A model generated the notes under the pieces. That model made no database searches. It had not been told where the DNA came from and worked only from the letters and a program-made list of their open reading frames with translations. From contig JAADGJ010000012.1 in NCBI GenBank assembly GCA_013152435.1, forward strand, positions 62,001 through 126,000: a stretch of DNA of 64,000 bases, written 5' to 3'. A program made the translations under genes and the position numbers. This DNA comes from Chloroflexota bacterium. GTDB lineage: Bacteria; Chloroflexota; Anaerolineae; DUEN01. Positions 1 through 64,000 of this stretch are shown here, piece by piece (position 1 is the stretch's first letter; each line of letters starts with the position of its first letter).

Positions 1-5
1 ATCCC

Positions 6-1490
6 ATGGAGCCACCCCCCCGCCTCGAACGATGGCTTACCGCCTTCGAGCGAGCGGTGAAGGGGGCGCTCTTCGGGTGTCGGATGTGCGGCAACTGCAT
101 CCTGCAGGAGACGGCCTTCATCTGCCCGATGGCCTGTCCGAAGGGGTTGCGAAACGGCCCCTGTGGAGGCTCCACGCCGGAACGATGCTACGTGGACCCC
201 ACACGCCCCTGCGTCTGGTACAAGATCTACGAACGATCCGAGCGCATGGGGCGGATGGACAGGCTGCTGGAGATCCAGGCGCCCCTGGACGGCCGCCGCA
301 TGGGGCGGGAGACCTGGCTGGACCTCTACCGCCACTGGAGGCAGAGAGGGGGATTGGGGCTGGGAGTGCGAGGCGCCCTCGACCGACGGCGACTGTCCCA
401 GGCGCTGGAGCAGTTCTTCTACGAGGTGCGCCAGCCCGACTGGTGGCAGGGGGACGATCAGCCCCACCCGCCGGCCTACGAAGGCGCGATATCCAATCTG
501 GAGGCCCGCCTGAAGTCCGGCGCCTTCGTGGTGACCGCCGAGATCGCGCCGCCACGCTCCTCCACCGGCCGCCCCGTGGACAGGAAGGCGCACATGCTGT
601 CCGGGTACATCGACGCCGCCAATTTCATCGACGGCGCATCGGCCACGCCCCGCATGTCCAGCCTGGCATCGGCGCTGATCTGCCTGGACTGCGGCGTGGA
701 GCCCGTCCTGCAGATGACCGCCCGAGATCGCACCCGAATCACCATCCAGGCGGACGCTTTGGGGGCCAGCGCGCTGGGCATCCGCAACATCCTCTGCATC
801 TCCGGCGATCATCCCAAACTGGGGCCAGCGCCCATGACGGTGCTGGAGCCGCTGGACGTGGATTCCATCCAGATGTTGTGGATCCTGCGGCGGATGCGAG
901 ACGAGGGCAGGCTGCTGGATGGGCGCACGTTGAAGACGCCCCCTCGCTATTTCCTGGGGGCGGCAGCCTCGCCCTACGCGTCCAATCCCAGGTTCGAGGC
1001 GCTGCGCATGGAGAAGAAGATCAACGCCGGCGCCCAATTCTTCCAATCGCAGCCCATCTACGACTTCGACACCTTCGAGCGCTGGCTGGAGGAGCTGGAC
1101 AAACGGAACCTGTTGGAACAGACATATATCCTGGCGGGTGTGGCCCCCCTGCACAGCGCGCACGCGGCCCACTACCTGAACGACCACGTGCCCGGGGTCG
1201 TCGTGCCCCAGACCCTCATCGACCGCATGGAGCGGGCGGCCGACCCGGCGGAGGAGGGCGTCCAGATCGCCCTGGAGATCATCGATCGCCTGAGGCATAC
1301 CCCCGGCATCTCGGGGATCCACATCATGGCCGTCGGATGGGAGTCGATCGTGCCACGCCTGATTCGGGACTCAGGGATCGAGCGGGTGACCGAGCCTCCC
1401 GTATGTGGGGACGAACGCCCCCAGGAGCTTATGCCCATCACCCTGGAGAAAGAGGACGGGGAGAACGGACAGCGCCCGTTCGAGGCATGA
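6..1490 (+). CDS. metF: MetV-MetF fusion: methylenetetrahydrofolate reductase with N-terminal Cys-rich domain
   Basis: This 494-residue protein joins two domains usually encoded separately. Residues about 20-110 match the MetV / 'MTHFR C-terminal' zinc or iron-sulfur domain, with cysteines at 25, 28, 31, 40, 44, 53, 61 and 69 and the CPKGLRNGPCGG signature. Residues about 160-480 are the FAD-binding MTHFR barrel, with the VTAEIAPPR strand (E179 is the expected catalytic Glu) and the FFQSQPIYD substrate motif. The family reduces 5,10-methylene-THF to 5-methyl-THF for methionine synthesis or the methyl branch of the acetyl-CoA pathway. The MetV-type domain suggests an electron donor other than NAD(P)H; that part is inference. 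The first ATG is only 5 bases from the window edge, so the true start may lie outside. Confidence 0.88.
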   Translation: MEPPPRLERWLTAFERAVKGALFGCRMCGNCILQETAFICPMACPKGLRNGPCGGSTPERCYVDPTRPCVWYKIYERSERMGRMDRLLEIQAPLDGRRMGRETWLDLYRHWRQRGGLGLGVRGALDRRRLSQALEQFFYEVRQPDWWQGDDQPHPPAYEGAISNLEARLKSGAFVVTAEIAPPRSSTGRPVDRKAHMLSGYIDAANFIDGASATPRMSSLASALICLDCGVEPVLQMTARDRTRITIQADALGASALGIRNILCISGDHPKLGPAPMTVLEPLDVDSIQMLWILRRMRDEGRLLDGRTLKTPPRYFLGAAASPYASNPRFEALRMEKKINAGAQFFQSQPIYDFDTFERWLEELDKRNLLEQTYILAGVAPLHSAHAAHYLNDHVPGVVVPQTLIDRMERAADPAEEGVQIALEIIDRLRHTPGISGIHIMAVGWESIVPRLIRDSGIERVTEPPVCGDERPQELMPITLEKEDGENGQRPFEA

Positions 1491-1597
1491 TGTCAACATA
1501 CGGTTAACTCGATGCGTATAGGGTGAGGCGATGCCTTGCCCTTACCTGGTGTTGTGTATCTCAATGACGAGCGAAACGGTTTTGAGGAGAGACGTTC

Positions 1598-1999
1598 ATG
1601 TGGTGTCATCTGTTGCTATCCATGCCGATCATCGGCCTGGTGTTATTCGTGATCTTCCCCCTCCCACTGGCTCTGCCCATCTACCTGGCGGTGGCCCTGA
1701 CCTCCCTCGCCCTGTACAGGAAGATCTTCCGGGCGATGGGACAGCCCGTCATCACGGGGAGAGAGGGCATGATCGGGGTCGTGGCCGAGGTCGTGTCCGA
1801 GGTCAACCCCTACGGGCAGATCCGCTATCGGGGGGAGGTGTGGAGTGTCGTGTCATCGGAGAGGCTGAAGCCCGGACAGAAGGTCCGGATCACGGGATTC
1901 GACGGGATGAAGGCGATCGTGGAGGCCGTCCAGCCTCCTGAACCAGGCGGCGATGGGAGCATGGCCATGTCAGCGCCCTCCGGAGCGCTATCCAGATGA
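1598..1999 (+). CDS. NfeD-like membrane protein with OB-fold domain
   Basis: The product is 133 residues long. A hydrophobic N-terminus (about residues 5-42, two membrane segments) is followed by a short basic loop and an OB-fold domain beginning near 'ITGREGMIGVVAEV'. That is the typical opening of the C-terminal domain of NfeD and short NfeD1b-like proteins. A GAGGAGAG ribosome site lies about 8 bases before the ATG. NfeD family members partner with membrane proteases or flotillins, but no such gene is adjacent here, so no specific partner can be named. The last 15 or so residues are low in complexity and lie outside the domain. Confidence 0.7.
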   Translation: MWCHLLLSMPIIGLVLFVIFPLPLALPIYLAVALTSLALYRKIFRAMGQPVITGREGMIGVVAEVVSEVNPYGQIRYRGEVWSVVSSERLKPGQKVRITGFDGMKAIVEAVQPPEPGGDGSMAMSAPSGALSR

Positions 2000-2059
2000 T
2001 CCGCCACATGAGGGTGGTCATCGGAGCTCACGGGCGGATTCACTGAGGACGCGAGGACC

Positions 2060-2689
2060 GTGAACGGCACCGTGACGGGCAAGCGATCTCCAACGGCATA
2101 TCTCCCATCGTTGATCTCCTGGGCGCTGTCGCCGCCGATCGTCGCGGCCATCTTCATTGGCAACGGGATCGGCGCGGTCGCGGGCGTGATCTACTGGTAC
2201 GGGAGGCAGTTGCTAGCCAGCCCCTGGTACCTCTGGCCCTTCATCCCCGACTCTCCCGGCAGCACCTTCATGGTGCTGCCCGCGCTGGCGCTGATCCTGC
2301 GCAGGCGGCCGGGCTGGCCGCTCCTCAACGCGTATGCCGCCTTCGGCATCATCAAGTATGGGCTGTGGACGGTGGCGTTCTGGTCCCTCTACTGGACGAA
2401 TGGAGGCCCCTTCACCCTGGAAAGCATGGCCATGACCTTCACCCACTCCATCATGATCGCCGAAGGGCTGCTTCTGCTGTACCACACGCGGCTGACCCGT
2501 CCCGTCGCCCTGGGCCTGGGCGCCTGGTTCCTCCTCAACGATTGGGTGGATTACGGTCCCTTACACACGCGGCCGGGCCTGCCCCCGGGCGTATCCGTTC
2601 AGACGATGATGTGGATAGCCGGGGGGATCACGTTGCTTATCACGGCCGCGTACCTGATGCTGGCTCACCGAGGGAAACGCACACGATGA
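2060..2689 (+). CDS. DUF1405 integral membrane protein (YpjA-like)
   Basis: This 209-residue protein has about five to six hydrophobic segments and conserved blocks typical of DUF1405, such as 'FIPDSPGSTFM', 'YGLWTVAFW' and 'LNDWVDYGPLHTR'. The family has no established biochemical role. Its stop codon overlaps the start of the next gene in an ATGA, so the two are almost certainly co-translated. I chose the ATG at 2060; the preceding sequence (cgaggaccg) gives only a modest ribosome site. Confidence 0.75.
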   Translation: MNGTVTGKRSPTAYLPSLISWALSPPIVAAIFIGNGIGAVAGVIYWYGRQLLASPWYLWPFIPDSPGSTFMVLPALALILRRRPGWPLLNAYAAFGIIKYGLWTVAFWSLYWTNGGPFTLESMAMTFTHSIMIAEGLLLLYHTRLTRPVALGLGAWFLLNDWVDYGPLHTRPGLPPGVSVQTMMWIAGGITLLITAAYLMLAHRGKRTR

Positions 2690-3552
2690 ACGATTCGATG
2701 TCCTCTGGCCTGCCCCCGACACCGCCCGCGGTGGGGGCGGCCTCCGCATCGGCCAGCGCCACCATCGCACGCCGCATCGACGCGATCATCGATCGAGTAG
2801 CGCGGCACTGGCTGGCGATCATCCTGATCGGGATGGGGATCTTCGTCACGCTGCCCTTCCTGGCGCCGGTGGCCATGGCGGCCGGCTGGACCTGGCTGGG
2901 CAAGCTGATCTACACGATGTACATCCCGTTCTGCCATCAGTTGCCGCAGCGCAGCTGGTTCCTCTTCGGAGAGAAGCTGACGTACACCCTGGACGAGATC
3001 AACCGGGTCTACCCATCCACCAACCCCTGGCACCTGCGGTTCTTCTACGGCTCGCCGGAGATGGGGTGGAAGGTAGCCTGGAGCGATCGCATGATCAGCT
3101 TCTACGGGATGATCCCGGTGTACGGCGCGCTGTACGCCTGGCTGCGGAGGCGGCGAGGCCGACCGTTGCCCCCCATCCCGCTGTGGGCGTTCATCGCCCT
3201 GCTGGCCCCGATGGCCCTGGATGGGGGCACGCACTGGCTCAACGACCTGTTGTACGGCATATCCGGAGGCGGGTTCCGTGACACGAACGCCTGGCTGGCG
3301 GCGTTGACGGGCCACGCGTGGCCGGGCTTCTACGCCGGCGATCACTTCGGCACCTTCAACTGGTGGATGCGGCTCATCACCGGTGTGCTGGGCGCGTGGG
3401 GGATCGCCTTCTTCGGGTTGCCCTGGGCGGATCGCCTGATGACCGCCGAGGAGGATGCCCCAGACGTGCAAGCCGTCGGGGGACCGCAGACGGCCGCGCG
3501 GGAAAGCGCACATGACCGGCGTCATAGCCGGGAGGCCTCCAGGCCGTTATGA
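2686..3552 (+). CDS. DUF2085 integral membrane protein
   Basis: The start is set by the ATGA overlap with the DUF1405 gene, giving 288 residues; an in-frame extension upstream lies wholly inside DUF1405 and is rejected. An Ala/Ser-rich N-terminus precedes four or so membrane segments. The family signature CHQLPQRS is at residues 83-90, in a segment reading 'IPFCHQLPQRSWFLFG'; His, Cys and Arg of this motif are the DUF2085 hallmark. Function is unknown. The gene sits just upstream of a copper/selenium-type redox cluster, so a role in membrane redox or metal handling is possible but unproven. The hydrophilic tail after about residue 255 looks unstructured. Confidence 0.75.
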   Translation: MNDSMSSGLPPTPPAVGAASASASATIARRIDAIIDRVARHWLAIILIGMGIFVTLPFLAPVAMAAGWTWLGKLIYTMYIPFCHQLPQRSWFLFGEKLTYTLDEINRVYPSTNPWHLRFFYGSPEMGWKVAWSDRMISFYGMIPVYGALYAWLRRRRGRPLPPIPLWAFIALLAPMALDGGTHWLNDLLYGISGGGFRDTNAWLAALTGHAWPGFYAGDHFGTFNWWMRLITGVLGAWGIAFFGLPWADRLMTAEEDAPDVQAVGGPQTAARESAHDRRHSREASRPL

Positions 3553-3606
3553 TGCGCTCACCTTCACCACAACGTCACATTCGAAACAGGAGGTCGATCA
3601 CGCACG

Positions 3607-4062
3607 ATGCGACATACCGTGAAGAAGCTGCTCTCACCGCTCTTGCTCACCTTCCTGCTGCTGACCGGAGGGCTCAGCGCGTGCGGTGGATCCAAGGTCG
3701 AGCTCAAGATGGCTCCAGCGTCGGAGCTGCCGCCCACGCTTCAGCAGGCGCCGATCAACGTGCGAGAGGCGTATCAATTCGCCCTGGCCAACAAGGACAT
3801 CCTGGAGAAGATCCCCTGCTACTGCGGCTGTGGCGGCATGGGCCACCAGAGCAATTACATGTGCTACGTGCAGGACGATAGCTCCGCCGACGGGCAGATC
3901 GTCTTCGATTCCCACGCCTATGGCTGAGGCATCTGCGTGGACATCACGCGTGACGTGATGAAAGGGTTGAAAGACGGCAAAGACCTGAAGACGATCCGGG
4001 CGGCCATCGACCGGAAGTACAGCCAGTTCGGCCCGCCGACCGACACACAGCCTGTGGAGTAG
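3607..4062 (+). CDS. PCYCGC-motif lipoprotein with in-frame UGA, probable selenoprotein
   Basis: The frame opens at an ATG at 3607 with a lipoprotein signal (lipobox LSAC, Cys26), followed by the PCYCGC motif at residues 70-75 and Cys86 in a GHQSNYMCY block. It meets a TGA at 3925-3927 and continues in the same frame for 44 codons to TAG at 4060-4062. Read through, residue 107 sits in 'AYG-U-GIC', where I recall family members carrying Cys (C-x2-C). The result is a Sec-x2-Cys pair. The extension (VDITRDVMKGLKDGKDLK...) resembles the family C-terminus, about 38 of its 44 codons end in G or C, and its stop is 7 bases before the next start. A conventional stop would give 106 residues missing the conserved end. 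PCYCGC proteins are extracytoplasmic and poorly characterised; the cysteines suggest metal binding or thiol redox. A sequencing error (TGC or TGT to TGA) is the main alternative. Confidence 0.8.
3928..3966 (+). promoter_or_regulatory. Candidate bacterial SECIS element
   Basis: Just after the UGA codon, CATCACG (3942-3948) pairs perfectly with CGTGATG (3954-3960), enclosing the 5-nt loop CGTGA. The loop starts 21 nt after the UGA and its second base is G. Bacterial SECIS elements recognised by SelB are known to sit immediately 3' of the UGA, with a small apical loop roughly 16-37 nt away and a G among its first two bases, so this hairpin fits. The stem lies inside the coding sequence, as bacterial elements do. 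Confidence 0.65.
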
Positions 4063-4069
4063 CCGATCC

Positions 4070-4531
4070 GTGAAGGCCAGCACCCTCGTGCTCATCCTCG
4101 CCACGACCTTGGCCATTGGGGCCGCGGTCCTCCCATGGCCGGGTGAGAGGGCCACCCCGACCCAGCGGGTGATCCACGTCAACGCGCGGCAGTTCGCCTT
4201 CGACCCGCCCCGACTGCATGTGAACCGGGGCGACCAGGTAACGCTGGTGCTGCACGCGACCGACGTGGTACACGGGCTGTACCTGGACGGCTATGATGTG
4301 AATCTCAAAGCTGTGCCGGGGATCTCCGCCCAGGCGACCTTCGTCGCAGATCGGGCGGGGAAGTTCCGCTATCGCTGCTCCGTAAGCTGCGGCAGCCTGC
4401 ACCCCTTCATGATCGGCGAGCTGGTCGTGGGGCCGAACACGCTTCTATGGCGCGCCATCGCCCTGACGACCATCGCCGCAACCGGCGCGCTGGCCTTCCT
4501 GTACACGCGCTCCCGGGAGGTGGCCCGATGA
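4070..4531 (+). CDS. Membrane-anchored CuA cupredoxin (cytochrome c oxidase subunit II-like)
   Basis: The GTG start at 4070 lies 7 bases after the stop of the PCYCGC gene, and the product is 153 residues. An N-terminal hydrophobic anchor (about residues 4-22) precedes a cupredoxin domain with all CuA ligands: His68 in 'VVHGLYL', then C103-x3-C107-x3-H111-x2-M114. A second hydrophobic segment lies near the C-terminus (about 124-145). CuA centres accept electrons from cytochrome c or copper proteins in heme-copper oxidases and nitrous oxide reductase. No subunit I or NosZ gene is present in the window, so the acceptor is unknown. The stop overlaps the next start (ATGA). Confidence 0.85.
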   Translation: MKASTLVLILATTLAIGAAVLPWPGERATPTQRVIHVNARQFAFDPPRLHVNRGDQVTLVLHATDVVHGLYLDGYDVNLKAVPGISAQATFVADRAGKFRYRCSVSCGSLHPFMIGELVVGPNTLLWRAIALTTIAATGALAFLYTRSREVAR

Positions 4532-5958
4532 CCCAGGCCAGGGCGCCCGCCTCGCGCCGACGCAGGGCCCCGACGCCCCACCCCGTCAGCGTCCCCAGAT
4601 TCGAGCTGACGTCCATCCGCTGGCTGGACGCCATCCTCCGATGGCGCCCCCTGCAATTCACGCTCATCGCCGCGACGTTGGGCTTCTTCGTCCTGGCGAT
4701 CCTGACCAGCCTGGTGGGGACGCCAGTCGGGAACCGAAACTTCGGCATCATCTTCGTCTGGATCGTCTGGTGGGCGCTGGTGATTAGCCTGCTGGTGCCG
4801 CTAGCCGGCCGGTTATGGTGCGCCGTGTGCCCTATCCCCGCCCCCGGCGAGTGGCTCCAGCGACGGGCGTTCATCGCCCCGCGCCCGCTTCGCACCCTGG
4901 GCAAGCGCTGGCCCAACCGACTCAAGAACATCTGGATCCAGAATTTCGCCTTCCTCGGCGTGGCCGTCTTCAGCGCGATCATCCTGACACGGCCGGCCGT
5001 CACGGGGCTGGTGCTCCTGGCCTTCGTCCTCCTGGCCATCGGGCTCAGCCTGGTATACGAGCGCCGCATCTTCTGCCGCTACTTCTGCCCGGTGGGCGGC
5101 TTCATCGGCCTGTACAGCATGATCGCCCCCCTGGAGCTGCGGGTGAAGGACCCCGAGGTGTGCCGACGCCACAAGACGAAGGAATGCTACCTGGGCAGCG
5201 AGAACGGGTTCGGCTGCCCTTGGCTGGTCTTCCCCGGCAGCCTGAAGCGGAACGCCTACTGCGGCCTGTGCACCGAGTGCCTGAAGACCTGCTCCATGAA
5301 CAACGTGGCGCTCAACCTGCGGCCGCCCGGGCTGGACCTGCTCGTCTCCAAAGAGCGGGGGCTGGACGAGGCGTATAAAGCGTTCATTATGTCGACTTGC
5401 GCCCTCCTCTACTCGGCCATTCTGTTGGGGCCATGGGGTGCGCTCAAGGATGCCGCCAACATGGAGGACTGGAGGACCTGGGTGGTTTACGCGATCGGGT
5501 TCATCGCCATGAACCTCGCCGTCGTGCCTGGGCTCTTCTATGCGGCCACCTGGCTGAGCCGGCGGTGGGCACGGCTGAGCCACGCGCCGACCCGCCAGCT
5601 CTTCATCGACTTCGCCTACGCGCTGGTGCCGCTGGGGCTGATGGCCTGGATTGCCTTCAGCCTGTCCTTCGTGCTGGTGAACATCTCCTACGCGCTGCCG
5701 GTGCTGTCCGACCCGTTCGGCTGGGGATGGAACCTGCTGGGCACCCGGGACTTCCCCTGGACGCCCTACTTCCCCGCCCGGATCCCTTACCTGCAGGTGC
5801 CGATCCTGATCGTCGGGCTGATCTTCGGGCTCTACATCACCTGGCGCATCGCCAATGAGCACGCGTCCGCGCCCGAGCAGGCGCTGCGGAGCGTGGTGCC
5901 CATCGCCGCCCTTTTGCTCGTGGTGACGTTCGGCTTTCTCGGGCTGTATTTGGGGTAG
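4528..5958 (+). CDS. Polytopic membrane 4Fe-4S protein (NapH/NosR C-terminal/polyferredoxin-like)
   Basis: The start at 4528 is in an ATGA overlap with the CuA gene and has a GGGAGG ribosome site; the product is 476 residues. Membrane segments alternate with cysteine motifs: 'LWCAVCPIPAP', 'IFCRYFCPVGG' (the paired CxxxCP motifs of NapH/NosR/CcoG-like proteins) and one ferredoxin-type cluster C-x2-C-x2-C-x3-C in 'YCGLCTECLKTCSM'. Further membrane segments form the C-terminal half. Such proteins pass electrons from the quinol pool to periplasmic acceptors or take part in copper-site maturation. Position between two CuA proteins suggests a dedicated electron route. The exact role is not known. 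Confidence 0.82.
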   Translation: MTQARAPASRRRRAPTPHPVSVPRFELTSIRWLDAILRWRPLQFTLIAATLGFFVLAILTSLVGTPVGNRNFGIIFVWIVWWALVISLLVPLAGRLWCAVCPIPAPGEWLQRRAFIAPRPLRTLGKRWPNRLKNIWIQNFAFLGVAVFSAIILTRPAVTGLVLLAFVLLAIGLSLVYERRIFCRYFCPVGGFIGLYSMIAPLELRVKDPEVCRRHKTKECYLGSENGFGCPWLVFPGSLKRNAYCGLCTECLKTCSMNNVALNLRPPGLDLLVSKERGLDEAYKAFIMSTCALLYSAILLGPWGALKDAANMEDWRTWVVYAIGFIAMNLAVVPGLFYAATWLSRRWARLSHAPTRQLFIDFAYALVPLGLMAWIAFSLSFVLVNISYALPVLSDPFGWGWNLLGTRDFPWTPYFPARIPYLQVPILIVGLIFGLYITWRIANEHASAPEQALRSVVPIAALLLVVTFGFLGLYLG

Positions 5959-6008
5959 GAGAAAGGACAGGTCAGGCTGGAGTGGAGGGAGCCCTTCAGA
6001 TGTCCTCG

Positions 6009-6033
6009 CGGTGTGTTTTCAGACACACTCTCA
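6009..6033 (+). repeat. Fragment of the dispersed repeat family (right terminus)
   Basis: The stretch ends in GTTTTCAGACACACTCTCA, which matches the right terminal sequence of the complete copies (for example at 48163-48180). Nothing of the repeat body is left. It lies directly before the CuA-cytochrome c gene and makes that gene's start hard to place. Confidence 0.6.
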
Positions 6034-6034
6034 A

Positions 6035-7165
6035 ATGGGAGATCGGGAGTTGGGGATTCAGGGACTAGGGATCAAAAAAGTGGAGATCGGGAGGTGGAGG
6101 CGGCAGGAGGCCATCGCGCTGGCGATCGTCCTGCTCATCGTCGTGGGATTGCCCGCCGCCACCCTGGGTTATCAGTTCGGCCTGCGTCCGCTGCTGAGCG
6201 CGAACGTTCAGGAGGTGGAGATCGTCGGTCGCCTCCCCGAGCGCGGGGGATGGTCGGTGGAGACGGTGCGGGTGCAGGTGGGCAAGCCCGTGCGCCTGAT
6301 CCTCACCAGCGACGATGTGGTCCATGGGTTCGCCATCGGCAAGATGGGGGTGGACGCCGGTTGGGTCTATCCGGGACAGCCCAAGGTTGTGGAATTCACC
6401 CCGCAGCGGGCCGGACGATATACCTTCTATTGCACCACCTGGTGTGCCGAGGGGCATTGGCGCATGCGCGGCACCCTGGAGGTGTACGATCCCCAAGACC
6501 CTTCCGCCGTGAATGAGCCCGTCGATCCCCCTCAAACCGACTGGCAGGCCGAGGGAATCGATCTCGACGCGCCTCACCTGGCGGAGATCTTCCCCGCAAA
6601 GCGCCCCTCCGCAGCACGTGGGGCCGCCATCTGGCAGAGGACGCCCGAACTGCCCACCCCCGACCAGGTGCTGGCCCGGCTGGACCTGCGCCGACAAAGC
6701 CCCGCTCAGGTGTTCGAGATGCTCCAGGAGGATCGCGTCCCGGACCTTGCGCTGGCGCCCTTGGGCCGGATGCCCGAGGGGGATCTGTGGGACGTGGTCG
6801 CCTTCCTCTGGCGTGAGGGCACCGCCGCGGAGAGCGTGGAGCTGGGTCGCGAACTGTACCAGACCAACTGCGCCGCCTGTCATGGCGAGAACGGGGACGG
6901 ACAGGGGCCCGCGGCAGCGTCGTTGCTCTCGTCCTCCATGGAGCGCGACCTGCAAGGGAAGCATGGGCCGCAATCGCCGGCCGACTTCACGGACGCCCGC
7001 TCTATGGCCGGCGGCACCGGCATGATCTACTACGGCAAGCTGGTGCGGGGCGGTATGGGCACGGGCATGCCCTACTGGGGGACGATCTTCACCGAACAGG
7101 AGCTGTGGGCGCTGGTAGACTACCTGTGGACGTTCCCGTTTGACCTATCCACCCAGGAGCGTTAA
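6035..7165 (+). CDS. CuA cupredoxin-cytochrome c fusion (subunit II-like)
   Basis: With the ATG at 6035 the product is 376 residues. A GTG at 6080 (AGGGA upstream) is an equally plausible start, because the bases before 6035 are a repeat remnant. After a membrane segment (about 26-46) comes a CuA domain with H97, C133-x3-C137-x3-H141-x2-M144. A linker of about 110 residues with no recognised domain follows, then a class I cytochrome c with CAACHGENGDGQGP (heme at about residue 279) and a probable distal Met in 'GGMGTGMPYWG'. Fused CuA-cytochrome c subunits are known from caa3-type oxidases. Here no catalytic subunit I, III or assembly gene accompanies it in the window, so the terminal acceptor is open. 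Confidence 0.85.
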   Translation: MGDRELGIQGLGIKKVEIGRWRRQEAIALAIVLLIVVGLPAATLGYQFGLRPLLSANVQEVEIVGRLPERGGWSVETVRVQVGKPVRLILTSDDVVHGFAIGKMGVDAGWVYPGQPKVVEFTPQRAGRYTFYCTTWCAEGHWRMRGTLEVYDPQDPSAVNEPVDPPQTDWQAEGIDLDAPHLAEIFPAKRPSAARGAAIWQRTPELPTPDQVLARLDLRRQSPAQVFEMLQEDRVPDLALAPLGRMPEGDLWDVVAFLWREGTAAESVELGRELYQTNCAACHGENGDGQGPAAASLLSSSMERDLQGKHGPQSPADFTDARSMAGGTGMIYYGKLVRGGMGTGMPYWGTIFTEQELWALVDYLWTFPFDLSTQER

Positions 7166-7198
7166 CTCGCGACCCGGCGACCGGGCCGTTCGATTCCA

Positions 7199-7371
7199 GG
7201 GGAGGGTGTAAGGGGATCTCCCCTCCACGGAAATTTCACCCTTCCGGCCTTCAGCCTCCCTCGACCCTTCCCGAAGGACCCAGGTCGAGGCCGGGCAGGT
7301 CGAGGCAGGAGAAGAGCTTTTTCCGGAGGGGCTCCGCATAGCAGAAGCAACGGCATTTCTCAGACACGCCC
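7199..7371. repeat. Dispersed repeat, copy 1 (left end missing)
   Basis: This copy carries the body of the family (a GGGGATCTCCCCTCC hairpin, CTTCCGGCC, CCCAGGTCGAGGCCGGGC, GGGCTTTTTCCGG-like and GCAGAAGCAACGGC blocks) and the right terminus TTTCTCAGACACG. The left terminus GTGTCTGAAAA is absent. It lies between the convergent ends of the CuA-cytochrome c gene and hemL. No gene is seen in 7166-7441. Confidence 0.75.
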
Positions 7372-7374
7372 GTA

Positions 7375-7404
7375 GGGTAGCGAAGGGCAATGCCCTCCGC
7401 CACC
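7375..7404. repeat. Short palindrome abutting repeat copy 1
   Basis: An imperfect palindrome begins GGGTAGCGAAGGGCAATGCC and ends CGCCACCC. A perfect version of the same palindrome is found at 60190-60220, also next to a copy of the dispersed repeat. It may act as a two-way terminator for the convergent genes, or be a second repeat type. Confidence 0.5.
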
Positions 7405-7441
7405 CCGACGTATAAATGACGAAGGGAAAGAAGCCGCATAA

Positions 7442-8722
7442 TCACGCCGCAAAGGCGCTCGCCGCGGCCTCGATCGTCGCCTCGATCTCCTCATCGCCGT
7501 GCGCAACGGACATGAACCCGGCCTCGAACTGCGACGGCGCCAGGTACACGCCCCGCTCCAGCATGGCGTGGAAGAAGCGTGCATATCCCTCGGTATCGCT
7601 GCGCCGGGCCGCCGCATAGTCGGTCACAGGGCCCTCCTGGAAGAAGGCGCAGAACATGGTCCCCACCCGCGTCTGGTAGATGGGCACCTCGGCCCTCCGG
7701 GCGGCCTCGCCGATCCCCTGACACAGTTGATGCGTCTTGCGCTCCAACTCGTCCCACACGCCAGGACGACGCAGCTCCTCCAGCGTCGCAATGCCCGCCG
7801 CCATCGCCAACGGGTTGCCGCTGAGCGTGCCCGCCTGATACATCGGCCCCGCCGGGGCGACGGTCTGCATGATGTCGCGCTTGCCGCCGTAGGCCCCCAC
7901 GGGCAACCCGCCCCCGATGACCTTGCCCAGGCAGGTCAGGTCCGGATCGATCCCGTATAGCGTCTGCGCGCCGCCGGGATGCACCCGGAAGCCGGTCATC
8001 ACCTCATCGAAGATGAGCAACGCGCCGTGCCGGGTGCAGAGGTCCCGCAGGCCAGCCAGGAACCCATCCACGGGGGGCACCACCCCCATGTTCCCCGCCA
8101 CGGGCTCGACGATGACGGCCGCGATGGATTCCGGATACTGGTCGAAGAGGGATGCGACGGCGCTCAGGTCGTTGTACGGAGCGACCAGCGTGTCCTGGGT
8201 GGCCCCCCTCGGCACACCGGGCGAGTCGGGTAGACCCAGCGTGGCCACGCCACTGCCGGCCTGCACCAGCAACATGTCCGCGTGGCCGTGGTAACACCCC
8301 TCGAACTTGATGATCTTGTCACGTCCGGTGAAAGCCCGGGCCAGGCGCAGCGCGCTCATCGTCGCCTCGGTGCCCGAGTTGACGAAGCGCACCATCTCGA
8401 TCCCGGGCATCGCCTCCAGGATCAGCTCCGCCAAGCGTGTCTCCATCTCCGTGGGAGCCCCAAAGCTGGTGCCTCGTGCGGCCTGCCGCGTAACGGCCTC
8501 GACCACCCGGGGATGTGCATGTCCCAGGATGAGCGGCCCCCAGCTCAGCACGTAATCCACGTAGCGGTTCCCATCCACGTCCCAGACATAGGCTCCCTGG
8601 CCGCGCTCGATGAAGCGTGGGATCCCTCCCACGCCCCGAAACGCCCGTACCGGGCTATTGACGCCGCCGGGGATGACCTGCTGGGCCGATGCGAAAAGCT
8701 CTGCCGATCTGCTTGTATCCAT
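7442..8722 (-). CDS. hemL: Glutamate-1-semialdehyde 2,1-aminomutase
   Basis: This is a PLP enzyme that converts glutamate-1-semialdehyde to 5-aminolevulinate in the C5 pathway of tetrapyrrole synthesis. The ATG at 8722 gives 426 residues, normal for HemL. Visible motifs are '[10 protein letters not shown]' near the N-terminus, '[15 protein letters not shown]', '[10 protein letters not shown]', the '[10 protein letters not shown]' aspartate and the PLP lysine in '[17 protein letters not shown]'. A longer in-frame upstream extension of 34 codons lacks family sequence and is left out. It is the last gene of the hemACDBEL operon, 76 bases after hemE. Confidence 0.96.
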
Positions 8723-8798
8723 CGGTCGTCCTACCCTCGATGATCCAACTGATTTGTCCCCCGGATTCCGAGATGATCTGCCATTCAGGCCACGCCGC

Positions 8799-9830
8799 TC
8801 ACCGCCGGCTGTGCTCATGCACAAAGTCCACCAGCGCCCGAACGTTCTCCACCGGCGTCATCGGCAACACGCCGTGGCCCAGGTTGAAGATGTGACCCGG
8901 CCGACCCGCCGCCTGTTGCAACACTGACGCCGCGCGCCGCTCCAGCTCCGGCCGGGGCGCCAGCAACGCCACGGGGTCCAAATTCCCCTGAATGGCCACA
9001 TCCTCCCCCAACCGCTGCCATGCCGCGCCCAGATCGATCCGCCAGTCCACGCCGATCACGTCGCCGCCCGCCTCCTTGATCAGCTCCAGCATCCCGGCCG
9101 TGCCCGTGCTGAAGTGAATGACCGGCGCGCCCTCCTGGCGCGCCACATCGATGGCGTGTCGCGAGTAGGGCAACACGTACTCCCGATAGTCCGCCGGGCT
9201 GAGCGCGCCCACCCAGCTATCGAACAGCTGCACCGCCTGGGCGCCCGCCCTGACCTGGGCCTGCAGGTATCGCCCCACCAGATCCGCCAGCTTCTCCATG
9301 AACTGATGCCAGGCGGCCGGATCGTCGTACATCATCCCCTTGGTCCGCGCATAATGGCGCGACGAGCCCCCCTCGATCGCGTAGCTCGCCAGCGTAAACG
9401 GGGCGCCCGAGAAGCCGATCAGGGGAGCGCGCCCCTCCAGCTCACGGCGGGCCAGGCGGATGGCCTCTAGCGTGAAATGCAAGTCCTCCTCGGGATCGGG
9501 CCGACGCAGCGCGCGCACATCCGCCGCACTGCGCACGGGGTTGTGGATCACGGGGCCGTCCCCTTTCACGAACGCCAGGTCCAGCCCCATCGCCTCCAGC
9601 GGAGGTAAGATATCCGCGAAGATGATGGCCGCATCCAGGTCGAACGCCCGAATGGGCTGCAACGTGACCTCCACGGCCAACTCGGGCGTCTTGATGATCT
9701 CCAGGATGCTGTAGCGTTCACGCAGCGCCCGATACTCCGACATGTAGCGGCCCGCCTGTCGCATCAGCCAGACGGGCGTGCAATCCACCGGTTCGCGCCG
9801 ACAGGCGGCCAGGAAGCGCCAGGTCTTCAT
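8799..9830 (-). CDS. hemE: Uroporphyrinogen III decarboxylase
   Basis: HemE decarboxylates the four acetate side chains of uroporphyrinogen III to give coproporphyrinogen III. The 343-residue product has the N-terminal signature '[11 protein letters not shown]', the '[16 protein letters not shown]' block and the C-terminal 'FNLGHGVLP' motif. The ATG at 9830 is 4 bases after the hemB stop and uses a GGGAG ribosome site lying at the hemB end, so translation is probably coupled. Its presence commits part of the uroporphyrinogen to heme, with the rest available for siroheme through the SUMT gene nearby. Confidence 0.97.
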
Positions 9831-9834
9831 CGGG

Positions 9835-10860
9835 CTACTCCCGCAGCCACTTCGCCGCATCCTTGGCGAAGTAGGTCAGGATCATGTCCGCCCCGGCGCG
9901 TTTGATGGCCGTCAGCGCCTCCAGGGCAACCCGCCGCTCGTCCAGCCAGCCGTTGGCGGCCGCCGCCTTGATCATGCTGTACTCGCCGCTCACCTGATAG
10001 GCGGCGACGGGCAGATCAAAGCGCTCCCGGACGGCCCGAATGATATCGAGATAGGGCAGCGCGGGCTTCACCATCAGGATGTCGGCCCCCTCCACGACAT
10101 CGAGGGCGCACTCCTTCAGCGCCTCGCGGGCGTTGGCCGGGTCCATCTGATACTGGCTGCGATCGCCGAAGGCCGGCGGACTCTCCGCGGCATCCCGGAA
10201 GGGGCCGTAGAAGCTGGAGGCATATTTGGCCGCGTAGCTCATGATGGGCACATGGGCAAAACCCGCCTCGTCCAGCGCCTGGCGGATGGCGCCCACCATG
10301 CCATCGAGCATCCCCGATGGCGCGATGATATCCGCGCCCGCCTCGGCGTGGACGACGGAGGCGCGGCCCAGCAGCTCCAGCGTGGGATCGTTCAGCAGGT
10401 AGCCCTCCGGCAGCGCGGCGACTCGCGTCTCGTCGCCGGGGCCGGGATTGATCAGGCCGCAATGCCCGTGGTCGGTGTACTCGCAGAAGCACATATCGGA
10501 GATGACGATCAGCTCGGGGACCGCTGCCTTGATCGCCCGGATGGCCTGTGGCACGATCCCATCCGGATCGTAGTTCTCGCTGCCGGTGGCGTCCTTACGA
10601 GCCGGGATGCCGAAGAGGATCACAGCCGGGATCCCCAGTCGGGCGATGGACTCTGCCTCGGCCGGCAGCCGATCCACGGACCACTGGTAGACGCCCGGCA
10701 TGGAGGCCACGGGCTGTTGGATATCCCGCCCGTGGCGCACGAAGAGCGGATAGATGAAATCGTCCGGCGCCAGCGTCGTCTCACGCACCATGCGGCGCAT
10801 GGCGGCGCTCAGACGCAGACGCCGCGGTCGAGCAGCAGGAAAGGAAGCGATTCTCGTCAT
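9835..10860 (-). CDS. hemB: Delta-aminolevulinic acid dehydratase (porphobilinogen synthase)
   Basis: HemB condenses two 5-aminolevulinate molecules to porphobilinogen. The 341-residue product keeps the zinc-type cysteines in '[14 protein letters not shown]' and both active-site lysines, in '[17 protein letters not shown]' and '[10 protein letters not shown]'. Three cysteines rather than aspartates indicate the Zn-dependent form. The start overlaps the hemD stop as ATGA (10857-10860). Confidence 0.97.
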
Positions 10861-11648
10861 GGCGATCTTTCCATATGTGCGTAGTATTGAACCAGGCTTT
10901 CGAGCAAGCCGTCCACCGTATATACCTGGGCCACGATGGCCGGGGACAACCCCAGCTCACGAGCCGTGGACGCGGTGATCGGGCCGATGCAGGCGATGAC
11001 CACGTCGCTCAGGTAGGGAAGCGCATCTCGCCCCACCCGGGCCACGAAGTTGCGTACCGTGGACGAGCTGGTGAAGGTCACGACGTCGATCTGGCCGCGC
11101 GCAAGCATGGCGCGCACATCCGGCCCCTCCCGGGCGATGACGGTGCGATAAGCGGCCACCTCATCTACCTGAGCGCCGGCCTCCCGCAAGGCCTGAGGGA
11201 GCGCCGGCCGGGCGATATCCGCTCGCGCCAACAGGATCCGCTGCCCCCGGACGTCCCCCAACGCCTCCGCCAGCACCTCGGCGACATAGGCAGGCGGCAC
11301 CACGGCCACCCGGCAGCCCAGGATCGATCGCACCGCCTCGGCCGTAGCCGGGCCGATCGCCGCGATGCGGGCGCCTCCGAAGTCCGTTCCCGCCAGCCCA
11401 AGGGCGGCCAGCCGCCCGGCCACTGCGGTCACGCCATTGGCGCTGGTGAGCACGATCCAATCGTACGCCCCATGCGCCGCGCGGGAGACCGCCCGATCCA
11501 GCTGCTCCAGATCCTCCGGCGGAGCGATGGCGATCACCGGATACTCGATGGGCTCGGCGCCCAGGGCGCGCAGCTTGGCGCTCAGCTCACCCGCCTGATG
11601 AGCCGCCCGCGTCACGACGACGCGGCGCCCCAGGAGAGGTTTGTCCAT
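10857..11648 (-). CDS. hemD: Uroporphyrinogen III synthase
   Basis: HemD cyclises hydroxymethylbilane with inversion of ring D. The family is poorly conserved, but '[16 protein letters not shown]', '[11 protein letters not shown]', '[11 protein letters not shown]', '[12 protein letters not shown]' and '[15 protein letters not shown]' are typical of the two-lobed fold. I chose the ATG at 11648 (263 residues), which begins at the conserved strand; an AAAGGAG lies about 12 bases upstream. An ATG 12 bases earlier directly abuts that ribosome site and is less likely. Position between hemC and hemB supports the call. Confidence 0.92.
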
Positions 11649-11695
11649 ATTGAGCCGCATCTCCTTTACCACAGCGATGGCGCACAGAGGGTCCC

Positions 11696-12691
11696 TCAGG
11701 CGCCGTTCAGGATGCGCGCTGCCCCCTGCTCCATGGCCCGGCGCGCCAGATGCGCCCCCAATGAGGCCGCCTCCTGCATCGGCCCCTCCTCCACCACATC
11801 GATCACGCGCCGTCCATCCAGGCTGGCCACGCGCCCGCGCAGGGTCAACACCCCGGCGGCCGGGTCCGCCTCGGCATGGGCGGCGACGGGCACGGCGCAG
11901 CCGCCCCCCAACGCGGCGAGGAAGGCGCGCTCAGCCACCACCGCCGCCCGCGTGGACGGATCATCCAACGGGGAGATCAGAGCCCGCACCGCCTGGGCAT
12001 CCGCCCGCACCTGCACGGCCAGAGCCCCCTGGCCGGGAGCGGGGAGCATGACGTCCAGGGGCAACACCTGGGTCGCCTTTTCCAACAGGCCCAGGCGGGC
12101 GAGGCCGGCCCGCGCCAGCACGACGGCGTCGTAGGGGCCATCGGGGGCCAACGCCTTACGCAAACGGGTGTCCACATTGCCGCGGAGATCGAGGATGCGA
12201 AGATCGGGGCGCCGGGCCAGCAGTTGAGCCGCCCGCCTCGGGCTGCTGGTACCCACCGCAGCCCCCGTCGGCAGGGCCTCCAGGGTGTACCCTTCCCGGC
12301 TCACCAACACGTCACGCGGGTCATCGCGCGCCAGGATGGCCGCCAGCGCCAGATCGTCGGCCATCTCGGTGGGAAGATCCTTCAGGCTGTGCACGGCCAA
12401 ATGGATGGCCCCCGATCGCAGCGCCGCCTCCAGCTCCGCTGTGAACAGCCCCTTTCCTCCCACCAACGGAAGCGGCGTCTCCAACACCCGATCCCCCCGG
12501 GTGCTGAAGACCACGACCTCACACCGGAGATCCGGCCAGACCTCCTGCAGACAGCCGATGACGCGATCCGTCTGCCAGCGCGCCAGCGCGGAGCCGCGAG
12601 TGCCCGCTCGCAGATGGGAAAGCGGGGCTCCCTCTCCATTCCGAGGAGGACGAGAGGATTCCGAGCGCGAGGCGGATTCAGTTGAGCTCAC
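11696..12691 (-). CDS. hemC: Hydroxymethylbilane synthase (porphobilinogen deaminase)
   Basis: HemC polymerises four porphobilinogens on a dipyrromethane cofactor. Motifs are 'GTRGSALARWQTD', 'FSTRGDR', 'GGKGLFTAELE', 'AVHSLKDLPTEM' and the cofactor-binding Cys in 'LGGGCAVPVAAHA'. A GTG at 12691 with GAGAGGAG five bases upstream is the best start (331 residues); it overlaps the hemA end by 14 bases. The first 30 or so residues are Ser/Arg-rich and lie before the conserved core. Confidence 0.95.
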   Translation of the reverse strand: MSSTESASRSESSRPPRNGEGAPLSHLRAGTRGSALARWQTDRVIGCLQEVWPDLRCEVVVFSTRGDRVLETPLPLVGGKGLFTAELEAALRSGAIHLAVHSLKDLPTEMADDLALAAILARDDPRDVLVSREGYTLEALPTGAAVGTSSPRRAAQLLARRPDLRILDLRGNVDTRLRKALAPDGPYDAVVLARAGLARLGLLEKATQVLPLDVMLPAPGQGALAVQVRADAQAVRALISPLDDPSTRAAVVAERAFLAALGGGCAVPVAAHAEADPAAGVLTLRGRVASLDGRRVIDVVEEGPMQEAASLGAHLARRAMEQGAARILNGA

Positions 12692-14012
12692 ACTCGCTCC
12701 TCTCAAGCTGCCCGTCGAGCCCGAACAGGTCGCGCAACACCTCGCTATAGCGATGCCCGCACCCGTTGCCCGCGTACGTCTTCAGGCGAACCGTCGGCTC
12801 GTGCAGGATCTTCTTGACGATGCTGCGTCCCATGGCGATGACCACTTTCCGCTCCGACTCGCTCAGGTCGGGCAGCCGGCGCAGCGTCTTCTCCAGCTCC
12901 GCCTCGGCAATGGCCTCCGCCTTCGATCGCAATTCCTTGAGCGTGGGGACGACATCCTGGGCACGCAGCCAGGCCAGATAGTCCTCGGCCTCCTCGGCCA
13001 CGATCGCCTCAACCTTGGGAACCTCGCGGCGGCGCTCGTTCAGGTTCGCGTCCACCGTGGCCCGAAGATCGTCGATGTCGTAACGGTAGACGTGCGGGAT
13101 GTCCCCCACCTCCGGCTCCACATCACGGGGAACGGCGATATCAATGAAGAAGAGAGGACGTCCTTCACGGGCCGACATGGCCTGTCGTACGCCCTCCGCA
13201 TGGATAATGGTATGAGGCGCGCCGGTGGAGGTCAGGATGATGTCGGCCCAAACCAGGCCCTCGCCGATCTGCTCCCAGGCCATCGCCTTGCCACCAAATT
13301 GGCGGGCCAGGGAATCGGCCCGCCTGTACGTACGGCTGATGACTCGAAACTCGGAAGCGCCGGCGGCGACCAGGCTGCGGGCAGCGAGCTGGGCCATCTC
13401 TCCCGCGCCGACCAGGAGGACTCGCCGTCCCTTTACCCCTCCCAGGACGCGTGAGGCCAACGCAACCGCTGCATGGCTCACGGTGGTAGCATGACGGCCG
13501 ATAGCCGTCTCCGTGCGGGCGCGCTTTCCAGTGTGAATGGCCTGACGGAAAAGGGCCGACAGGATAGGCCCCACCGTTCCCGCAGCCATGGCGACCTCGT
13601 AAGCATCCGTGACCTGTCCCAGGATCTGAGGCTCTCCCAGAACCATCGAATCGAGCCCGGCCGCCACCCGCAGCAGGTGCCTCACCGCCTCTTCCGTTTC
13701 CAGCCGATACAGGTAAGGGCTGAGGAATGTCCGAGAGAAGCCGCCCACGTCGGCGAGGAATGCTTCAATCCGACACATGATGTCCGGGTCATCCTCATCC
13801 ACGGCCGCGTAGACCTCGAGTCGGTTGCAGGTGGACAGGATCACCCCCTCGCCCATTCTCCTCGGCCGGCCGTTGCGAGCCCCCTTAGGCGCTCGCACAA
13901 TCGTGCGCAGATATCCCAGGGCCTCACAAAGCGCCTCTCCTCTCAACGCGGCTCGTTCACGGAGTTGGACAGGAGCAGTCGTGTGATTCATGCCTACCAG
14001 CACGATGCGCAT
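12678..14012 (-). CDS. hemA: Glutamyl-tRNA reductase
   Basis: HemA reduces Glu-tRNA(Glu) to glutamate-1-semialdehyde, the first committed step of the C5 pathway. The 444-residue product has 'VGMNHTTAPVQLRERAA', the catalytic cysteine C62 in 'LSTCNRLEVY', 'GEPQILGQV', the NADPH-binding 'VLLVGAGEMAQLAA' and the C-terminal dimerisation helix region. It is the first gene of hemA-C-D-B-E-L. A strong promoter lies about 300 bases upstream, leaving a long leader. Confidence 0.97.
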   Translation of the reverse strand: MRIVLVGMNHTTAPVQLRERAALRGEALCEALGYLRTIVRAPKGARNGRPRRMGEGVILSTCNRLEVYAAVDEDDPDIMCRIEAFLADVGGFSRTFLSPYLYRLETEEAVRHLLRVAAGLDSMVLGEPQILGQVTDAYEVAMAAGTVGPILSALFRQAIHTGKRARTETAIGRHATTVSHAAVALASRVLGGVKGRRVLLVGAGEMAQLAARSLVAAGASEFRVISRTYRRADSLARQFGGKAMAWEQIGEGLVWADIILTSTGAPHTIIHAEGVRQAMSAREGRPLFFIDIAVPRDVEPEVGDIPHVYRYDIDDLRATVDANLNERRREVPKVEAIVAEEAEDYLAWLRAQDVVPTLKELRSKAEAIAEAELEKTLRRLPDLSESERKVVIAMGRSIVKKILHEPTVRLKTYAGNGCGHRYSEVLRDLFGLDGQLERSECELN

Positions 14013-14318
14013 GGGTCATCCTCGCGATTCCGCCATGTAATTTGGGTCCCCCGGGAAAATCAGGTAACGCTGCGCGGAGCCGTGGCCACGGGGAAGAGAC
14101 GCCCATTCCGAGATCGGAGGTTGGCCTCCCCCATGTCCCACATCTCAGCGTGGCGCTACCGGAAAGCCAAAGCATAGCTCCTCTGGACGCAACAACGCCT
14201 GGCCATGTATCGACGAGGTGAGATCGATAACGCCCAGTTGAGGTTCGGGCAAGCCAGGCGACCAACGGCGACGCATCGAGAAGCCCCAATACCTCCAAAA
14301 TCTACAAAACCTACAATA

Positions 14319-14346
14319 AGTATACACGGACTCCATCGAGTGTCAA
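14319..14346 (-). promoter_or_regulatory. Sigma-70-type promoter of the hemA operon
   Basis: Read on the minus strand, TTGACA (14346-14341) is followed after 16 bases by TATACT (14324-14319). Transcription would start near 14312 and leave a leader of about 300 nt before hemA. I looked in the leader for T-box or known riboswitch signatures and did not find one; it does contain the self-complementary CCGTGGCCACGG (14079-14090). Confidence 0.7.
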
Positions 14347-14391
14347 ATTGACGAGGCGACAAGGGAAACCGGCGAAGCGAACAGCTCTTTC

Positions 14392-14590
14392 AGAGCGTGT
14401 CTGAAAATTAGAGGGAGGTGTGGAGGGGGCCTCCCCTCCACGGAAACCCCACTTTTCCGGCCTGCACCTGCCTCTCTCGGCCCTCTCCGCAGGACCCAGG
14501 CCGAGGCCGGGCAGGTCGAAGGCGGGAAAAGGGCTTTTTCCAGAGGGGCTCCCCGCAGCAGAAGCACCCGCACTTCTCAGACACGCCCTC
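14392..14590. repeat. Dispersed repeat, copy 2 (both termini present)
   Basis: The left end AGAGCGTGTCTGAAAATT and the right end CTTCTCAGACACGCCCTC form a terminal inverted repeat of about 13 bases. The body has the family blocks GGAGGTGTGGAGGGGGCC, CTTTTCCGGCCTGCACCTGC, CCCAGGCCGAGGCCGGGC and AAGGGCTTTTTCC. This copy lacks the 65-base block beginning CTGAGGGGTCTCCC found in copies 7, 8 and 9. It lies between the SUMT gene and the hemA promoter; no protein gene is supported in 14013-14701. Confidence 0.8.
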
Positions 14591-14701
14591 AGAGAGACGG
14601 CTGGCCTTCCCCAGGCCGCCTCAGAATGCGAGCCACACATCCATCCCTCCAACGGACGCCGACAGGGAAAGGCCAGTCGTCCCCACCCATGCGCGCCTCC
14701 T

Positions 14702-15487
14702 TCACCCACGGAGAGGCACCGGATGGAAGCCAAAGGGAATCTGGACGGGCAGACATCCCTTCCAGCACTCCCACAGACGCACCACCTCGCCGATGAGGAT
14801 GACCGCCGGCGGACGGATATCGAGCGCAGCCGCCCGCACGGCGATATCCGCCAGGGTGCCGGTGACCACGCGCTCGCCTGGGCAGGTCCCGCGCTCGATG
14901 ACGGCCACCGGCGTGTCCGGCGATCGTCCCTGCTGAGTCAGCCGGGCAACGATATGCGGGAGCCGCCTCACGCCCATGAGGACGACCAGGGTGTCCACCC
15001 GCGCCAGGGCAGCCCAATCCTGATCGTCCTGCCCGTCCGCGCGATGCCCGGTGATCACGGCAAAGGAGCCCGCCACCCCGCGGTGGGTCACGGGAATGCC
15101 CATCCGGGCGGGAACGCCCGTGGCGCTGCTCACGCCGGGCACCACCTCCCACGGGACGCCGGCGGCGGCGCACGCGGCCACCTCCTCGCCGCCGCGCCCG
15201 AACACGAATGGGTCGCCCCCTTTGAGGCGGACGACGGTATACCCAGCCCGGGCCCGGTCTATCATCAGCGCGTGGATCTCCTCCTGGGACATCGTATGAG
15301 CCCCCGGCGCCTTGCCCGCGAAGATCCGCTCGGCCTCCGGAGGCACCTCGTCCAGCAGCGCCTCGCTGACCAGGCGATCGTAGATGACCACATCCGCCTC
15401 GCGCAGGCACCGCAACCCACGCACGGTGATCAGCTCCGGATCACCCGGCCCCGCTCCCACCAGGAAGACCTTCCCCATCCCTGCCAT
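14702..15487 (-). CDS. cobA: Uroporphyrinogen-III C-methyltransferase (SUMT)
   Basis: SUMT adds two methyl groups from SAM to uroporphyrinogen III to give precorrin-2, the branch to siroheme and cobalamin. The 261-residue product shows 'VFLVGAGPGDPELIT', 'VVIYDRLVS', 'LKGGDPFVFGRGGEE', 'VPGVSSATG' and 'PVTHRGVAGSFAVITGH'. The ATG at 15487 has a GAGGAG site four bases upstream. It follows the siroheme dehydrogenase by 30 bases, in the operon with sulfite and APS reductases, so siroheme for sulfite reductase is its likely main product. Confidence 0.94.
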   Translation of the reverse strand: MAGMGKVFLVGAGPGDPELITVRGLRCLREADVVIYDRLVSEALLDEVPPEAERIFAGKAPGAHTMSQEEIHALMIDRARAGYTVVRLKGGDPFVFGRGGEEVAACAAAGVPWEVVPGVSSATGVPARMGIPVTHRGVAGSFAVITGHRADGQDDQDWAALARVDTLVVLMGVRRLPHIVARLTQQGRSPDTPVAVIERGTCPGERVVTGTLADIAVRAAALDIRPPAVILIGEVVRLWECWKGCLPVQIPFGFHPVPLRG

Positions 15488-15517
15488 GCGGCTCCTCACC
15501 CCTTTCCCCGCTTCAGA

Positions 15518-16213
15518 CTATGCACCATCTGCCCCCTCGCCTGACGCGTCCATTCCGACGGAACGGAGGCGCACATCCCGGGGATGAAACCCGACGATCT
15601 CCTCCACGCGCCGCCACGCCGCCTCCTCATCACCACGACGCAGTAGATCAAACACGTCGGAGTCCACCAGCTGATACCATACCCGGCGTCGCTCCCCGGG
15701 GTCCGGATATCGCGCCGTCACCTGCGCCCGCAACGCCCCAGCCATCTCCAGGAAACGGGCATACTCCCAGCCCAAGACGCCCTCCAACCACTGGCGCAAT
15801 CTGGCGGCCAGCGCGGGCGCCCGACCGCCGGTGGAAACGGCCACGATGAGATCCCCTCGTCGGACGACGGAGGGCATGATGAAATCACAGTGTGATGGAT
15901 CGTCCACGACGTTGACGAGGACGCCCCGCCGGGTGGCCTCCTGCCAGACCCGGCGGTTCACGGATCGCTCGCCGGCGGCGGCGATGGCCAGAAAGGCCCC
16001 CACCAGATCGCCAGGCCGATATGTGCGCTCCGTCCAGGCGATCCGCTCCTCCGCCACAAGCGCCCGTAGGCCGGGCGTCAGGCGTGGGGAGATCACCACC
16101 ACCTCCGCCTCCGCCTCCAACAGCGAGTTGACTTTCCTCTCCGCCACGGGGCCGCCGCCGACGACCACACAGCGGCGGCCCCGCAGGTCGAGATACACCG
16201 GATAGTAGCCCAT
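15518..16213 (-). CDS. Precorrin-2 dehydrogenase / siroheme synthase N-terminal type
   Basis: The 231-residue product matches the stand-alone CysG N-terminal (SirC/Met8p-like) domain, which oxidises precorrin-2 to sirohydrochlorin with NAD+. The start 'YYPVYLDLRGRRCVVVGGG' carries the dinucleotide-binding GGGPVAERK loop; 'VVDDPSHCDFIMPSVVRRGD' and 'AVSTGGRAPALAARLRQ' are family blocks. The ATG at 16213 follows the APS reductase stop by 7 bases with GAGGGG as ribosome site. No separate chelatase (SirB/CbiX) is seen nearby, so a bifunctional Met8p-like activity or a distant chelatase must supply iron. Confidence 0.9.
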   Translation of the reverse strand: MGYYPVYLDLRGRRCVVVGGGPVAERKVNSLLEAEAEVVVISPRLTPGLRALVAEERIAWTERTYRPGDLVGAFLAIAAAGERSVNRRVWQEATRRGVLVNVVDDPSHCDFIMPSVVRRGDLIVAVSTGGRAPALAARLRQWLEGVLGWEYARFLEMAGALRAQVTARYPDPGERRRVWYQLVDSDVFDLLRRGDEEAAWRRVEEIVGFHPRDVRLRSVGMDASGEGADGA

Positions 16214-16220
16214 CGTCCCC

Positions 16221-17075
16221 TCAGAGGCCCTCCCGGTCCCCATATCCGTTTCCTCGCGCCCGCACGCCGGCCGTTTCCGAAGCGGGAACGCTTTCGTGCT
16301 GATGCCCCAACAACGCCTCCAGCTCGTGTTCAAAGCCGCCGGTCTCCAGCGGGCAGTGGATACCGCACTCCTTGGGAGCGTCCTTCTCCCACCACCAGCG
16401 TCCGGCGCGAGGGTCCTCCCCGGGCTGGGTCGGCCGGGTGCAGGGAGCGCAGCCGATGCTGGTGTACCCTCGATCATACAGCTTATGATAGGGGACATCG
16501 TTGGCCCGGATGTAATCCCACACCTCCTCGTGCGTCCAGTCGGCCAGCGGATTGATCTTGGCCAGGCCGCCGTGGTCGTGATCGATCTCGATCTTGCGGA
16601 TGTTGGCCCGGCTGGCCCACTGGCCCCGTCGCAAGCCGGTGATCCACGCGTCCAACCCGCTCAGCACCCGTCGGATGGGCTCGACCTTCCGGAGCTTGCA
16701 GCACAAAAGGCGCGCCTCCACCGACTTGTAGAAAAGATTCGGGCCAAACCGCCGGGCCATGGCCTCGATCGAGGCGGCATCAGGGAAGTAGACCTCCACC
16801 TCGATGCCGTACCGATCTCGGACCTCCTCGATGATGTCATAGGTCTCCTGAGGCAACCGCCCTGTATCGACGGTAAAGACCCGCACCTCCGGGTTGATCC
16901 GCCAGGCCATGTCCAGGATCACCATCCCTTCCGCCTGAAAGCTGGTGCACACCGCGATATGCGGATGCCAGCGCTCCAGAGCCCACTCGATAACTACCTC
17001 GGGTGGCTCCGGGTCGAATTGGACGGCCAGTTCACCCGCCTCGAACTCATCCAACAGCCCACGCTCCTCGTACAT
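16221..17075 (-). CDS. cysH: Adenylylsulfate (APS) reductase, assimilatory
   Basis: The 284-residue product belongs to the PAPS/APS reductase family. It has 'AVCTSFQAEGMVILDMAW', 'TVDTGRLPQETYD', the paired cysteines in 'LLCCKLRKVEPI' and 'IGCAPCTRP' that bind a 4Fe-4S cluster in APS-specific enzymes, and the catalytic-type 'KECGIHCP'. The four cluster cysteines argue for APS rather than PAPS as substrate. The ATG at 17075 has GGAGG ten bases before it. It lies 73 bases after the sulfite reductase gene in one operon. Confidence 0.93.
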   Translation of the reverse strand: MYEERGLLDEFEAGELAVQFDPEPPEVVIEWALERWHPHIAVCTSFQAEGMVILDMAWRINPEVRVFTVDTGRLPQETYDIIEEVRDRYGIEVEVYFPDAASIEAMARRFGPNLFYKSVEARLLCCKLRKVEPIRRVLSGLDAWITGLRRGQWASRANIRKIEIDHDHGGLAKINPLADWTHEEVWDYIRANDVPYHKLYDRGYTSIGCAPCTRPTQPGEDPRAGRWWWEKDAPKECGIHCPLETGGFEHELEALLGHQHESVPASETAGVRARGNGYGDREGL

Positions 17076-17148
17076 GGTTCGTGATCCTCCTATCCCCATA
17101 CATGACTTCATGACTGTGCCGCCGCCGAAAGGCGGACTCCTCCCCATA

Positions 17149-18792
17149 TCAGGCGGAGGCGGCCGGGACCTCGGCCCCTCCGACGCCGATCGCGATGAGC
17201 TCCTCGTCCGTGTGACGGGCGAAGAACTCCTGAATGGACTCGCCGTCCCGCCGCCCGGTGAGATAGCTCCGAATCAAACGCTCCACATAGAGGTGGACTT
17301 GGTCGGCTGGAACCCGGCGGATGATGGGACGCCCGATGGCGGCATTCCGCCCCAGCCCCCCTCGCAGGTAGATGTCATAGGCCTCGATGGTCGCCCTGCC
17401 GCCGCCGCGCTGACGCGCGGTCGTGCCCTGAAGCCCGATATCGCCCACCCAGTGGTGTGCGCAGGCGTGGGGGCACCCGTCCACGCACAGGCTCAGGTTC
17501 AACCCCCGCACGGCCTCCGCCCCCAAAGCCCGTTCCAGGTGCTGGATCATACGCTGCAACGTCCCCTTGGAATCCCCCAAAGCGTAATTGCAGTGAGGGT
17601 TCCCGGTGCATGCGACGCTATTGGCCCACAGCGGGGAGGCCTTCGTCGTAAATCCCAGCGCCTCCATCTCATCCAGCACGCGCGCGAGCTCCCACTCCGG
17701 GACATGGGTGATGATGAAGTTCTGCTGCCGGGTGATCCGGAAGTCCCCCCCGAAGCGGCTCAGGATCTCAGCGATGGCGATCATCTGCTCCCCCGTCATC
17801 CTGCCCGACCCGACGGGAAAGCCGATGAAGTAGCGCCCCGGCTGCTTCTGTCGATGAACGCCCATGTGGTTGGCAGCGCCGCGCGGGCGCGGCTCCTCCG
17901 GCAGATCCTCCAGCTTGCGGCCCAGCCGCTTCTCGATGAGCGCCCGAAAGGCCTCCGGGCCGTAGTCATCCATCATGAACTTGATCCGGGCCTTGACGCG
18001 GCTGACGCGATAGCGCGTCTGGCTGCTCCACTCGTCGATGACGGCGCGCAACACGGGGATCACGTCATCGGGCTCGATGAACACCCCCAGGGATCTGGCA
18101 AGTCGTGGGGTGGAAGCCAACCCGCCTCCCACCCACAGGGAGAACCCGATTCGACCATCCTTCTGGACGGCGATCAGGGCCTGATCATGGATTTCGGGCG
18201 CGTTGCACCAGTCCGGGCAGGCGCTGATGGTGATCTTGTGCTTGCGCGGCAGGTTGGAATACTCCGGTATCTCGTCGAAGAGGCGCGAGGCCCGAACCAG
18301 CAACGGGGTGGGGTCGAACAGCTCATCGGGATCCAATCCGGCCACCGGGCACCCGGTGACGTTGCGAACCGTGTCGCCACATCCCCCTTTCGTCGTCAGA
18401 CCCAGCGCCTGCACGCGATCGAAAGCCTTGGGAAGGGCGGGAAGCCGCAGCCAGTGGATCTGGACGTTCTGCCGCGTGGTCAGCTCCACCTCGTTCCGAC
18501 CGAACTCCACCGAGAGCTCTCCGATTCCACGCAGCTGCCGGGGCAGCAGAATGCCGCCAGGGGCCTTGATCCGCATGCAGAAATTCCCGATCTTCGGCTT
18601 GTCATGGAAGATCCCCCACCAATGCATGCGCACGATATCTTCCTCTGGGATCTCCTCGTACCCGCAGGAGATGAGCTCGGGTAACTCCTCCAGGATCTGC
18701 TCGGGGCTCTTCTCCTGCTTCAACCGCTCAATGCAGTTCCGCTTCAAAACCAGGTCCCAGGTAGGGTCCTTCTGAGAACGCTTAACCACCAT
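17149..18792 (-). CDS. Ferredoxin-type siroheme sulfite (or nitrite) reductase
   Basis: The 547-residue product has the duplicated nitrite/sulfite reductase fold with 'TTRQNVQIHWL', 'GCGDTVRNVTGCP' and the siroheme/4Fe-4S ligands C-x5-C in 'ACTGNPHCNYA' and C-x3-C in 'CVDGCPHACAHHW'. The enzyme reduces sulfite to sulfide, or nitrite to ammonia, with six electrons; the sequence alone does not settle which. Co-location with APS reductase and siroheme genes favours sulfite. The ATG at 18792 has an excellent GAGGAGG site six bases upstream. It is the first gene of the operon, after a long leader. Confidence 0.88.
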   Translation of the reverse strand: MVVKRSQKDPTWDLVLKRNCIERLKQEKSPEQILEELPELISCGYEEIPEEDIVRMHWWGIFHDKPKIGNFCMRIKAPGGILLPRQLRGIGELSVEFGRNEVELTTRQNVQIHWLRLPALPKAFDRVQALGLTTKGGCGDTVRNVTGCPVAGLDPDELFDPTPLLVRASRLFDEIPEYSNLPRKHKITISACPDWCNAPEIHDQALIAVQKDGRIGFSLWVGGGLASTPRLARSLGVFIEPDDVIPVLRAVIDEWSSQTRYRVSRVKARIKFMMDDYGPEAFRALIEKRLGRKLEDLPEEPRPRGAANHMGVHRQKQPGRYFIGFPVGSGRMTGEQMIAIAEILSRFGGDFRITRQQNFIITHVPEWELARVLDEMEALGFTTKASPLWANSVACTGNPHCNYALGDSKGTLQRMIQHLERALGAEAVRGLNLSLCVDGCPHACAHHWVGDIGLQGTTARQRGGGRATIEAYDIYLRGGLGRNAAIGRPIIRRVPADQVHLYVERLIRSYLTGRRDGESIQEFFARHTDEELIAIGVGGAEVPAASA

Positions 18793-18817
18793 CGATAACC
18801 TCCTCTTCCGCTTTGCC

Positions 18818-18857
18818 AAAAAACAAAGGGCGAGGCCCTCACGTGAGGGTCTCGCCC
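18818..18857 (-). terminator. Terminator/attenuator hairpin just before the sulfite reductase gene
   Basis: On the minus strand a long near-perfect hairpin (GGGCGAGACCCTCAC paired with GTGAGGGCCTCGCCC, one A-C mismatch; 18857-18828) is followed by TTTGTTTTTT (18827-18818). This has the form of an intrinsic terminator, yet it lies only 25 bases before the start codon and upstream of the ribosome site. That places it as a leader attenuator. Confidence 0.7.
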
Positions 18858-19139
18858 AGGATGACATCGGACACGACAGGACACGACACACCGCCGGCGC
18901 GCAACCCTGGCGGGCGCCCAACCCACTCCGCCCCTCACATGGGGAGCCGATCATGAACTGGCCAATGGCCAGCGCATATCCGCTCGTCAACGATCGCGCG
19001 GGGGTAACAGGACTTGCCCCCGTCGCTGCCCTTGCGATTCGCGCCAACGATGGTCGCGAGACGAGGTGCCTATTGCCCCCGCCTCATACAGATGCAACGC
19101 GTAGAGAAACGAGCCATCTACCTCACCTCCGCCGAATAC

Positions 19140-19171
19140 AAAAAAGCCTGGGAGCAGTCCCAGGCTTCCGT
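19140..19171 (-). terminator. Intrinsic terminator hairpin inside the leader
   Basis: On the minus strand, AAGCCTGGGACTGCTCCCAGG closes to a stem of GCCTGGGA and TCCCAGGC with a 4-nt loop, followed by TTTTTTG. It may end transcripts coming from the copper ATPase operon upstream, or be an early attenuator for the sulfite-reductase transcript that starts near 19397. Confidence 0.7.
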
Positions 19172-19345
19172 ATCATACGTACCTTCACCCTGCCCCCGAG
19201 ATGGTATCACCATACTCGCAGGGGCACCTACATCGGGTCGGTATCGGTTTTATCCCATACGCATCACCTGTCTACCGGCCGCGATGCTTGATGCCCCCGC
19301 CGGCGACAGGTACACATCCATACAAAAGCTCGTCCCGACCTCCAC

Positions 19346-19366
19346 TCAAATGCATTCAAATGCATC
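19346..19366. promoter_or_regulatory. Tandem TCAAATGCA boxes, candidate operator
   Basis: TCAAATGCA occurs twice in a row (19346-19354 and 19356-19364), the second extending to TCAAATGCATC. The boxes lie about 30-50 bases downstream of the predicted start of the sulfite-reductase transcript. The 11-base sequence TCAAATGCATC recurs (as its complement GATGCATTTGA) at 40029-40039, upstream of the SQR operon. Confidence 0.45.
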
Positions 19367-19403
19367 TCGTTGCACCTTTCGCTCAGACCTCGCATTGCTC
19401 CGC

Positions 19404-19431
19404 ATTATATGCATTTCCACTGGCATGTCAA
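19404..19431 (-). promoter_or_regulatory. Sigma-70-type promoter of the sulfite-reductase operon
   Basis: On the minus strand TTGACA (19431-19426) and TATAAT (19409-19404) are separated by 16 bases, a near-consensus promoter. The -35 box contains the stop codon of the copper ATPase gene. The transcript would have a leader of about 600 nt before the first gene. Confidence 0.7.
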
Positions 19432-21902
19432 ATGCTGAGCGAAACCCGCCGCAGCCGCAGGCTGTTGCTCACCACGGTGATGCTGCTGAACGCCATGGCG
19501 AAAGCGGCCAGCATCGGATGAAGCGCCCGCAGCATCATGGGCAACGCGGTGAAGGGATACAGCACCCCGGCGGCCACGGGGATCAAGATGACGTTGTAGA
19601 AGAAGGCCCAGAACAGGTTCTCCTTGATGATCCGCATCGTCGCCCGGCTCAGAGCGATCGCCTGGGGCACGGAGCGCAGGTCGCCCCGCATCAGGGTGAC
19701 ATCCGCCGCCTCCATGGCGACATCGGTCCCGGTGCCGATGGCGAATCCCACATCCGCCTGGGCCAGCGCCGGCGCGTCGTTGATGCCATCCCCCACCATC
19801 CCCACCAGCCCAACGCCCTCCTCCTGCAATCGCCTGACCTCGGCCGCCTTGTCGCCCGGGAGGACCTCCGCCAGCACCCGGTCAACCCCCACCTCACGGG
19901 CGATCGCCTCCGCCGTCTCTCGGTTGTCGCCCGTCATCATGACGACCTGAAGCCCCAACCGGCGCATCTCCGCCACCGCCTCCCGGGACCCCGGCTTGAC
20001 CGTGTCGGCGACGGCGATGATCCCCACGACCTCGCCATCCACCGCCACCCACATGGCCGTCTTGGCCTCAGCGTGCAATCGCCGGGCCACCCCCTCCAGG
20101 CCATCCAGATGCACGGAGCGCCCGGCCATCAGCGCGGGGGTTCCCACGAGAACCTGGTGCCCCTCCACCTGGGCGATGATCCCCTGGCCGGAGATCGCCT
20201 CGAACCGATCCGGCTGCGCCAGCGGGAGGCCGCGAGCCTGAGCCGCCCGGACGATGGCCTCGCCCAACGGGTGCTCACTGCCCCGCTCGGCCGAGGCCGC
20301 CAGGCGCAAGATCTCCGACTCACGATCGCCGCCCCCGGACCGCCCATCGATCACGATGACGTCCGTCACCTCCGGCTCCCCCCGGGTGATGGTGCCGGTC
20401 TTGTCCAGGACGATCACCTTCAGGGCGTGAGCCCGCTCCAGGGCCTCGCTGCTCTTGAACAGGATCCCTTGCTCGGCCCCCCTGCCCGTCCCCACCATGA
20501 TGGCCGTCGGCGTGGCCAGGCCCAGGGCGCACGGGCAGGCGATCACCAGGACGGCGACCATGCGGATCATCGCCGGCGTGAATCCCACGCCCACGCCGAA
20601 CCACCACACCAGCAGGGTGACGAGGGCGATGGCGATCACCACCGGGACGAAGACGCCCGCTACCCGATCGGCCAGACGCTGGATGGGCGCTTTGCTCCCC
20701 TGCGCCTCCTGCACCAGCCGGATGATTTGGGCCAATGCCGTCTCGGCGCCGACCCGGGTGGCCTCGAATTTCAGCATCCCCTGTTTGTTCAGCGTGGCGC
20801 CGATCACCTCATCGCCCGGGCCTTTCTCCACCGGCATGCTCTCGCCGGTGAGCATGCTCTCGTCCACCGCCGAGTGCCCCTCGATGACGATGCCGTCCAC
20901 CGGGATCTTCTCGCCAGGGCGCACGATGACCACGTCCCCTACCTGCACCTGCTCGATGGGGATGTCCACCTCGACGCCATCCCGCACCACCCGCGCCGTC
21001 TTGGCCCGTAACCCCATCAGCCTCTTGATGGCCGCGCTGGTCTGACCCTTGGCGCGAGCCTCCAGCAGCTTCCCCAGCTTGATGAGGGTGATGATGACCG
21101 CCGCCGTCTCGTAGTAGACGTGTTCGCCTAGGGCAGAGGAGCCCAGCGTGAGCGCGATGGTGACGGGCAGGCTGTAGAAGTAGGCGGCGGAGGACCCCAT
21201 GGCCACCAACACATCCATGTTGGCCGACCCATTGCGCAGCGCCTTCCAGCCGCCCACGTAGTAGTCCCAGCCGACGTAGAACTGCACCGGCGTGGCCAGG
21301 GCCAGCATCAACCAGTTCACCCAGGGCGCATGCGCCCACGTCCCCAGCAAACCCAGGTCCCGGGCCATGCTGAGCAGGAACAGCGGCAGGGAGAAGGCCA
21401 CGCCCACCCAGAACTTGCGCGTCTGATCCCGGATCTCCGCCTCTCGGGCGGCCTGCTCCGCATCCTCCAACTGGCCGGCGGGCGCCTCGACGACGCCATA
21501 GCCCGCCCGCTCAACGGCCGCCACCAGGTCGGAGCGGGACGCCAGGCCCGGGACGTATTCGACCGTCGCCTTCTCCGTAGCGAAGTTCACGGCCACATCG
21601 ACCACGCCCGGCAGCTTCCGCAGGGTCCGCTCGACGGTCGCCGCGCAGTTGGCACACGTCATGCCGGTGATGGGCAGCTCGACCCGGGCTGTGGGTACGT
21701 CATATCCCACGTCCTTGATCCTGCGGATGATCGCGTCCTCGCCCACCGCCGACGGATCGAAAACGACCGTCGCCCGCTCCGTCGCATAGTTGACATGGGC
21801 ATCAAGCACACCCGTCAGCTTCTTCAGGTTGCGCTCGATGGTGCCCGCGCAGTTGGCACAGTGCATCCCCGCGACGGGCAGGGTCACCCGCTTCTCCGCC
21901 AT
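19428..21902 (-). CDS. copA: Copper-translocating P1B-type ATPase
   Basis: The 824-residue product has two N-terminal heavy-metal-associated domains, with CxxC at C15/C18 and C83/C86. A P-type ATPase core follows: the metal-site CPC in '[15 protein letters not shown]' (about residue 457), the phosphorylated aspartate in '[10 protein letters not shown]' (about 500), an 'SEHPLGEAI' HP motif and '[16 protein letters not shown]'. The last membrane segments contain the N-Y and M-S residues of the CopA (P1B-1) group ('FYNVILIP', '[13 protein letters not shown]'). It exports Cu(I) from the cytoplasm and may also feed cuproenzyme assembly, fitting the two CuA proteins upstream. The ATG at 21902 has GGAAGGGAG. 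It is 13 bases after copZ. Confidence 0.96.
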
Positions 21903-21915
21903 ACTCCCTTCCGAA

Positions 21916-22125
21916 TCAATCCTCGGGAGGATAGTTGATCTCCTCCAACAGGGTGCGGATCCGCTCCCAGCTGGCGGGAGGCTCGTTCCACTCCACCGTC
22001 ACCATCTTGGTGGCCTCGTCCGCCTTCACGGAGACGACGCCCTCCAGCTCGCCCACCTCCCGTTGGATCGTCATCACGCAATGTCCGCAACTGATGTTAG
22101 GAACTCGAAACGTCTTGCTCGGCAT
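21916..22125 (-). CDS. copZ: CopZ-like copper chaperone (single HMA domain)
   Basis: This 69-residue protein is one heavy-metal-associated domain with the Cu(I)-binding CxxC in '[14 protein letters not shown]' and a C-terminal 'INYPPED'. It delivers Cu(I) to CopA in related systems. Of two adjacent ATG codons the second (22125) has the better spacing from GAGGAGAGG. An upstream in-frame extension runs into a dispersed repeat and is not real. A CsoR or CueR-type regulator is not seen next to the pair. Confidence 0.9.
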
Positions 22126-22136
22126 CATCCTCTCCT

Positions 22137-22284
22137 CAGAACGCGTCTGAAAATTTACCGGCGAGATGTCTGAGGGGTCTCCCTCAACGACCAGCTCCAC
22201 AGGGGGGCAGCCTCGATATCCTCCTTTTCATGCCCTTCTTGGTGTCTTCGTGGCTTCGTGGTGTGTTTTTCAGACACATTCTCA
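22137..22284. repeat. Dispersed repeat, copy 3 (termini kept, body replaced)
   Basis: The left end GAACGCGTCTGAAAATTTACC plus the CTGAGGGGTCTCCCTCAAC block is complete, and the right end GTTTTTCAGACACATTCTCA is present. The usual body is replaced by about 60 bases including CTTGGTGTCTTCGTGGCTTC. It lies just upstream of copZ. Together with a terminator at 22427-22452 it fills 22126-22491, where I see no gene. Confidence 0.65.
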
Positions 22285-22426
22285 TGCGAATACACGTTGG
22301 GGGTATCCACCCCGTAGTGTAGCGCAATGGATATCCGCGGTCAAAAAATTCGACGACAGCGTGTGGCTGTGAGATGCAGGAAGACACGCCGCCGGTACGC
22401 TTTCCGATACATCCCAGGAAAGCAAA

Positions 22427-22452
22427 AGGCCCGCACATGCGAATGCAGGCCT
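22427..22452 (-). terminator. Terminator after the histidine kinase gene
   Basis: On the minus strand AGGCCTGCA and TGCGGGCCT pair across an 8-nt loop with one mismatch and are followed by TTTTGCTTT. It lies 40 bases after the kinase stop codon. Confidence 0.6.
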
Positions 22453-22491
22453 CGAAATACCTAATGTGAGCCGGCGAGCACACGGGCTTCC

Positions 22492-24390
22492 CTATCCCTC
22501 CCCTTTATCCCCCGCCCGACGCAATCGAGCGCCATCACAACCCCGTCGCTCCTCCGATGGCGCATCTCCCGTCTGCGAGTCACACACATCGCACTTCGCC
22601 GGCAACAACACATGGAACGTGCTCCCCTGCCCGGGCCCCGCGCTGTGCGCCCAGATCCGCCCTCCCATGCGCTGAATCGCCCGCTGAGCGATCGTCAACC
22701 CCAACCCCGTGCCCGGGGCCTCCGTCTCGTGGAAGCGGGAGAACATATCGAAGAGCTGAGCGCACTGTTCGGGTGCGAACCCCAGCCCGTTATCCTGCAC
22801 CCACACATGGACCATCTCCCCTTCCTGCCGGCCGTCGATGACGATATGCGGAGCATCGTTCTCACGCCCGGCGTACTTGATGGCGTTGTCGATCAAATTC
22901 GCGAACACCTGCTCCACCCAGGTCGTATGGCCGCACACGAACGGCAGATCGGAGCCCACCTCCACCTGCACATTGCGCTCGATCAGCACCTCATTAAAGC
23001 GCCGGAGGACCGCCCGGAGGATGCAGTTCAGATCGACCCGTTCGGCCGGCCCGGACAGGCGACTCGCCCGGGCCAGCATGAGCAGATCATCGATGATGGT
23101 GGCCATCTGATCCGCCCCCTCCTGGATGCGCTGGGTCAGCTCCCGCCCCTCCGGGCCCAGCTGCTCCCCGTACATCATGCTCAACGCCTCGGCATACCCT
23201 CGCACGGTGGTAAGCGGAGTCTTCAGATCGTGGGTGACCGAGTAGGAGAAGGCGTCCAACTCCTGATTGCGGGCCTGCAATTCATCGAACAGCCTGGCCT
23301 TGGCGATGGCCACCGCCGCCTGGTTGGCGAAGACCTCCAGCGTCTGGATGGCGCTCATGCTGGGGATCAGCCCATCCTCGGGGTCATCCACGGAGAGGAT
23401 CCCGATGAGTTCGCCGTCATAATACATGGGGATCAGGAGCATATCATCCGGATGCCAGTACCCTTCCCCGCGTTCCGGCAGGTTCGGGCGATAGATACGG
23501 GATCCCATAGACAGCTTCCCCCAGTCCACCTGATCGTGTCGAATCAGATAGGAGCGGCTGACCCGGAACTTCTCCTGCATCAGGTCGGCGAACTCCGACC
23601 AGGGGATCTGCTGCCCGGACAGCTTTTCTACCGCCTCGGGAGGGGCCACGATGGCCATGACGTCAAACATATCGTTCTGGCGCACGTTGATCACGGCCAT
23701 CCGGAACCCTAACGCATCGACGACGCCACGGGCGATCGCCTCCAATACATCGGTGAGGGCCACGCTGCGATGCACCGCCTCGCACGCGGTGGCCACCCCC
23801 TCCCAACGGCGCGCCTCCTTCTGCAAGCGAGCGAGAAGGTGATCGTTCCGCACCACGATGGCCACCTGTTGGGCGATGGCCTCCAAAACCTGCATGTCCT
23901 CAGCGGTGATGGGGGAGGCAGCATCGCGGGTCACGCAGATCACGCCGTGCACCTTCTCCGAATCGAGGATGGGCACATAAGCCCGGCTCCCCAAAGGGGC
24001 GGGGTGTATGGCGGCTTCCACCTCCGAGGGGGCAGACGCACCATTGGAGAGCAAAATCAGGGATTGTCTTTCCGCGACCGCCGCCACTGCCGGGATCTGG
24101 GACGGGGAGGACACGGACAGCCGCAGATCCCGCACCCGACTCAGGGCGATCGCTCCAGCCCCAGCCCGACCCTCCAGGACCTGGGAGTTCTTACCGAGCA
24201 ATCCGATCCAGCAGGACTCAAAGCCGAGATACTCCACAAGGATGCTGGCCACATTTCTCAGGACGTCGTCGAGGTCACGTAACTGGTTCGTCTCCGAGAT
24301 CACCCGAAGCACAGCCGCCAGATGTCGGTCAGAACAATTCACTTGTGCGATCCCCCCCGTTGCAAGGCATGCTCGCGTGGATGCCAGCAT
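22492..24390 (-). CDS. GAF-GAF sensor histidine kinase
   Basis: The product is 632 residues with no membrane segment, so it is cytoplasmic. Two GAF-type sensor domains (about residues 25-180 and 200-360) precede a HisKA domain with the phospho-acceptor His in 'YSVTHDLKTPLTTVRGYAE' (about residue 385) and an HATPase domain with the N box 'NLIDNAIKYA', G1 'DNGLGFAPEQ' and G2 'GTGLGLTIAQ'. The tail after 'FHVLLPAKCDVC' is charged and outside the domain. No response regulator is adjacent, so this is an orphan kinase. The start is uncertain: the ATG at 24390 has a weak ribosome site and a GTG at 24342 with a G-rich upstream stretch is possible. A possible ligand is unknown; two Cys in the tail (CDVC) could bind metal. 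Confidence 0.9.
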   Translation of the reverse strand: MLASTRACLATGGIAQVNCSDRHLAAVLRVISETNQLRDLDDVLRNVASILVEYLGFESCWIGLLGKNSQVLEGRAGAGAIALSRVRDLRLSVSSPSQIPAVAAVAERQSLILLSNGASAPSEVEAAIHPAPLGSRAYVPILDSEKVHGVICVTRDAASPITAEDMQVLEAIAQQVAIVVRNDHLLARLQKEARRWEGVATACEAVHRSVALTDVLEAIARGVVDALGFRMAVINVRQNDMFDVMAIVAPPEAVEKLSGQQIPWSEFADLMQEKFRVSRSYLIRHDQVDWGKLSMGSRIYRPNLPERGEGYWHPDDMLLIPMYYDGELIGILSVDDPEDGLIPSMSAIQTLEVFANQAAVAIAKARLFDELQARNQELDAFSYSVTHDLKTPLTTVRGYAEALSMMYGEQLGPEGRELTQRIQEGADQMATIIDDLLMLARASRLSGPAERVDLNCILRAVLRRFNEVLIERNVQVEVGSDLPFVCGHTTWVEQVFANLIDNAIKYAGRENDAPHIVIDGRQEGEMVHVWVQDNGLGFAPEQCAQLFDMFSRFHETEAPGTGLGLTIAQRAIQRMGGRIWAHSAGPGQGSTFHVLLPAKCDVCDSQTGDAPSEERRGCDGARLRRAGDKGEG

Positions 24391-24970
24391 TCCAGAAGGG
24401 CAAGAACGCTATGCCCTTTCAGATGTTCGCTTGTGTCCTGTGGACGTTCGGCCTGGTAGTGTCAAGCTATGCGATGTCGCCGTGGGGCTAGAAACAAAGG
24501 CGAAGCCAGGATGTCAACAGACATGCGAATGTACGACATCACGAAGTTCGAGACGTTTTCACTTCGGGGCAATCCCCCCTGGGGCACCATCCAAGCTCCT
24601 CCCTGAGGAGACGCCCGAGAAGCGGGGCACAAGAGCCCAGACATCCCAGTATGCCCTCCCCGGAGAGGAACACGAATTCCAGAGCGATCCGGCAACGGGG
24701 ATACGCCGGCGAACCCGTTGAGAAGCGCCCACCTCACGGGCGGGCCGATCCCCGCCGATCCCTGCCAGACGTGACAATAATAACGCAAGTCCACCTGCAA
24801 GACAAGTAAGCACCCACAGGATGCAGATCACTTTGTGTCTCATGCGAGGCGGGCTCAATCCCCACAGATAAGCCAACAGCCCCCCAGGATACGGCAACCC
24901 CGGGGGGCTGTCAAGAAACGCGCGCGATGACCCCCTATAGGTTTCGTCGAGCTCCCGCCCAGAAGGCCGG
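24391..24970. other. Stretch without a supported gene
   Basis: About 580 bases between the kinase start and the CFA synthase end. A minus-strand frame from about 24843 begins with a hydrophobic stretch (ICILWVLTCLAGGLALLLS), which could be a small membrane-anchored protein of about 94 residues. It has no good ribosome site and the rest is low in complexity, so I do not call it. A terminator hairpin lies at 24876-24911. Confidence 0.5.
24876..24911 (-). terminator. Strong hairpin after the CFA synthase gene
   Basis: ACAGCCCCCC (24876-24885) pairs perfectly with GGGGGGCTGT (24902-24911). There is no T-run of note on either side. Placement 60 bases past the CFA synthase stop suggests a terminator or mRNA 3' end. 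Confidence 0.5.
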
Positions 24971-26293
24971 TCACGCCACCTGAGGTGCGGGCTCCTCGCG
25001 GGCGCGATACCAATCCTCGCGCGTGAGCGGGAGGCCAGAGCGCCCATCCTCGTCCGGCTTGACCAGCAGCGCCTGATAGACGTTCAGCCGCCCCACGGTG
25101 AACCCGTGAGCGGAGCCGGACATGAAGAGACGCCAGACGCGATAGGTCGGCTCGTCCACGAACTGCAACGCCTCCTGGTGATGAGCCTCCAACCGACGCA
25201 CCCAATGCCGCAACGTGAGCGCGTAATGTTCGCGCAGGCTCTCCACATCCCGGACCTCAAACCCGCACTCCTCCGCCACCCGCAACGTCGTGCTGATGGG
25301 CACCAACTCGCCATCAGGGAATACATACGTGTCGGAGAAAGTGGGCCCCTTGGGGGGAGGATCCGTCAGGCGTTTGGCGATGCCGTGGTTCAGAAAGACG
25401 CCACGGGGCCGCAACAAGCGCCGGGCCTGGGCGAAATAGGTGGGCAGCAGTGCCTCGCCCACATGCTCGAACATCCCCACGCTCACCAGCGCGTCGTATG
25501 CCTCCGGCTCATCCACCTCCCGGTAATCACGCACCAGCACCCGGCATCGATCGGCAAGCCCGGCCTCGGCGATACGCTGATTGGCCAGATCCGCCTGCGG
25601 CTGACTGAGGGTGATGCCGGTGGCGTCCACGCCGTAGTGTTGGGCAGCGTGGATCACCAGCCCTCCCCAACCACATCCGATGTCCAACAGACGCTGGCCC
25701 GGCTGCAATCGCAACTTGCGACAGATGTAGTCCAGCTTGCGCTCCTGGGCCGTGTCCAGATCCTCATCGGGCGTATGGAAGTAGGCACACGAGTACACCA
25801 TGCGCCGGTCCAGCCAGAGCGCGTAGAAATCGTTGGAGACATCGTAGTGATACGTGACGGCCTGACGATCACGCTCGATGGAGTGGCGTTTCCCGCGCAG
25901 CCGGGCGGGGCCGCGCCGCCCGACCCGGCGACCATCGCCGGACGGCAGGCGCAACAGGTCACGCGCTGCGCGCACCTTCTTCGTCCAATCGTCCAGGTTC
26001 TGGGTCAAGGCGTCCGCCACGCCGAACAGCGCCTCGATGTCCCCTTCGATGTCGAAGTCGTCGTACAGGTACGCCTCGGCCAGCCCCAGCTCCGTGCCAG
26101 GCCAAAGCATCGCCCGCAGCGCGCCCGGATGCTTCAGGACGATCGTGACGGGACGCGGTGCATCATCAGGCCAGTAGGAGCCGTCCCACAGCCGGACGGC
26201 TACCGTCCGGGCCGCCGCGTCCCCCAACAGGTCATCCAACAATCGCCGCGTCACGCGAAGAGCCGTATCGGATTGCGCACTTCTGGACGTCAT
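24971..26293 (-). CDS. Cyclopropane-fatty-acyl-phospholipid synthase-like methyltransferase
   Basis: The 440-residue product has an N-terminal domain of about 130 residues and a class I SAM methyltransferase domain: 'LLDIGCGWGGLVIHAAQ' (SAM loop), 'VTGITLS'-like 'DATGITLSQPQADLA', 'LVRDYREV' and 'VSVGMFEHVG'. The preceding 'YHYDVSNDFYALWLDRRMVYSC' is the lipid-substrate signature of CFA synthases. The enzyme transfers a methylene or methyl group from SAM to unsaturated acyl chains of membrane lipids. The ATG at 26293 has a good AAAGGAGG site. No desaturase or flavin partner is adjacent, so cyclopropane versus methyl-branched product cannot be told apart. Confidence 0.88.
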   Translation of the reverse strand: MTSRSAQSDTALRVTRRLLDDLLGDAAARTVAVRLWDGSYWPDDAPRPVTIVLKHPGALRAMLWPGTELGLAEAYLYDDFDIEGDIEALFGVADALTQNLDDWTKKVRAARDLLRLPSGDGRRVGRRGPARLRGKRHSIERDRQAVTYHYDVSNDFYALWLDRRMVYSCAYFHTPDEDLDTAQERKLDYICRKLRLQPGQRLLDIGCGWGGLVIHAAQHYGVDATGITLSQPQADLANQRIAEAGLADRCRVLVRDYREVDEPEAYDALVSVGMFEHVGEALLPTYFAQARRLLRPRGVFLNHGIAKRLTDPPPKGPTFSDTYVFPDGELVPISTTLRVAEECGFEVRDVESLREHYALTLRHWVRRLEAHHQEALQFVDEPTYRVWRLFMSGSAHGFTVGRLNVYQALLVKPDEDGRSGLPLTREDWYRAREEPAPQVA

Positions 26294-26480
26294 GATAGCC
26301 TCCTTTGCCCTTCTGACGTCGATCTCAGCCCGGTCACGGTCGCACCGAGCACCTTACCTCATCACGCCACCGTGGCGTGCCCTTCGCACACGCAAAACCC
26401 GGCCCCGTCTGGTGCAACGTCGTCGCCGATGCTATTCGGTTATCCGCTCCCTCCCTGTGCCCACAGGATACCTCCCTTCC

Positions 26481-26509
26481 ATTGTAACACAACGAGGGCA
26501 TCTCGTCAC
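26481..26509 (-). promoter_or_regulatory. Probable promoter of the CFA synthase-like gene
   Basis: On the minus strand GTGACG (26509-26504) and TACAAT (26486-26481) are 17 bases apart. Transcription would start about 180 bases before the start codon. Confidence is moderate because the -35 box is not a close match. Confidence 0.5.
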
Positions 26510-26565
26510 CGCCTTTCTCGGCGGGGTAATGGCAGAAATTCCGCGAGGCCTATCGCAAGCCCACA

Positions 26566-26656
26566 GAGAGAGGTGCGGAGGGGACCTCCTCTCCACAGAG
26601 ACCCCGTTTTTCCGGCCTGCACCCACCTCTCTCAGCCCCTTCGGAGGGCCCGTGCC
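26566..26656. repeat. Dispersed repeat, copy 4 (fragment)
   Basis: Only the first part of the body remains: GAGAGGTGCGGAGGGGACC, CTCTCCACAGAGACCCCG and TTTTTCCGGCCTGCACCC, ending near CCTTCGGAGGGCCC. Both termini are missing. It lies between the divergent CFA synthase and Opp operon promoters; no gene is seen in 26294-26917. Confidence 0.65.
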
Positions 26657-26753
26657 GATCCCAGCCCCCATCGGCCGGGGATCATTAGGCCAAGGGACGA
26701 GGTCGGCGGCCGGGCCGATGATCCTCCGATGTATGTCCTATATGGCATATCGC

Positions 26754-26783
26754 ATTGACAAGGATGGAAGGGGTAAGGTATAA
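26754..26783 (+). promoter_or_regulatory. Sigma-70-type promoter of the Opp operon
   Basis: Consensus TTGACA (26754-26759) and consensus TATAAT (26778-26783) are separated by 18 bases. This is the closest match to the consensus in the window and should be strong. The leader to oppD is about 125 nt. Confidence 0.8.
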
Positions 26784-26917
26784 TACAGGCGCCACTTCCT
26801 GGGGCGTTCCTTAGATGGGTTCCACCCCCTCTCGCACAACAGGCGCCTCGGAATATCAATCTCTCTTTACCCAGATCAGGTTTCAGGATTTACCATGCCC
26901 AAGGATTTGCGAACGCC

Positions 26918-27928
26918 ATGACGCCCTCGATACACACAGATCCCGACACAATTTTGGAGATCCACAACCTCAAAACGTACTTCTTCCTCGATAGAGGTAC
27001 GGTCAGAGCGGTCGACGGGGTGGATCTGTCGCTGAAGCGAAAGACGACTTTAGGGTTGGTTGGGGAGAGCGGGTGTGGGAAGAGCGTGACGGCCATGTCC
27101 ATTATGCGGCTGATCCAGTCCCCTCCCGGTAGAATCGTTGACGGCGAGATCCTCCTCCGACGCAACGGCGGCCAGCGCATCGTGGACCTGGCCTCGCTGG
27201 ATCCCCGTGGAGCCGAGATACGAAGCATCCGAGGCGCCGAGATCGCGATGGTCTTCCAGGAACCCATGACCTCCCTGAACCCCCTGTACACGATTGGATC
27301 CCAAATCGCCGAGGCGGTGCAACTACATCAGAAAGTGAGCCACAGGGAAGCCATGGAGCGGGCCCTGGAGATGCTGCATAAGGTCCAGATCGCCGACCCG
27401 GAGCGGCGGTTGCACGAGTATCCCCACCAGATGAGCGGCGGTATGCGCCAACGGGTCATGATCGCCCTGGCCCTCTCCTGTAATCCCTCCATTCTCATCG
27501 CCGATGAGCCCACCACCGCGCTGGACGTCACCGTCCAGGCGCAGATCCTGGATCTCATGCGTGAGCTTCAGGAGGACTTCGATTCATCGATCATCATGAT
27601 CACCCATAACCTGGGCGTGGTCTCCCAGATGGCCGACTATGTGGCGGTCATGTACCTGGGAAAGATCGTGGAGTACTCGGACGTGCGGGAGGTCTTCCAT
27701 AACCCTCTGCACCCCTACACATCCGGGCTTCTGAAGTCCATTCCCGTGTTCGGGAGGAAGCGCAAACTGATCCCCATCAAGGGGATCGTCCCCTCCCCCA
27801 CGGAGGTGATCCCGGGGTGCTCCTTTGCACCCCGCTGTCCGCAGGCGATGCCCATCTGCTCCGAGGAGCATCCCACTTTGAAGGAGGTGCAGCCGGGGCA
27901 TCTGGCCTCCTGCTGGCTTTACGAATGA
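26918..27928 (+). CDS. oppD: Oligopeptide/dipeptide ABC transporter ATP-binding protein (OppD/DppD type)
   Basis: The 336-residue ATPase has Walker A '[11 protein letters not shown]', Q-loop 'MVFQEPMTSLNP', signature 'QMSGGMRQRVMIA', Walker B '[12 protein letters not shown]' and H-loop 'MITHNLG'. The C-terminal OppD/F extension ('GCSFAPRCPQAMPIC') has the cysteines that bind an iron-sulfur cluster in some DppD proteins. It powers uptake of peptides together with the downstream binding protein and permeases. First gene of a five-gene operon with the gene order D-A-B-C-F. Confidence 0.92.
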   Translation: MTPSIHTDPDTILEIHNLKTYFFLDRGTVRAVDGVDLSLKRKTTLGLVGESGCGKSVTAMSIMRLIQSPPGRIVDGEILLRRNGGQRIVDLASLDPRGAEIRSIRGAEIAMVFQEPMTSLNPLYTIGSQIAEAVQLHQKVSHREAMERALEMLHKVQIADPERRLHEYPHQMSGGMRQRVMIALALSCNPSILIADEPTTALDVTVQAQILDLMRELQEDFDSSIIMITHNLGVVSQMADYVAVMYLGKIVEYSDVREVFHNPLHPYTSGLLKSIPVFGRKRKLIPIKGIVPSPTEVIPGCSFAPRCPQAMPICSEEHPTLKEVQPGHLASCWLYE

Positions 27929-28273
27929 TTTGGATCGCCCTCGGGCGTCCGACGATCACCGATCACAGGCGAAGCGATCCATCTGCAGGCTCATAGAGAT
28001 CATCAAGAAGAGCTCCCCACGCAGCAAAGAGGGGCACAGGCGCACCTGAAAGAAGGATCGAAAGGCGAATCCATTACTCTCCCGGGGGGAGCATCGAACG
28101 GAAAGGGGGGATCGTTATGTGAGGGTCCAACGAAGCGCCAGATGTCATTTAGGGGAAACGCGTTTTCAGGAAACGATCCGGCCGCTCACTTCCTCGCGTC
28201 GGCACTCCACGGTCGGCATCGTTTCCGGAGGCGAGCATTCGAAGCCACTACGCTCGAGCAAAGGAGAGAAAAC
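27929..28273. other. Intergenic stretch before the solute-binding protein gene
   Basis: About 345 bases. I see no second promoter of quality, terminator or repeat copy here. Frames that extend the binding protein upstream lack a ribosome site and would bury its lipoprotein signal, so this is probably an untranslated spacer within the operon. Confidence 0.45.
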
Positions 28274-30427
28274 ATGAAATCCTTTCGGATCGCTCTGAAC
28301 CTCTTGGTGATCCTGTCGTTCGTGTTGGTGGCCTGCCAGCCATCGGCACCCGCCCCAACACCCGCTCCAGCGGAGGAGAAGCCGGCCGAGGCGGCGACAC
28401 CAACGAAGGAAGCGCCCGCTGAGGAGGCGCCCGCCGTCGAGCTGCAGGGTCCGGTCCCCTATCCGGAAGGCAAGCCCATGCCCGGCGGCCGAGAGCCCGT
28501 GAAGTACAACCTCGACGAGATCCTGACCTACAAGGCGCTCCCCGAGTACCACCAGCCGGCCTGGATGGATGAGTTCGTCGAGAAGGGCCTCCTGCCTCCC
28601 GTGGAGGAGCGACTGCCCAAGGAGCCGCAGGTGCTCCTGAAGGCCGGTATGACGGATGGAATCGGAGCGTATGGTGGCCTCTGGCGTGACTTCTCCGCCT
28701 GCCCTACGGAAGGGTGGAACCTGGCCGCCGGCCAGACCCAGGGCTGGTTCGGCATCAACATCATCTACGAGGAGGCCCTGGTGGTGAGCGGGCCGATCTT
28801 CATGCGTAAGGACAAGATCGAGCCCCTGCCCAACCTGGCCAAGAGCTGGGAGTGGTCGGAGGACGGCTACGAGCTCACCATGCACCTGATCGAGGGTGCC
28901 AAGTGGTCCGATGGCGAGCCCTTCACCGCCGACGACGTGATGTTCACCTGGGAGGACATCATCCTGGATCCCAACGTGAACTCCTGGACCTCCCGCACCT
29001 CCTGGCAGATCGACGGAAAGGACATCACGCTCGAGAAGATCGACGACTACACCATCAAGTGGACCTTCCCGGTGCCCTTCCCGGTGCAGAAGCTCTTCGA
29101 CATGGACGAGTACGACTTCTACGTCGCGCCGGCCCACATCTGGAAGCCGCTCCATCCCAAGTACAATCCGGAGATGGACTACGTGAGCTTCGAGAAGGCC
29201 TGGCCGCCCGACAAGCTGCCTCCGGTCACCATGGGCCCGTGGGTCGCGGTGGAGTACAAAACCGACGAGATCATGATCCTGCGCCGCAACCCCTACTACT
29301 GGAAGGTGGACGAGGAAGGGAACCAGCTACCCTATCTGGACGAGGTCGTGTTTGAGAAGGGCTCCTCCGGCGTGGGCCGCACGTTGGGCACCCTGGCCGG
29401 AAGCCTGGACCACACGAACCTGGAGAACCCCAGCACCTTCCTGGAGGTGTTGAAGCGGATGCAGGAGCCCGACGCCCACTTCTACGTGGAGTGGGGTCCC
29501 GAGACCCTGGCCTTCTCCCTGCACCTGAATCAGTCGGCCACCCTGGGGGTGAAGTCCGATCGGGATAAGGCGCTGCGGGAGCTGTTCCGGGACATCCGCT
29601 TCCGCCGGGCTGTCAGTCAGGCCATCGACCGGGACGGGATCGCACAGGCCATCATCCGTGGTCCCTTCCTGCGGGCCTGGCCGGGTGGCCTCTATCCCGG
29701 ATCGCCCTACTTCGATCGGGAGTCGGTGGTCTACTATCCCTACAGCCCGGAGACCTCCAAGGCCCTCCTGGCTGAGCTGGGCTTCAAGGACACCGACGGC
29801 AACGGGATCCTGAACTGGACCACCGGCCCGCTGGCTGGCCAGGACCTGGTGATCTCCCTGCTCGCCCCCGAGGACCAGGAGGCCTCCGTCAGCATCGCGG
29901 AGACGCTGGTGCCCATGCTGGGTGCGGTCGGCATCCAGGTCAACTTCCGCCCGGCGAAGCCCACCGTGCTCGGCGATGCTCAGATCAGCGGCGAGTGGGA
30001 GATGATGGTCTACCGCGGCGGCCAGGAGTACGCCGTCCCCTTCACCCGCGCTCGCATGCTGGCGCCGATCACGAAGGAATACCCCATGTGGCACCGCGAG
30101 GGCGAGGAGCCCCGACAGCTCCGACCGTTTGAGGAGGAACTGGTGCGCATCGTCAAGGAGTTCGCGCTGGAGCCGGATTCCAACAAGCGGAAGGAGCTGA
30201 TGGCCGAGTACAACCGCATCTTCACCGAGAACATCTACGACATCGGCGTGGTGATCGGCCGATACGGGCTGGCCCTGGCCAAGCGGTTCAAGAACGTCCC
30301 GGTCGCCTGTCCGACGTTCCTCTATCAGTGGACGTGGGCCAACTGCGTGCCGGAGCGGATCTGGGTCGCGCCGGAGGACCAGCTGCAACAGCTCAAGCCC
30401 GGCGTGGTCCCGCTCTACGAGAAGTAG
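28274..30427 (+). CDS. Extracellular solute-binding lipoprotein, family 5
   Basis: The ATG at 28274 has an AAGGAGAG site and gives 717 residues, longer than the 500-600 usual for OppA/DppA proteins. A lipoprotein signal ends in 'FVLVACQ', followed by an Ala/Pro/Glu-rich spacer to about residue 60. The SBP_bac_5 core includes 'LAKSWEWSEDGYELTMHL' and 'GAKWSDGEPFTADDVMFTWED'. Its extra length suggests an insertion and a substrate larger than a di- or tripeptide, although this cannot be fixed from sequence. It is the capture component of the transporter encoded around it. Confidence 0.9.
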   Translation: MKSFRIALNLLVILSFVLVACQPSAPAPTPAPAEEKPAEAATPTKEAPAEEAPAVELQGPVPYPEGKPMPGGREPVKYNLDEILTYKALPEYHQPAWMDEFVEKGLLPPVEERLPKEPQVLLKAGMTDGIGAYGGLWRDFSACPTEGWNLAAGQTQGWFGINIIYEEALVVSGPIFMRKDKIEPLPNLAKSWEWSEDGYELTMHLIEGAKWSDGEPFTADDVMFTWEDIILDPNVNSWTSRTSWQIDGKDITLEKIDDYTIKWTFPVPFPVQKLFDMDEYDFYVAPAHIWKPLHPKYNPEMDYVSFEKAWPPDKLPPVTMGPWVAVEYKTDEIMILRRNPYYWKVDEEGNQLPYLDEVVFEKGSSGVGRTLGTLAGSLDHTNLENPSTFLEVLKRMQEPDAHFYVEWGPETLAFSLHLNQSATLGVKSDRDKALRELFRDIRFRRAVSQAIDRDGIAQAIIRGPFLRAWPGGLYPGSPYFDRESVVYYPYSPETSKALLAELGFKDTDGNGILNWTTGPLAGQDLVISLLAPEDQEASVSIAETLVPMLGAVGIQVNFRPAKPTVLGDAQISGEWEMMVYRGGQEYAVPFTRARMLAPITKEYPMWHREGEEPRQLRPFEEELVRIVKEFALEPDSNKRKELMAEYNRIFTENIYDIGVVIGRYGLALAKRFKNVPVACPTFLYQWTWANCVPERIWVAPEDQLQQLKPGVVPLYEK

Positions 30428-30451
30428 GCCAGCATCCGGAAACGAGTCGGC

Positions 30452-30482
30452 GAGAGGGCGAGGGGAACGCCTTCGCCCTCTC
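30452..30482 (+). other. Stem-loop between binding protein and permease genes
   Basis: GAGAGGGCGA (30452-30461) pairs with TCGCCCTCTC (30473-30482). There is no T-run, so it is more likely a partial terminator or mRNA-stabilising structure that keeps the binding protein transcript more abundant than the permease part, as is common in such operons. Confidence 0.5.
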
Positions 30483-30570
30483 CACCATCGTGATCTTGAT
30501 GTCTGGTGAGAGGTAGGAGGAGGGGTGCAAACTTCTCCTCCTACTCTCATAGACAGGTGAGGCATCCTCT

Positions 30571-31569
30571 ATGATCAACTACATCTTGCGCAGGCTGTTG
30601 TTTGCGATCGTGGTGCTCATCGGGATCAGCATCGTCTCCTTCATCGTCATCCAGCTGCCGCCCGGGGACTTCGCCACCGTATATCGGGAGAGGCTGATCA
30701 ATCAGGGGGGGATGTCCGCCACGGAGGCGGAAAAGGCGGCGGAGATCTTCCGGCAACGATATGGGCTGGACAAGCCCATGGTCGTCCAATACCTCAACTG
30801 GGTCAAGGGGATCGTCACGAAGGGAAGCTTCGGCTACTCCATGGCCTATTCCAAGGACGTGGGGGAGCTCATCGCCGAACGGCTGCCACGGACGATCCTG
30901 CTGGCCCTGCTGGCACACGCCACCTCGTCCATCGTCGGCATCCTGGTCGGCATTTACGTCGCTCCTCGGCAGTACAGCCTGAGCGACAACATCGCTTCAT
31001 TGTTAGCTTTCATCCTGGCATCATTGCCGCGCTTCTGGATCGCCCTCGTGATCATCTACACGCTGGTCTTCACCTTCGGGCAGAAGCACGTGAGCTCCTT
31101 CTTCTCACCCGAATATGTGTTGGCGCCCTGGTCCTGGGGCAAGCTCCTGAATTTCATCGAGCACATCTGGCCGGTGGTCGTCATCGCCGGGCTGGGTGGG
31201 GTCGCCAGGAACATGCGCGTCATGCGAGGGAATCTGCTGGACGTCCTGAACGCTCAGTACGTGACCACCGCCCGGGCCAAAGGGCTGACGGAACGGGCCG
31301 TGATGTACAAGCACGCCGTCCCCAACGCTTTGCACCCGATCATCATGTATCAGGGAATGGTGCTTCCCTACATGATCCAGGGCGAGTTGGAGGCGGCCAT
31401 CGTCCTGAGCCTGCCCACCGTGAGCCCGCTGTTCTATGACTCCCTCATCAACCAGGATATCTACATCACGGGCAGCCTGCTCCTGATGTACGGCGTGATG
31501 CTGGTGGTGGGGAATCTGCTGGCCGACCTCGCCCTGGGCATTCTCGACCCGCGCATTCGCTATGAATAA
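30571..31569 (+). CDS. oppB: Oligopeptide ABC transporter permease (OppB/DppB type)
   Basis: The 332-residue permease has six membrane segments and the N-terminal '[20 protein letters not shown]' typical of OppB/DppB. The EAA-type cytoplasmic loop reads '[20 protein letters not shown]', which docks to the ATPases. The ribosome site AGGTGAGG is eight bases before the ATG. It forms the channel with OppC. Confidence 0.92.
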
Positions 31570-31588
31570 GTGGCCTGAGGACTGAGCT

Positions 31589-32737
31589 ATGGAGAACGTG
31601 AATCAGAGCGCCCGATCAACACCCGCTACGGAACCCATTGCCGTTGAAGAGAAGGAACAACACGAAAGCTACTTCCAGCTGGTCTGGATGCGGTTCAAGA
31701 AGAGCAAGGCGGCCATCGCCGGCGGCCTGATGATCCTCGTATTGACCATCCTGGCCATCTTCGCCGACTTCTTCGCCCCGACGGATCCAGGAGAGCTGAA
31801 CATGCAGGCCAGCTTTACCCCCCCGCAACGCATCCACTTCATCGATGCGGAGGGGAAATTCCACCTGCGGCCGTTCACCTATCTCCAGGTGATCGAACTC
31901 GATCCCGAGACGTTTCAGCCGAAGTGGACCGAGGACACGAGCCGCCGCTATCATCTGCAGTTCTTCGTCCAAAGTTGGGAGTACAAGCTGTTCGGCATCA
32001 TCCCCACCCGATGGCATCTGTTCGGCGTGGAGGAGGGGGGCACCCTCTATCTGCTCGGGACGGATAAGATGGGACGAGATCTGTGGGGCAGATCCTGCCG
32101 TGCGGGACGTGTCTCCCTGTCTTTGAGCCTGTTCGCCACCTTCGTCAGCATCGCGGTGGGCTCCGTGCTGGGAGTCGTCTCCGGCTACTACGGCGGCTGG
32201 ATCGACACCTTGTTGCAGCGCTTCGTGGAGTTCGTCAACTCCTTCCCGCAACTGCCGCTGTGGATGGCGCTGACGGCGGTGATCCCTCGCACATGGAGCT
32301 CGCTGACCATCTTCTTTATGATGTCCATCATCTTCGCGCTGCTCTCCTGGACCATCCTCGCCCGGGAGGTGCGCGGCAAGGTCATGGCCTTCCGAGAGAC
32401 GGACTTCATCCTGGCCGCCAAGGAGATGGGCGCCTCCGACCTCCGCATCATCTTCCGCCATCTCTATCCCAACTCCCTGAGCCACATCATCGTCGTGCTG
32501 ACGTTGATGATCCCGCAGATCATCCTGGCGGAGGCATTCCTCAGCTTCCTCGGCCTGGGCATCCAGGAGCCCCTGGTGAGCTGGGGATTCCTCATGAAGA
32601 ACGCCCAGAACCTGCAGACCCTCGGCACCCATCCCTGGATCATGAGCCCTGTCATCTTCATCATCATCGCCGTGTTGGGGTTCAACTTCCTGGGCGATGG
32701 GCTGCGCGACGCGGCCGATCCGTACTCCATCATGTGA
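31589..32737 (+). CDS. oppC: Oligopeptide ABC transporter permease (OppC/DppC type) with periplasmic insert
   Basis: The 382-residue permease has a cytoplasmic N-terminus, membrane segment 1 (about 44-64) and a C-terminal five-helix permease core with the EAA loop '[20 protein letters not shown]'. Between them about 85 residues form an external insert that includes '[17 protein letters not shown]' and '[19 protein letters not shown]'. The OppC of the second system (62905-64000) has a similar insert. The gene starts 19 bases after oppB. Confidence 0.92.
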
Positions 32738-32856
32738 GGGACGCCTGAGCGCCCGGCGGAGCAGCCAGATCCCACATCCCGGCCTCGCGCCGCCCTACGT
32801 CCCAACCCAATGGCTGCCACGGCGCCCGCCCAAGCCTACACCTAGGAAAAGGCAAG

Positions 32857-33876
32857 ATGAATGATCGTGACCAGTTCATCCTCGAAGTCAAAGACCTGAA
32901 GATGTATTTCCCCATCCGCCAGGGGTTCTTCCGGCGGGTCGTCGGCTACATCAAAGCTGTCGACGGCGTCAGCTTCTCCGTCCACCCGGAAGAGGTCCTG
33001 GGACTGGTGGGGGAAAGCGGCTGCGGCAAGACGACGACCGGCCGCACGATCCTGCGCCTCTATGATCCCACAGGCGGCGAGATCTGGTTCCGCAAGCAGG
33101 ACGGGGAATGGGTCGATGTCGCCAAGCTGAGCCAGAAGGAGATGAAGCCCCTGCGCCGGGAGATGCGTATGGTCTTCCAGGACCCCTTCAGCTCCCTGAA
33201 CCCCCGGCTGACGGTGAAGGACATTATCGGCGAGCCGTTGGTGATCCACGGCATCGCCAAGGGAAGGGAGATGGAGGACCGGGTTGCGGAGCTGATGCGG
33301 GCGGTGGGGTTGGATCCCGCCTACATGCGCCGATATCCACACGAGTTCTCCGGCGGACAGCGACAGCGCATCGGCCTGGCCCGAACGCTATCCCTGAACC
33401 CTCGTCTGATCATCGCAGACGAACCGGTCTCCGCCCTGGACGTGTCCATCCAGGCCCAGGTCCTGAATCTGCTGGAGGAGCTGAAGGAGAAGTTCGGGCT
33501 CACTATGCTATTCATCGCCCACGATCTGTCCGTGGTGGAGTACATGTGCGATCGCATCGCGGTGATGTACGTCGGCAAGATCGTCGAGCTGGCGGAGACG
33601 GAGGCGCTGCTGCGAAATCCGTTGCACCCCTACACGGAGGCCCTGATCTCCGCGGTGCCACCGGCCGACCCGGACATCCGGCTGTCCCGGATCGTCCTGC
33701 CCGGCGACGTCCCCAGCCCGGCGAACCCGCCATCCGGCTGCATCTTCCATCCCCGATGTCGCTACGTTCAAGACATCTGCCGCACCGAGCCCCCCCCGCT
33801 GGCAGAGGTCCAGCCCAAACGCTTCGTCAGCTGCCACCGGGCCAACGAGCTCAGTCTGCAGGGAATTGGAGGCTAA
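32857..33876 (+). CDS. oppF: Oligopeptide ABC transporter ATP-binding protein (OppF/DppF type)
   Basis: The 339-residue ATPase has Walker A '[18 protein letters not shown]', '[16 protein letters not shown]', signature '[14 protein letters not shown]', Walker B '[12 protein letters not shown]' and 'FIAHDLSV'. The C-terminal '[15 protein letters not shown]' cysteine region is typical of OppD/F. It follows oppC after 119 bases with no terminator seen and pairs with the OppD at the start of the operon. Confidence 0.92.
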
Positions 33877-33878
33877 AC

Positions 33879-34286
33879 GTGCACGGGCCCAAACGATACC
33901 TCGCCTTTCTCGCCTACCTGTTCGGGATATTCGGCTGGCTATACGTGCTCCTCTTCCATCGCAAGGACGAATTCGCCGTGTACCACGCCAAGCAATCGAT
34001 CGCGCTCACCGTGCTGGCCATTGGGGCGCCGGTCGTGTGGGCGATCGTCGCCTGGGTTCTCTCTTGGATCCCCTTAATCGGCCCCATCTCCGCGGCCGCC
34101 CTGTTCGCCCTGGTCATACTGGTCTACATCTACATCGCCATAGCCTGGATCATCGGCATGGTGAACGCGCTGCGCGCCAAGGCCACCCCCCTCCCCATCA
34201 TCGGCGGGCGGGCGGCCCGGCTCCCCATCGGCGTGAGCTATCCGGGAAGCCGCATGGCGGAGGAGACGGGGACGAATCCGGCTTAG
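33879..34286 (+). CDS. Small membrane protein, DUF4870-like
   Basis: A GTG at 33879 lies 2 bases after the oppF stop, with TTGGAGG six bases upstream, giving 135 residues. 'KRYLAFLAYLFGIFGWLYVLLFHRKDEFAVYHAKQ' is the pattern of DUF4870/Tic20-like proteins, followed by two to three further membrane segments and a short hydrophilic tail. The function is unknown. It is probably co-transcribed with the Opp genes. Confidence 0.65.
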   Translation: MHGPKRYLAFLAYLFGIFGWLYVLLFHRKDEFAVYHAKQSIALTVLAIGAPVVWAIVAWVLSWIPLIGPISAAALFALVILVYIYIAIAWIIGMVNALRAKATPLPIIGGRAARLPIGVSYPGSRMAEETGTNPA

Positions 34287-34308
34287 AAGGGAACGGAAGG
34301 AGGATGCT

Positions 34309-36054
34309 GTGAGACGACGTTTCGCGCTCGCCCTACTCATCACCCTCGCCCTCATGGCGGCCGGGGGCGTGGTCACACGATCTCTCGCCTCTGCGCCCCA
34401 ACCGGCACCGCGCTCGCAGGAGGATATCATCACCGGCGTGGTCCGCGATGCGGAGGGACCCATCGCCGACGCGGTGGTGCGCGTGCAGAACACGGAGAAC
34501 AAGACGACGACGGCGGAGGACGGATCCTTCATACTGAAGGGGATCGTCGCCACGGAACCCGTCACGGTCACCGCATGGGCGGAAGGATACTACTTTGGAT
34601 GGGCCAACGCCCTCCCCGGGGCCGAACCCGTCACGATCACCTTGAAGCGCTTCTCGACCGGCGACAACCTCGATTACTCCTGGGCAAGCTCCGAGATCTG
34701 CAGCGAATGCCACATGGCTTACCCGGAGTGGAAGGACGACGCCCATTCCCAAACCGCGGTCAATCCCCGCTTCCTGACCATGTACAAGGGCACAGACGTG
34801 CACGGCAACCAGAGCCCACCCACGCGATATGGCCCCGCCGGGGTCCTGCCCCCCGACCCCGACCAGCCGTACTACGGGCCGGGATACAAGCTCGATTTCC
34901 CGGACCGGGCGGGGAACTGCGCGGCCTGTCACACGCCGCTGGCCGAATCCGCCCCGCTGCAGACCTGCGCCTGGCAGGGGTGTCACACCGAGCAGAGGGC
35001 CGCCCAGACGAGGTCCACCCTGCCCCGCTACGGGTTCCGCCTGGAGGGCATCGACCCCACCGGGCTGACCGGGGTGGCAGCGGAGGGGATCACCTGCGAC
35101 TTCTGTCATAAGATCGGGGACGTGATCCTCGATCCGAAGACGAAGCTCCCTCACACGGACCGCCCCGGCATTCTGTCCATGCGGCTGTATCGTCCTGAGG
35201 AGGGACAGAAGATCTTCTTCGGCCCCCTGGACGACGTGGCAGCGGACGTGGACACCTACCTGCCGTTGCAGAAGGAAAGCGCGTTTTGTGCGCCCTGCCA
35301 CCGAGGGGTGTTCGGGGCAGTCGACGGCAAATACGGCGGGGTCGTGATCTATAACTCCTACGGAGAGTGGCTGGAGAGCCCATACAGCGATCCGGAGACG
35401 GGCAAGACCTGCCAGGATTGCCACATGCCCACCGTGGACTACGATTCCTTCGTCCTCCCGGAGAAGGGAGGGCTGCGCCGCGGCCCCGATCGCATCCACA
35501 ATCACCGCATGCCGGGTGCCCAGGATCAGGAGCTGCTCCAGAACTCCGTCACCATGACCGCCACCGCCCAGCTGGAAGGGGACACCATCGCGGTCGAGGT
35601 CCAGATCACGAACGATAAGACCGGGCATCACGTCCCCACCGGCGCGCCGATGCGGAATATGCTGCTGGTCCTCGAGGCCACGGACGCGAAGGGCAACCCG
35701 CTGCTGCCGCTCGGAGGTCCCACACTGCCCGATTGGGCCGGCGACTACGCAGGCCAGCCCGGGCGTGGGTTCGCCAAGATCCTGGAGGATCTGTGGACCG
35801 GCGAGTCCCCGACGGCGGCCTACTGGCGGCCCATCCGCGTGGTGTCCGACACCCGCATCCCGGCCATGGCGACCGACGTCAGCCGTTACATCTTCGCCTC
35901 GCCCGGCGTGGGACAGGCCACCATCCGGGTCCGGCTGATCTACCGACGGGCCTTCCCGCAGTTGATGGAGTGGAAGGGCTGGGACGATCCGGATATCCTC
36001 ATGGAAGAGGAGACCATCGTCCTGGAGACGAGGCGCTTCGACACCCCCAGATGA
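34309..36054 (+). CDS. Multiheme cytochrome c with carboxypeptidase-regulatory-like domain
   Basis: A GTG at 34309 with GGAAGGAGG five bases upstream gives 581 residues with an N-terminal signal peptide. Residues about 40-105 form a carboxypeptidase-regulatory-like beta domain ('ITGVVRDAEGPIADAVVRVQ'). Heme motifs follow in order: CSECH, CAACH, CAWQGCH (C-x4-CH), CDFCH, CAPCH and CQDCH, six in all. The C-terminal third is beta-rich and heme-free ('NDKTGHHVPTGAPMRNMLLVLEA'), as in cytochrome c554-like or related extracytoplasmic multihemes. It probably moves electrons outside the membrane; donor and acceptor are unknown. It converges on the DsrE-SQR operon. Confidence 0.86.
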   Translation: MRRRFALALLITLALMAAGGVVTRSLASAPQPAPRSQEDIITGVVRDAEGPIADAVVRVQNTENKTTTAEDGSFILKGIVATEPVTVTAWAEGYYFGWANALPGAEPVTITLKRFSTGDNLDYSWASSEICSECHMAYPEWKDDAHSQTAVNPRFLTMYKGTDVHGNQSPPTRYGPAGVLPPDPDQPYYGPGYKLDFPDRAGNCAACHTPLAESAPLQTCAWQGCHTEQRAAQTRSTLPRYGFRLEGIDPTGLTGVAAEGITCDFCHKIGDVILDPKTKLPHTDRPGILSMRLYRPEEGQKIFFGPLDDVAADVDTYLPLQKESAFCAPCHRGVFGAVDGKYGGVVIYNSYGEWLESPYSDPETGKTCQDCHMPTVDYDSFVLPEKGGLRRGPDRIHNHRMPGAQDQELLQNSVTMTATAQLEGDTIAVEVQITNDKTGHHVPTGAPMRNMLLVLEATDAKGNPLLPLGGPTLPDWAGDYAGQPGRGFAKILEDLWTGESPTAAYWRPIRVVSDTRIPAMATDVSRYIFASPGVGQATIRVRLIYRRAFPQLMEWKGWDDPDILMEEETIVLETRRFDTPR

Positions 36055-36184
36055 ACGCCGTAGGACGCCGGCCGGTTCGGTCGGCAAGATCGATGACACG
36101 CACATGACGGGGTGCTCGCCGGAGATGGGGCCCCAGCACCGCCCCCCTCCCCGGCAACCAGAGCCGATCCCATCGGAAAAAGCA

Positions 36185-36210
36185 GGGCCTCGCCCGATCG
36201 GGCGAGGCCC
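36185..36210. terminator. Bidirectional terminator
   Basis: A perfect 26-base palindrome (GGGCCTCGCCC/GGGCGAGGCCC around GATC) is followed on the plus strand by TTTCT and on the minus strand by TGCTTTTT. It serves the convergent cytochrome and DsrE genes. Confidence 0.75.
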
Positions 36211-36237
36211 TTTCTCCACATCTCGAAAGCCAGATCC

Positions 36238-36720
36238 TCAGACGAAGATGATCTGCGCCCCCTCGGCCATCTCCAGGAACTCCATCGCGCCGACGATATC
36301 CTCCACCCAGGGGACGAGATCGTCCTTGGTGAGCCCCATCATGTCTGCAGCCATGCGGCAACCGTAGAGCTTCGCCCCCGCATCATGGAGCATCTCCAGG
36401 AACTCCCGCACGGGCGGCAGGTCCAGCTCGTCGATCTTCTTCCGCATCATCATGGTGGCCATATCCGTCATGCCCGGCAGCGCCCCCAACAGCATGGGCA
36501 TGCCCATGGAGGGGTTGCCCACAGGCGTCACCTTCAGGCGGTCCACCTTTTCCTTATGGATGATGTCCATGCCCCAGAAGGTGAAGAAGATCATGGCCTC
36601 AATGCCCAGCATGCGGGCGGCGTTGGCCAGGACCAGGCCCGGATACGCCATGTCCAGCGTCCCTTTGGAGCAGATGATGGCCAGCTTGCGCGTGGCCGTC
36701 CCGTTTCCGTCGTTCGCCAT
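36238..36720 (-). CDS. DsrE/DsrF-like sulfur-transfer family protein
   Basis: The 160-residue product begins 'KLAIICSKGTLDMAYPGLVLANAARMLG', the DsrE fold, with Cys in 'IICSKGTLD' and another in 'AKLYGCRMAADMMGL', the usual active-site region of DsrE-like proteins. It also has 'MLLGALPGM', common to the DsrE2-type group. Such proteins carry persulfide sulfur between enzymes. It is the last gene of the operon HTH-PocR, SQR, DUF1641, DsrC-like, DsrE. Confidence 0.82.
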   Translation of the reverse strand: MANDGNGTATRKLAIICSKGTLDMAYPGLVLANAARMLGIEAMIFFTFWGMDIIHKEKVDRLKVTPVGNPSMGMPMLLGALPGMTDMATMMMRKKIDELDLPPVREFLEMLHDAGAKLYGCRMAADMMGLTKDDLVPWVEDIVGAMEFLEMAEGAQIIFV

Positions 36721-36745
36721 CGTGATACCCCCTCCGGTTCTCCTA

Positions 36746-37057
36746 TTAGATGCATCCCTTGGGCTTGCCCAGCCCGGCCAGCCGGGCCACCTTCTTGGCC
36801 GGCCCGCCCGGGAAGAGCTGATACAGCTCCTTCGTGGAGACGCCCGAAAGCTTGGTGATCCGCCGCAGCGTGGGCGGCTCCCCTTTCTCCTGGTAGTACT
36901 TGCGCACGAAGTTGATCACCTCCCAGTGCCGGTCGGTCAACGGGGCAATCCCCTCCTCTTCCGCCAGCGCCTCGGCGATCTCCGGCGTCCAATCGTCCGG
37001 GTTCACCATGAACCCCTCCGCATCGAACTGCACCTTCGTCAAATCCACCGTCGCCAT
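36746..37057 (-). CDS. DsrC/TusE-like protein with single C-terminal cysteine
   Basis: The 103-residue product matches the DsrC/TusE family: 'FDAEGFMVNPDDWTPEIAEALA', 'LTDRHWEVINFVRKYY' and 'ELYQLFPGGPAKKVARLAGLGKPKGCI'. The penultimate Cys is kept, but the second conserved cysteine of true DsrC (about ten residues earlier) is replaced, giving a TusE-like arrangement. It probably carries sulfur in the relay with DsrE rather than working with a dissimilatory sulfite reductase. The ATG at 37057 has GGGAGG. Confidence 0.85.
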   Translation of the reverse strand: MATVDLTKVQFDAEGFMVNPDDWTPEIAEALAEEEGIAPLTDRHWEVINFVRKYYQEKGEPPTLRRITKLSGVSTKELYQLFPGGPAKKVARLAGLGKPKGCI

Positions 37058-37129
37058 GATTGATCCTCCCTGTCTCTCTGTTAAATGATGGGTTATCCAC
37101 ATGATCAGCGTGGCACCATCCCGAGCGCC

Positions 37130-37846
37130 TCAATCGGCCGCCCGGGCCTGATTCTGGGCCACGATCTTCAACATCTGCATGGTCAAAGCCAACCCTCGCC
37201 GAACTTCCGGATCGCGCATCTGCTTGACCAGGTCCAGCGTGGAGGAAGGCAACGCCTCCGGGCGGGTCTCCGCCTCCCGATACGCGCTGGTGAGGCTGTG
37301 CAGAAGCCGCATGATCTCCGGCTGGGTCATCTCCTTCACCGTGTTCAGGATGAGCACCACGTTGTCCCCCAGTAGCCGGACATCCTCCGGGGTGAAGGAG
37401 GTCACGATCACATCGACGATGCGCATGGCCTCCTGAAGGAAGGCGAAGTATCCCTTGCGCTCCATCTGATCCATGATCTCGATGAGGTGCAAGGTGGCGT
37501 CCCGGGTCAACGGGCCCGCGTCCGCCAGGAAGTCCTGAAGGCTCTCCAGCTGATCCAACAACAGCTCCAAGTTACGGACGTTCCGCAGCAGGCGCTTGAA
37601 CAGATGGAGGATGTCCTCCAGCTGGACGTAGCTCTCCACCTCCTGCAATTGCTCCACGCTGAGCAGATACAGGTCGTTAACGATGGGCATCATGTCCTGC
37701 TTCAGCTCATCCCACTCCTGCTGACGGCGTTGTGCGGCTCGCGCCTGCTCCGTGAGGAACGCCACCTGCTCGGTCAGCGCGTCGATCTTGGCGTTGAGCT
37801 CCGTGAGCGTTTCCTCCACCGTCGCCGATTGCACCGCCTGTTCCAT
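37130..37846 (-). CDS. DUF1641 protein
   Basis: This helical, soluble protein of about 238 residues has an N-terminal coiled coil ('LNAKIDALTEQVAFLTEQ') and a DUF1641-type helical region with 'RDATLHLIEIMDQMERKGYFAFLQEAMRIVDVIVTSFTPEDV'. DUF1641 genes are often found with SQR-like flavoproteins, as here, but their job is not known; a scaffold or membrane-docking role is an inference. The second in-frame ATG (37846) has the better spacing to GAGGAGG; the first, 37852, is also possible. SQR is 12 bases upstream. Confidence 0.8.
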   Translation of the reverse strand: MEQAVQSATVEETLTELNAKIDALTEQVAFLTEQARAAQRRQQEWDELKQDMMPIVNDLYLLSVEQLQEVESYVQLEDILHLFKRLLRNVRNLELLLDQLESLQDFLADAGPLTRDATLHLIEIMDQMERKGYFAFLQEAMRIVDVIVTSFTPEDVRLLGDNVVLILNTVKEMTQPEIMRLLHSLTSAYREAETRPEALPSSTLDLVKQMRDPEVRRGLALTMQMLKIVAQNQARAAD

Positions 37847-37858
37847 CGCCATGCCTCC

Positions 37859-39091
37859 TCAGCTCCACTTTCCGGCCATCGTCATCTGGGCGGTGATGGG
37901 CAGCTGCTTCCCCTTCAGCAGGATGTTCCAGTACATCCAGCGGAACATCATCTTCCCCCAGTGATTCAGTCGACTCTCCTGGAGGAGGGAGAACGGGCCC
38001 ACGCCCGGCAACGGGTATTTGCCCGGCAACGGCTCCACGTCGTAGTTGAAATCGATGAGGATCCCCTTGCCGAAGCCCGACTCGATGTAGCAGTTGGCGT
38101 GCCCATCGAAGGTCGGGCGGAGATCCAGGCCGTCGATGTAGCGCAGGAAGTTCTCCACGAAGACGTCGACCTCGAAGTGAGCCACCGATCCGGCCTTGGA
38201 GGTGGGCAGATCGGTCGCATCCCCCAGGACGAAGATGTTGTCGAAGTCCTTGGCCTTCAGGGTGTACTTCTCTGTGGGCACATAGTTCAGATCGTCCCCG
38301 ATGCCCGAGCGCTCCATCACATCGCTGCCCATGTTCAGCGGGATCGTCACCAGCAAATCGTACGGGATCTCCCGCTCATCGTAGGAGACGATGACCTTCT
38401 TCTCCGGGTCTACCCGCTCGATGAGGTAATCCGGGACCACCTCGATGCCCTTATCCTGCAAGATGTAGCTCAAGACCTCGGAGGCTTTGGGCTTTGTGAA
38501 GGCGCCCGGCAACGGGGTGACCAGGCTCAGCTCCACCCGGTCACGGATGCCCTGCTCATGGAAGAACCAGTCGGCCAGGAACAGGAACTCCAACGGGGCC
38601 ACGGGACACTTGATGGGCATATCCACGATGTTGAGCACCAGACGGCCCCCCTGCCAGGTGCGGAGGTGGCGCGCCAACGCCACGGCCCCGTCCACCGTGT
38701 AGAAGTCGTAGATGCTCTTATGCCACTCCGGTCCCAGCAGGCCGGGCGTCTCCTCCGGCCGGGGCCGGGTGCCCGTGGCGATGATCAGATAGTCGTAGTA
38801 CAGGTAGCGATTCTCCCGCTTGATGCGCACCCGATTGTGATCGGGCTCGATGACCTCGATCTCGGAGATGATCACGTCCACACCGGGCGGCAGGTAATCC
38901 CGCCGCGGCTTGACCACGTCGTTCTTGCTATAGATGCCAAAGGGGATGAACAGGAACCCCGGCTGGTAATAGTGAACTTCCTCCTGATCCACCACGGTGA
39001 TCCGCCATTCGTCTCGATCCAACTCCTGGGCCAAACGATTGGCCGCCATGGTTCCGGCCGTTCCCGCCCCGAGAATCAACACCCGCTTCAT
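37859..39091 (-). CDS. Sulfide:quinone oxidoreductase-family flavoprotein
   Basis: The 410-residue product has an FAD-binding 'KRVLILGAGTAGTMAANRLAQ', a 'YDYLIIATGTRPRPEETPG' block and 'NIFVLGDATDLPTSKAGSVAHFE'. One conserved SQR cysteine is seen in 'DMPIKCPVAPLEF'. The C-terminus has amphipathic stretches ('MMFRWMYWNILLKG') suited to membrane contact. SQR enzymes oxidise sulfide to polysulfide or persulfide and pass electrons to quinone. The DsrE and DsrC-like genes downstream would take over the persulfide. The ATG at 39091 has an AAAGGAG site. Confidence 0.87.
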   Translation of the reverse strand: MKRVLILGAGTAGTMAANRLAQELDRDEWRITVVDQEEVHYYQPGFLFIPFGIYSKNDVVKPRRDYLPPGVDVIISEIEVIEPDHNRVRIKRENRYLYYDYLIIATGTRPRPEETPGLLGPEWHKSIYDFYTVDGAVALARHLRTWQGGRLVLNIVDMPIKCPVAPLEFLFLADWFFHEQGIRDRVELSLVTPLPGAFTKPKASEVLSYILQDKGIEVVPDYLIERVDPEKKVIVSYDEREIPYDLLVTIPLNMGSDVMERSGIGDDLNYVPTEKYTLKAKDFDNIFVLGDATDLPTSKAGSVAHFEVDVFVENFLRYIDGLDLRPTFDGHANCYIESGFGKGILIDFNYDVEPLPGKYPLPGVGPFSLLQESRLNHWGKMMFRWMYWNILLKGKQLPITAQMTMAGKWS

Positions 39092-39121
39092 CTGTTCGCT
39101 CCTTTCACCCAATTTCGAAGA

Positions 39122-39892
39122 TCACAGAACGGTCAGTTCTGCAATGCGCTGCAAGCGGTCAAGCAACGCATACCGCTCCATCGCGATATGGGACATGATG
39201 TCGGCGATCCGCTGTGCGAAGGGCAGCACGCGCGCCTGTTCCTCCTCGCTCAGCCGATGCACCTCGTGAATGTGTTCCTGTAGCACCTCGACGGGGACGC
39301 CCAGGTCCTGGGCGATCCGCTCGATCTCCTCCTCCGAGGGAGGCCACCGGTCCGGCGCGATCCCGCCGATGATCACCATCGCCTTCAGCTCCGCCCCCAC
39401 CCGCACCAGGCCGCGAGCGCATAAGAGCCCCAGATGGCTGGGAATGAAGCGCGGCTGCAAGGTGGGGTTGTGGGCCATCCGCACCCACAGCTCGATGCAT
39501 CGGCTATGGGCTGAGGGCACCTGATCGGCCGCCGTGTAAAGCCCGCACGGGTTGCTGGGCCGCGTGATGAGACGCCCCTCCAGATCAGTGACGACGATCA
39601 TCACGCCCAGGGCATCGGCAAAGGCGTCCTGAATCTGCTGCACGCACTCCAAAGGGAAGAGGCTGTGCGCATCCTCAGACGGCTGCGGGGATGGGATCGT
39701 GGCCTCCGCCGACGGCGGTGTGCCGGCGACGGTATGCCCCTGTAGCCACCGCTCAACCGCCTCACGGGGAAAGCGCCATTGGTTGCCCACCCGCACGGCG
39801 GGCAGCTGACCGCTGCCGACCATGCGATAGATCGTCGTCCGGTCGACCTGCAGCATCTCCTGAAGCTGGCGTGTGGTGAGTAGGTCTGACAT
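39122..39892 (-). CDS. HTH (excisionase-type) regulator with PocR sensor domain
   Basis: The 256-residue product has an N-terminal MerR/excisionase-type helix-turn-helix ('LLTTRQLQEMLQVDRTTIYRMVGSGQLPAVRVGNQWRFPREAVERWL', residues 2-50), a Pro/Ser linker and a PocR domain (about 85-180). The latter has 'ALGVMIVVTDLEGRLITRPSNPCGLY' with conserved cysteines. PocR domains sense small molecules, perhaps through bound cofactor. The ATG at 39892 has GGGGGAGG. It is the first gene of the SQR operon and likely controls it, through the boxes at 40027-40066. Confidence 0.85.
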   Translation of the reverse strand: MSDLLTTRQLQEMLQVDRTTIYRMVGSGQLPAVRVGNQWRFPREAVERWLQGHTVAGTPPSAEATIPSPQPSEDAHSLFPLECVQQIQDAFADALGVMIVVTDLEGRLITRPSNPCGLYTAADQVPSAHSRCIELWVRMAHNPTLQPRFIPSHLGLLCARGLVRVGAELKAMVIIGGIAPDRWPPSEEEIERIAQDLGVPVEVLQEHIHEVHRLSEEEQARVLPFAQRIADIMSHIAMERYALLDRLQRIAELTVL

Positions 39893-40026
39893 ACGTCCTC
39901 CCCCGGCGTCTCCTGTGGCACGATTCACGACTGCGTGAAATATATAACACGATTCCCCGTCAACGAATATGATCTATCTCATGTGTTTGCATCACAAATC
40001 ACGAGATCCACTAGATAATTAGGTAA

Positions 40027-40066
40027 TTGATGCATTTGATGCGCACACAGATAGCCATGCATCAAA
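40027..40066. promoter_or_regulatory. Cluster of ATGCATC/GATGCAT half-sites upstream of the SQR operon
   Basis: In an AT-rich stretch, TTGATGCATTTGATGC (40027-40042) and ATGCATCAAA (40057-40066) give three copies of a GATGC/GCATC half-site, with TTTGATGC and GCATCAAA inverted. GATGCATTTGA at 40029-40039 is the complement of TCAAATGCATC found in the sulfite-reductase leader. A clear -35/-10 pair for the minus strand is not seen. The rest of 39893-40168 is AT-rich spacer and a hairpin. Confidence 0.5.
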
Positions 40067-40122
40067 TACAACAAAAGGGAAAGGGCTAAACGGGAAAGGA
40101 GAGGGCAATCGCCGCATCATCC

Positions 40123-40162
40123 CCCCGCAGGCGAAAAGGGGACGAATCCCGCCTGCGGGGGG
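40123..40162 (-). terminator. Strong GC hairpin after the M14 peptidase gene
   Basis: CCCCCGCAGGCG pairs with CGCCTGCGGGGG around a 16-nt loop. No T-run follows on either strand, so it is a probable rather than certain terminator for the peptidase gene, whose stop is 7 bases away. Confidence 0.5.
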
Positions 40163-40168
40163 ATGGGG

Positions 40169-42622
40169 CTAGTCGTTCTGCAACAACAGGGGCAAGGAGA
40201 GGACATGCCGTATGGAGCGCGTCTTGCTGCGGAACTTCAAGATCTTCTTGTCGTTAGGCGCAAAGTCATCCCGGGCACCGGACTCGAATCCGCCACTGGG
40301 GCGGACCTCTACGGTGATCGTGTAATCGGTGTCCTCCTTCAGGTTCAGGATGATCGCGTCCGAGACCGCCCCTTGAACCGGCACGTTCGCAAAGCGACGA
40401 TGGCGTGTATCAACCATCTCCCAGCAATCCGTACCCTGACATTCCACCCACTCCACCCGCACCTGGACATCGAAGCTTGCCACCCTTCGGCTGAAGTTCT
40501 GCGCCCTATAGAACAGCACGTGACCCGCCGGCAGTTCCTCATACGCGGGGGAGATCTTCTCCCAGCTCGTTCGCTGAGCCGGATAGCTCTTGAGCTGGCC
40601 TGCCTCGTCGCCGCCCCTCGCGATCTTCGCCGCTACGATCCCAAAGTCCCGGTGGGGACACTTGGTGAGTTCCGGAGAGCCATCGCTTCGGGTGGGGCAG
40701 CCCGGAGAACGACTCTGCCGGATCAGATACTTGGCCATGGGGATGAAGCTATCCTGGATCAGATCTCGGATCGCGGTGCCGGAAGGGTGGAAGGTGTTGC
40801 TCCCGTCCCCATTGGCAGCCTGATAGGGGCCCCCATAGTAATTGTTGTAATCGAGGGATCCGTTACAGACCCCTATAGGGTCGCCGAATTGACCGCACTC
40901 TGAATGATCCGCGAAGGGCAACTCGACCATGATGGTCTGAACGGCGCGAAGGGTCCCCTCGTCCGGCTGGCGAACGGTAGCATTGTGACGAACGTCATAG
41001 TACCACATGCGGGTAGGAGGATGGAGGATGCCCACATCATCCATTCTGCCATCGCCGTTGAAATCCCCGGCGACAGGGAGATCCCTACTCCACCCCCAAG
41101 GGCCACTCACGTGGTCTGTCGTGCCATCATGGTCGACATCGTAGAACCATATCCGCTTCGATGGGCGGAAGACGGCCACGTCGTCCACCCTGCCATCGCG
41201 ATCGAAGTCCCCGGCGATGGGAAGATCCCCTCTCCATCCCCACGTCCCTACGCTGTAGTCGGTATCGCCGTCGTGGTCGTAATCGTAGAACCACTTGCGC
41301 TCCGAGGGCCGGAAGACAGCCACGTCGTCCACCTCGCCATCGCGATCGAAGTCCCCGGCGATGGGAAGATCCCCGTCCCATCCCCAGGTCCCCCGAGTCT
41401 CATCGGTGTCGCCATCATGGTCGTAATCGTAGAACCACTTACGCTCCGACGGACGGAAGACGGCCACATCGTCCACCTCGCCATCGCGATCGAAGTCTCC
41501 GGCGATGGGAAGATCCCCCGACCACCCCCAGGGCCCTCGAGACTCATCGGTGTCGCCATCATGGTCGTAATCATAGAACCACTTGCGCTCCGACGGGCGG
41601 AAGACGGCCACGTCGTCCACCTCGCCATCGCGATCGAAGTCCCCGGCGATGGGAAGATCCCCGCTGACGCCCCAGGGGCCGCCGGAAGCATCCGTCTCTC
41701 CGTCCGAGCGGGTGGATTCACGCGAGAGCCAGGCTGAGAACTGGCCGTTCCCGCCGCCGACCCCTTCACGGGCCAGATCGTACCTGGCTCGATCGGCGGG
41801 GTCAGACCAGCCCGCACGCCAGATGCGCGCGGCCTCCTCGATCATAAAGCTTCCCGCGATATCGCCGCCTCCCCACTGATTCCAGATCTGCTGTCCCGGC
41901 GCGTGGAGGATCACCGCCATGGAGATGCCGTGGTTTTCCACGAATTCCCGCAAGGCGTTGGCCTCCGAGGTGGAGAAGGGAGCGAAACCCCGGTAGTTCC
42001 CGGAGCAATAGACGTGGGCGCCTGCGTCGTTGAACCCGCGGGAGAAGTTGCGAGCCACGTTCACCCCGTACGAACACAGGCGGGTATCCCCATTTCCCCG
42101 CCAACCGGCGCTCAGAGGGGATGTGGAGTAATGCCTCGGATCACCCCCGCGAACATCATCGATAGCCCGCCCGGCCGGGTTGCTCATGGGGATGATCCAC
42201 ACATCCACCTCGCGCAGAAGCTCCGGGACGCCCGTTTTGGCGTCATGGATATGATCGACCAGGTATTGGGCAAGCATCAGACAGCTCTCAGAGGTCAGCC
42301 ACTCCCGAGGGTGCATGCCGCACTCGAAGAGGATGGCGTTCTTCCGGTGGTTGTCCTCGACGGAATCCGGCGTGTTCGCGGAGATGCGAATGGCGTAGAT
42401 CGGGTAGGATACGGGGCTATTGGGGCTGCTTCGGTAGTCATAGGAGTATCCGATGATAAACAGCCGAGCGTGAGGGTCGGCATCCAGCCTCCGCAGCAGC
42501 GTCCTCGCCTCGCTGACGTCATGGTAATCCATCACAGGGGATTGTGCCAGACTTGGGCCCAAGGCCGAGGACAGCAGCAGCATCGCCGCCAGAATGCCCG
42601 AGAGAATCCATTTGCCCTTCAT
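40169..42622 (-). CDS. Secreted M14-family zinc carboxypeptidase interrupted by FG-GAP-like repeats
   Basis: The 817-residue product has a signal peptide (about residues 1-27) and an M14 peptidase domain: zinc ligands H103 and E106 in 'CGMHPREWLTSE', H240 in 'VILHAPGQQIW', and the catalytic-type Glu E567 in 'QTIMVELPF'. Between 'GNGQFSAWLSRES' (about 300) and E567 lie five tandem 48-residue repeats (about 315-554) with the calcium-binding-like 'GDFDRDGEVDDVAVFRPS'. The C-terminus has a beta-rich domain and the tail 'LSLPLLLQND'. It probably digests peptides outside the cell, feeding the Opp systems. The ATG at 42622 has a GGAGG site. Confidence 0.85.
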   Translation of the reverse strand: MKGKWILSGILAAMLLLSSALGPSLAQSPVMDYHDVSEARTLLRRLDADPHARLFIIGYSYDYRSSPNSPVSYPIYAIRISANTPDSVEDNHRKNAILFECGMHPREWLTSESCLMLAQYLVDHIHDAKTGVPELLREVDVWIIPMSNPAGRAIDDVRGGDPRHYSTSPLSAGWRGNGDTRLCSYGVNVARNFSRGFNDAGAHVYCSGNYRGFAPFSTSEANALREFVENHGISMAVILHAPGQQIWNQWGGGDIAGSFMIEEAARIWRAGWSDPADRARYDLAREGVGGGNGQFSAWLSRESTRSDGETDASGGPWGVSGDLPIAGDFDRDGEVDDVAVFRPSERKWFYDYDHDGDTDESRGPWGWSGDLPIAGDFDRDGEVDDVAVFRPSERKWFYDYDHDGDTDETRGTWGWDGDLPIAGDFDRDGEVDDVAVFRPSERKWFYDYDHDGDTDYSVGTWGWRGDLPIAGDFDRDGRVDDVAVFRPSKRIWFYDVDHDGTTDHVSGPWGWSRDLPVAGDFNGDGRMDDVGILHPPTRMWYYDVRHNATVRQPDEGTLRAVQTIMVELPFADHSECGQFGDPIGVCNGSLDYNNYYGGPYQAANGDGSNTFHPSGTAIRDLIQDSFIPMAKYLIRQSRSPGCPTRSDGSPELTKCPHRDFGIVAAKIARGGDEAGQLKSYPAQRTSWEKISPAYEELPAGHVLFYRAQNFSRRVASFDVQVRVEWVECQGTDCWEMVDTRHRRFANVPVQGAVSDAIILNLKEDTDYTITVEVRPSGGFESGARDDFAPNDKKILKFRSKTRSIRHVLSLPLLLQND
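40963..41680 (-). repeat. Five tandem 144-bp coding repeats
   Basis: The units encode 48-residue FG-GAP/VCBS-like blocks ('DLPIAGDFDRDGEVDDVAVF' core, then 'ERKWFYDYDHDGDTD'). Units 1 to 3 are nearly identical in DNA, which suggests recent expansion; units 4 and 5 have diverged ('KRIWFYDVDHDGTTD', 'TRMWYYDVRHNATV'). Confidence 0.85.
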
Positions 42623-42700
42623 CCTCGCGCCTCCTATGATTTTCGATCACGGAGGGCAGATCCCTCCAGAGCCTCCTGAAAGCGGACCGACGACGTTCGC

Positions 42701-42788
42701 GAGGTCCCCTCCACGCCTCCCCCTATGGAGCTGGTAACTGAGGCAGCCTCTCAGACGCCTTACCGGTAAATTTTTCAAACACGCCCTA
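42701..42788 (-). repeat. Dispersed repeat, copy 5 (left half, inverted)
   Basis: Read on the minus strand, it starts GGGCGTGTTTGAAAAATTTA and runs through the CTGAGAGGCTGCCTCAG block and CCAGCTCCATAGGGGGAGG to GAGGGGACCTC. It is the only copy in this orientation. The right half is missing. Confidence 0.7.
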
Positions 42789-43173
42789 GGCAGGTTGCCC
42801 CCAACATATTGGGGACTCATAGAGGATCAACCACTACATATACAGGTCCGATTCCCGTATCGGCTCGGGTGGAGGGTAAGCGGCAAGTCCGCCCCTGTAG
42901 GTCCCCTCTAGAGGCGTTGATGATGACCGTCTCGCATCGGCATACATGCGGCTCCAACCGATATTATACGCGTCTACGCAGCGAGCAGAGATTACCCTCA
43001 TCCACACCCTTTTATAAAAATCCTGACCATCAGCCCCCCGCCTGCTCGCCCCGCACACAACCGCGGATCGTGAACAAGTTCCGTCCCCTCGCCGGGCCAA
43101 GATGTCCGCCCGCGAGCAGGTTCACCCATGCCTCTCCCCACCGACGCACCCACAGGCGATGCCATCCCTCACC
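42789..43173. other. Intergenic stretch upstream of nurA
   Basis: About 385 bases with one small hairpin (CCCCAACATATTGGGG at 42799-42814) and a GGTCCGATTCCCG run near 42845 that resembles a tRNA T-arm but has no partner arms. No gene is supported. Confidence 0.45.
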
Positions 43174-43202
43174 TTGGCGGTCTCAACGATTCGGGATATA
43201 AT
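43174..43202 (+). promoter_or_regulatory. Promoter of the nurA gene pair
   Basis: TTGGCG (43174-43179) and consensus TATAAT (43197-43202) are 17 bases apart. The leader to the ATG at 43240 is about 30 nt. Confidence 0.65.
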
Positions 43203-43239
43203 ATCCACCGAAAATCTGTTCTACCGCAGGTGACGATCC

Positions 43240-44418
43240 ATGCCCCTGAAACTGGAAGCCATCGTCCAGGCCATCCACGAGATGGTCCTGGCGTTCAACG
43301 GCGACGAGCGCCGCTCGCGGCTGGAGACGGCCCTGGAGCGGCTGCGCACGACGGACCCGGCACAGGTGCGCGCCCGCCTGGACGATCGCCAGGCACGACC
43401 CGGCTGGCTGGTCGCCTACCCGGAGCACACCTTCACCAAGACGTACCCCCTCCCCCCGTGCCCGACCGATTTCACCGTCATCGCCGCCGACGGCTCCTCC
43501 CACGGCCCAGACCGGCATAGCCCCGTCCGCTACTTCATCATCAACACGGGCCACGCCGTGCTCTCCTACGGCAGCCAGCCGAGCGCGGAGATGGACGCCA
43601 CGTCCCGCCTGTACTATCGGGACGAGGACGTCTTCATCGAGCCGGAGCACCACACGTTTCCCGTGGAGGGGGCCATCCTGGCGGTCAAAATGGCCGTGGA
43701 CGAGATGACGGCGCTGGTGGACGCCACGACAGCCATCACCCAGCCCGAGGCGGTGGCGCTGCGGGACGGCACGCTTATCCTGTGGGGGCTGGACAGCCCC
43801 GGCATCACCAGAGAGGTGCGCGAGCGATTCCTGGCCCCATACCGGGAGGCCCTGGAGCAGTTGCGGGATCTGCAAGTCCCCCTGGCCGCCTACATCAGCT
43901 ATCCCAATGCGGACGACGTGATCAACGCGCTGCGCGTCGGCATGTGCCCGGACGAGGTCGTCATCTGCAACCGCTGCGAGACGCGGCGCTCCCAGGGGCG
44001 CGCCCGCTGCGCCGATCTGGCCATGCTGGTCGATCGGTACCTCTTCGCCCGACACCTGGCGGACGGCGAGCGCAGCGACCTCTTCCTGAGCCGCCACCCG
44101 GTGCTCAAGTATTACGACGAGAAGCAAAAAGTGTACTTCTTCTACCTCAACGTCGGGGAGGAGATCGCCCGGGTGGAGGTGCCCGCGTGGGTGGCCAAGA
44201 CGCCGGCGCTGCTGGACCGCGTTCACGCGGTGATCTACGACCAGTGCCAGCGGGGGCGCGGCTATCCCCCCGCGCTGGTGGAGGCCCACGAACAGGCCGT
44301 CATCACCATGGGAGAACGGGAGCTCGTGGAGGAGATGGTCGCCCGAGAGCTGGCCGACCGTGCCGTCGTATACACCCGCTCGGAGAAGGACCGAAGCAAA
44401 CGAATGCGAGGGATCTGA
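43240..44418 (+). CDS. nurA: NurA-domain 5'-3' nuclease-like protein
   Basis: The 392-residue product has the NurA/RNase H-like fold: the first metal aspartate in 'FTVIAADGSSHGPDRH', a second acidic region around 'GTLILWGLDSPG', and C-terminal 'YFFYLNVGEEIARVEVPAWVAK'. In archaea NurA works with the HerA hexameric translocase in DNA end resection. The next gene, overlapping by one base, encodes a HAS-barrel-like protein, which supports the link although no HerA ATPase is seen here. The stop and next start share the sequence TGATG. Confidence 0.82.
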   Translation: MPLKLEAIVQAIHEMVLAFNGDERRSRLETALERLRTTDPAQVRARLDDRQARPGWLVAYPEHTFTKTYPLPPCPTDFTVIAADGSSHGPDRHSPVRYFIINTGHAVLSYGSQPSAEMDATSRLYYRDEDVFIEPEHHTFPVEGAILAVKMAVDEMTALVDATTAITQPEAVALRDGTLILWGLDSPGITREVRERFLAPYREALEQLRDLQVPLAAYISYPNADDVINALRVGMCPDEVVICNRCETRRSQGRARCADLAMLVDRYLFARHLADGERSDLFLSRHPVLKYYDEKQKVYFFYLNVGEEIARVEVPAWVAKTPALLDRVHAVIYDQCQRGRGYPPALVEAHEQAVITMGERELVEEMVARELADRAVVYTRSEKDRSKRMRGI

Positions 44419-45005
44419 TGGAACGCATTGGCGAGATCATCGAGACGAACAGCCGGGAATTCGTGGCGGAGAGCTTCACGTTACACCAGCCCCCCGCGCT
44501 GGGCAGCCTGGTGCGCGTCAACACGGACGACCGCTCCATCTACGCCATCGTCAGCTTCGGCGCCACCACCGGCCTCGATCCAGGCCGGCGTGCCGTGCGC
44601 CGCTCCACCGACGCGGTGTTCGACGAGGCCGTCTACCGAGAACATCCGCAACTGGAGCGGACGCTGCACACCGAGTTCCGGGCGCTTCTAGTCGGCTATC
44701 GCGACGGCGAGGGGGCGATACGCCAGGTGCTGCCGCCCCAGCCGCCGCCGTTGCATTACTCGGTATGGGCCTGTGAGCCGGACGAGGTGCGGGCCTTCAC
44801 GGAGAGGAGGCCGTACTTCCGTCTGCTGCTGAACGCCAGCGGGGAATTGCCGGCCGAGCAGCTGCTGGCCGCCCACATCCGCGCCGCCTATACGGCTCGC
44901 GGCGACGATCTGGGCTGGCTGGAGGCGGCCGCCCAGGAGGTCGCCATCCTCCTGCGGGAGGATTACGATCGCCTGATGAGCGTGCTGCAGGCCATCGAGC
45001 CATAG
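44418..45005 (+). CDS. HAS-barrel-like protein, stand-alone (HerA N-terminal-type)
   Basis: The 195-residue product begins 'MERIGEIIETNSREFVAESF', followed by a beta-rich stretch 'PPALGSLVRVNTDDRSIYAIVSFGATTG'. This resembles the HAS barrel at the N-terminus of HerA helicases. The C-terminal half is helical ('LLAAHIRAAYTARGDDLGWLEAAAQEVAILLREDYDRL'). There is no Walker A motif, so this is not HerA itself. It probably forms a complex with the overlapping NurA or with a HerA encoded elsewhere. The assignment rests on my reading of the N-terminus and on the neighbour. Confidence 0.65.
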   Translation: MERIGEIIETNSREFVAESFTLHQPPALGSLVRVNTDDRSIYAIVSFGATTGLDPGRRAVRRSTDAVFDEAVYREHPQLERTLHTEFRALLVGYRDGEGAIRQVLPPQPPPLHYSVWACEPDEVRAFTERRPYFRLLLNASGELPAEQLLAAHIRAAYTARGDDLGWLEAAAQEVAILLREDYDRLMSVLQAIEP

Positions 45006-45054
45006 CCCGACGAAGCGGCCGCCGGGCGAGGGTGGAAAGAATCCAACAAACAAC

Positions 45055-45090
45055 GGGTGCGGCCGAGACGCCATGGCCGCACCCGCTTTT
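45055..45090 (+). terminator. Intrinsic terminator after the nurA gene pair
   Basis: GGGTGCGGCC (45055-45064) pairs perfectly with GGCCGCACCC (45075-45084) and is followed by GCTTTT. Confidence 0.8.
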
Positions 45091-45136
45091 GAATCCCACC
45101 GATATCTTTCATCGAGGAGCCGGGGCGAAGCGCCCG

Positions 45137-45952
45137 TTATTTCTTCCCCGGCACCGGCGTCAGCGTCGCTGAGCCCTTCGGCGTAGGGGATGGCACAGGC
45201 GTATCGGTCGCCGTGGGTGCAGAGGACGCCGAGGGCGTCGACGGGGACACGGGGCTTTCCACGCCGGGGGGCACCAACACGGCATCGATGAGGTGCATGA
45301 CGCCGTTGGTGGCCTGAAGATCGGCGCTGACGATCAGGGCGCCGTTGATCCGGGTCACCTTCCCATCGTCGATGGTGATGGTGATCGGCTTGCCCAGGGC
45401 GGTCTTCAACGTGACCGTCTGTACGGAGTCGATGGCCGCGAGCTCGGCCGCCGTCACCCGGCCGGGCACGATGTGGTAGAGCAGGATATTCTTCAACCTG
45501 GGGAGATCCTCCATCAGGTCGCCCACCGTCCCCCTGGGCAGCTTATCGAAGGCATCGTCCACCGGCGCGAAGATCGTGAAAGGCCCCTCGCTCTTCAGTG
45601 GATCCTGCAGCCCCGAAGCCCTCAACAGCAACACGAACGTGGTGAGCTGTTCGTTACGGAAAGCGGTGTTGAAGACGTCCACGAGCTCGGGTGTAGGGGT
45701 AGGGGTCGGGACCAACGTCGGAGTCGCCGTCGGCACCGGCGTAGGCGTGGGAGGCGTGGTCGGCTGCGGCGTTGGCGTAGGTATGGGAGTATCCGTGGGC
45801 CTGGGCGTCGGCGTTGGCGGCAGTGGCGTCGGCGATGGGGGTATGGGGGTCGGCGTCGGCTGCGGCGTTGGGGTCGGCCGACTGCAGGCGCCCACGATCC
45901 CCACGGCGATTAGAACGGCTACGAAAGCGAAAACGACAAAGCGTTTCATCAT
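45137..45952 (-). CDS. Fasciclin-domain lipoprotein with Thr-Pro spacer
   Basis: The 271-residue product has a lipoprotein signal ending 'VGIVGACS', a Thr-Pro-rich spacer (about 25-88) and a FAS1 domain with H1 '[16 protein letters not shown]', '[18 protein letters not shown]' and H2-type '[13 protein letters not shown]'. A second Ser/Thr/Pro stretch ends the protein. FAS1 domains mediate adhesion at the cell surface. Two ATG codons stand side by side; spacing to GAGGAGG allows either 45952 or 45949. Confidence 0.88.
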
Positions 45953-46068
45953 CCATCCTCCTCAGGAGCGCGTGGAAGGCGCCCTTATTTCCGTGCACAC
46001 TCAACGTACCACACGCGCGGCCGTCCGGTCAAATCCCGGAGATCACACCACTTTTGGAGGCCAAGACG

Positions 46069-46662
46069 ATGGCGATCTCTCCCTCGCGCTGGGAGCGCTG
46101 GCGCAGGCTGGTGCGGTTCAACCTCATGTACCTGCGACGTCCCCCCTGGGATACGGGCGTCACCCCACCGGAGGTCGTGGAGGTGGTGGAAGGCGGCGTG
46201 GTGCCCCCCGGCCGGGCGATCGACCTGGGATGCGGCACGGGCACCAACGCCATCTACCTGGCCCGGCACGGCTTTGACGTGATCGGCGTGGATAGCGCGG
46301 TGCTGGCCATCCTCAAGGCGCGCTGGAAGGCCCGCCGCGCCGGCGTGCAGGTGCGCTTCCATCTGGGATTGGTCCACCGCCTGGATTTCCTGCGCCAGCC
46401 GGTGGACTTCGCGCTGGATATCGGATGTCTGCACGGGCTGTGGGAGGCCGATCGGCCTGACTACGCGGCCGCGCTGGCCCGGCACATACGTCCCGGCGGC
46501 TACTATCTGCTGTACGCATGGAGCAACCGGGGCTGGGCCGGGCTGGACCCACCCGAGGTGGCCGCGCTGTTTGGGGACGCGTTCGAGATCCTCTGGACTC
46601 GCGAGGGAGAGGAGCACAGAGCGCCCGCGTTCTGGTATCTGATGCGCCGGGCAACAGGATAA
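46069..46662 (+). CDS. Class I SAM-dependent methyltransferase
   Basis: The 197-residue product has motif I 'AIDLGCGTGTNAIYLARHG', motif II 'GVDSAVLAI' and 'FALDIGCLHGLWEADRPDYAAALARHIRPGGYYLLYAW'. It resembles tellurite/thiopurine-type small-molecule methyltransferases more than RNA or protein enzymes; the substrate is unknown. The ATG at 46069 has TTGGAGG eight bases before it. It is a single-gene unit flanked by a repeat copy. Confidence 0.78.
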   Translation: MAISPSRWERWRRLVRFNLMYLRRPPWDTGVTPPEVVEVVEGGVVPPGRAIDLGCGTGTNAIYLARHGFDVIGVDSAVLAILKARWKARRAGVQVRFHLGLVHRLDFLRQPVDFALDIGCLHGLWEADRPDYAAALARHIRPGGYYLLYAWSNRGWAGLDPPEVAALFGDAFEILWTREGEEHRAPAFWYLMRRATG

Positions 46663-46732
46663 CGCAATGGTACAACGCAGAAGCCGTCTGAACCGGGGTC
46701 GTCAGGGGAAGACCGCTCGCCCCGGAATCCGG

Positions 46733-46910
46733 GGAGGTATGGAGGACTTCTCCTTTCCGGCCTGTATCTGCCCGGCCTCGGCCCTTTCTGCAGGGATCAG
46801 GGCCGAGGCCGGGCAAGTCGGAGGCGGAAGGAGGGCTTTTTCCGGCGGGGTTTCATCCTGCCGGGCCTCCCCATAGCAGGAGCAACGGCATTTCTCAGAC
46901 ACGTTTTCAG
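46733..46910. repeat. Dispersed repeat, copy 6 (left terminus missing)
   Basis: Body blocks GGAGGTATGGAGGACTTCTCC, TTTCCGGCCTGTATCTGCCC, AGGGCTTTTTCCGG, CATAGCAGGAGCAACGGC and the right end TTTCTCAGACACGTTTTCAG. Its last bases contain the stop codon of the dehydrogenase gene on the minus strand (46907-46909). It lies between convergent genes. Confidence 0.75.
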
Positions 46911-47881
46911 TATCCCAACCGTTTATCCACCTCGTTGATCAACGGCCGGCCGGCCTGATAGCGCCGCAGGTTCTCGGTGAAGATCTCCACCACTCGGTCG
47001 GCGTAATACGGCGTGAGACCGGCGTAGTGCGGCGTGATGATCACGTTCTCCATATCCCACAGCGGCGAATCCTCCGGCAGCGGCTCCTGCTCGAACACGT
47101 CCAGCCCGGCGCCGGCGATCCATCCCTCCTGCAATGCCCGGATCAGCGCCCGCTCCTGGATGATGGCCCCCCGGCCGATGTTGATGATGTAGGCCGTCTC
47201 CTTCATGGCCCGCAGCTCTCGCTCCCCGATGAGCCCCCGGGTCTCCCGGGTCAGCGGCGTGGTGATGACCACCCAATCGGCCTCGGGCAGCATCTCCAAC
47301 AACTGATCCGGCCCGTACATGCGATCCACCCACGGGGATCCCTTCTCCGGGTGACGTCGCAAGCCCAACACCCGCATATTCAGCCCCTTGGCCTTCTCGG
47401 CCGTCTTCTCCCCGATAGCCCCCACGCCGATCAACCCCATGGTCGACCCATCCATCTCGGTGATCCGATGTCCCCGATTCCAACGATGCTGCACCTGATC
47501 CCGAACGCAACGCTGGATATCGCGGGTCAGCGCCAGCATCAGGGCCAGGATATGCTCGCTGATGGGGATGGCGTGCACCCCCGATGCGTTGGTGATGACG
47601 AGATCGCTCTGGGCGATCTGCGGATACCGCAGCAGCCAATCCACCCCCGCGCCGGTGGTCTGCAGCCAACGCAGCCGGGGCGCCTCCAGGATTCGATCCC
47701 GAGGCAGCCCGCCCAGCACCACCTCGACCCTTGGGATGATCGCATCCCACCGGCGCTCCAATTCCTCACGATCAGGCACAACGATCAGCTCCGCCTCCGG
47801 AGCCGCCTCCCGAATCGCCTGCAGATGACGGTCCTGCAACTCATAAGCGATCAAAATCGTCCCTATCCTTCTCCGACTCAA
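46907..47881 (-). CDS. D-isomer-specific 2-hydroxyacid dehydrogenase
   Basis: The 324-residue product is an NAD(P)-dependent 2-hydroxyacid dehydrogenase: 'LQTTGAGVDWLL' in the substrate domain, nucleotide loop 'MGLIGVGAIGEKTAEKAKG', catalytic Arg in 'IINIGRGAIIQE', Glu in 'VFEQEPLPEDSPLW' and His in 'NVIITPHYAG'. It reduces a 2-ketoacid or oxidises its D-hydroxyacid; the substrate is not evident. I chose the TTG at 47881, with GGAGGAGG eight bases upstream. The upstream in-frame extension is a translation of repeat copy 7. The stop codon falls in copy 6. Confidence 0.88.
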   Translation of the reverse strand: MSRRRIGTILIAYELQDRHLQAIREAAPEAELIVVPDREELERRWDAIIPRVEVVLGGLPRDRILEAPRLRWLQTTGAGVDWLLRYPQIAQSDLVITNASGVHAIPISEHILALMLALTRDIQRCVRDQVQHRWNRGHRITEMDGSTMGLIGVGAIGEKTAEKAKGLNMRVLGLRRHPEKGSPWVDRMYGPDQLLEMLPEADWVVITTPLTRETRGLIGERELRAMKETAYIINIGRGAIIQERALIRALQEGWIAGAGLDVFEQEPLPEDSPLWDMENVIITPHYAGLTPYYADRVVEIFTENLRRYQAGRPLINEVDKRLGY

Positions 47882-47962
47882 TTTCCCAACCTCCTCCAGG
47901 ATGCTATGGCTATCTCCTCGACGATATCGCCCTTCCGAATCTCGAGACACACGCCCTTTCTC

Positions 47963-48178
47963 AGAGCGCGTCTGAAAATTTACCGGCAAGATGTCTGAGG
48001 GGTCTCCCTCAACGATCAGCTCCACAAGGGGAGGTCTCCTCCACGGAAAACCCCACTTTTCCGGCCTGTACCTGCCTCCCTTGGCCCTTTCCGCGGAACC
48101 CAGGCCGAGGGCAAAAGAAGGGCTTTTTCCGGAGGGGCTCCCCACAGCAGAAGCAACGGCATTTTTCAGACACACTCT
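47963..48178. repeat. Dispersed repeat, copy 7 (complete)
   Basis: This is the fullest simple copy, 216 bases. The left end is AGAGCGCGTCTGAAAATTTA with the CTGAGGGGTCTCCCTCAAC block; the body follows; the right end is ATTTTTCAGACACACTCT. The terminal inverted repeat is about 15 bases with two mismatches. It lies between the divergent dehydrogenase and nitrilase-like genes. Confidence 0.85.
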
Positions 48179-48277
48179 CACATGGGGCCCATTCTACCAC
48201 AATGCATGCATCCGCCCGAAGCGCCGACGCCGCCAGGTGCGAGCCACGGGACGCGCCGCTGCCCCCCGCCATCGTCC

Positions 48278-48306
48278 TTGTCCCCCCCGGGCGGGCGTGG
48301 TACAAT
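48278..48306 (+). promoter_or_regulatory. Promoter of the nitrilase-like gene
   Basis: TTGTCC (48278-48283) and TACAAT (48301-48306) are 17 bases apart. The leader is about 35 nt. Confidence 0.6.
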
Positions 48307-48346
48307 GCCTGCCGTTACGTCGTGGATCCCGCTTGAGGAGGCTCGG

Positions 48347-49726
48347 ATGGATACAGCGATCGTCGCCTGCGCCCAACAACGGCTGCGCCTGCACGCGTCC
48401 CTGGAGGACTACCGGCACGACTGCATACGCTTCCTGCGCATGGCCCAGAGCAAAGGGGTGTCCCTGGTCGTCTTCCCGGAGCTATCAGGCGTCATGGCAG
48501 CCGTGCCACGCCTCCCCGGCGTGCGCGCCAGCCTGCTGCGCCAGGCGGATCAGGGACGCCAGCGCGGTGCCTCCCTATGGAAGCGGGCGAAAGCCCGCAT
48601 GGCCGGGTCCACGGCCGAGCTTCTGCGAGTGGACTTTCGGGGGGCGCTGGCCCGCCATCTGGCGGAAGAGGGGAACACGCTCCGCCAGGAGGTGGAACGG
48701 CTGTTCGCCGGGCTGGCCCGCAGTTACGGCACCCACATCATCGTGGGCGCGGGATATCTCCCCGGTCAGGGCCCAGGGCAACAGGCGCTGGCGCTGGCCT
48801 TCAGCTCTCAGGGGGAGATGATCGGCGAGGCCGCCCGCGTCAGCGTGTCCCCGGAGGATGAGGACTTGATCGCGCCGGGCGAGGGGTGGGAGATCCTGGA
48901 GACGCCCGTGGGCCGGATCGGCTTGCTCATCGGGGCCGACGTGCTCTACCCGGAGCCCGCCCGGCTGCTGGCCTATCGTGGAGCGGAGATCCTAGTGGTC
49001 GTGGCGGCGACTAGCGATCCGGCGCTGGCCGCACGTATTCGCGCAGCGGCCCTGGCCCGGGCGCAGGAGAATCAACTGTTCGTCCTCACCAGCTTCCTGA
49101 TCGGTAGCGATCCCTTCCGAGGCGGCGACGCCCAATTCACCGGGCGGTCGGCCATCATGGCACCGGTGGAGATGACGGCGCGTAACACGGGCATCATGGT
49201 GCAGATGGGAACCGCACGCGCCGAAGGGCTCATCACGGCCGAGTTGAACTTCTACGCCCTGCGGGAGCTGTGGCAGCAATCGGAGCCGTCCGCCCGCCGA
49301 GGGCTGCCACTGACCCTGGCCGGGCAGGCCCTTGTCTCCGACTACACCCTCGGACGCTCCATCGACGAGGCATGGGAGGACGTGGAGGCCTCCAGAGAGA
49401 AGCGGCTGCTGCTGCCGGAGCCCTCTATGCCCCCCTCCATCTCGGTGACGGAGCTTCCGGTCGCAGCGGAGAGCGAAGCCCCGGCCACCCCACAACCGAA
49501 CGAGCCCCCCGCCGAGGAACCGGAGCCGGAGTGGCCCCCGTCGGAGAGCGCCGTCGAGCCCTCTTCGACGGAAGCGCCCTCCATCGAGGAGACCCCATCG
49601 GCGACGCCTGACACGGACACCCTCCCGTCTCCCGACCAGGAGGCCGATGCAGGCCCACCCGATGCGGGCCCCACGGTCCCCTCAGAGTCGCCCACCGACG
49701 ATACGACGCCCCAAGAGCGTATCTGA
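48347..49726 (+). CDS. Nitrilase-superfamily protein lacking the catalytic cysteine
   Basis: The 459-residue product starts at an ATG with GAGGAGG five bases upstream. Residues about 1-310 have the carbon-nitrogen hydrolase fold: 'GVSLVVFPELSG' with the general-base Glu E45, and 'GRIGLLIGADVLYPEPARLLAYRGAEILVVV'. At the usual 'ICYD' position it reads IGAD, so the nucleophilic Cys is Gly196. The usual Lys of the triad is also not evident near residue 164, which reads 'GEAARVSVSP'. It is probably not a hydrolase but a binding protein. The C-terminal 110 residues are a Pro/Ser/Glu-rich disordered tail. The last four codons (QERI) and the stop lie in repeat copy 8. Confidence 0.8.
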   Translation: MDTAIVACAQQRLRLHASLEDYRHDCIRFLRMAQSKGVSLVVFPELSGVMAAVPRLPGVRASLLRQADQGRQRGASLWKRAKARMAGSTAELLRVDFRGALARHLAEEGNTLRQEVERLFAGLARSYGTHIIVGAGYLPGQGPGQQALALAFSSQGEMIGEAARVSVSPEDEDLIAPGEGWEILETPVGRIGLLIGADVLYPEPARLLAYRGAEILVVVAATSDPALAARIRAAALARAQENQLFVLTSFLIGSDPFRGGDAQFTGRSAIMAPVEMTARNTGIMVQMGTARAEGLITAELNFYALRELWQQSEPSARRGLPLTLAGQALVSDYTLGRSIDEAWEDVEASREKRLLLPEPSMPPSISVTELPVAAESEAPATPQPNEPPAEEPEPEWPPSESAVEPSSTEAPSIEETPSATPDTDTLPSPDQEADAGPPDAGPTVPSESPTDDTTPQERI

Positions 49727-49955
49727 AAATTACTGGCAAGGCGTCTGAGGGGTCTCCCTCAGCTACCAGCTCCACAGGGGGAGGTGTGGAGGGGACCTCC
49801 CTCCACGGAAACCCCGCTTTTCCGGCCCGCATCTGCCTTTCCCGGCCCTTCCCGAAGGACCCAGGCCGGGGCCGGGCAGGTCGAAAGCGGAAGAAGGACT
49901 TTTCTCGGAAGGGCTCCCCACAGCAGAAGCAACGGCTTTTCTCAGACACACTCCA
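49714..49955. repeat. Dispersed repeat, copy 8 (complete)
   Basis: The left end AGAGCGTATCTGAAAATTAC with the CTGAGGGGTCTCCCTCAGC block, the body, and the right end CTTTTCTCAGACACACTCC are all present; 242 bases. It overlaps the end of the nitrilase-like gene and provides its stop codon. Confidence 0.85.
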
Positions 49956-49986
49956 AGAGAGATAATCCGGACACCAGATCCGCCTG

Positions 49987-50019
49987 AAAAGCCGGGGCTC
50001 TCAGAGAGCTCCGGCTTTT
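49987..50019 (+). terminator. Terminator after the nitrilase-like gene
   Basis: AAAAGCCGGGGCTCT and AGAGCTCCGGCTTTT pair across a 3-nt loop, followed by GATC. It works for the plus strand and, by symmetry, for the minus strand. Its last bases overlap the -35 region of the next gene. Confidence 0.75.
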
Positions 50020-50044
50020 GATCTCCTCCCTCCTGCGGTATAAT
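50016..50044 (+). promoter_or_regulatory. Promoter of the glycoside hydrolase gene, probably leaderless
   Basis: Consensus TATAAT (50039-50044) lies only 6 bases before the start codon at 50051, with TTTTGA (50016-50021) as a weak -35 at 17 bases. Transcription starting six or seven bases after the -10 box would begin at or just before the ATG, and no ribosome site is seen. Confidence 0.6.
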
Positions 50045-50050
50045 CCAGCT

Positions 50051-51778
50051 ATGCGGAAACCGTCCCCTTGTCCTCTCTTCCTGTGGATCTCCATCGCCCT
50101 GGGCATCCTGACCGCGGCGATCGCTCTGCGATCTCTGCCGGGCGGCCTCTTCGCCATCACCGGCGAGGAGGAGCTATTCCCACAGATCAAGGCGCTGACG
50201 GACCTCACCGGCGACCTCCTACGCCCCCGCGTGGACACCGCGAACGACACACCTGCAGCCCACGCCGGCGTGAACCCCTTCGGCGTCAACGTGTTCCTGG
50301 AACAAGAGGTGGAGCCCAGCAAGCGGGAGCAGGCTGTGCGCATGGCCGCCGAGGCCGGCTTCCACTGGCTACGCCAGGAGTTCCCCTGGGAGGACATCGA
50401 GATCCACGGCAAGGGTGATTTCCAGGATCGGCGCCACCGGCCGTACCGCTCCGCCTGGGAGAAATACGACCACATCGTTGACCTGGCCGAACGGTACGGC
50501 ATGGAGCTCATCGTGCGCCTCAGCAATCCGCCGGCCTGGTCCCGGGCCGAGGGGGATGCCGTGGGCACATACGCGCCGCCCGATAACTACGAGGACTTCG
50601 GGGACTTCGTGGCGGCGGTGGTCAGCCGATATCGCGGCCGGATCCGGTACTACCAGATCTGGAACGAGCCCAACATCTACCCCGAGTGGGGCGAGCGCCC
50701 GGTCAGCCCGGAGGAGTACGTCGAGCTGTTGAAAGTCGCCTACACCCGGGCCAAAGCGGCCGATCCCAACGTGATCATCATCAGCGGCGCGCTGGCCTCC
50801 ACCATTGAACTGGGGCCGCGGGACATGAACGACTTCGTCTTCCTGCAGCGCATGTACGACGCGGGCGCGGCCCCCTATTTCGACGTGCTGGCCACCCAGG
50901 GATACGGGCTCTGGTCCGGCCCCACCGATCGTCGCATGCACCCGCGCGTCGTCAACTTCTCCCGGCTCCGATACATACGCGACATCATGGTGCGCAACGG
51001 CGACGCCCACAAGGCCATCTGGATCAGCGAGATGAACTGGAACGCCATCCCGGAAGGCCACCCGGCCCCGCCTATCTACGGCCGTTACACGGAGGAACAA
51101 CAGGCCCGCTACCTGGTCCTGGCCTACGAGCGCATCCAACGGGAGTGGCCGTGGATCGGCGTGGCCAACGTCTGGTTCCTGAAGCGCGCCACCGACGAAT
51201 GGGCGCGCTCGCCGAACCATCCCGAAGCCTTCTTCCGGCTGCTGCAGGCGGACTTCACCCCGCTGCCGGCATATGGGGCCATTAAGGACTACACGAACAG
51301 CCTCTCCCCCACCCTCTATCCCGGCGCGCACCCGGCCGACCACTGGGCGCTCCGCTACGAGGGGGCCTGGGAGGAGGCCAAGTCGGCCGCCGGGCTCCCC
51401 ATCCGGCAGGCGCAGGATCCGGCGGCCTCGCTCCGATTCCGGTTCGACGGCACAGGTGCAGCGCTGCTGGTCCCAACGGGACGGCCATTCCCCGGCGCTG
51501 AAGTGCGCCTGGATGGGAGCCCACCCCGCCGCCTGAAGCCCGACGACGCCCAAAGCGAGGGACCGCACACGGTCGTCTGGCTGGCGCGAGGGCTCGACGC
51601 GGGGGCACACGAGCTGGAGTTACGTCCCTCCGGCGGCCCCTTACAGATCGAGGGGATACGCGTGATCGGCCGCACGCCCCTCTGGCGATGGCCCATGATC
51701 GCAACCGTGATCACGGCCGCGCTGGCCGTCGCCTGCAGCCTTATCGCCTACATCCGGGGAGGAAACGCCACGCCATGA
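50051..51778 (+). CDS. Membrane-anchored clan A glycoside hydrolase (GH39-like)
   Basis: The 575-residue product has an N-terminal membrane segment (about 8-28) and another near the C-terminus (about 547-568). The barrel domain has the acid/base Glu E206 in 'IWNEPN' and the likely nucleophile E327 in 'IWISEMNW', the clan A pattern seen in GH39 and related families. A beta domain (about 440-540) follows. It probably acts outside the membrane on a polysaccharide; the substrate is unknown. It overlaps the next gene by ATGA, so hydrolase and glycosyltransferase may serve one surface glycan. Confidence 0.8.
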   Translation: MRKPSPCPLFLWISIALGILTAAIALRSLPGGLFAITGEEELFPQIKALTDLTGDLLRPRVDTANDTPAAHAGVNPFGVNVFLEQEVEPSKREQAVRMAAEAGFHWLRQEFPWEDIEIHGKGDFQDRRHRPYRSAWEKYDHIVDLAERYGMELIVRLSNPPAWSRAEGDAVGTYAPPDNYEDFGDFVAAVVSRYRGRIRYYQIWNEPNIYPEWGERPVSPEEYVELLKVAYTRAKAADPNVIIISGALASTIELGPRDMNDFVFLQRMYDAGAAPYFDVLATQGYGLWSGPTDRRMHPRVVNFSRLRYIRDIMVRNGDAHKAIWISEMNWNAIPEGHPAPPIYGRYTEEQQARYLVLAYERIQREWPWIGVANVWFLKRATDEWARSPNHPEAFFRLLQADFTPLPAYGAIKDYTNSLSPTLYPGAHPADHWALRYEGAWEEAKSAAGLPIRQAQDPAASLRFRFDGTGAALLVPTGRPFPGAEVRLDGSPPRRLKPDDAQSEGPHTVVWLARGLDAGAHELELRPSGGPLQIEGIRVIGRTPLWRWPMIATVITAALAVACSLIAYIRGGNATP

Positions 51779-54183
51779 GGAGCGAGTCACGCCCCCTGAT
51801 TCCCCCGCACATCGCCGTGCTGGCACTGGCCGCCGGGCTCCGATTCTACCGCCTGGGCGAGCAATCGCTGTGGGCCGACGAGGGGAACAGCGCGGCCCTG
51901 GCCGCCCGCAGCCTGGCCCGCATCACCCACGACGTCGCGGCCGACATCCATCCGCCGCTCTACTACTGGCTGCTCCATCTGTGGACCCGCCTGCTCGGCA
52001 CCAGCGAGGCGGAGCTGCGCTCCCTGTCGGCCCTCGCCGGCGTCGCGCTGGTCTACGTGATCTACCGGATGGGTCGCCGCCTTCGAGGGGAACAGGTCGG
52101 GTTGACCGCCGCCCTGGTCGCCGCTCTCAATCCATTCCTGATCTACTACTCGCAAGAGGCCCGCATGTACGCGCTACTGGGGCTGTGGAGCGGGCTGGCG
52201 CTGTACGGGTTCACCCTCTACGTGCTCCATGAGGGGGCCGGGCGCACACGCCCGCCCCTCCGGACCGCTGCCCTGCTGGTCATCTCCCTGGCGGGCGGGC
52301 TGTACACCCACTACGTCTTCCCGGCCGTCATCCTGGCCATCAACGCGCTGTACTTCCTGTGGCTGTGGGATAGCCATCGCCGCGGCCATATCCTGGAACG
52401 GATCACATGGTGGCTGGGGCTTCAGATGGTCGCCGCGCTGCTGTTCCTCCCCTGGCTCCCCATCGCCCAACGACAGCTCAGCACGTGGCCCAGCCCGAGC
52501 GCGGGGATGGATTTCAGCCAGGTGCTGAGCGCCTCCCTGACCACGCTCGCTCTGGGGCCGGTGGGATACCGGCAGCCTCAGGGGTCGTGGAACCTCGTCT
52601 TCGCCATGGGGATCGCGCTGGGGCTGTGGCCCAGCATGCGGCCGGCCCGCGGCCGTCGGGAGCATTGGCTGGCCTGGGGGATCCCATTCGTAGGGATGGC
52701 CGCCCCCATCGCGCTCATGATGATGCGCGGGCTCTTCACGGAGGCGTACCTGAAGTTCCTGATCGTAGGCAGCCCGGGGTTCTGTCTGCTCCTCGCTCGC
52801 GGCATCATCGGGCCGGGGGAGGCGCTGGCCAGCATGGTCTCGCCGCGCTCCTCCCCACGGAGCGCGGACCGTCCGGAGACGGCGTTGCCCCGCCTGCCGT
52901 GGCTCCCGATGCTCTGGTATGCGCTCGCTGCCGCCCTGCTGGGCATAGCCGCGGGCACCACCCTGCAGGCTTACTACTTCGACCCCACCTACGCACGAGA
53001 TGACTACCGCGGCATCGCCCGCTACATCGAGGCGGAGGAGCGCCCTGGCGACCGCATCATCCTGGACGCGCCCGGCCAACAGGAGGTGTTCACCTACTAC
53101 TACCGGGGGCAACTCCCCATCTATCCCCTGCCCCGGCAGCGTCCCCCCGATGCCAAGGCGTTGACCGCCGAGCTGGCGCAGCTCACGGCCACTCCCGGCC
53201 GCATCTTCGCTCTGCTCTGGGCGACGGAGCAGGCCGATCCCCAACACATCGTGGAGAACTGGCTGGCTCAGGCCGCCTTCAAGGCCTCCGACAGCTGGCA
53301 CGGAAACGTCCGACTTGCCATCTACGCCATCCCCGACTTCCAGATCCCTCACGACCGCATCACGTCCACCGACTGGCGCTTCGGGGATCCCCCGCTGCTG
53401 CGGCTGAGCGGTGTAGGGCTGGGGACGGACGCCATCACCTCCGGAGAGGTGCTCCCCATCAGCCTGATCTGGGAGGCGCTGCGCCCCATCGAGGAGCGCT
53501 ATAAGGTCACCGTACAGCTGCTGGATGGAAGGGCCCAGGTGATCGCCCAACGGGATGCGGAGCCGGGAGGAGGGTTGCGGCCGACGACGAGCTGGGAGGT
53601 CGGGCAGCCCATCGAGGACGGCATGGGGGTATTGGTGCGCCCCGGCACCCCGCCCGGCACCTACCAGCTGATCCTGGCCGTATATCGGGCGACGGACGGC
53701 GCGCGGCTTCCCGTGGGCGACGACGACCATGTGACGCTAGGGCAGATACAGGTACAACGGCCGGAGACGCCCCCCGCGCCCATCACGCTGGGCATGCAGT
53801 ACACCCGCCCGGTCGACTTCGGGCCGATCCGACTCCTGGGCTTCGACGTCTACAAGCGGGGATTCCGACACGCGCCGGACACCCCGCTGGGGCCGGGGGA
53901 TCGGCTACACGTAGCGTTGTACTGGCGCGCCGAGAAAGCGCCCGGACGGCGGCTGATTATACGCCTGGAGCTGGACGACGGGCGCTCGACCGTGGAGGCC
54001 GATCCGGCGGGCGAGATGTATCCCACGACCCGGTGGACGGCCGGAGAGGTGGTACGCGGCGATCACGACCTGCCCTTGCCGGCCGATCTATCATCCGGTC
54101 GCTACGCCCTCTACCTGACCGTACTGGACGCCGGGCAGCCGGTGGGCCGGCGTATCCGGCTCACGCGAATATCCGTGCAGTAG
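51775..54183 (+). CDS. Polytopic glycosyltransferase family 39-like membrane protein
   Basis: The start is in an ATGA overlap, giving 802 residues. Residues about 1-400 are membrane segments with the GT-C features 'LWADEGNSAALAARS' (the Asp-Glu pair in the first external loop), 'HPPLYYWLLHLW' and 'NPFLIYYSQEARMYALLGLW'. The remaining 400 residues are external, with two beta domains that read like carbohydrate-binding or Ig-like modules ('LRLSGVGLGTDAITSGEVLPISLIWEA' and 'GPGDRLHVALYWRAEKAPG'). Enzymes of this type move sugars from a polyprenyl carrier to an external acceptor. Confidence 0.85.
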   Translation: MRSESRPLIPPHIAVLALAAGLRFYRLGEQSLWADEGNSAALAARSLARITHDVAADIHPPLYYWLLHLWTRLLGTSEAELRSLSALAGVALVYVIYRMGRRLRGEQVGLTAALVAALNPFLIYYSQEARMYALLGLWSGLALYGFTLYVLHEGAGRTRPPLRTAALLVISLAGGLYTHYVFPAVILAINALYFLWLWDSHRRGHILERITWWLGLQMVAALLFLPWLPIAQRQLSTWPSPSAGMDFSQVLSASLTTLALGPVGYRQPQGSWNLVFAMGIALGLWPSMRPARGRREHWLAWGIPFVGMAAPIALMMMRGLFTEAYLKFLIVGSPGFCLLLARGIIGPGEALASMVSPRSSPRSADRPETALPRLPWLPMLWYALAAALLGIAAGTTLQAYYFDPTYARDDYRGIARYIEAEERPGDRIILDAPGQQEVFTYYYRGQLPIYPLPRQRPPDAKALTAELAQLTATPGRIFALLWATEQADPQHIVENWLAQAAFKASDSWHGNVRLAIYAIPDFQIPHDRITSTDWRFGDPPLLRLSGVGLGTDAITSGEVLPISLIWEALRPIEERYKVTVQLLDGRAQVIAQRDAEPGGGLRPTTSWEVGQPIEDGMGVLVRPGTPPGTYQLILAVYRATDGARLPVGDDDHVTLGQIQVQRPETPPAPITLGMQYTRPVDFGPIRLLGFDVYKRGFRHAPDTPLGPGDRLHVALYWRAEKAPGRRLIIRLELDDGRSTVEADPAGEMYPTTRWTAGEVVRGDHDLPLPADLSSGRYALYLTVLDAGQPVGRRIRLTRISVQ

Positions 54184-54393
54184 ATCCTGATCTCCTCAAA
54201 GGCACGGTTTGACAGCCCCTGCATCCGCGGGTATCCTCCGGGCACCGGCCGTCAGGAGTAACGGCCCTGCATCGTGAACCGTTTGCACTTGTGAACCACA
54301 GGCTCACCTGGAAACGAAGCTTCCCTGATCGAGGCAAATCAGCCGTATCCCCTATCCAGGGACGAGCCCAACCGCATAAGGAGGATGTTGAGT
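54184..54393. other. Intergenic stretch
   Basis: About 210 bases. It contains a short inverted pair (ACCGGCCGTCAG and CTGCATC-type runs) but no clear terminator or promoter that I can defend. Confidence 0.4.
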
Positions 54394-56079
54394 ATGTTTC
54401 TGCGTTTTGGCCGCTCTCTCTGGCTGGCCCCGCTCACGCTGATCCTGGTCATCGCCTTGCTTCATCCATTGGCTACGGGAGCCATCAGCACAGCCCAACC
54501 GGTGATCAACGCGCTACGCGACGAATCGCCCGTCACCCCCACCCCCACCGCCACACTCACCCCAAGCGACCAACGAACCCTCGTCTACGGGCGGGTGACG
54601 GTGGACGGCCAGCCAGCACCCGTAGGCGCCGTCGTCACGGCCCACAACCCGCGTGGGGATACCGTCGGCACCTTCACCGTCGTCTACCCCGGCTTGTACG
54701 GCGTCATGCCGGTCTACGGCGAGAACCCGCCGGCCCCCGGCATGCGTGAGGGCGAGCCGGTCTCATTCGAGGTGGACGGCGTGCCCGCCACGCCCTCCGT
54801 CACCCTCAACTGGACAAACGACAACGCCTTCCATCGGGTCGACCTGTCCGCCACGGCCCCCACGCCGACTCCCACGCCAAGCCCCACACCTGAAGGGTAT
54901 GGATGGGCGCTGAAGTTCACCATCCCCAAGCCGCCGCCATCGATCAAGGTGTGGGGGATCTACTTCCCCAGCCGGGACATCGGCTACGCGGTGGGCGGGC
55001 CGGAGTGGACCGCCAACACGGGCACGGCTTTCATCTACAAGACCTCTGATGGCGGCGAGACCTGGACGGAGCTGACCAACCATCCCATGACGGCCGAGAA
55101 GGGGTTCCTGTCGGCCATACATTGCAAGGATACGTACACGTGCTGGGCGGTGGGTCGGTTCGCCACCATCCTGCGCACGACCAATGGCGGCGTCTCCTGG
55201 GGGAAGATGCCCCGCCCCAACGATCTCAGCGGGGGGCTGTACGGCGGCTTCCTTTACTCCGTGCTCTGGACGGGCAACGGCAACACCGTGCTGGTGGGGA
55301 CCACGCTGAACTTCATCCTCCGGGCCACCGATGGGGTGAACTTTAACCCGGTGCAGGTCAGCAACAACTTCGTGGTGCGCGATATCGAATGCCCCACGCC
55401 CAGCATCTGCTACGCGGCTGCCAAAGGGCGGCTCTACACGACGGTCAACAACGGCGCGAGCTGGGGGGCGAAGAAGTGGTACGATCCGAACAACCCGACC
55501 ACGGAGCCCCGGGCGGATCGCTACGCCTATGACCTCAGCTTCCTGGACACGAACACGGGATGGATCGCGACCACGCTGGAGGATGCTCCCCCGGGCATAC
55601 CGCCCAGCACCATCCTGAAGGTCACCAACGCCACCGCAAGCTCCCCCACGTTCGAACAGCAGGCGACCTTCCCGGTCGTCCTGGAGCGCCTGCAGATGGT
55701 GAGCGAGACGGTGGGATACGCCGTGGGCTGGCAGGGGAACGTCTACCAGACCACCGACGGCCAGACGTGGGTGCCGATCGGCGGGCCGCCCACTACGGCA
55801 AACCTGGTGTCGCTGTTCGCCTTCGATGAGAACGACCTGTGGGTGGGCGATGATCAGGGGAACATCTGGCACTACTCCGGGCCGCCGCCCACGCCGACGC
55901 CGACCAGCACGCCCACGCCGACGGAGACGCCCACCATCACACCGACACCCACCGATACGCCGACGCCGACCAGCACGCCCACGCCGACCAGCACGCCCAC
56001 ACCCACCCCGACGCCGACGCCGGAGGAGGATCGAACCTATCTGCCCATACTGCTGTCGGGTTCACCCACAACGCCATAG
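54394..56079 (+). CDS. Secreted Ycf48/BNR-repeat protein with Thr-Pro spacer and LPxLL-like tail
   Basis: The ATG at 54394, nine bases after AGGAGG, gives 561 residues; an ATG at 54385 touches the ribosome site. A signal segment (about 9-28) and a short Thr-Pro stretch precede a carboxypeptidase-regulatory-like domain (about 60-140). A second Thr-Pro spacer follows, then a beta-propeller with Ycf48-type blades: 'TSDGGETWTELTN', 'RTTNGGVSWGKMP', 'TTVNNGASWGAKKW' and 'QTTDGQTWVPIG'. The protein ends in about 60 residues of Thr-Pro repeats and 'RTYLPILLSGSPTTP'. It is probably surface-attached; no ligand is known. Confidence 0.78.
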   Translation: MFLRFGRSLWLAPLTLILVIALLHPLATGAISTAQPVINALRDESPVTPTPTATLTPSDQRTLVYGRVTVDGQPAPVGAVVTAHNPRGDTVGTFTVVYPGLYGVMPVYGENPPAPGMREGEPVSFEVDGVPATPSVTLNWTNDNAFHRVDLSATAPTPTPTPSPTPEGYGWALKFTIPKPPPSIKVWGIYFPSRDIGYAVGGPEWTANTGTAFIYKTSDGGETWTELTNHPMTAEKGFLSAIHCKDTYTCWAVGRFATILRTTNGGVSWGKMPRPNDLSGGLYGGFLYSVLWTGNGNTVLVGTTLNFILRATDGVNFNPVQVSNNFVVRDIECPTPSICYAAAKGRLYTTVNNGASWGAKKWYDPNNPTTEPRADRYAYDLSFLDTNTGWIATTLEDAPPGIPPSTILKVTNATASSPTFEQQATFPVVLERLQMVSETVGYAVGWQGNVYQTTDGQTWVPIGGPPTTANLVSLFAFDENDLWVGDDQGNIWHYSGPPPTPTPTSTPTPTETPTITPTPTDTPTPTSTPTPTSTPTPTPTPTPEEDRTYLPILLSGSPTTP

Positions 56080-56107
56080 CGCCATCGACGGCATTGGGGA
56101 TCCGAAC

Positions 56108-56146
56108 GATCAGAATCCCGGAGCCTGGGAGGCTCCGGGATTCTCT
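56108..56146 (+). terminator. Terminator after the Ycf48-like gene
   Basis: AATCCCGGAGCC and GGCTCCGGGATT pair across a 5-nt loop, followed by CTCTTTC. Confidence 0.75.
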
Positions 56147-56161
56147 TTCGCCATCCACGCA

Positions 56162-56420
56162 CAGCGGCGCCAGCTCCCACGCGGGCGCCATCGCATGGGC
56201 GGCCGGGCGTGGGAGCCCGGCCCGCTCACAAGCGACGAGGCCTTCCCCCACCACAGCAGCGCCAGCTCCCATGCTGGCGCCACCAAGGCGGCCGGGCATG
56301 GGAGCCCGGCCCGCTCACAAGCGACGAGGCCTTCCCCTTTGCCACAGCAGCGCCAGCTCCCACGCGGGCGCCACCGAGGGCGGCCGGGCGTGGAAGCCCG
56401 GCCCGCTCACAAGCGATGAG
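56162..56420. repeat. Three tandem repeats of about 91 bp
   Basis: Units start at about 56162, 56254 and 56345. Each has CAGCTCCCACGCGGGCGCCA, a hairpin GGCCGGGCGTGGGAGCCCGG and CGCTCACAAGCGACGAGG. They fill the space between two convergent genes (56080-56435), where I see no coding function. They are not related to the dispersed repeat. Confidence 0.75.
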
Positions 56421-56435
56421 AGCGTCCCCTGCCGT

Positions 56436-58145
56436 TCACCGGAGCCGAATGACATACGTGCCGTAGGGCTCCAGCGTGCCCAACGGTCGGTACCCTTCAA
56501 AGCCGCCCCCCTCTCGAACGGCGGGGGCGGGGGCCGGCTCCCCGGTCAGCACCTCCACCGGAAGCCCCTCCACCGGCTCGCCGCTCAATGGGCCGGACTC
56601 CAGATCCAGACGATAGTCGGAGATCGGCTCCCCAGACAGGTTGATGAGCACCAACAGCGTCTCCGCGTCGCTGTGGCGCAGGAAGGCGTAGATCCGCCGG
56701 TCCTCGACCGTCACCTCCCGCCAGTCCCCGACGCGCAGCGCCTCGTGGGCATTGCGGGCACGGACCAGCCGCCGGTAATGGCTGAGCAGCGAATTCGGAT
56801 CCCCTGTCTGGGCGGCCACGTTGACGTCACGGTAATCGGGCTGAGGCGCCCGCCAGGCCATGACGGCGGTGGTGAACCCGGCGTTCTCGGCATCCGACCA
56901 CTGCATGGGCGTGCGGATGTTCTCATCCGGCTTTCCTCCCACCTGCCCGATCTCCTCCCCATAGTAGAGGAAAGGCACGCCCGGACCCGTCAGCAGCAGG
57001 CTGGCCGCCACTTTGGCCTTGTTCACATCGCCGCGCAGCTCGGTCATCACCCGGGGCTGATCGTGATTGGTGAGGAAGGTGGCGAACTGATTGGGCGGAT
57101 AGCGCTCCGTCACCAGGCGATGGGCCCGCAGCACGTAACTCCGATCGCCGAACCGGGCGCTCCGCAGCATCGCCTGTGCCGTGTCGAACTCGAAGGCCAG
57201 GTCCAGCTGATCGCCGATATACTTGACCACCTCCGTCGTCGGGCTCCACACCTCGCCGACGGTCAGCGCCTCTGGGTTGATCGACTCATAGAACGCGTAG
57301 AAGCCCCGCAGCCATGCGTGCGTGGCGGGCGTGTTCTCCTGCACCCGGCCCTCCTCGACCAGATGCTTGACCGCGTCCAGCCGGAACCCATCCACGCCCA
57401 TATCCTCCAGCCAGAAGCGGATCACCTTCTCCATCTCAGCGGTGACGGCCGGATTGTCGTAGTTCAGGTCGGGCATCCCCGCCCAAAAGATGCCGTAATA
57501 ATAGCCGGTGGGAGAGCGATGCCAGACGCGCTGTCCCCACGGCCCCTTGTAGCCCGGATCCTGGTCGGACCAGATGTAGAAATCCCGGTAGGGGCTGTTC
57601 GGATCGCTGCGGGCGCTCTGGAACCAGGGATGCTTGGAGCTGGTGTGATTCAGCACCATATCGATGATCACCCGGATGCCCCGCCGGTGGGCCTCCGCCA
57701 TGAGCCGCCGGAAGTCCTCGTTCGTGCCATACTCCGGATCGACCCGGTAGTAGTCCGCCACGTCGTACCCGTGGTAGCTGGGCGACTCCATGATGGGCAT
57801 CAGCCAAATGCCGGTGATCCCCAGGTCATCCGTCGTGGCGGGATCGCCGTCGTTCAGATAGTCCAGCTTCTCGATGAGGCCATTCAAGTCCCCCACGCCA
57901 TCGCCGTCGCTATCGTAGAAGCTGCGCACGAAGATCTCATAGAAGACGGCGTCGTTCCACCAGGCATGCGGCTCCCTCTCCCCGACGCCCTCCGGGGTAG
58001 GTGTCAACGTGGGACTGGGCGTGGGCGTATCCGTAGGAGCCGGCGTGTCGGTCGGCGTCGGCGGGACGGGCGTGATCGGCGGGAAGACACAACCGGCCAC
58101 CAGGACGAACACCAGCAGCAAAAGCCACCTATGGACATGTCGCAT
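56436..58145 (-). CDS. Alpha-amylase family (GH13) lipoprotein
   Basis: The ATG at 58145 with GGGGAGGAG gives 569 residues. A lipoprotein signal (lipobox LVAGC, Cys19) and Thr-Pro spacer precede the GH13 barrel: region I 'DMVLNHTSSKHPW', region II 'DGFRLDAVKH' with nucleophile D257, region III 'LTVGEVWS' with acid/base E298 and region IV 'FLTNHDQPR' with D362. The 'MPDLNYDNPAVTAEM' block is typical of oligosaccharide-acting members. It degrades external alpha-glucans. The stop of the upstream GH13 gene is 35 bases before its start, so the two form an operon. Confidence 0.93.
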   Translation of the reverse strand: MRHVHRWLLLLVFVLVAGCVFPPITPVPPTPTDTPAPTDTPTPSPTLTPTPEGVGEREPHAWWNDAVFYEIFVRSFYDSDGDGVGDLNGLIEKLDYLNDGDPATTDDLGITGIWLMPIMESPSYHGYDVADYYRVDPEYGTNEDFRRLMAEAHRRGIRVIIDMVLNHTSSKHPWFQSARSDPNSPYRDFYIWSDQDPGYKGPWGQRVWHRSPTGYYYGIFWAGMPDLNYDNPAVTAEMEKVIRFWLEDMGVDGFRLDAVKHLVEEGRVQENTPATHAWLRGFYAFYESINPEALTVGEVWSPTTEVVKYIGDQLDLAFEFDTAQAMLRSARFGDRSYVLRAHRLVTERYPPNQFATFLTNHDQPRVMTELRGDVNKAKVAASLLLTGPGVPFLYYGEEIGQVGGKPDENIRTPMQWSDAENAGFTTAVMAWRAPQPDYRDVNVAAQTGDPNSLLSHYRRLVRARNAHEALRVGDWREVTVEDRRIYAFLRHSDAETLLVLINLSGEPISDYRLDLESGPLSGEPVEGLPVEVLTGEPAPAPAVREGGGFEGYRPLGTLEPYGTYVIRLR

Positions 58146-58180
58146 GTGCACCACTCCTCCCCTATTCAACCCGTACCCGC

Positions 58181-59908
58181 TCAGGATCCAGCGCGGGATC
58201 CCCTCACCTCGCCGATGTACACCTCGAACGGCCCAACGGAGAGCGCCGAGAGCTCATCCTCTGAGGCGTCGCGATCCCGGCTGGAGAAGAGCACCCGGGA
58301 TACGGAGTCCTCCAGGTCGAAGCTCAGCACCTGCTGACGATCCGACATGTTCAGCACGACCAGGCAGCTCTGCCCGTCCGCCTCGCTGCGACGCAGGAAA
58401 GCCAGATAGTCCTCGGCGTCCTCATGAAGCGGCTCGTACTCACCCACGATGAGAGCCGGCGTCTCGCGACGCAGGCGCAACATACGCCGGTAGAAGTTCA
58501 ACAGCGAGTCCGAGTCCTCCAACTGCTCCTCGACGTTCACGCCCTGCGCGTAGTTCGGGTTCACGGGCAGCCAGGTCTGCACTCCCGCGGGGCTGAACCC
58601 GGCGTTGGGCGCGTTGGCCCACTGCATCGGCGTGCGGCACTTGTCCCGGCCGATCTGGTTGGCGATGGCCAGAGCCTCCGTGGGAGGGATTCCCATCTCC
58701 TGCACAAGCGTGTGATACGCCCGAACGCCCAGCATATCCCGAAACTGGTTGATGTCCTCGAGCGGCAGATCCGTCATGCCGATCTCCTCACCGTAGTACA
58801 GGAATGGGGTCCCCTTGAGCGTAAGCATGAGCGCCAGGCAGATGCGGGCCCACTCGGCGTCGTGCTCCCCATCGCCGAAGTGGCTGATGATTCGCGAGGT
58901 ATCATGATTGCCCAGGGTGTTGCAAGGCCAGGCGCCGGGCGGCAGGGCGGACAACCGCTCCCGCTGGTTGGCGCGCACCCACTCCGGCGTGAGCCGATCC
59001 GTCCGCATCAGCGGAAAGTTGAAGACGAGATGCAGCTCATTGGTCCCATCGCCATAGAAGGCGATGTCGTCCGCCTCCCCCACCAGCACGCGATCCGGAT
59101 ATTCATCGACCACGGACCGCAACTCCTGCATCAGGTCGTGGACTTCCGGCCGATCGACCTGGTACCGGAACATCTCCCGCCGCTGCCTTCGCAGATAGGC
59201 CGCACGTTCCGTCTCCTCGCCCCGAAGCGCCAGAAGCGCCTTATACAGGTCGACCTGGGTGATCTCAGCCTGGTGATCAGGCATCTCCGGATCCTCGAAG
59301 ATGGTGCTAACGGCATCCAGGCGAAAGCCGTCCACCCCCAGCTCCAGCCAGAAGCGGACGACATCGAACATGGCCTCCTTCACCTCCGGGTTGCGCCAGT
59401 TCAGATCGGGCTGTTCCTTGAGAAAGAAGTGATAGTAGTACTGATCCGTGGCGGGGTCATACTCCCAGGCGGAACCGCCGAAGATGGAATACCAGTTGTT
59501 CGGCGGGCCGCCGTCCCTCCCATCGCGCCAGATATACCAATCTCGCTTGGGATGATCCCGGCTGGAGCGAGACTCCTGGAACCAGGGATGCAAATGGGAC
59601 GTGTGGTTCAGAACCAGGTCCAGGATCACCCGGATGTCTCGCCGATGTGCCTCGTCGAGGAATCGCCTGAAATCGTCCAACGTCCCATACTCAGGCGCCA
59701 CTCCCTTGTAGTCGGAGATATCGTAGCCACAGTCGAACTGCGGCGACGGGTAATGAGGAGACAGCCAGATGGCGTCGATCCCCAGATCCCGCAGGTAGTC
59801 CAGACGCTCGATGATCCCCGGCAGATCGCCGATGCCATCGCCGTTGCCGTCGGCGAAGCTGCGAGGATAGATCTGATAGAAGACAGCCTTCTGCCACCAC
59901 GTCAACAT
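58181..59908 (-). CDS. GH13 alpha-glucosidase / oligo-1,6-glucosidase-like, cytoplasmic
   Basis: The 575-residue product has no signal peptide. Motifs are 'AVFYQIYPRSFADGNGDGIGDLPGI', region I 'DLVLNHTSHLHPWF', 'QPDLNWRNPEVKEAM', region II 'DGFRLDAVS' (nucleophile D198), region III 'LVGEADD' (acid/base E278) and region IV 'LGNHDTSR' (D336). This pattern suits the alpha-glucosidase / oligo-1,6-glucosidase group, which cleaves short alpha-glucosides taken up after the secreted GH13 enzyme acts. Two ATG codons are adjacent; 59908 has the better spacing to GGAGGAG. Repeat copy 9 is immediately upstream. Confidence 0.93.
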   Translation of the reverse strand: MLTWWQKAVFYQIYPRSFADGNGDGIGDLPGIIERLDYLRDLGIDAIWLSPHYPSPQFDCGYDISDYKGVAPEYGTLDDFRRFLDEAHRRDIRVILDLVLNHTSHLHPWFQESRSSRDHPKRDWYIWRDGRDGGPPNNWYSIFGGSAWEYDPATDQYYYHFFLKEQPDLNWRNPEVKEAMFDVVRFWLELGVDGFRLDAVSTIFEDPEMPDHQAEITQVDLYKALLALRGEETERAAYLRRQRREMFRYQVDRPEVHDLMQELRSVVDEYPDRVLVGEADDIAFYGDGTNELHLVFNFPLMRTDRLTPEWVRANQRERLSALPPGAWPCNTLGNHDTSRIISHFGDGEHDAEWARICLALMLTLKGTPFLYYGEEIGMTDLPLEDINQFRDMLGVRAYHTLVQEMGIPPTEALAIANQIGRDKCRTPMQWANAPNAGFSPAGVQTWLPVNPNYAQGVNVEEQLEDSDSLLNFYRRMLRLRRETPALIVGEYEPLHEDAEDYLAFLRRSEADGQSCLVVLNMSDRQQVLSFDLEDSVSRVLFSSRDRDASEDELSALSVGPFEVYIGEVRGSRAGS

Positions 59909-59931
59909 CATTCTCCTCCACGTGATCTATC

Positions 59932-60165
59932 AGAGCGTATCTGAGGATTCACCGGGCCGACACGCCCTTAGAAAATTTGCCGGCAAGGTGTCTGAGGGGC
60001 TCCCTCAGCTACCAGCTCCGCAGGGGGAGGTGTGGAGGGGTCCTCCCCTCCACAGAAACCCCACTTTTCCGGCCTGCACCTGCCTTTCTCGGCCCTTCCC
60101 AAAGGGCCCAGGCCGAAGCCAGGCAGGTCGAAGGCAGAAGAAGGGCTTTCTCCGGAGGGGTGGAG
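59932..60165. repeat. Dispersed repeat, copy 9 (right terminus missing)
   Basis: The left end AGAGCGTATCTGAGGATTCA is followed by a second partial left end (TTAGAAAATTTGCCGGCAAGG) and the CTGAGGGGCTCCCTCAGC block, so it may be two nested insertions. The body is complete to GGGCTTTCTCCGGAGGGG and then diverges. No gene is seen in 59909-60416. Confidence 0.75.
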
Positions 60166-60189
60166 CCCCTCCCTCTGGTTTGGCCCTTT

Positions 60190-60220
60190 GGGTAGCGAAG
60201 GGCAGTGCCCTTCGCTACCC
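60190..60220. repeat. Perfect palindrome related to 7375-7404
   Basis: A 31-base perfect palindrome, GGGTAGCGAAGGGCA and its complement around a central T/G. Its twin next to repeat copy 1 has decayed on one arm. It could be a terminator for the minus-strand gene at 60417 in spite of lacking a T-run. Confidence 0.6.
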
Positions 60221-60416
60221 ATACAAGATATAGGGGGATGCCACAAAATAGGCCGCATATATAGGACCTCAAAGAAAAAGGCCAAACTCCAGGGAGGGAC
60301 GGAGCCTCTCCGGGCCTCCCCGTGTGGGCCGTGAACGCCACGAAAAAACGGCGGCAGGTCACCCGGCCGCCGAAGGAAGCCGACACATTCGTCGATGAAC
60401 ACCCGATAACCTCACA

Positions 60417-60752
60417 TCACACGACGAGGGCCAGCAAGAGGATCGCCAACTCGATACCGATCGTCCAGCCGAACAGCCGCCACGATGACCGCTGCCCGAC
60501 CCGCTTGTAATGATACTCACCCGTCCCAATGGCGAGCGCCAGCCACACCAGGCCCATAACGAGCACGGACCAGTGCCCCATAGAGACGGCCGCCCAATAG
60601 ATGGTATCATGCACGTCCGTGACCCCGCCCAATCGGGCGTATATCCGAAACAGCATGTCTCGGATGATCACGATCTCCCACAACCCAACAAGAAGCGTGC
60701 CGATCCACAAGACCAGGGCAAGCACGCCCGCCGGCACTCGTTTGAGACGCAT
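60417..60752 (-). CDS. Small integral membrane protein, unrecognised
   Basis: The 111-residue product has three hydrophobic segments (about 8-30, 52-75 and 92-110) and a basic loop 'EYHYKRVGQRSSWRLFG' between the last two. The ATG at 60752 has AGGAGGGG four bases upstream. I do not recognise a family. It follows the second oppF by 17 bases and is probably in its operon. Confidence 0.6.
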   Translation of the reverse strand: MRLKRVPAGVLALVLWIGTLLVGLWEIVIIRDMLFRIYARLGGVTDVHDTIYWAAVSMGHWSVLVMGLVWLALAIGTGEYHYKRVGQRSSWRLFGWTIGIELAILLLALVV

Positions 60753-60769
60753 ACCCCTCCTATGAACGC

Positions 60770-61807
60770 TCACACCCCGCGCAATTGCAGCTCATCCGCC
60801 CGGTGACACGCGACCCAATGATCTGGCTTCAGCTCCCGGAACTCCGGCGGCTCCTGCTCACAGATCGGCTCCGCGTACCGACAGCGAGGATGGAAATAGC
60901 ACCCGCTGGGCGGGCTCGCCGGGTCCGCCACATCCCCGGGCATCAAGATACGCTCCGACTTATACAGCGGATCGGGCTTGGGCACGGCGGAGAGCAACGC
61001 CTCGGTATACGGGTGCAGTGGATTCGTATACAGATGCTCCACGTCGGCCATCTCCACCACTTTGCCCACATACATCACCGCCACGCGATCGGAGACGTGC
61101 TGAACGACGCTCAGATCATGGGCGATGAAGATATAGGAGAGGTTGAAGTCCTTCTGCAAATCCAGCAGCAGGTTCAACGTCTGCGCCTGGATGGACACAT
61201 CCAAAGCGGACACAGGCTCATCGCAGATCACCAGGCGCGGGTTCAAGGCCAGCGCGCGAGCGATGCCGATCCGCTGTCGCTGGCCGCCCGAGAACTCGTG
61301 TGGGTAGCGGCGCATGTGCTCCGGCCGAAGCCCCACATGTTCCAGAAGCCGGACGACGGTCTCCTCCACCTCGGGTCCCCGCCCCATGCCATGGATCTCC
61401 ATCGGCTCCGCGATGATGTCGAACACCGTCATGCGGGGGTTCAGAGAGTTGATGGGGTCCTGGAAGATCATCGCCATCTCCTGCCGGACCAGCTTCATCT
61501 GCTCCTTGTCCAGGCTGAGCAGGTCCACCATCTCCTGCTCGCCGTTGGACGAAAGCACGCTCGTCCTGAAGTGGATCCGGCCCGAGGTCGGCTCGTACAG
61601 GCGGATGATGCATCGCCCCGTGGTGGTCTTGCCACAGCCGCTCTCCCCCACCAATCCCAGCGTCTCGCCCTCCCGAACGTACAGACTGACGTCGTCCACC
61701 GCCTTCACGTATCCCACGGTCCGCCGAAGGAGCCCGCGCTGGATGGGAAAGTACTTCTTCAGGTCCTGGACTTCCAGCAGGATGTTCTCTTGCCTTTGCT
61801 CCGCCAT
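60770..61807 (-). CDS. oppF: Oligopeptide ABC transporter ATP-binding protein (OppF/DppF type), second system
   Basis: The 345-residue ATPase has Walker A '[18 protein letters not shown]', Q-loop '[16 protein letters not shown]', signature '[14 protein letters not shown]', Walker B '[12 protein letters not shown]', 'FIAHDLSV' and the C-terminal '[15 protein letters not shown]'. It is close to the OppF at 32857-33876 and is probably a paralogue from duplication of the transporter. The ATG at 61807 is 8 bases after the oppD stop. Confidence 0.92.
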
Positions 61808-61815
61808 GGTTACGC

Positions 61816-62892
61816 TCACTCCCCCTCGTATAGCAGGCACTTAACCCAATGCCCCTCTTCGACCTCAAGCCACTCCGGCTCGACACGGTCGCACTTGCCC
61901 GGCATGAAGTCCGGGCATCGGGGATGGAAGAGACACCCCGTCGGCAGATGGAAGGGGTCAGGCACCATGCCTTTGATGGAGGCCAGCCGCTGTCGCCTCT
62001 TCTTTCCCAGGTGAGGAATGGATTCCAGCAAGGCTCGCGTGTAAGGATGCTTGGGCTCGTAGAACACCTTGACGACGTCAGCCCGCTCCACGACCTTGCC
62101 CAGGTACATGACCACGATCTCTTGCGCCATCTCAGCCACGACGCCCAGGTTATGCGTGATGAACATGATGGCCATGCCCACCTCTTCCTGCAGATCCCGC
62201 ATGAGATCCAGGATCTGCGCCTCGATGGACACATCCAGCGCCGTCGTAGGCTCGTCGGCGATCAACATGTCCGGCTGACAGGAGAGGGCGATGGCGATCA
62301 TCACGCGCTGCCGCTGGCCGCCGCTTAACTGATGGGGATAGCTGTCCACGCGCTCGGTCGGATTGGGGATCCCGACCTTGCGCAACATCTCGATGGCGAT
62401 CTCACGCGCCTCCTGCTTGGAGACGTGTCGGTACGCCTGGATCGCCTCCGTCATCTGGCTGCCGACCTTGCGCACGGGCACGAGCCGATGCAGGGTGACC
62501 GCCTCGATGATGTGAGCGCCGGCGGTGTACACGGGGGTCAGGGAGCTCATGGGCTCCTGGAAGATCATGGCGATCTCCCCACCCCGGATCGATCGGATCT
62601 CCTGGCCATCCGGGTCCAGCTCAACCAGGTTGACCGTCTCCGTGATCTCAGAGCCATTGTCCTGAGAGCGGCGATAATACAGGATCTCCCCGCCCACGAT
62701 CTTGCCCGGCCTGGGGACCATGTTCAGGATCGCCCGAGCGGTGACGGACTTGCCGCAGCCACTCTCGCCGATGACCCCCAGCGTCTGGCCCCGCTTGATA
62801 TCGAAGGTGACCCCGTCCACCGCCTTGATGATGCCTTCCCGCACATCAAACTGAACCTTCAGGTCTCGTACCTCTACGAGCGGCTCACTCAT
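61816..62892 (-). CDS. oppD: Oligopeptide ABC transporter ATP-binding protein (OppD/DppD type), second system
   Basis: The 358-residue ATPase has Walker A '[18 protein letters not shown]', Q-loop '[17 protein letters not shown]', signature '[16 protein letters not shown]', Walker B '[12 protein letters not shown]' and 'FITHNLG', with the C-terminal '[16 protein letters not shown]'. It has a longer insert after the Q-loop than the first OppD. The ATG at 62892 has AGGAGG nine bases upstream; a GTG just before it is less well spaced. Confidence 0.92.
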
Positions 62893-62904
62893 CACCCAGT
62901 CCTC

Positions 62905-64000
62905 CTATCGGCTACCGTAGGGGTCTAGCGCATCCCGCAGCCCGTCACCCAACATGTTATAGGCGAGGATGGCCGTGATGACGAAGGGCACAGGGGTCAG
63001 CAGCCAGGGTGCGAAGCGGATGGAACGCACGTTGCTGACCTCCTGCAACAGCACCCCCCAGCTGGTGAGCGGCGGCCGCAACCCCAGCCCCAGCCAGCTC
63101 AGCGCCGTCTCCGCCAGGATCATGCCGGGAATGGCCAGCGTGGCGATGACGATGATATGACTCAAGGCGCCGGGGATCAGGTGGCGGAACAGGACCCGTC
63201 TATCGCTGGCCCCGAAACTCAAGGCCGCCAACACGTATTCCCGCTCGCGCAGGGAGAGCACCATGCCTCGCACCTGCCGGGCCAGCCCACCCCAGCGCAC
63301 GATGGCCAGGATCAGCGTGAGCATAAAGTACACCCAGATCGGGGACCACTGCGGCGGGATCACCGCCGCCAGCGCCATGAAGAGCGGAATATCCGGGAAC
63401 GCGGCCAGGAACTCCGTCACGCGCTGGACGAACATATCGATCGCGCCGCCGTAATACCCGGAGATGGCGCCCAACACCGTCCCCAAGAGGATCGTCATGA
63501 TCTGCCCCAACAGGCCGATCAACAGGGACAGGCGGCCGCCGTATATGATCCGGGAGAAGAGATCACGCCCCAGGCGATCCGTGCCGAACAGGAACACGTG
63601 CGCCTCCGGATCGTTCGGGTCGGTGCCGAAGAGATGGATATCCATCGGGATCAACCCGAGCAGCTTGTACGGCTCGCCGCGCACGAAGAAATAGATGGGG
63701 TACCGCTTGGACGTGTCCACCACGTACGTGCGCTTCCGCAGCACCGGATCGATCTTCTTCTCCAGACCGTACACGAAGGGCCGCAGGTGGAACTTCCCCT
63801 CCGTATCGACGAAATGAATCCACTGCGGCCGAGCCTCCAGGTAATCCGACTTATGCTCCAGGAGATACGGGGCGAAGAACTCGGCGAACAGCGCGCACAC
63901 GAAATAAAAGGACAAAACGATGATCGCACCCACGATGGCCAGCCTATTCCGCTTAAACCGCCACCATACCAGGTTCCAATAGCTCTGCTTGATCTGCTTC
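62905..64000 (-). CDS. oppC: Oligopeptide ABC transporter permease (OppC/DppC type), second system, partial
   Basis: The gene runs off the window end; the frame continues upstream of the GTG at 63933 as 'KQIKQSYWNLVWWRFKRNRLA', so the N-terminus is outside. Visible are membrane segment 1, an external insert with '[20 protein letters not shown]' and 'IHLFGTDPNDPEAHVFLFGTD', and the permease core with the EAA loop 'YVLAALSFGASDRRVLFRHL'. It is a paralogue of the OppC at 31589-32737. The matching OppB and binding protein should lie beyond the window. Confidence 0.9.
   Translation of the reverse strand, partial: KQIKQSYWNLVWWRFKRNRLAIVGAIIVLSFYFVCALFAEFFAPYLLEHKSDYLEARPQWIHFVDTEGKFHLRPFVYGLEKKIDPVLRKRTYVVDTSKRYPIYFFVRGEPYKLLGLIPMDIHLFGTDPNDPEAHVFLFGTDRLGRDLFSRIIYGGRLSLLIGLLGQIMTILLGTVLGAISGYYGGAIDMFVQRVTEFLAAFPDIPLFMALAAVIPPQWSPIWVYFMLTLILAIVRWGGLARQVRGMVLSLREREYVLAALSFGASDRRVLFRHLIPGALSHIIVIATLAIPGMILAETALSWLGLGLRPPLTSWGVLLQEVSNVRSIRFAPWLLTPVPFVITAILAYNMLGDGLRDALDPYGSR

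Follow-up and report, generated by a model that had tools for sequence, protein, structure and literature searches.

The PCYCGC family (PF13798) includes a barely described group of selenoproteins. A 2026 review (PMC13188914) lists, among predicted selenoproteins, a 'CYCXC family protein (hypothetical protein OS_HP4), PF13798, UxxC', and a 2022 review (PMC9312934) credits OS_HP4 to Zhang and Gladyshev (2007). In NCBIfam, the model NF041379 is named 'CYCXC family (seleno)protein'. The family also comprises PCYCGC lipoproteins of Bacillaceae, such as AOT13_14730 of Parageobacillus (PMC13068155). For the bacterial SECIS (bSECIS) hairpin, the published limits (PMC13188914) are a loop of 3-9 nt, a stem of 4-16 bp, a G in the first two loop positions, a spacing of 16-37 nt and an MFE of at most -7.5 kcal/mol.

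The gene described here lies at positions 3607-4062 of the analysed stretch of 64,000 nucleotides (hereafter, the window; all features are on the + strand). Its product belongs to the same Pfam family as OS_HP4/CYCXC and has a putative U-x-x-C motif, as is listed for OS_HP4, but it scored 66 bits against NF041379, under the cut-off of 90, and is a longer Chloroflexota lipoprotein encoded beside CuA genes. Other selenocysteine (Sec) forms scored 56-74 bits, and this cut-off was likewise not reached by the further members tested from Chloroflexota, Bacillaceae and archaea. The Bacillaceae lipoproteins have the same invariant Cys/His set but a Cys at the Sec column, and the neighbourhood of AOT13_14730 differs (Fe3+ binding protein). 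The original prediction knew of no described selenoprotein in this family; since PF13798 is already listed as OS_HP4/CYCXC with UxxC, the proposal that this selenoprotein family is new does not hold. No description of a Chloroflexota branch of PCYCGC selenoproteins was found in the literature searched, and the present analysis extends the family to this phylum (27 loci, 24 of 396 genomes), reaching a cultured type strain in which the gene is annotated as truncated.

The reading frame of the gene contains an in-frame TGA (3925-3927), continues for 44 more codons and ends with a TAG (4060-4062), which is separated by 7 bases (4063-4069) from the GTG of the next ORF. GC by codon position matched on either side of the TGA (0.57/0.41/0.86 downstream versus 0.59/0.42/0.84 upstream), in agreement with the coding-like tail that had been noticed. 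The read-through product of 151 aa matched PF13798 with 107.5 bits (E = 7.8e-31), exceeding the Pfam gathering cut-off of 25 bits, versus 64.6 bits (E = 1.2e-17) for the truncated product; the last 47 residues by themselves matched positions 109-151 of the model (E = 2e-7). From the N-terminus onwards, the protein is characterized by a lipobox-like L-S-A-C26 behind a hydrophobic N-terminus (3673-3684; assigned by eye on the translation), the P-C-Y-C-G-C motif (residues 70-75; 3814-3831) and a putative Sec107-Gly-Ile-Cys110, so that both the PCYCGC motif and the conserved downstream C-x-x-C of the family are present. Membership in the family and a lipoprotein-like N-terminus had both been predicted and were supported. 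When aligned with Bacillaceae and archaeal homologs, the PCYCGC motif was invariant, and the invariant columns included C71, C73, C75, H80, C86, H103, C/U107 and C110. No relatives of the protein were found in phage and viral collections.

Downstream of the TGA, positions 3942-3960 can form a candidate bSECIS hairpin, CAUCACG-CGUGA-CGUGAUG (CATCACG-CGTGA-CGTGATG in the DNA), with a 7-bp stem, a loop of 5 nt and a G at loop position 2. This geometry was as originally described, except for the distance of 21 nt after the UGA, which applies to the start of the apical loop; the stem itself starts 14 nt past the UGA. All published bSECIS limits are respected (loop 5, stem 7, G at 2, spacing 21, -7.7 kcal/mol). 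Compared with the bacterial SECIS model (PMC13188914, Fig. 2A), the hairpin shares the 5-nt loop, the 7-bp stem, the 21-nt spacing, the energy of -7.7 kcal/mol and the G at loop position 2, then U or G, and differs in usual variation only. Taken as a single sequence, it is weak evidence, because its fold energy is ordinary (z -0.69 versus shuffles) and some hairpin within the published limits follows 9.6% of the TGA triplets of the window; the energy was therefore rejected as stand-alone evidence. Moreover, when the peptide VDITRDVM is encoded with random synonymous codons, a 7-bp stem arises about 20% of the time. TGA 3925-3927 is the only TGA in the window with coding-like flanks on both sides plus a bSECIS-grade hairpin. 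An Rfam scan of the locus returned chance matches only.

To compare the residue-107 column and the hairpin across the class, 102 homologous loci were retrieved from a sample of 396 genomes, 89 of which contain the PCYCGC family. The column was occupied by TGC or TGT (Cys) in 75 loci and by TGA in the other 27, with no other codon, and the homologs from Bacillaceae and archaea likewise have Cys there, as the proposed alignment of residue 107 with Cys required. The TGA loci came from 24 genomes. A 7-bp stem with a G in loop position 1 or 2 was found at exactly the same place in 24 of the 27 TGA loci versus none of the 75 Cys loci; in the remaining three, the hairpin is of 5 bp and its loop reads UGGAC, UGGAU or CGUGA. 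Two-sided changes were observed at 4 of the 7 pairs of the hairpin (for example CAUCGCG/CGCGAUG and CAUCGUG/CACGGUG), with 94.9% of cells paired. In the Sec forms, synonymous codon identity was 0.888 under the hairpin versus 0.458 elsewhere, and in the Cys forms 0.505 at the hairpin place versus 0.441 elsewhere; none of these hairpin and identity figures is to be read as a probability, because related sequences are not independent. The tail protein did not diverge faster than the part preceding the TGA. A second PCYCGC paralog of the same genome (L027, contig C86, about 4845-5342) also has a TGA followed by an identical hairpin. Some additional internal stops (one TGA in L152, and a TAA in L169 and in L181) proved to be just the normal ends of Cys forms. 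We regard this comparative evidence, drawn from sequences, as decisive for a functional hairpin and for the Sec reading, and gene 3607-4062 is almost certainly a real selenoprotein gene whose TGA is read as Sec, giving U107-G-I-C110 as had been proposed.

A homolog was also found in Thermomicrobium roseum DSM 5159, on a complete plasmid record (NC_011961, 573004-573456; L244 4947-5399). It has a TGA at the same column, then an identical hairpin, and the frame continues as a full PCYCGC protein. The corresponding RefSeq CDS (WP_012642643.1) stops at the in-frame TGA, at 105 aa, which is the truncation by ordinary gene callers that had been anticipated. As this record is complete, an assembly error is unlikely as a general explanation of the TGA. 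The text of the T. roseum genome paper makes no mention of selenium, and the plasmid was not one of the six entries listed in a search for SelB.

Regarding the Sec machinery, the source genome, a 4.97-Mb draft of 149 contigs (95.8% complete), encodes SelA, SelB and SelD, and selD carries its own in-frame TGA at the CAGU site (Sec-type SelD; L026 about 5707-6750, contig C61). The selA gene is split across two contig ends (start in L024 and end in L025; contigs C147 and C96), which overlap over 383 bases with 97% identity, suggesting a strain mixture in the assembly. The remaining component, tRNA-Sec, was not found in this draft by Rfam, a strict scan or an anticodon-stem pattern; the proposed search of the genome for Sec genes gave selA, selB and selD. 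The Rfam candidates for tRNA-Sec in this genome proved to be tRNA-Leu, tRNA-Ser and others. In a relative of the same genus (G001), whose protein is the same as that of the Caldilineae bacterium J4 record (Chloroflexota), a tRNA-Sec(TCA) directly follows a flavodoxin-like gene; at the orthologous position of the genome studied here, tRNA-Sec is missing. A tRNA-Sec is also present in a genome of the same family (G003). By the strict scan, tRNA-Sec was detected in 294 of the 396 genomes of the class and not in the other 102; in the TGA-bearing genomes, a hand count of the same scan gave 16 with and 8 without (out of 24), that is, no enrichment relative to the class. Because 294 of the 396 class genomes have tRNA-Sec and the other pathway components are encoded here, the missing tRNA-Sec is read as an assembly gap or a relocation; it is the weakest link of the Sec case.

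Two ways of doing without Sec have to be weighed. If the TGA were a true stop, a sequencing error or the mark of a decaying gene, the tail would be a remnant; indeed, gene callers end the gene there, in RefSeq for T. roseum as well, tRNA-Sec was not located in the assembly, and the fold energy of the hairpin is ordinary. However, TGA and tail persist in a complete record as well as at 27 loci from 24 genomes, the tail protein diverges at no higher rate than the preceding part, and conservation of the hairpin is at the RNA level; we consider this explanation extremely improbable. The failure to find tRNA-Sec in the assembly would equally suit decoding of the UGA as Cys or Trp, or plain readthrough, but SelA, SelB and a Sec-type SelD are present, bSECIS geometry is restricted to the TGA forms, and tRNA-Sec occurs in the same genus, all of which argue against such decoding, which we judge very improbable. 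Decoding of UGA 3925-3927 as Sec is, on the sequences compared, very highly probable, and a Sec-decoded, membrane-anchored PCYCGC selenoprotein is the best explanation overall, which we hold with high confidence. According to this explanation, SelB bound to hairpin 3942-3960 would bring Sec-tRNA-Sec to the UGA, giving U107-x-x-C110 in a putative membrane-anchored, extracytoplasmic protein of the PCYCGC family.

Among the neighbouring genes, two membrane proteins are encoded upstream, a DUF1405 protein (2060-2689; PF07187, E = 4.3e-33) and, directly upstream, a DUF2085-like protein (2683-3552; PF09858, E = 2.8e-5, with 24.9 bits, just under the cut-off of 25). Downstream, we found a CuA-like COX2/cupredoxin protein (4070-4531; PF00116, E = 4.4e-10), a membrane 4Fe-4S protein of the Fer4_5 type (4528-5958; PF12801, E = 2e-8), which is weakly NapH-like with a NapH score below cut-off, and a COX2-type CuA domain fused to cytochrome c (6038-7165; PF00116 and PF00034). 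The two nearby CuA/COX2 proteins of the original prediction are thus those at 4070-4531 and 6038-7165. COX2/cupredoxin and Fer4_5 proteins are conserved neighbours and recurred downstream of Sec forms as well as of Cys forms (among 43 neighbours scanned, 12 and 11; among 80, 29 and 28). Two heavy-metal P-type ATPase genes and methyltransferase genes flank the cluster of the paralog L027. More generally, the clade of this paralog (L027, L150, L144 and L167) adjoins heavy-metal P-type ATPases, and Met replaces His103 in its members.

The CuA neighbourhood offers a testable function for this domain of unknown function. The selenol/thiol pair U107/C110 could act with the cysteines of CYCGC, Cys86, His80 and His103, and might either reduce the cysteines of the neighbouring CuA proteins ahead of copper loading or pass copper on. 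A copper- or CuA-linked redox or chaperone role, suggested by these neighbours, is a tentative assignment; the more specific proposal of a Sec-dependent copper metallochaperone or CuA-site reductase, whose RNA hairpin would also dictate protein residues, is more tentative still.

Other functions can be considered for the Sec-containing protein. The predicted structure is helical (mean pLDDT 83.7), and its best structural neighbours are the periplasmic CcmH domains 2hl7 (Z 4.8, rmsd 3.3, 74 aligned) and 2kw0 (Z 4.0, rmsd 3.7, 74 aligned), which share with it a helical domain, a C-x-x-C pair and a C-terminal helix of the form 'G-K-x-x-x-E-I ... Y'; no solved structure of a relative was found. 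Together with the nearby cytochrome c gene, this likeness could point away from a copper protein and towards a thiol oxidoreductase of the CcmH kind that serves cytochrome c maturation. However, Z values below 5 are in the background range, the Foldseek E value was 1.6, the hhalign profile comparison with E. coli CcmH (26%) covered the C-terminal helix only, with no sequence-level relation shown, and the spacing after the CxxC is different. The relation to CcmH suggested by the model is therefore a weak lead, and a role in cytochrome c maturation appears clearly unlikely. The Cys/Sec cluster could also be a structural or storage site for metal that takes no part in redox exchange, as the eight invariant Cys/His positions and the metal ATPase and CuA neighbours would allow; this possibility seems rather unlikely, given that U-x-x-C is a typical redox pair and that selenoproteins are mostly redox proteins, according to the abstract of the 2022 review (PMC9312934).

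Finally, Sec/Cys switching was described on a tree of the 102 proteins, built with residue 107 masked. About 8 Sec/Cys changes were counted within this one class, at least 4 of which are forced by well-supported branches. One Cys form (L232; G146, contig C427) that falls within a Sec clade has kept the 7-bp stem, with an altered loop, CUGGA, which is likely a fossil SECIS. At the loop codon, 25 of the 27 Sec forms have CGT or CGG, both encoding Arg, versus none of the 75 Cys forms with Arg, where Gln prevails, and we infer that this Arg is fixed by the RNA requirement and not by the protein. Because of this distribution, and given a stem already favoured by the peptide, a switch from Cys to Sec may take no more than the change of TGC/TGT to TGA plus that of CAG to CGG, two point changes in all. 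These forms illustrate how a SECIS located in a coding region shapes the protein sequence, and, with several switches in one class, they provide a natural comparison of the benefit of Sec at one site. Two divergent Sec forms, L148 and L155, were observed with a SECIS loop UGGAC or UGGAU and a Leu at the loop codon.

Follow-up and report, generated by a model that had tools for sequence, protein, structure and literature searches.

The 195-residue protein encoded directly after nurA in the stretch of Chloroflexota DNA analysed here (the window, 64,000 nucleotides on contig C12 of the source genome) probably belongs to the NurA-HerA system as its third, conserved component, which would lie between the HAS crown of HerA and NurA and tune their coupling. 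At the level of gene content and gene order, comparative genomics demonstrates its association with NurA-HerA.

A predicted HAS-fold protein encoded after nurA

The features discussed here are listed in Table 1. The 392 amino acid NurA matched PF09376 over profile positions 2-254 of 254 (E 3.7e-26, 92.6 bits, cut-off 21) and was the only NurA match in the source genome. Motifs of the DGS type, which have a catalytic role, are present at 82 (AADGS) and 175 (RDGTL). The nurA stop codon (44416-44418) and the ATG of the following gene (44418-44420) have the A of TGATG in common; this overlap, the coordinates and the gene lengths are as given in the preliminary description of this DNA. Judged from the sequence, the second gene is translationally coupled to nurA through this overlap. 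Three pairwise comparisons among the window and two related loci (L009 and L020) gave dN/dS values of 0.07-0.14 for nurA and 0.07-0.12 for the second gene, which being like those of nurA indicate that the second gene is real and under purifying selection.

Table 1. Features of the nurA region, with positions in the window
Feature	Position	Strand	Remarks
nurA	43240..44418	+	392 aa, NurA-family nuclease (RNase H-like), PF09376
AGGGA, possible ribosome-binding site of the HAS gene	44409..44413	+	Within the end of nurA; read from the sequence
Stand-alone HAS-barrel protein gene	44418..45005	+	195 aa; family alignments, fold, purifying selection
Predicted HAS barrel, residues 1 to ~118	44418..44771	+	AF2 model; HerA HAS barrels are the best matches
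Predicted C-terminal helical domain, residues 119-195, with conserved QLLAAHIR	44772..45002	+	AF2 model of the domain alone; conservation

The AlphaFold (AF2) model of the 195-residue protein (m746962bdad0c), built from eight related sequences, has a mean pLDDT of 86.9. It places barrel strands at residues 3-10, 14-19, 31-35, 39-51, 58-60, 84-96 and 115-118, with a low-confidence loop at about residues 52-67 and then short helices at 70-75 and 79-82 lying between them. The top PDB match in Foldseek was Thermococcus kodakarensis HerA (E 1.1e-6), and HerA was also the best PDB match by VIA-align (Z 13.5, 107 residues, 3.0 A rmsd), F1-ATPase barrels scoring lower (Z up to 10.1). The HerA-Sir2, HerA-DUF4297 and TdpAB complexes were among the Foldseek matches. 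These results bear out the HAS-barrel-like N-terminus noted in the preliminary description, and similarity to PF09378 is also present. In the window protein the Pfam match is weak (E 0.027, 15 bits, cut-off 25.2, residues 4-45); it is clearer among its relatives, 12 of 21 family members matching PF09378 at E <=1 (best E 3.6e-4) and two of 21 matching PF02874 at the same limit. The window protein is a HAS-fold protein which scores below the gathering cut-off, and so is no formal member of PF09378. Neither a Walker A pattern nor a DUF87 domain was found in it by pattern and Pfam scans, in agreement with the earlier report that Walker motifs were missing.

The C-terminal domain modelled by itself reached a pLDDT of 91.2. 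Foldseek returned no match to it at E <=0.001 (best 4.1) and VIA-align at most Z 5.7 among 29 chains, values that do not in themselves make it a new fold. A PDB sequence search with the family profile gave no match at E <=10. Apart from the sub-threshold HAS matches, no model in Pfam, NCBIfam or PADLOC covered the HAS proteins that were scanned.

It had been suggested that the pair stands without a HerA ATPase and represents either a split HerA or a separate adaptor. Locally the first point holds, since the source genome has five DUF87 matches and all are off contig C12. Genome-wide it does not: the sole strong match (E 3.1e-25; the other four are weaker) is a 601 amino acid HerA on contig C119, in which GQSGTGKS is the Walker A motif, MITIEEAH resembles a Walker B motif, and the HAS barrel scored 25.3 bits with its frame neighbours (cut-off 25.2) and 20.8 when scanned alone. 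NurA and a complete HerA are thus both encoded in this genome by genes that are not neighbours, and the 195-residue HAS protein is an extra one. A split HerA, meaning that in the source lineage the HAS barrel had been separated from the ATPase, has only the common fold in its favour. We rejected it as hardly credible, because the only HerA of the genome, the C119 protein, combines HAS barrel, DUF87 core and Walker motifs, and because every HerA inspected by eye in the relatives begins with a HAS-like stretch.

Two subfamilies in 301 Chloroflexota genomes

A single-sequence search detected the protein in 45 of 60 related genomes, and a scan of contigs matched close relatives only (eight loci, the named ones being Caldilineae, Anaerolineae, Anaerolineales and Thermomicrobiales). 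A census was made in 301 Chloroflexota genomes, the sample being identical for every query. The type I HAS profile matched 116 genomes and type I HerA, for which the query was the HerA of the source genome at E <=1e-25, matched 118; 114 genomes had both. NurA (PF09376) was found in 187, and the 72 NurA genomes lacking a type I HAS protein at first resembled a dissociation. Divergent HerA proteins were detected in 24 of 28 such genomes tested (E <=0.001), and the type I profile gave no full-length match in 30 genomes even at E <=1. In one genome (G145) a weak type I match (E 0.54) fell between nurA and a divergent herA, and in eight of 20 NurA regions examined (L087-L094) an ORF of 196-217 amino acids lay between these two genes. 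These ORFs constitute a second subfamily, with which 58 of the 301 genomes were then found. Next to nurA in the remaining 12 regions (L095-L106), no ORF of this size was recognised; the gene is located elsewhere in 11 of these genomes, the exception being G148. An initial reading of the census, by which the HAS protein would follow HerA and be independent of NurA, was rejected as an artefact of the missed subfamily II.

The two subfamilies matched each other with an hhalign probability of 96.2 (E 2.3e-9, 173 columns), or 97.3 with larger sets. Type II HerA (E <=1e-40) was present in 57 genomes, 56 of which have HAS-II. Summed over both subfamilies, a HAS protein occurs in 173 of the 301 genomes, HerA in 174, both in 169 and neither in 123; since the genomes, though they span more than 40 family labels, are related, these counts are not independent events, no significance is given, and the co-occurrence in part reflects shared descent. 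Four genomes have a HAS protein without detected HerA (G072, G187, G208, G342) and five have HerA without HAS (G022, G082, G156, G191, G229). Most of these nine are incomplete or fragmented assemblies. Completeness is not low in G022 (97%) and G082 (100%), and these two have no NurA match either. NurA accompanies the HAS protein in 170 of 173 HAS genomes; seen from the other side, 170 of 187 NurA genomes have a HAS protein and 17 do not, and all three proteins were found together in 166 of the 301.

HAS-I was never found with HerA-II only, nor HAS-II with HerA-I only, among the 301 genomes. This strict pairing by HerA type, the nearly one-to-one presence with HerA and the HerA-like predicted fold would suit an ATPase-less pseudo-subunit that acts mainly on HerA, either entering its HAS crown or capping it, with control over ring opening, DNA loading or subunit number. 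The Sulfolobus HerA is described, in the part of the source available, as switching between heptamer and hexamer, the latter stabilised by NurA or ATP (PMC5715905), which speaks for this reading. It leaves unexplained, however, why nurA and the HAS gene persist as a pair in many type I genomes, and we think it quite improbable.

Among the 301 genomes, G101 (contigs C142 and C275) alone combines the two HAS subfamilies with the two types of HerA. It permits a test of partner specificity within one cell.

Gene order and haloarchaeal plasmids

The order nurA, HAS, herA was observed at close spacing in at least 45 gene sets. In many relatives herA is the next gene after HAS, as in L010, L011, L031, L032 and L034-L036. 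The closest relatives of the window, L009 and L018-L020, have nurA-HAS with no herA nearby (in L018-L020 over the stretch covered), and in L009 as in the window the HAS start overlaps the nurA stop. Given that many other relatives show nurA-HAS-herA, the window represents a three-gene set from which herA has been relocated, a move confined to its own family and some others.

Distances were taken between the edges of profile matches, not gene ends. Among the 116 type I sets, at least 39 have nurA upstream and herA directly downstream of HAS, with a nurA-HAS spacing of up to 2.5 kb; a hand-counted subset of 30 falls within 600 bases. Five more have herA within 2.5 kb, and in at least 33, including the window, nurA is beside HAS with herA elsewhere, far or undetected. 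Another 20 have herA beside HAS, with nurA elsewhere in six and not listed in 14. Nine have herA within 2.5 kb and no nurA listed, and ten have neither partner near among the positions listed; 26 type I rows in all are without a NurA position. The 58 type II sets comprise at least 15 with nurA-HAS-herA (spacing within 600 and 400 bases), 27 with HAS-herA and nurA elsewhere, seven with HAS-herA and nurA not listed or not found, four with both partners near at wider spacing, three with nurA alone near and two with neither. Altogether, at least 106 of 116 type I and at least 56 of 58 type II sets have one or both of nurA and herA no more than 2.5 kb from the HAS match. In G152 and G282 the HerA match is in two pieces and the farther one was scored, so adjacency is understated there; second HAS pieces in G101 and G196 were left out of this count.

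Where one partner has moved away, the HAS gene is thus kept beside the other, which is what a component acting with NurA and with HerA would lead one to expect. Read from position alone, gene order supports contact with NurA and HerA alike and does not choose among the readings considered here. One of these makes NurA the main target: a co-translational chaperone or inhibitor would occupy the HerA-docking face of NurA and keep the nuclease stable and silent until displaced by HerA. The overlapping start codons in the window and L009, the 33 or more type I sets in which nurA and HAS are adjacent with herA elsewhere, far or undetected, and the near-constant presence of NurA in HAS genomes would all fit. 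Against this, HAS remains with herA while nurA is elsewhere in 27 of 58 type II sets, and the HAS subfamily strictly follows the HerA type. We hold this explanation to be unlikely, though worth keeping in mind.

With subfamily II as query, four plasmid records were retrieved, all haloarchaeal (Natrinema, Halobaculum, halophilic archaeon DL31 and Halorussus). The homologs, annotated as hypothetical proteins, show 22-30% identity (E 8e-9 to 2e-17) and lie between nurA and herA in all four. The first three records (L191, L192, L193) have the order metallophosphoesterase, SMC ATPase, NurA, hypothetical protein, ATP-binding protein/DUF87; from the annotation, we read the first two as Mre11 and Rad50. 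In the fourth (L194) the homolog precedes an ATP-binding protein and nurA lies across the record start of the circular plasmid. In each of the four records the protein encoded downstream is a match to HerA type II (37-41% identity), and the Natrinema NurA as query returned the same four records. The haloarchaeal proteins matched subfamily II with a profile probability of 99.95 (E 2.5e-38). Their direct match to subfamily I is weak (16.3, E 0.0016), so the link to the window protein runs through subfamily II. No plasmid was found with the window protein as query and no phage with the haloarchaeal protein, and no viral contig carrying the family was confirmed.

The preliminary description confined its suggestion to "this lineage", which is too narrow, since the gene accompanies nurA and herA across the Chloroflexota and on haloarchaeal plasmids. 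That the gene has been retained alongside HerA and NurA in bacteria and archaea, and with either type of HerA, also makes it very improbable that this is a bystander, an unrelated gene that came into the operon by chance, and no point in the data speaks for that. A role for the protein would give a name to the "hypothetical protein" entries on the four plasmid records.

Two further observations concern these records. A 2026 paper states, in the portion available, that nurA and herA are not apparent in halophilic archaea (PMC12977600); in contrast, L191-L193 carry NurA and HerA-type genes. At the end of the HerA gene in L194 (2710-2871), PLSDB predicts a "DES-1 beta-lactamase" from 162 bases at 100% identity, which is probably a spurious short match.

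Possible role and other features of the window

In other organisms, HerA is a hexameric DNA pump and NurA a dimeric nuclease on its HAS crown. Solved complexes have, according to the available parts of two reports, a HerA hexamer whose HAS crown carries a NurA dimer, in a 6:2 HerA:NurA ratio (PMC9960219, PMC12977600). In T. kodakarensis, NurA is described there as touching the HAS domain at its alpha1 helices and at the loops that come before them (PMC12977600), and in Deinococcus radiodurans the contact is through the acidic HerA residues Asp78, Glu80 and Asp81 (PMC9960219). The loop at about residues 52-67 and the helices at 70-75 and 79-82 of the model may correspond to this NurA-contact edge of HerA; this is our own reading of the model rather than a superposition. 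These helix and loop contacts, and the loop and helices of the predicted barrel, are what lead us to place the protein at the NurA/HerA junction. In its predicted fold, the stand-alone HAS protein keeps the barrel through which NurA docks on HerA, without the ATPase and with a helical domain of its own. We propose that the barrel would use the same helix-and-loop edge by which HerA HAS barrels touch NurA, and the C-terminal domain would contact the other partner. The six-fold HerA ring would in this manner be adapted to the two-fold NurA, and the hand-over of DNA to the nuclease tuned. Physical contact, the placement at the junction and any effect on activity are what we infer from the genomic association and the models. 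The separate adaptor that had been suggested earlier is in line with all of the genomic findings; its binding to NurA and HerA is a prediction. A natural HAS-NurA or HAS-HerA fusion would have indicated contact; there were none among 172 stop-to-stop ORFs (134 distinct ends) at the loci examined.

Several points tell against a third component, among them the nine genomes in which only one of HAS and HerA was detected and the 17 NurA genomes lacking HAS. The profile of HAS-I against the barrels of its own HerA type is weak, with an hhalign probability of 1.1 in the first sets and 19.1 (E 0.0012) in larger ones; NurA as negative control gave 0.1-0.4, and since the true HAS barrels of HerA-I and HerA-II, the positive control, reach only 2.8 with each other, this comparison cannot decide. 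The HAS-barrel assignment is one suggested by the predicted fold and the single-sequence Pfam matches. In D. radiodurans, T. kodakarensis and Sulfolobus, NurA and HerA function as a two-component system with no protein of this kind, as far as the available text of these reports goes. Likewise, in Thermus the nurA stop is described as overlapping a herA-type start with no third gene (PMC5448004, in the part accessible).

The system is like the NurA-HerA of Archaea and Deinococcus-Thermus in having NurA and a hexameric HerA ATPase with HAS barrel in neighbouring genes and, on the haloarchaeal plasmids, also in the genes annotated like mre11-rad50. Unlike the studied 6:2 complexes it has a third gene, for a stand-alone HAS protein, which is absent from their descriptions in the portions available. 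The fold is common to the HAS barrel (PF09378) of HerA and the F1-ATPase barrel, but in the stand-alone protein a helical C-terminal domain takes the place of the ATPase. In the anti-phage complexes HerA-Sir2, HerA-DUF4297 and TdpAB, too, a nuclease or effector is combined with a motor of the HerA type; the nuclease of the present system is NurA. PADLOC models matched only the HerA proteins, NurA and three HAS proteins giving no family at E <=0.01. The open literature searched yielded no description of a HAS protein that stands alone beside NurA-HerA; an earlier mention is possible, the likeliest place being the treatment of the FtsK-HerA superfamily by Iyer et al. (2004). On balance we favour the view that this is a three-component form of NurA-HerA.

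Since the third gene goes with those of NurA and HerA in more than half of the 301 Chloroflexota genomes and in haloarchaeal operons, it is a candidate for a missing part in end resection. Going further, the HAS protein might be an ancient regulatory subunit of bacteria and archaea that chooses the action of NurA-HerA at a DNA end: without it both strands would be degraded, and with it one strand would be spared or the nuclease restrained, leaving the 3' overhang which purified two-component complexes fail to make. This we put forward as a rather doubtful speculation.

Two HAS proteins of Thermomicrobiales (L015 7998-8696 and L016 8001-8699) have a C-terminal linker that closes with GDVPF in the first and FDDVPF in the second, the only such ends among 134 distinct HAS ends. 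We take these to resemble the acidic tip of the bacterial single-strand-binding protein SSB. The HerA of L094 (genome G038) has an acidic EDDPF tip, alone among 113 distinct HerA ends. In Sulfolobus, SSB has been reported to regulate HerA-NurA, according to the available part of that paper (PMC12977600).

Elsewhere in the window, a minus-strand ORF at 45137-45952 is convergent to the nurA-HAS pair; by eye it resembles a lipoprotein that has a fasciclin-like domain and a long region rich in Pro/Thr. A second minus-strand ORF (40169-42622) appears by eye to be zinc carboxypeptidase-like with inserted repeats of the type GDLPIAGDFDRDGEVDDVAVFRPSE; within it, a 144-base tandem array occupies 41123-41662 (3.8 copies, 88% matches). 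Another, a 92-base tandem array, is located at 56155-56420 (2.9 copies, 88% matches).
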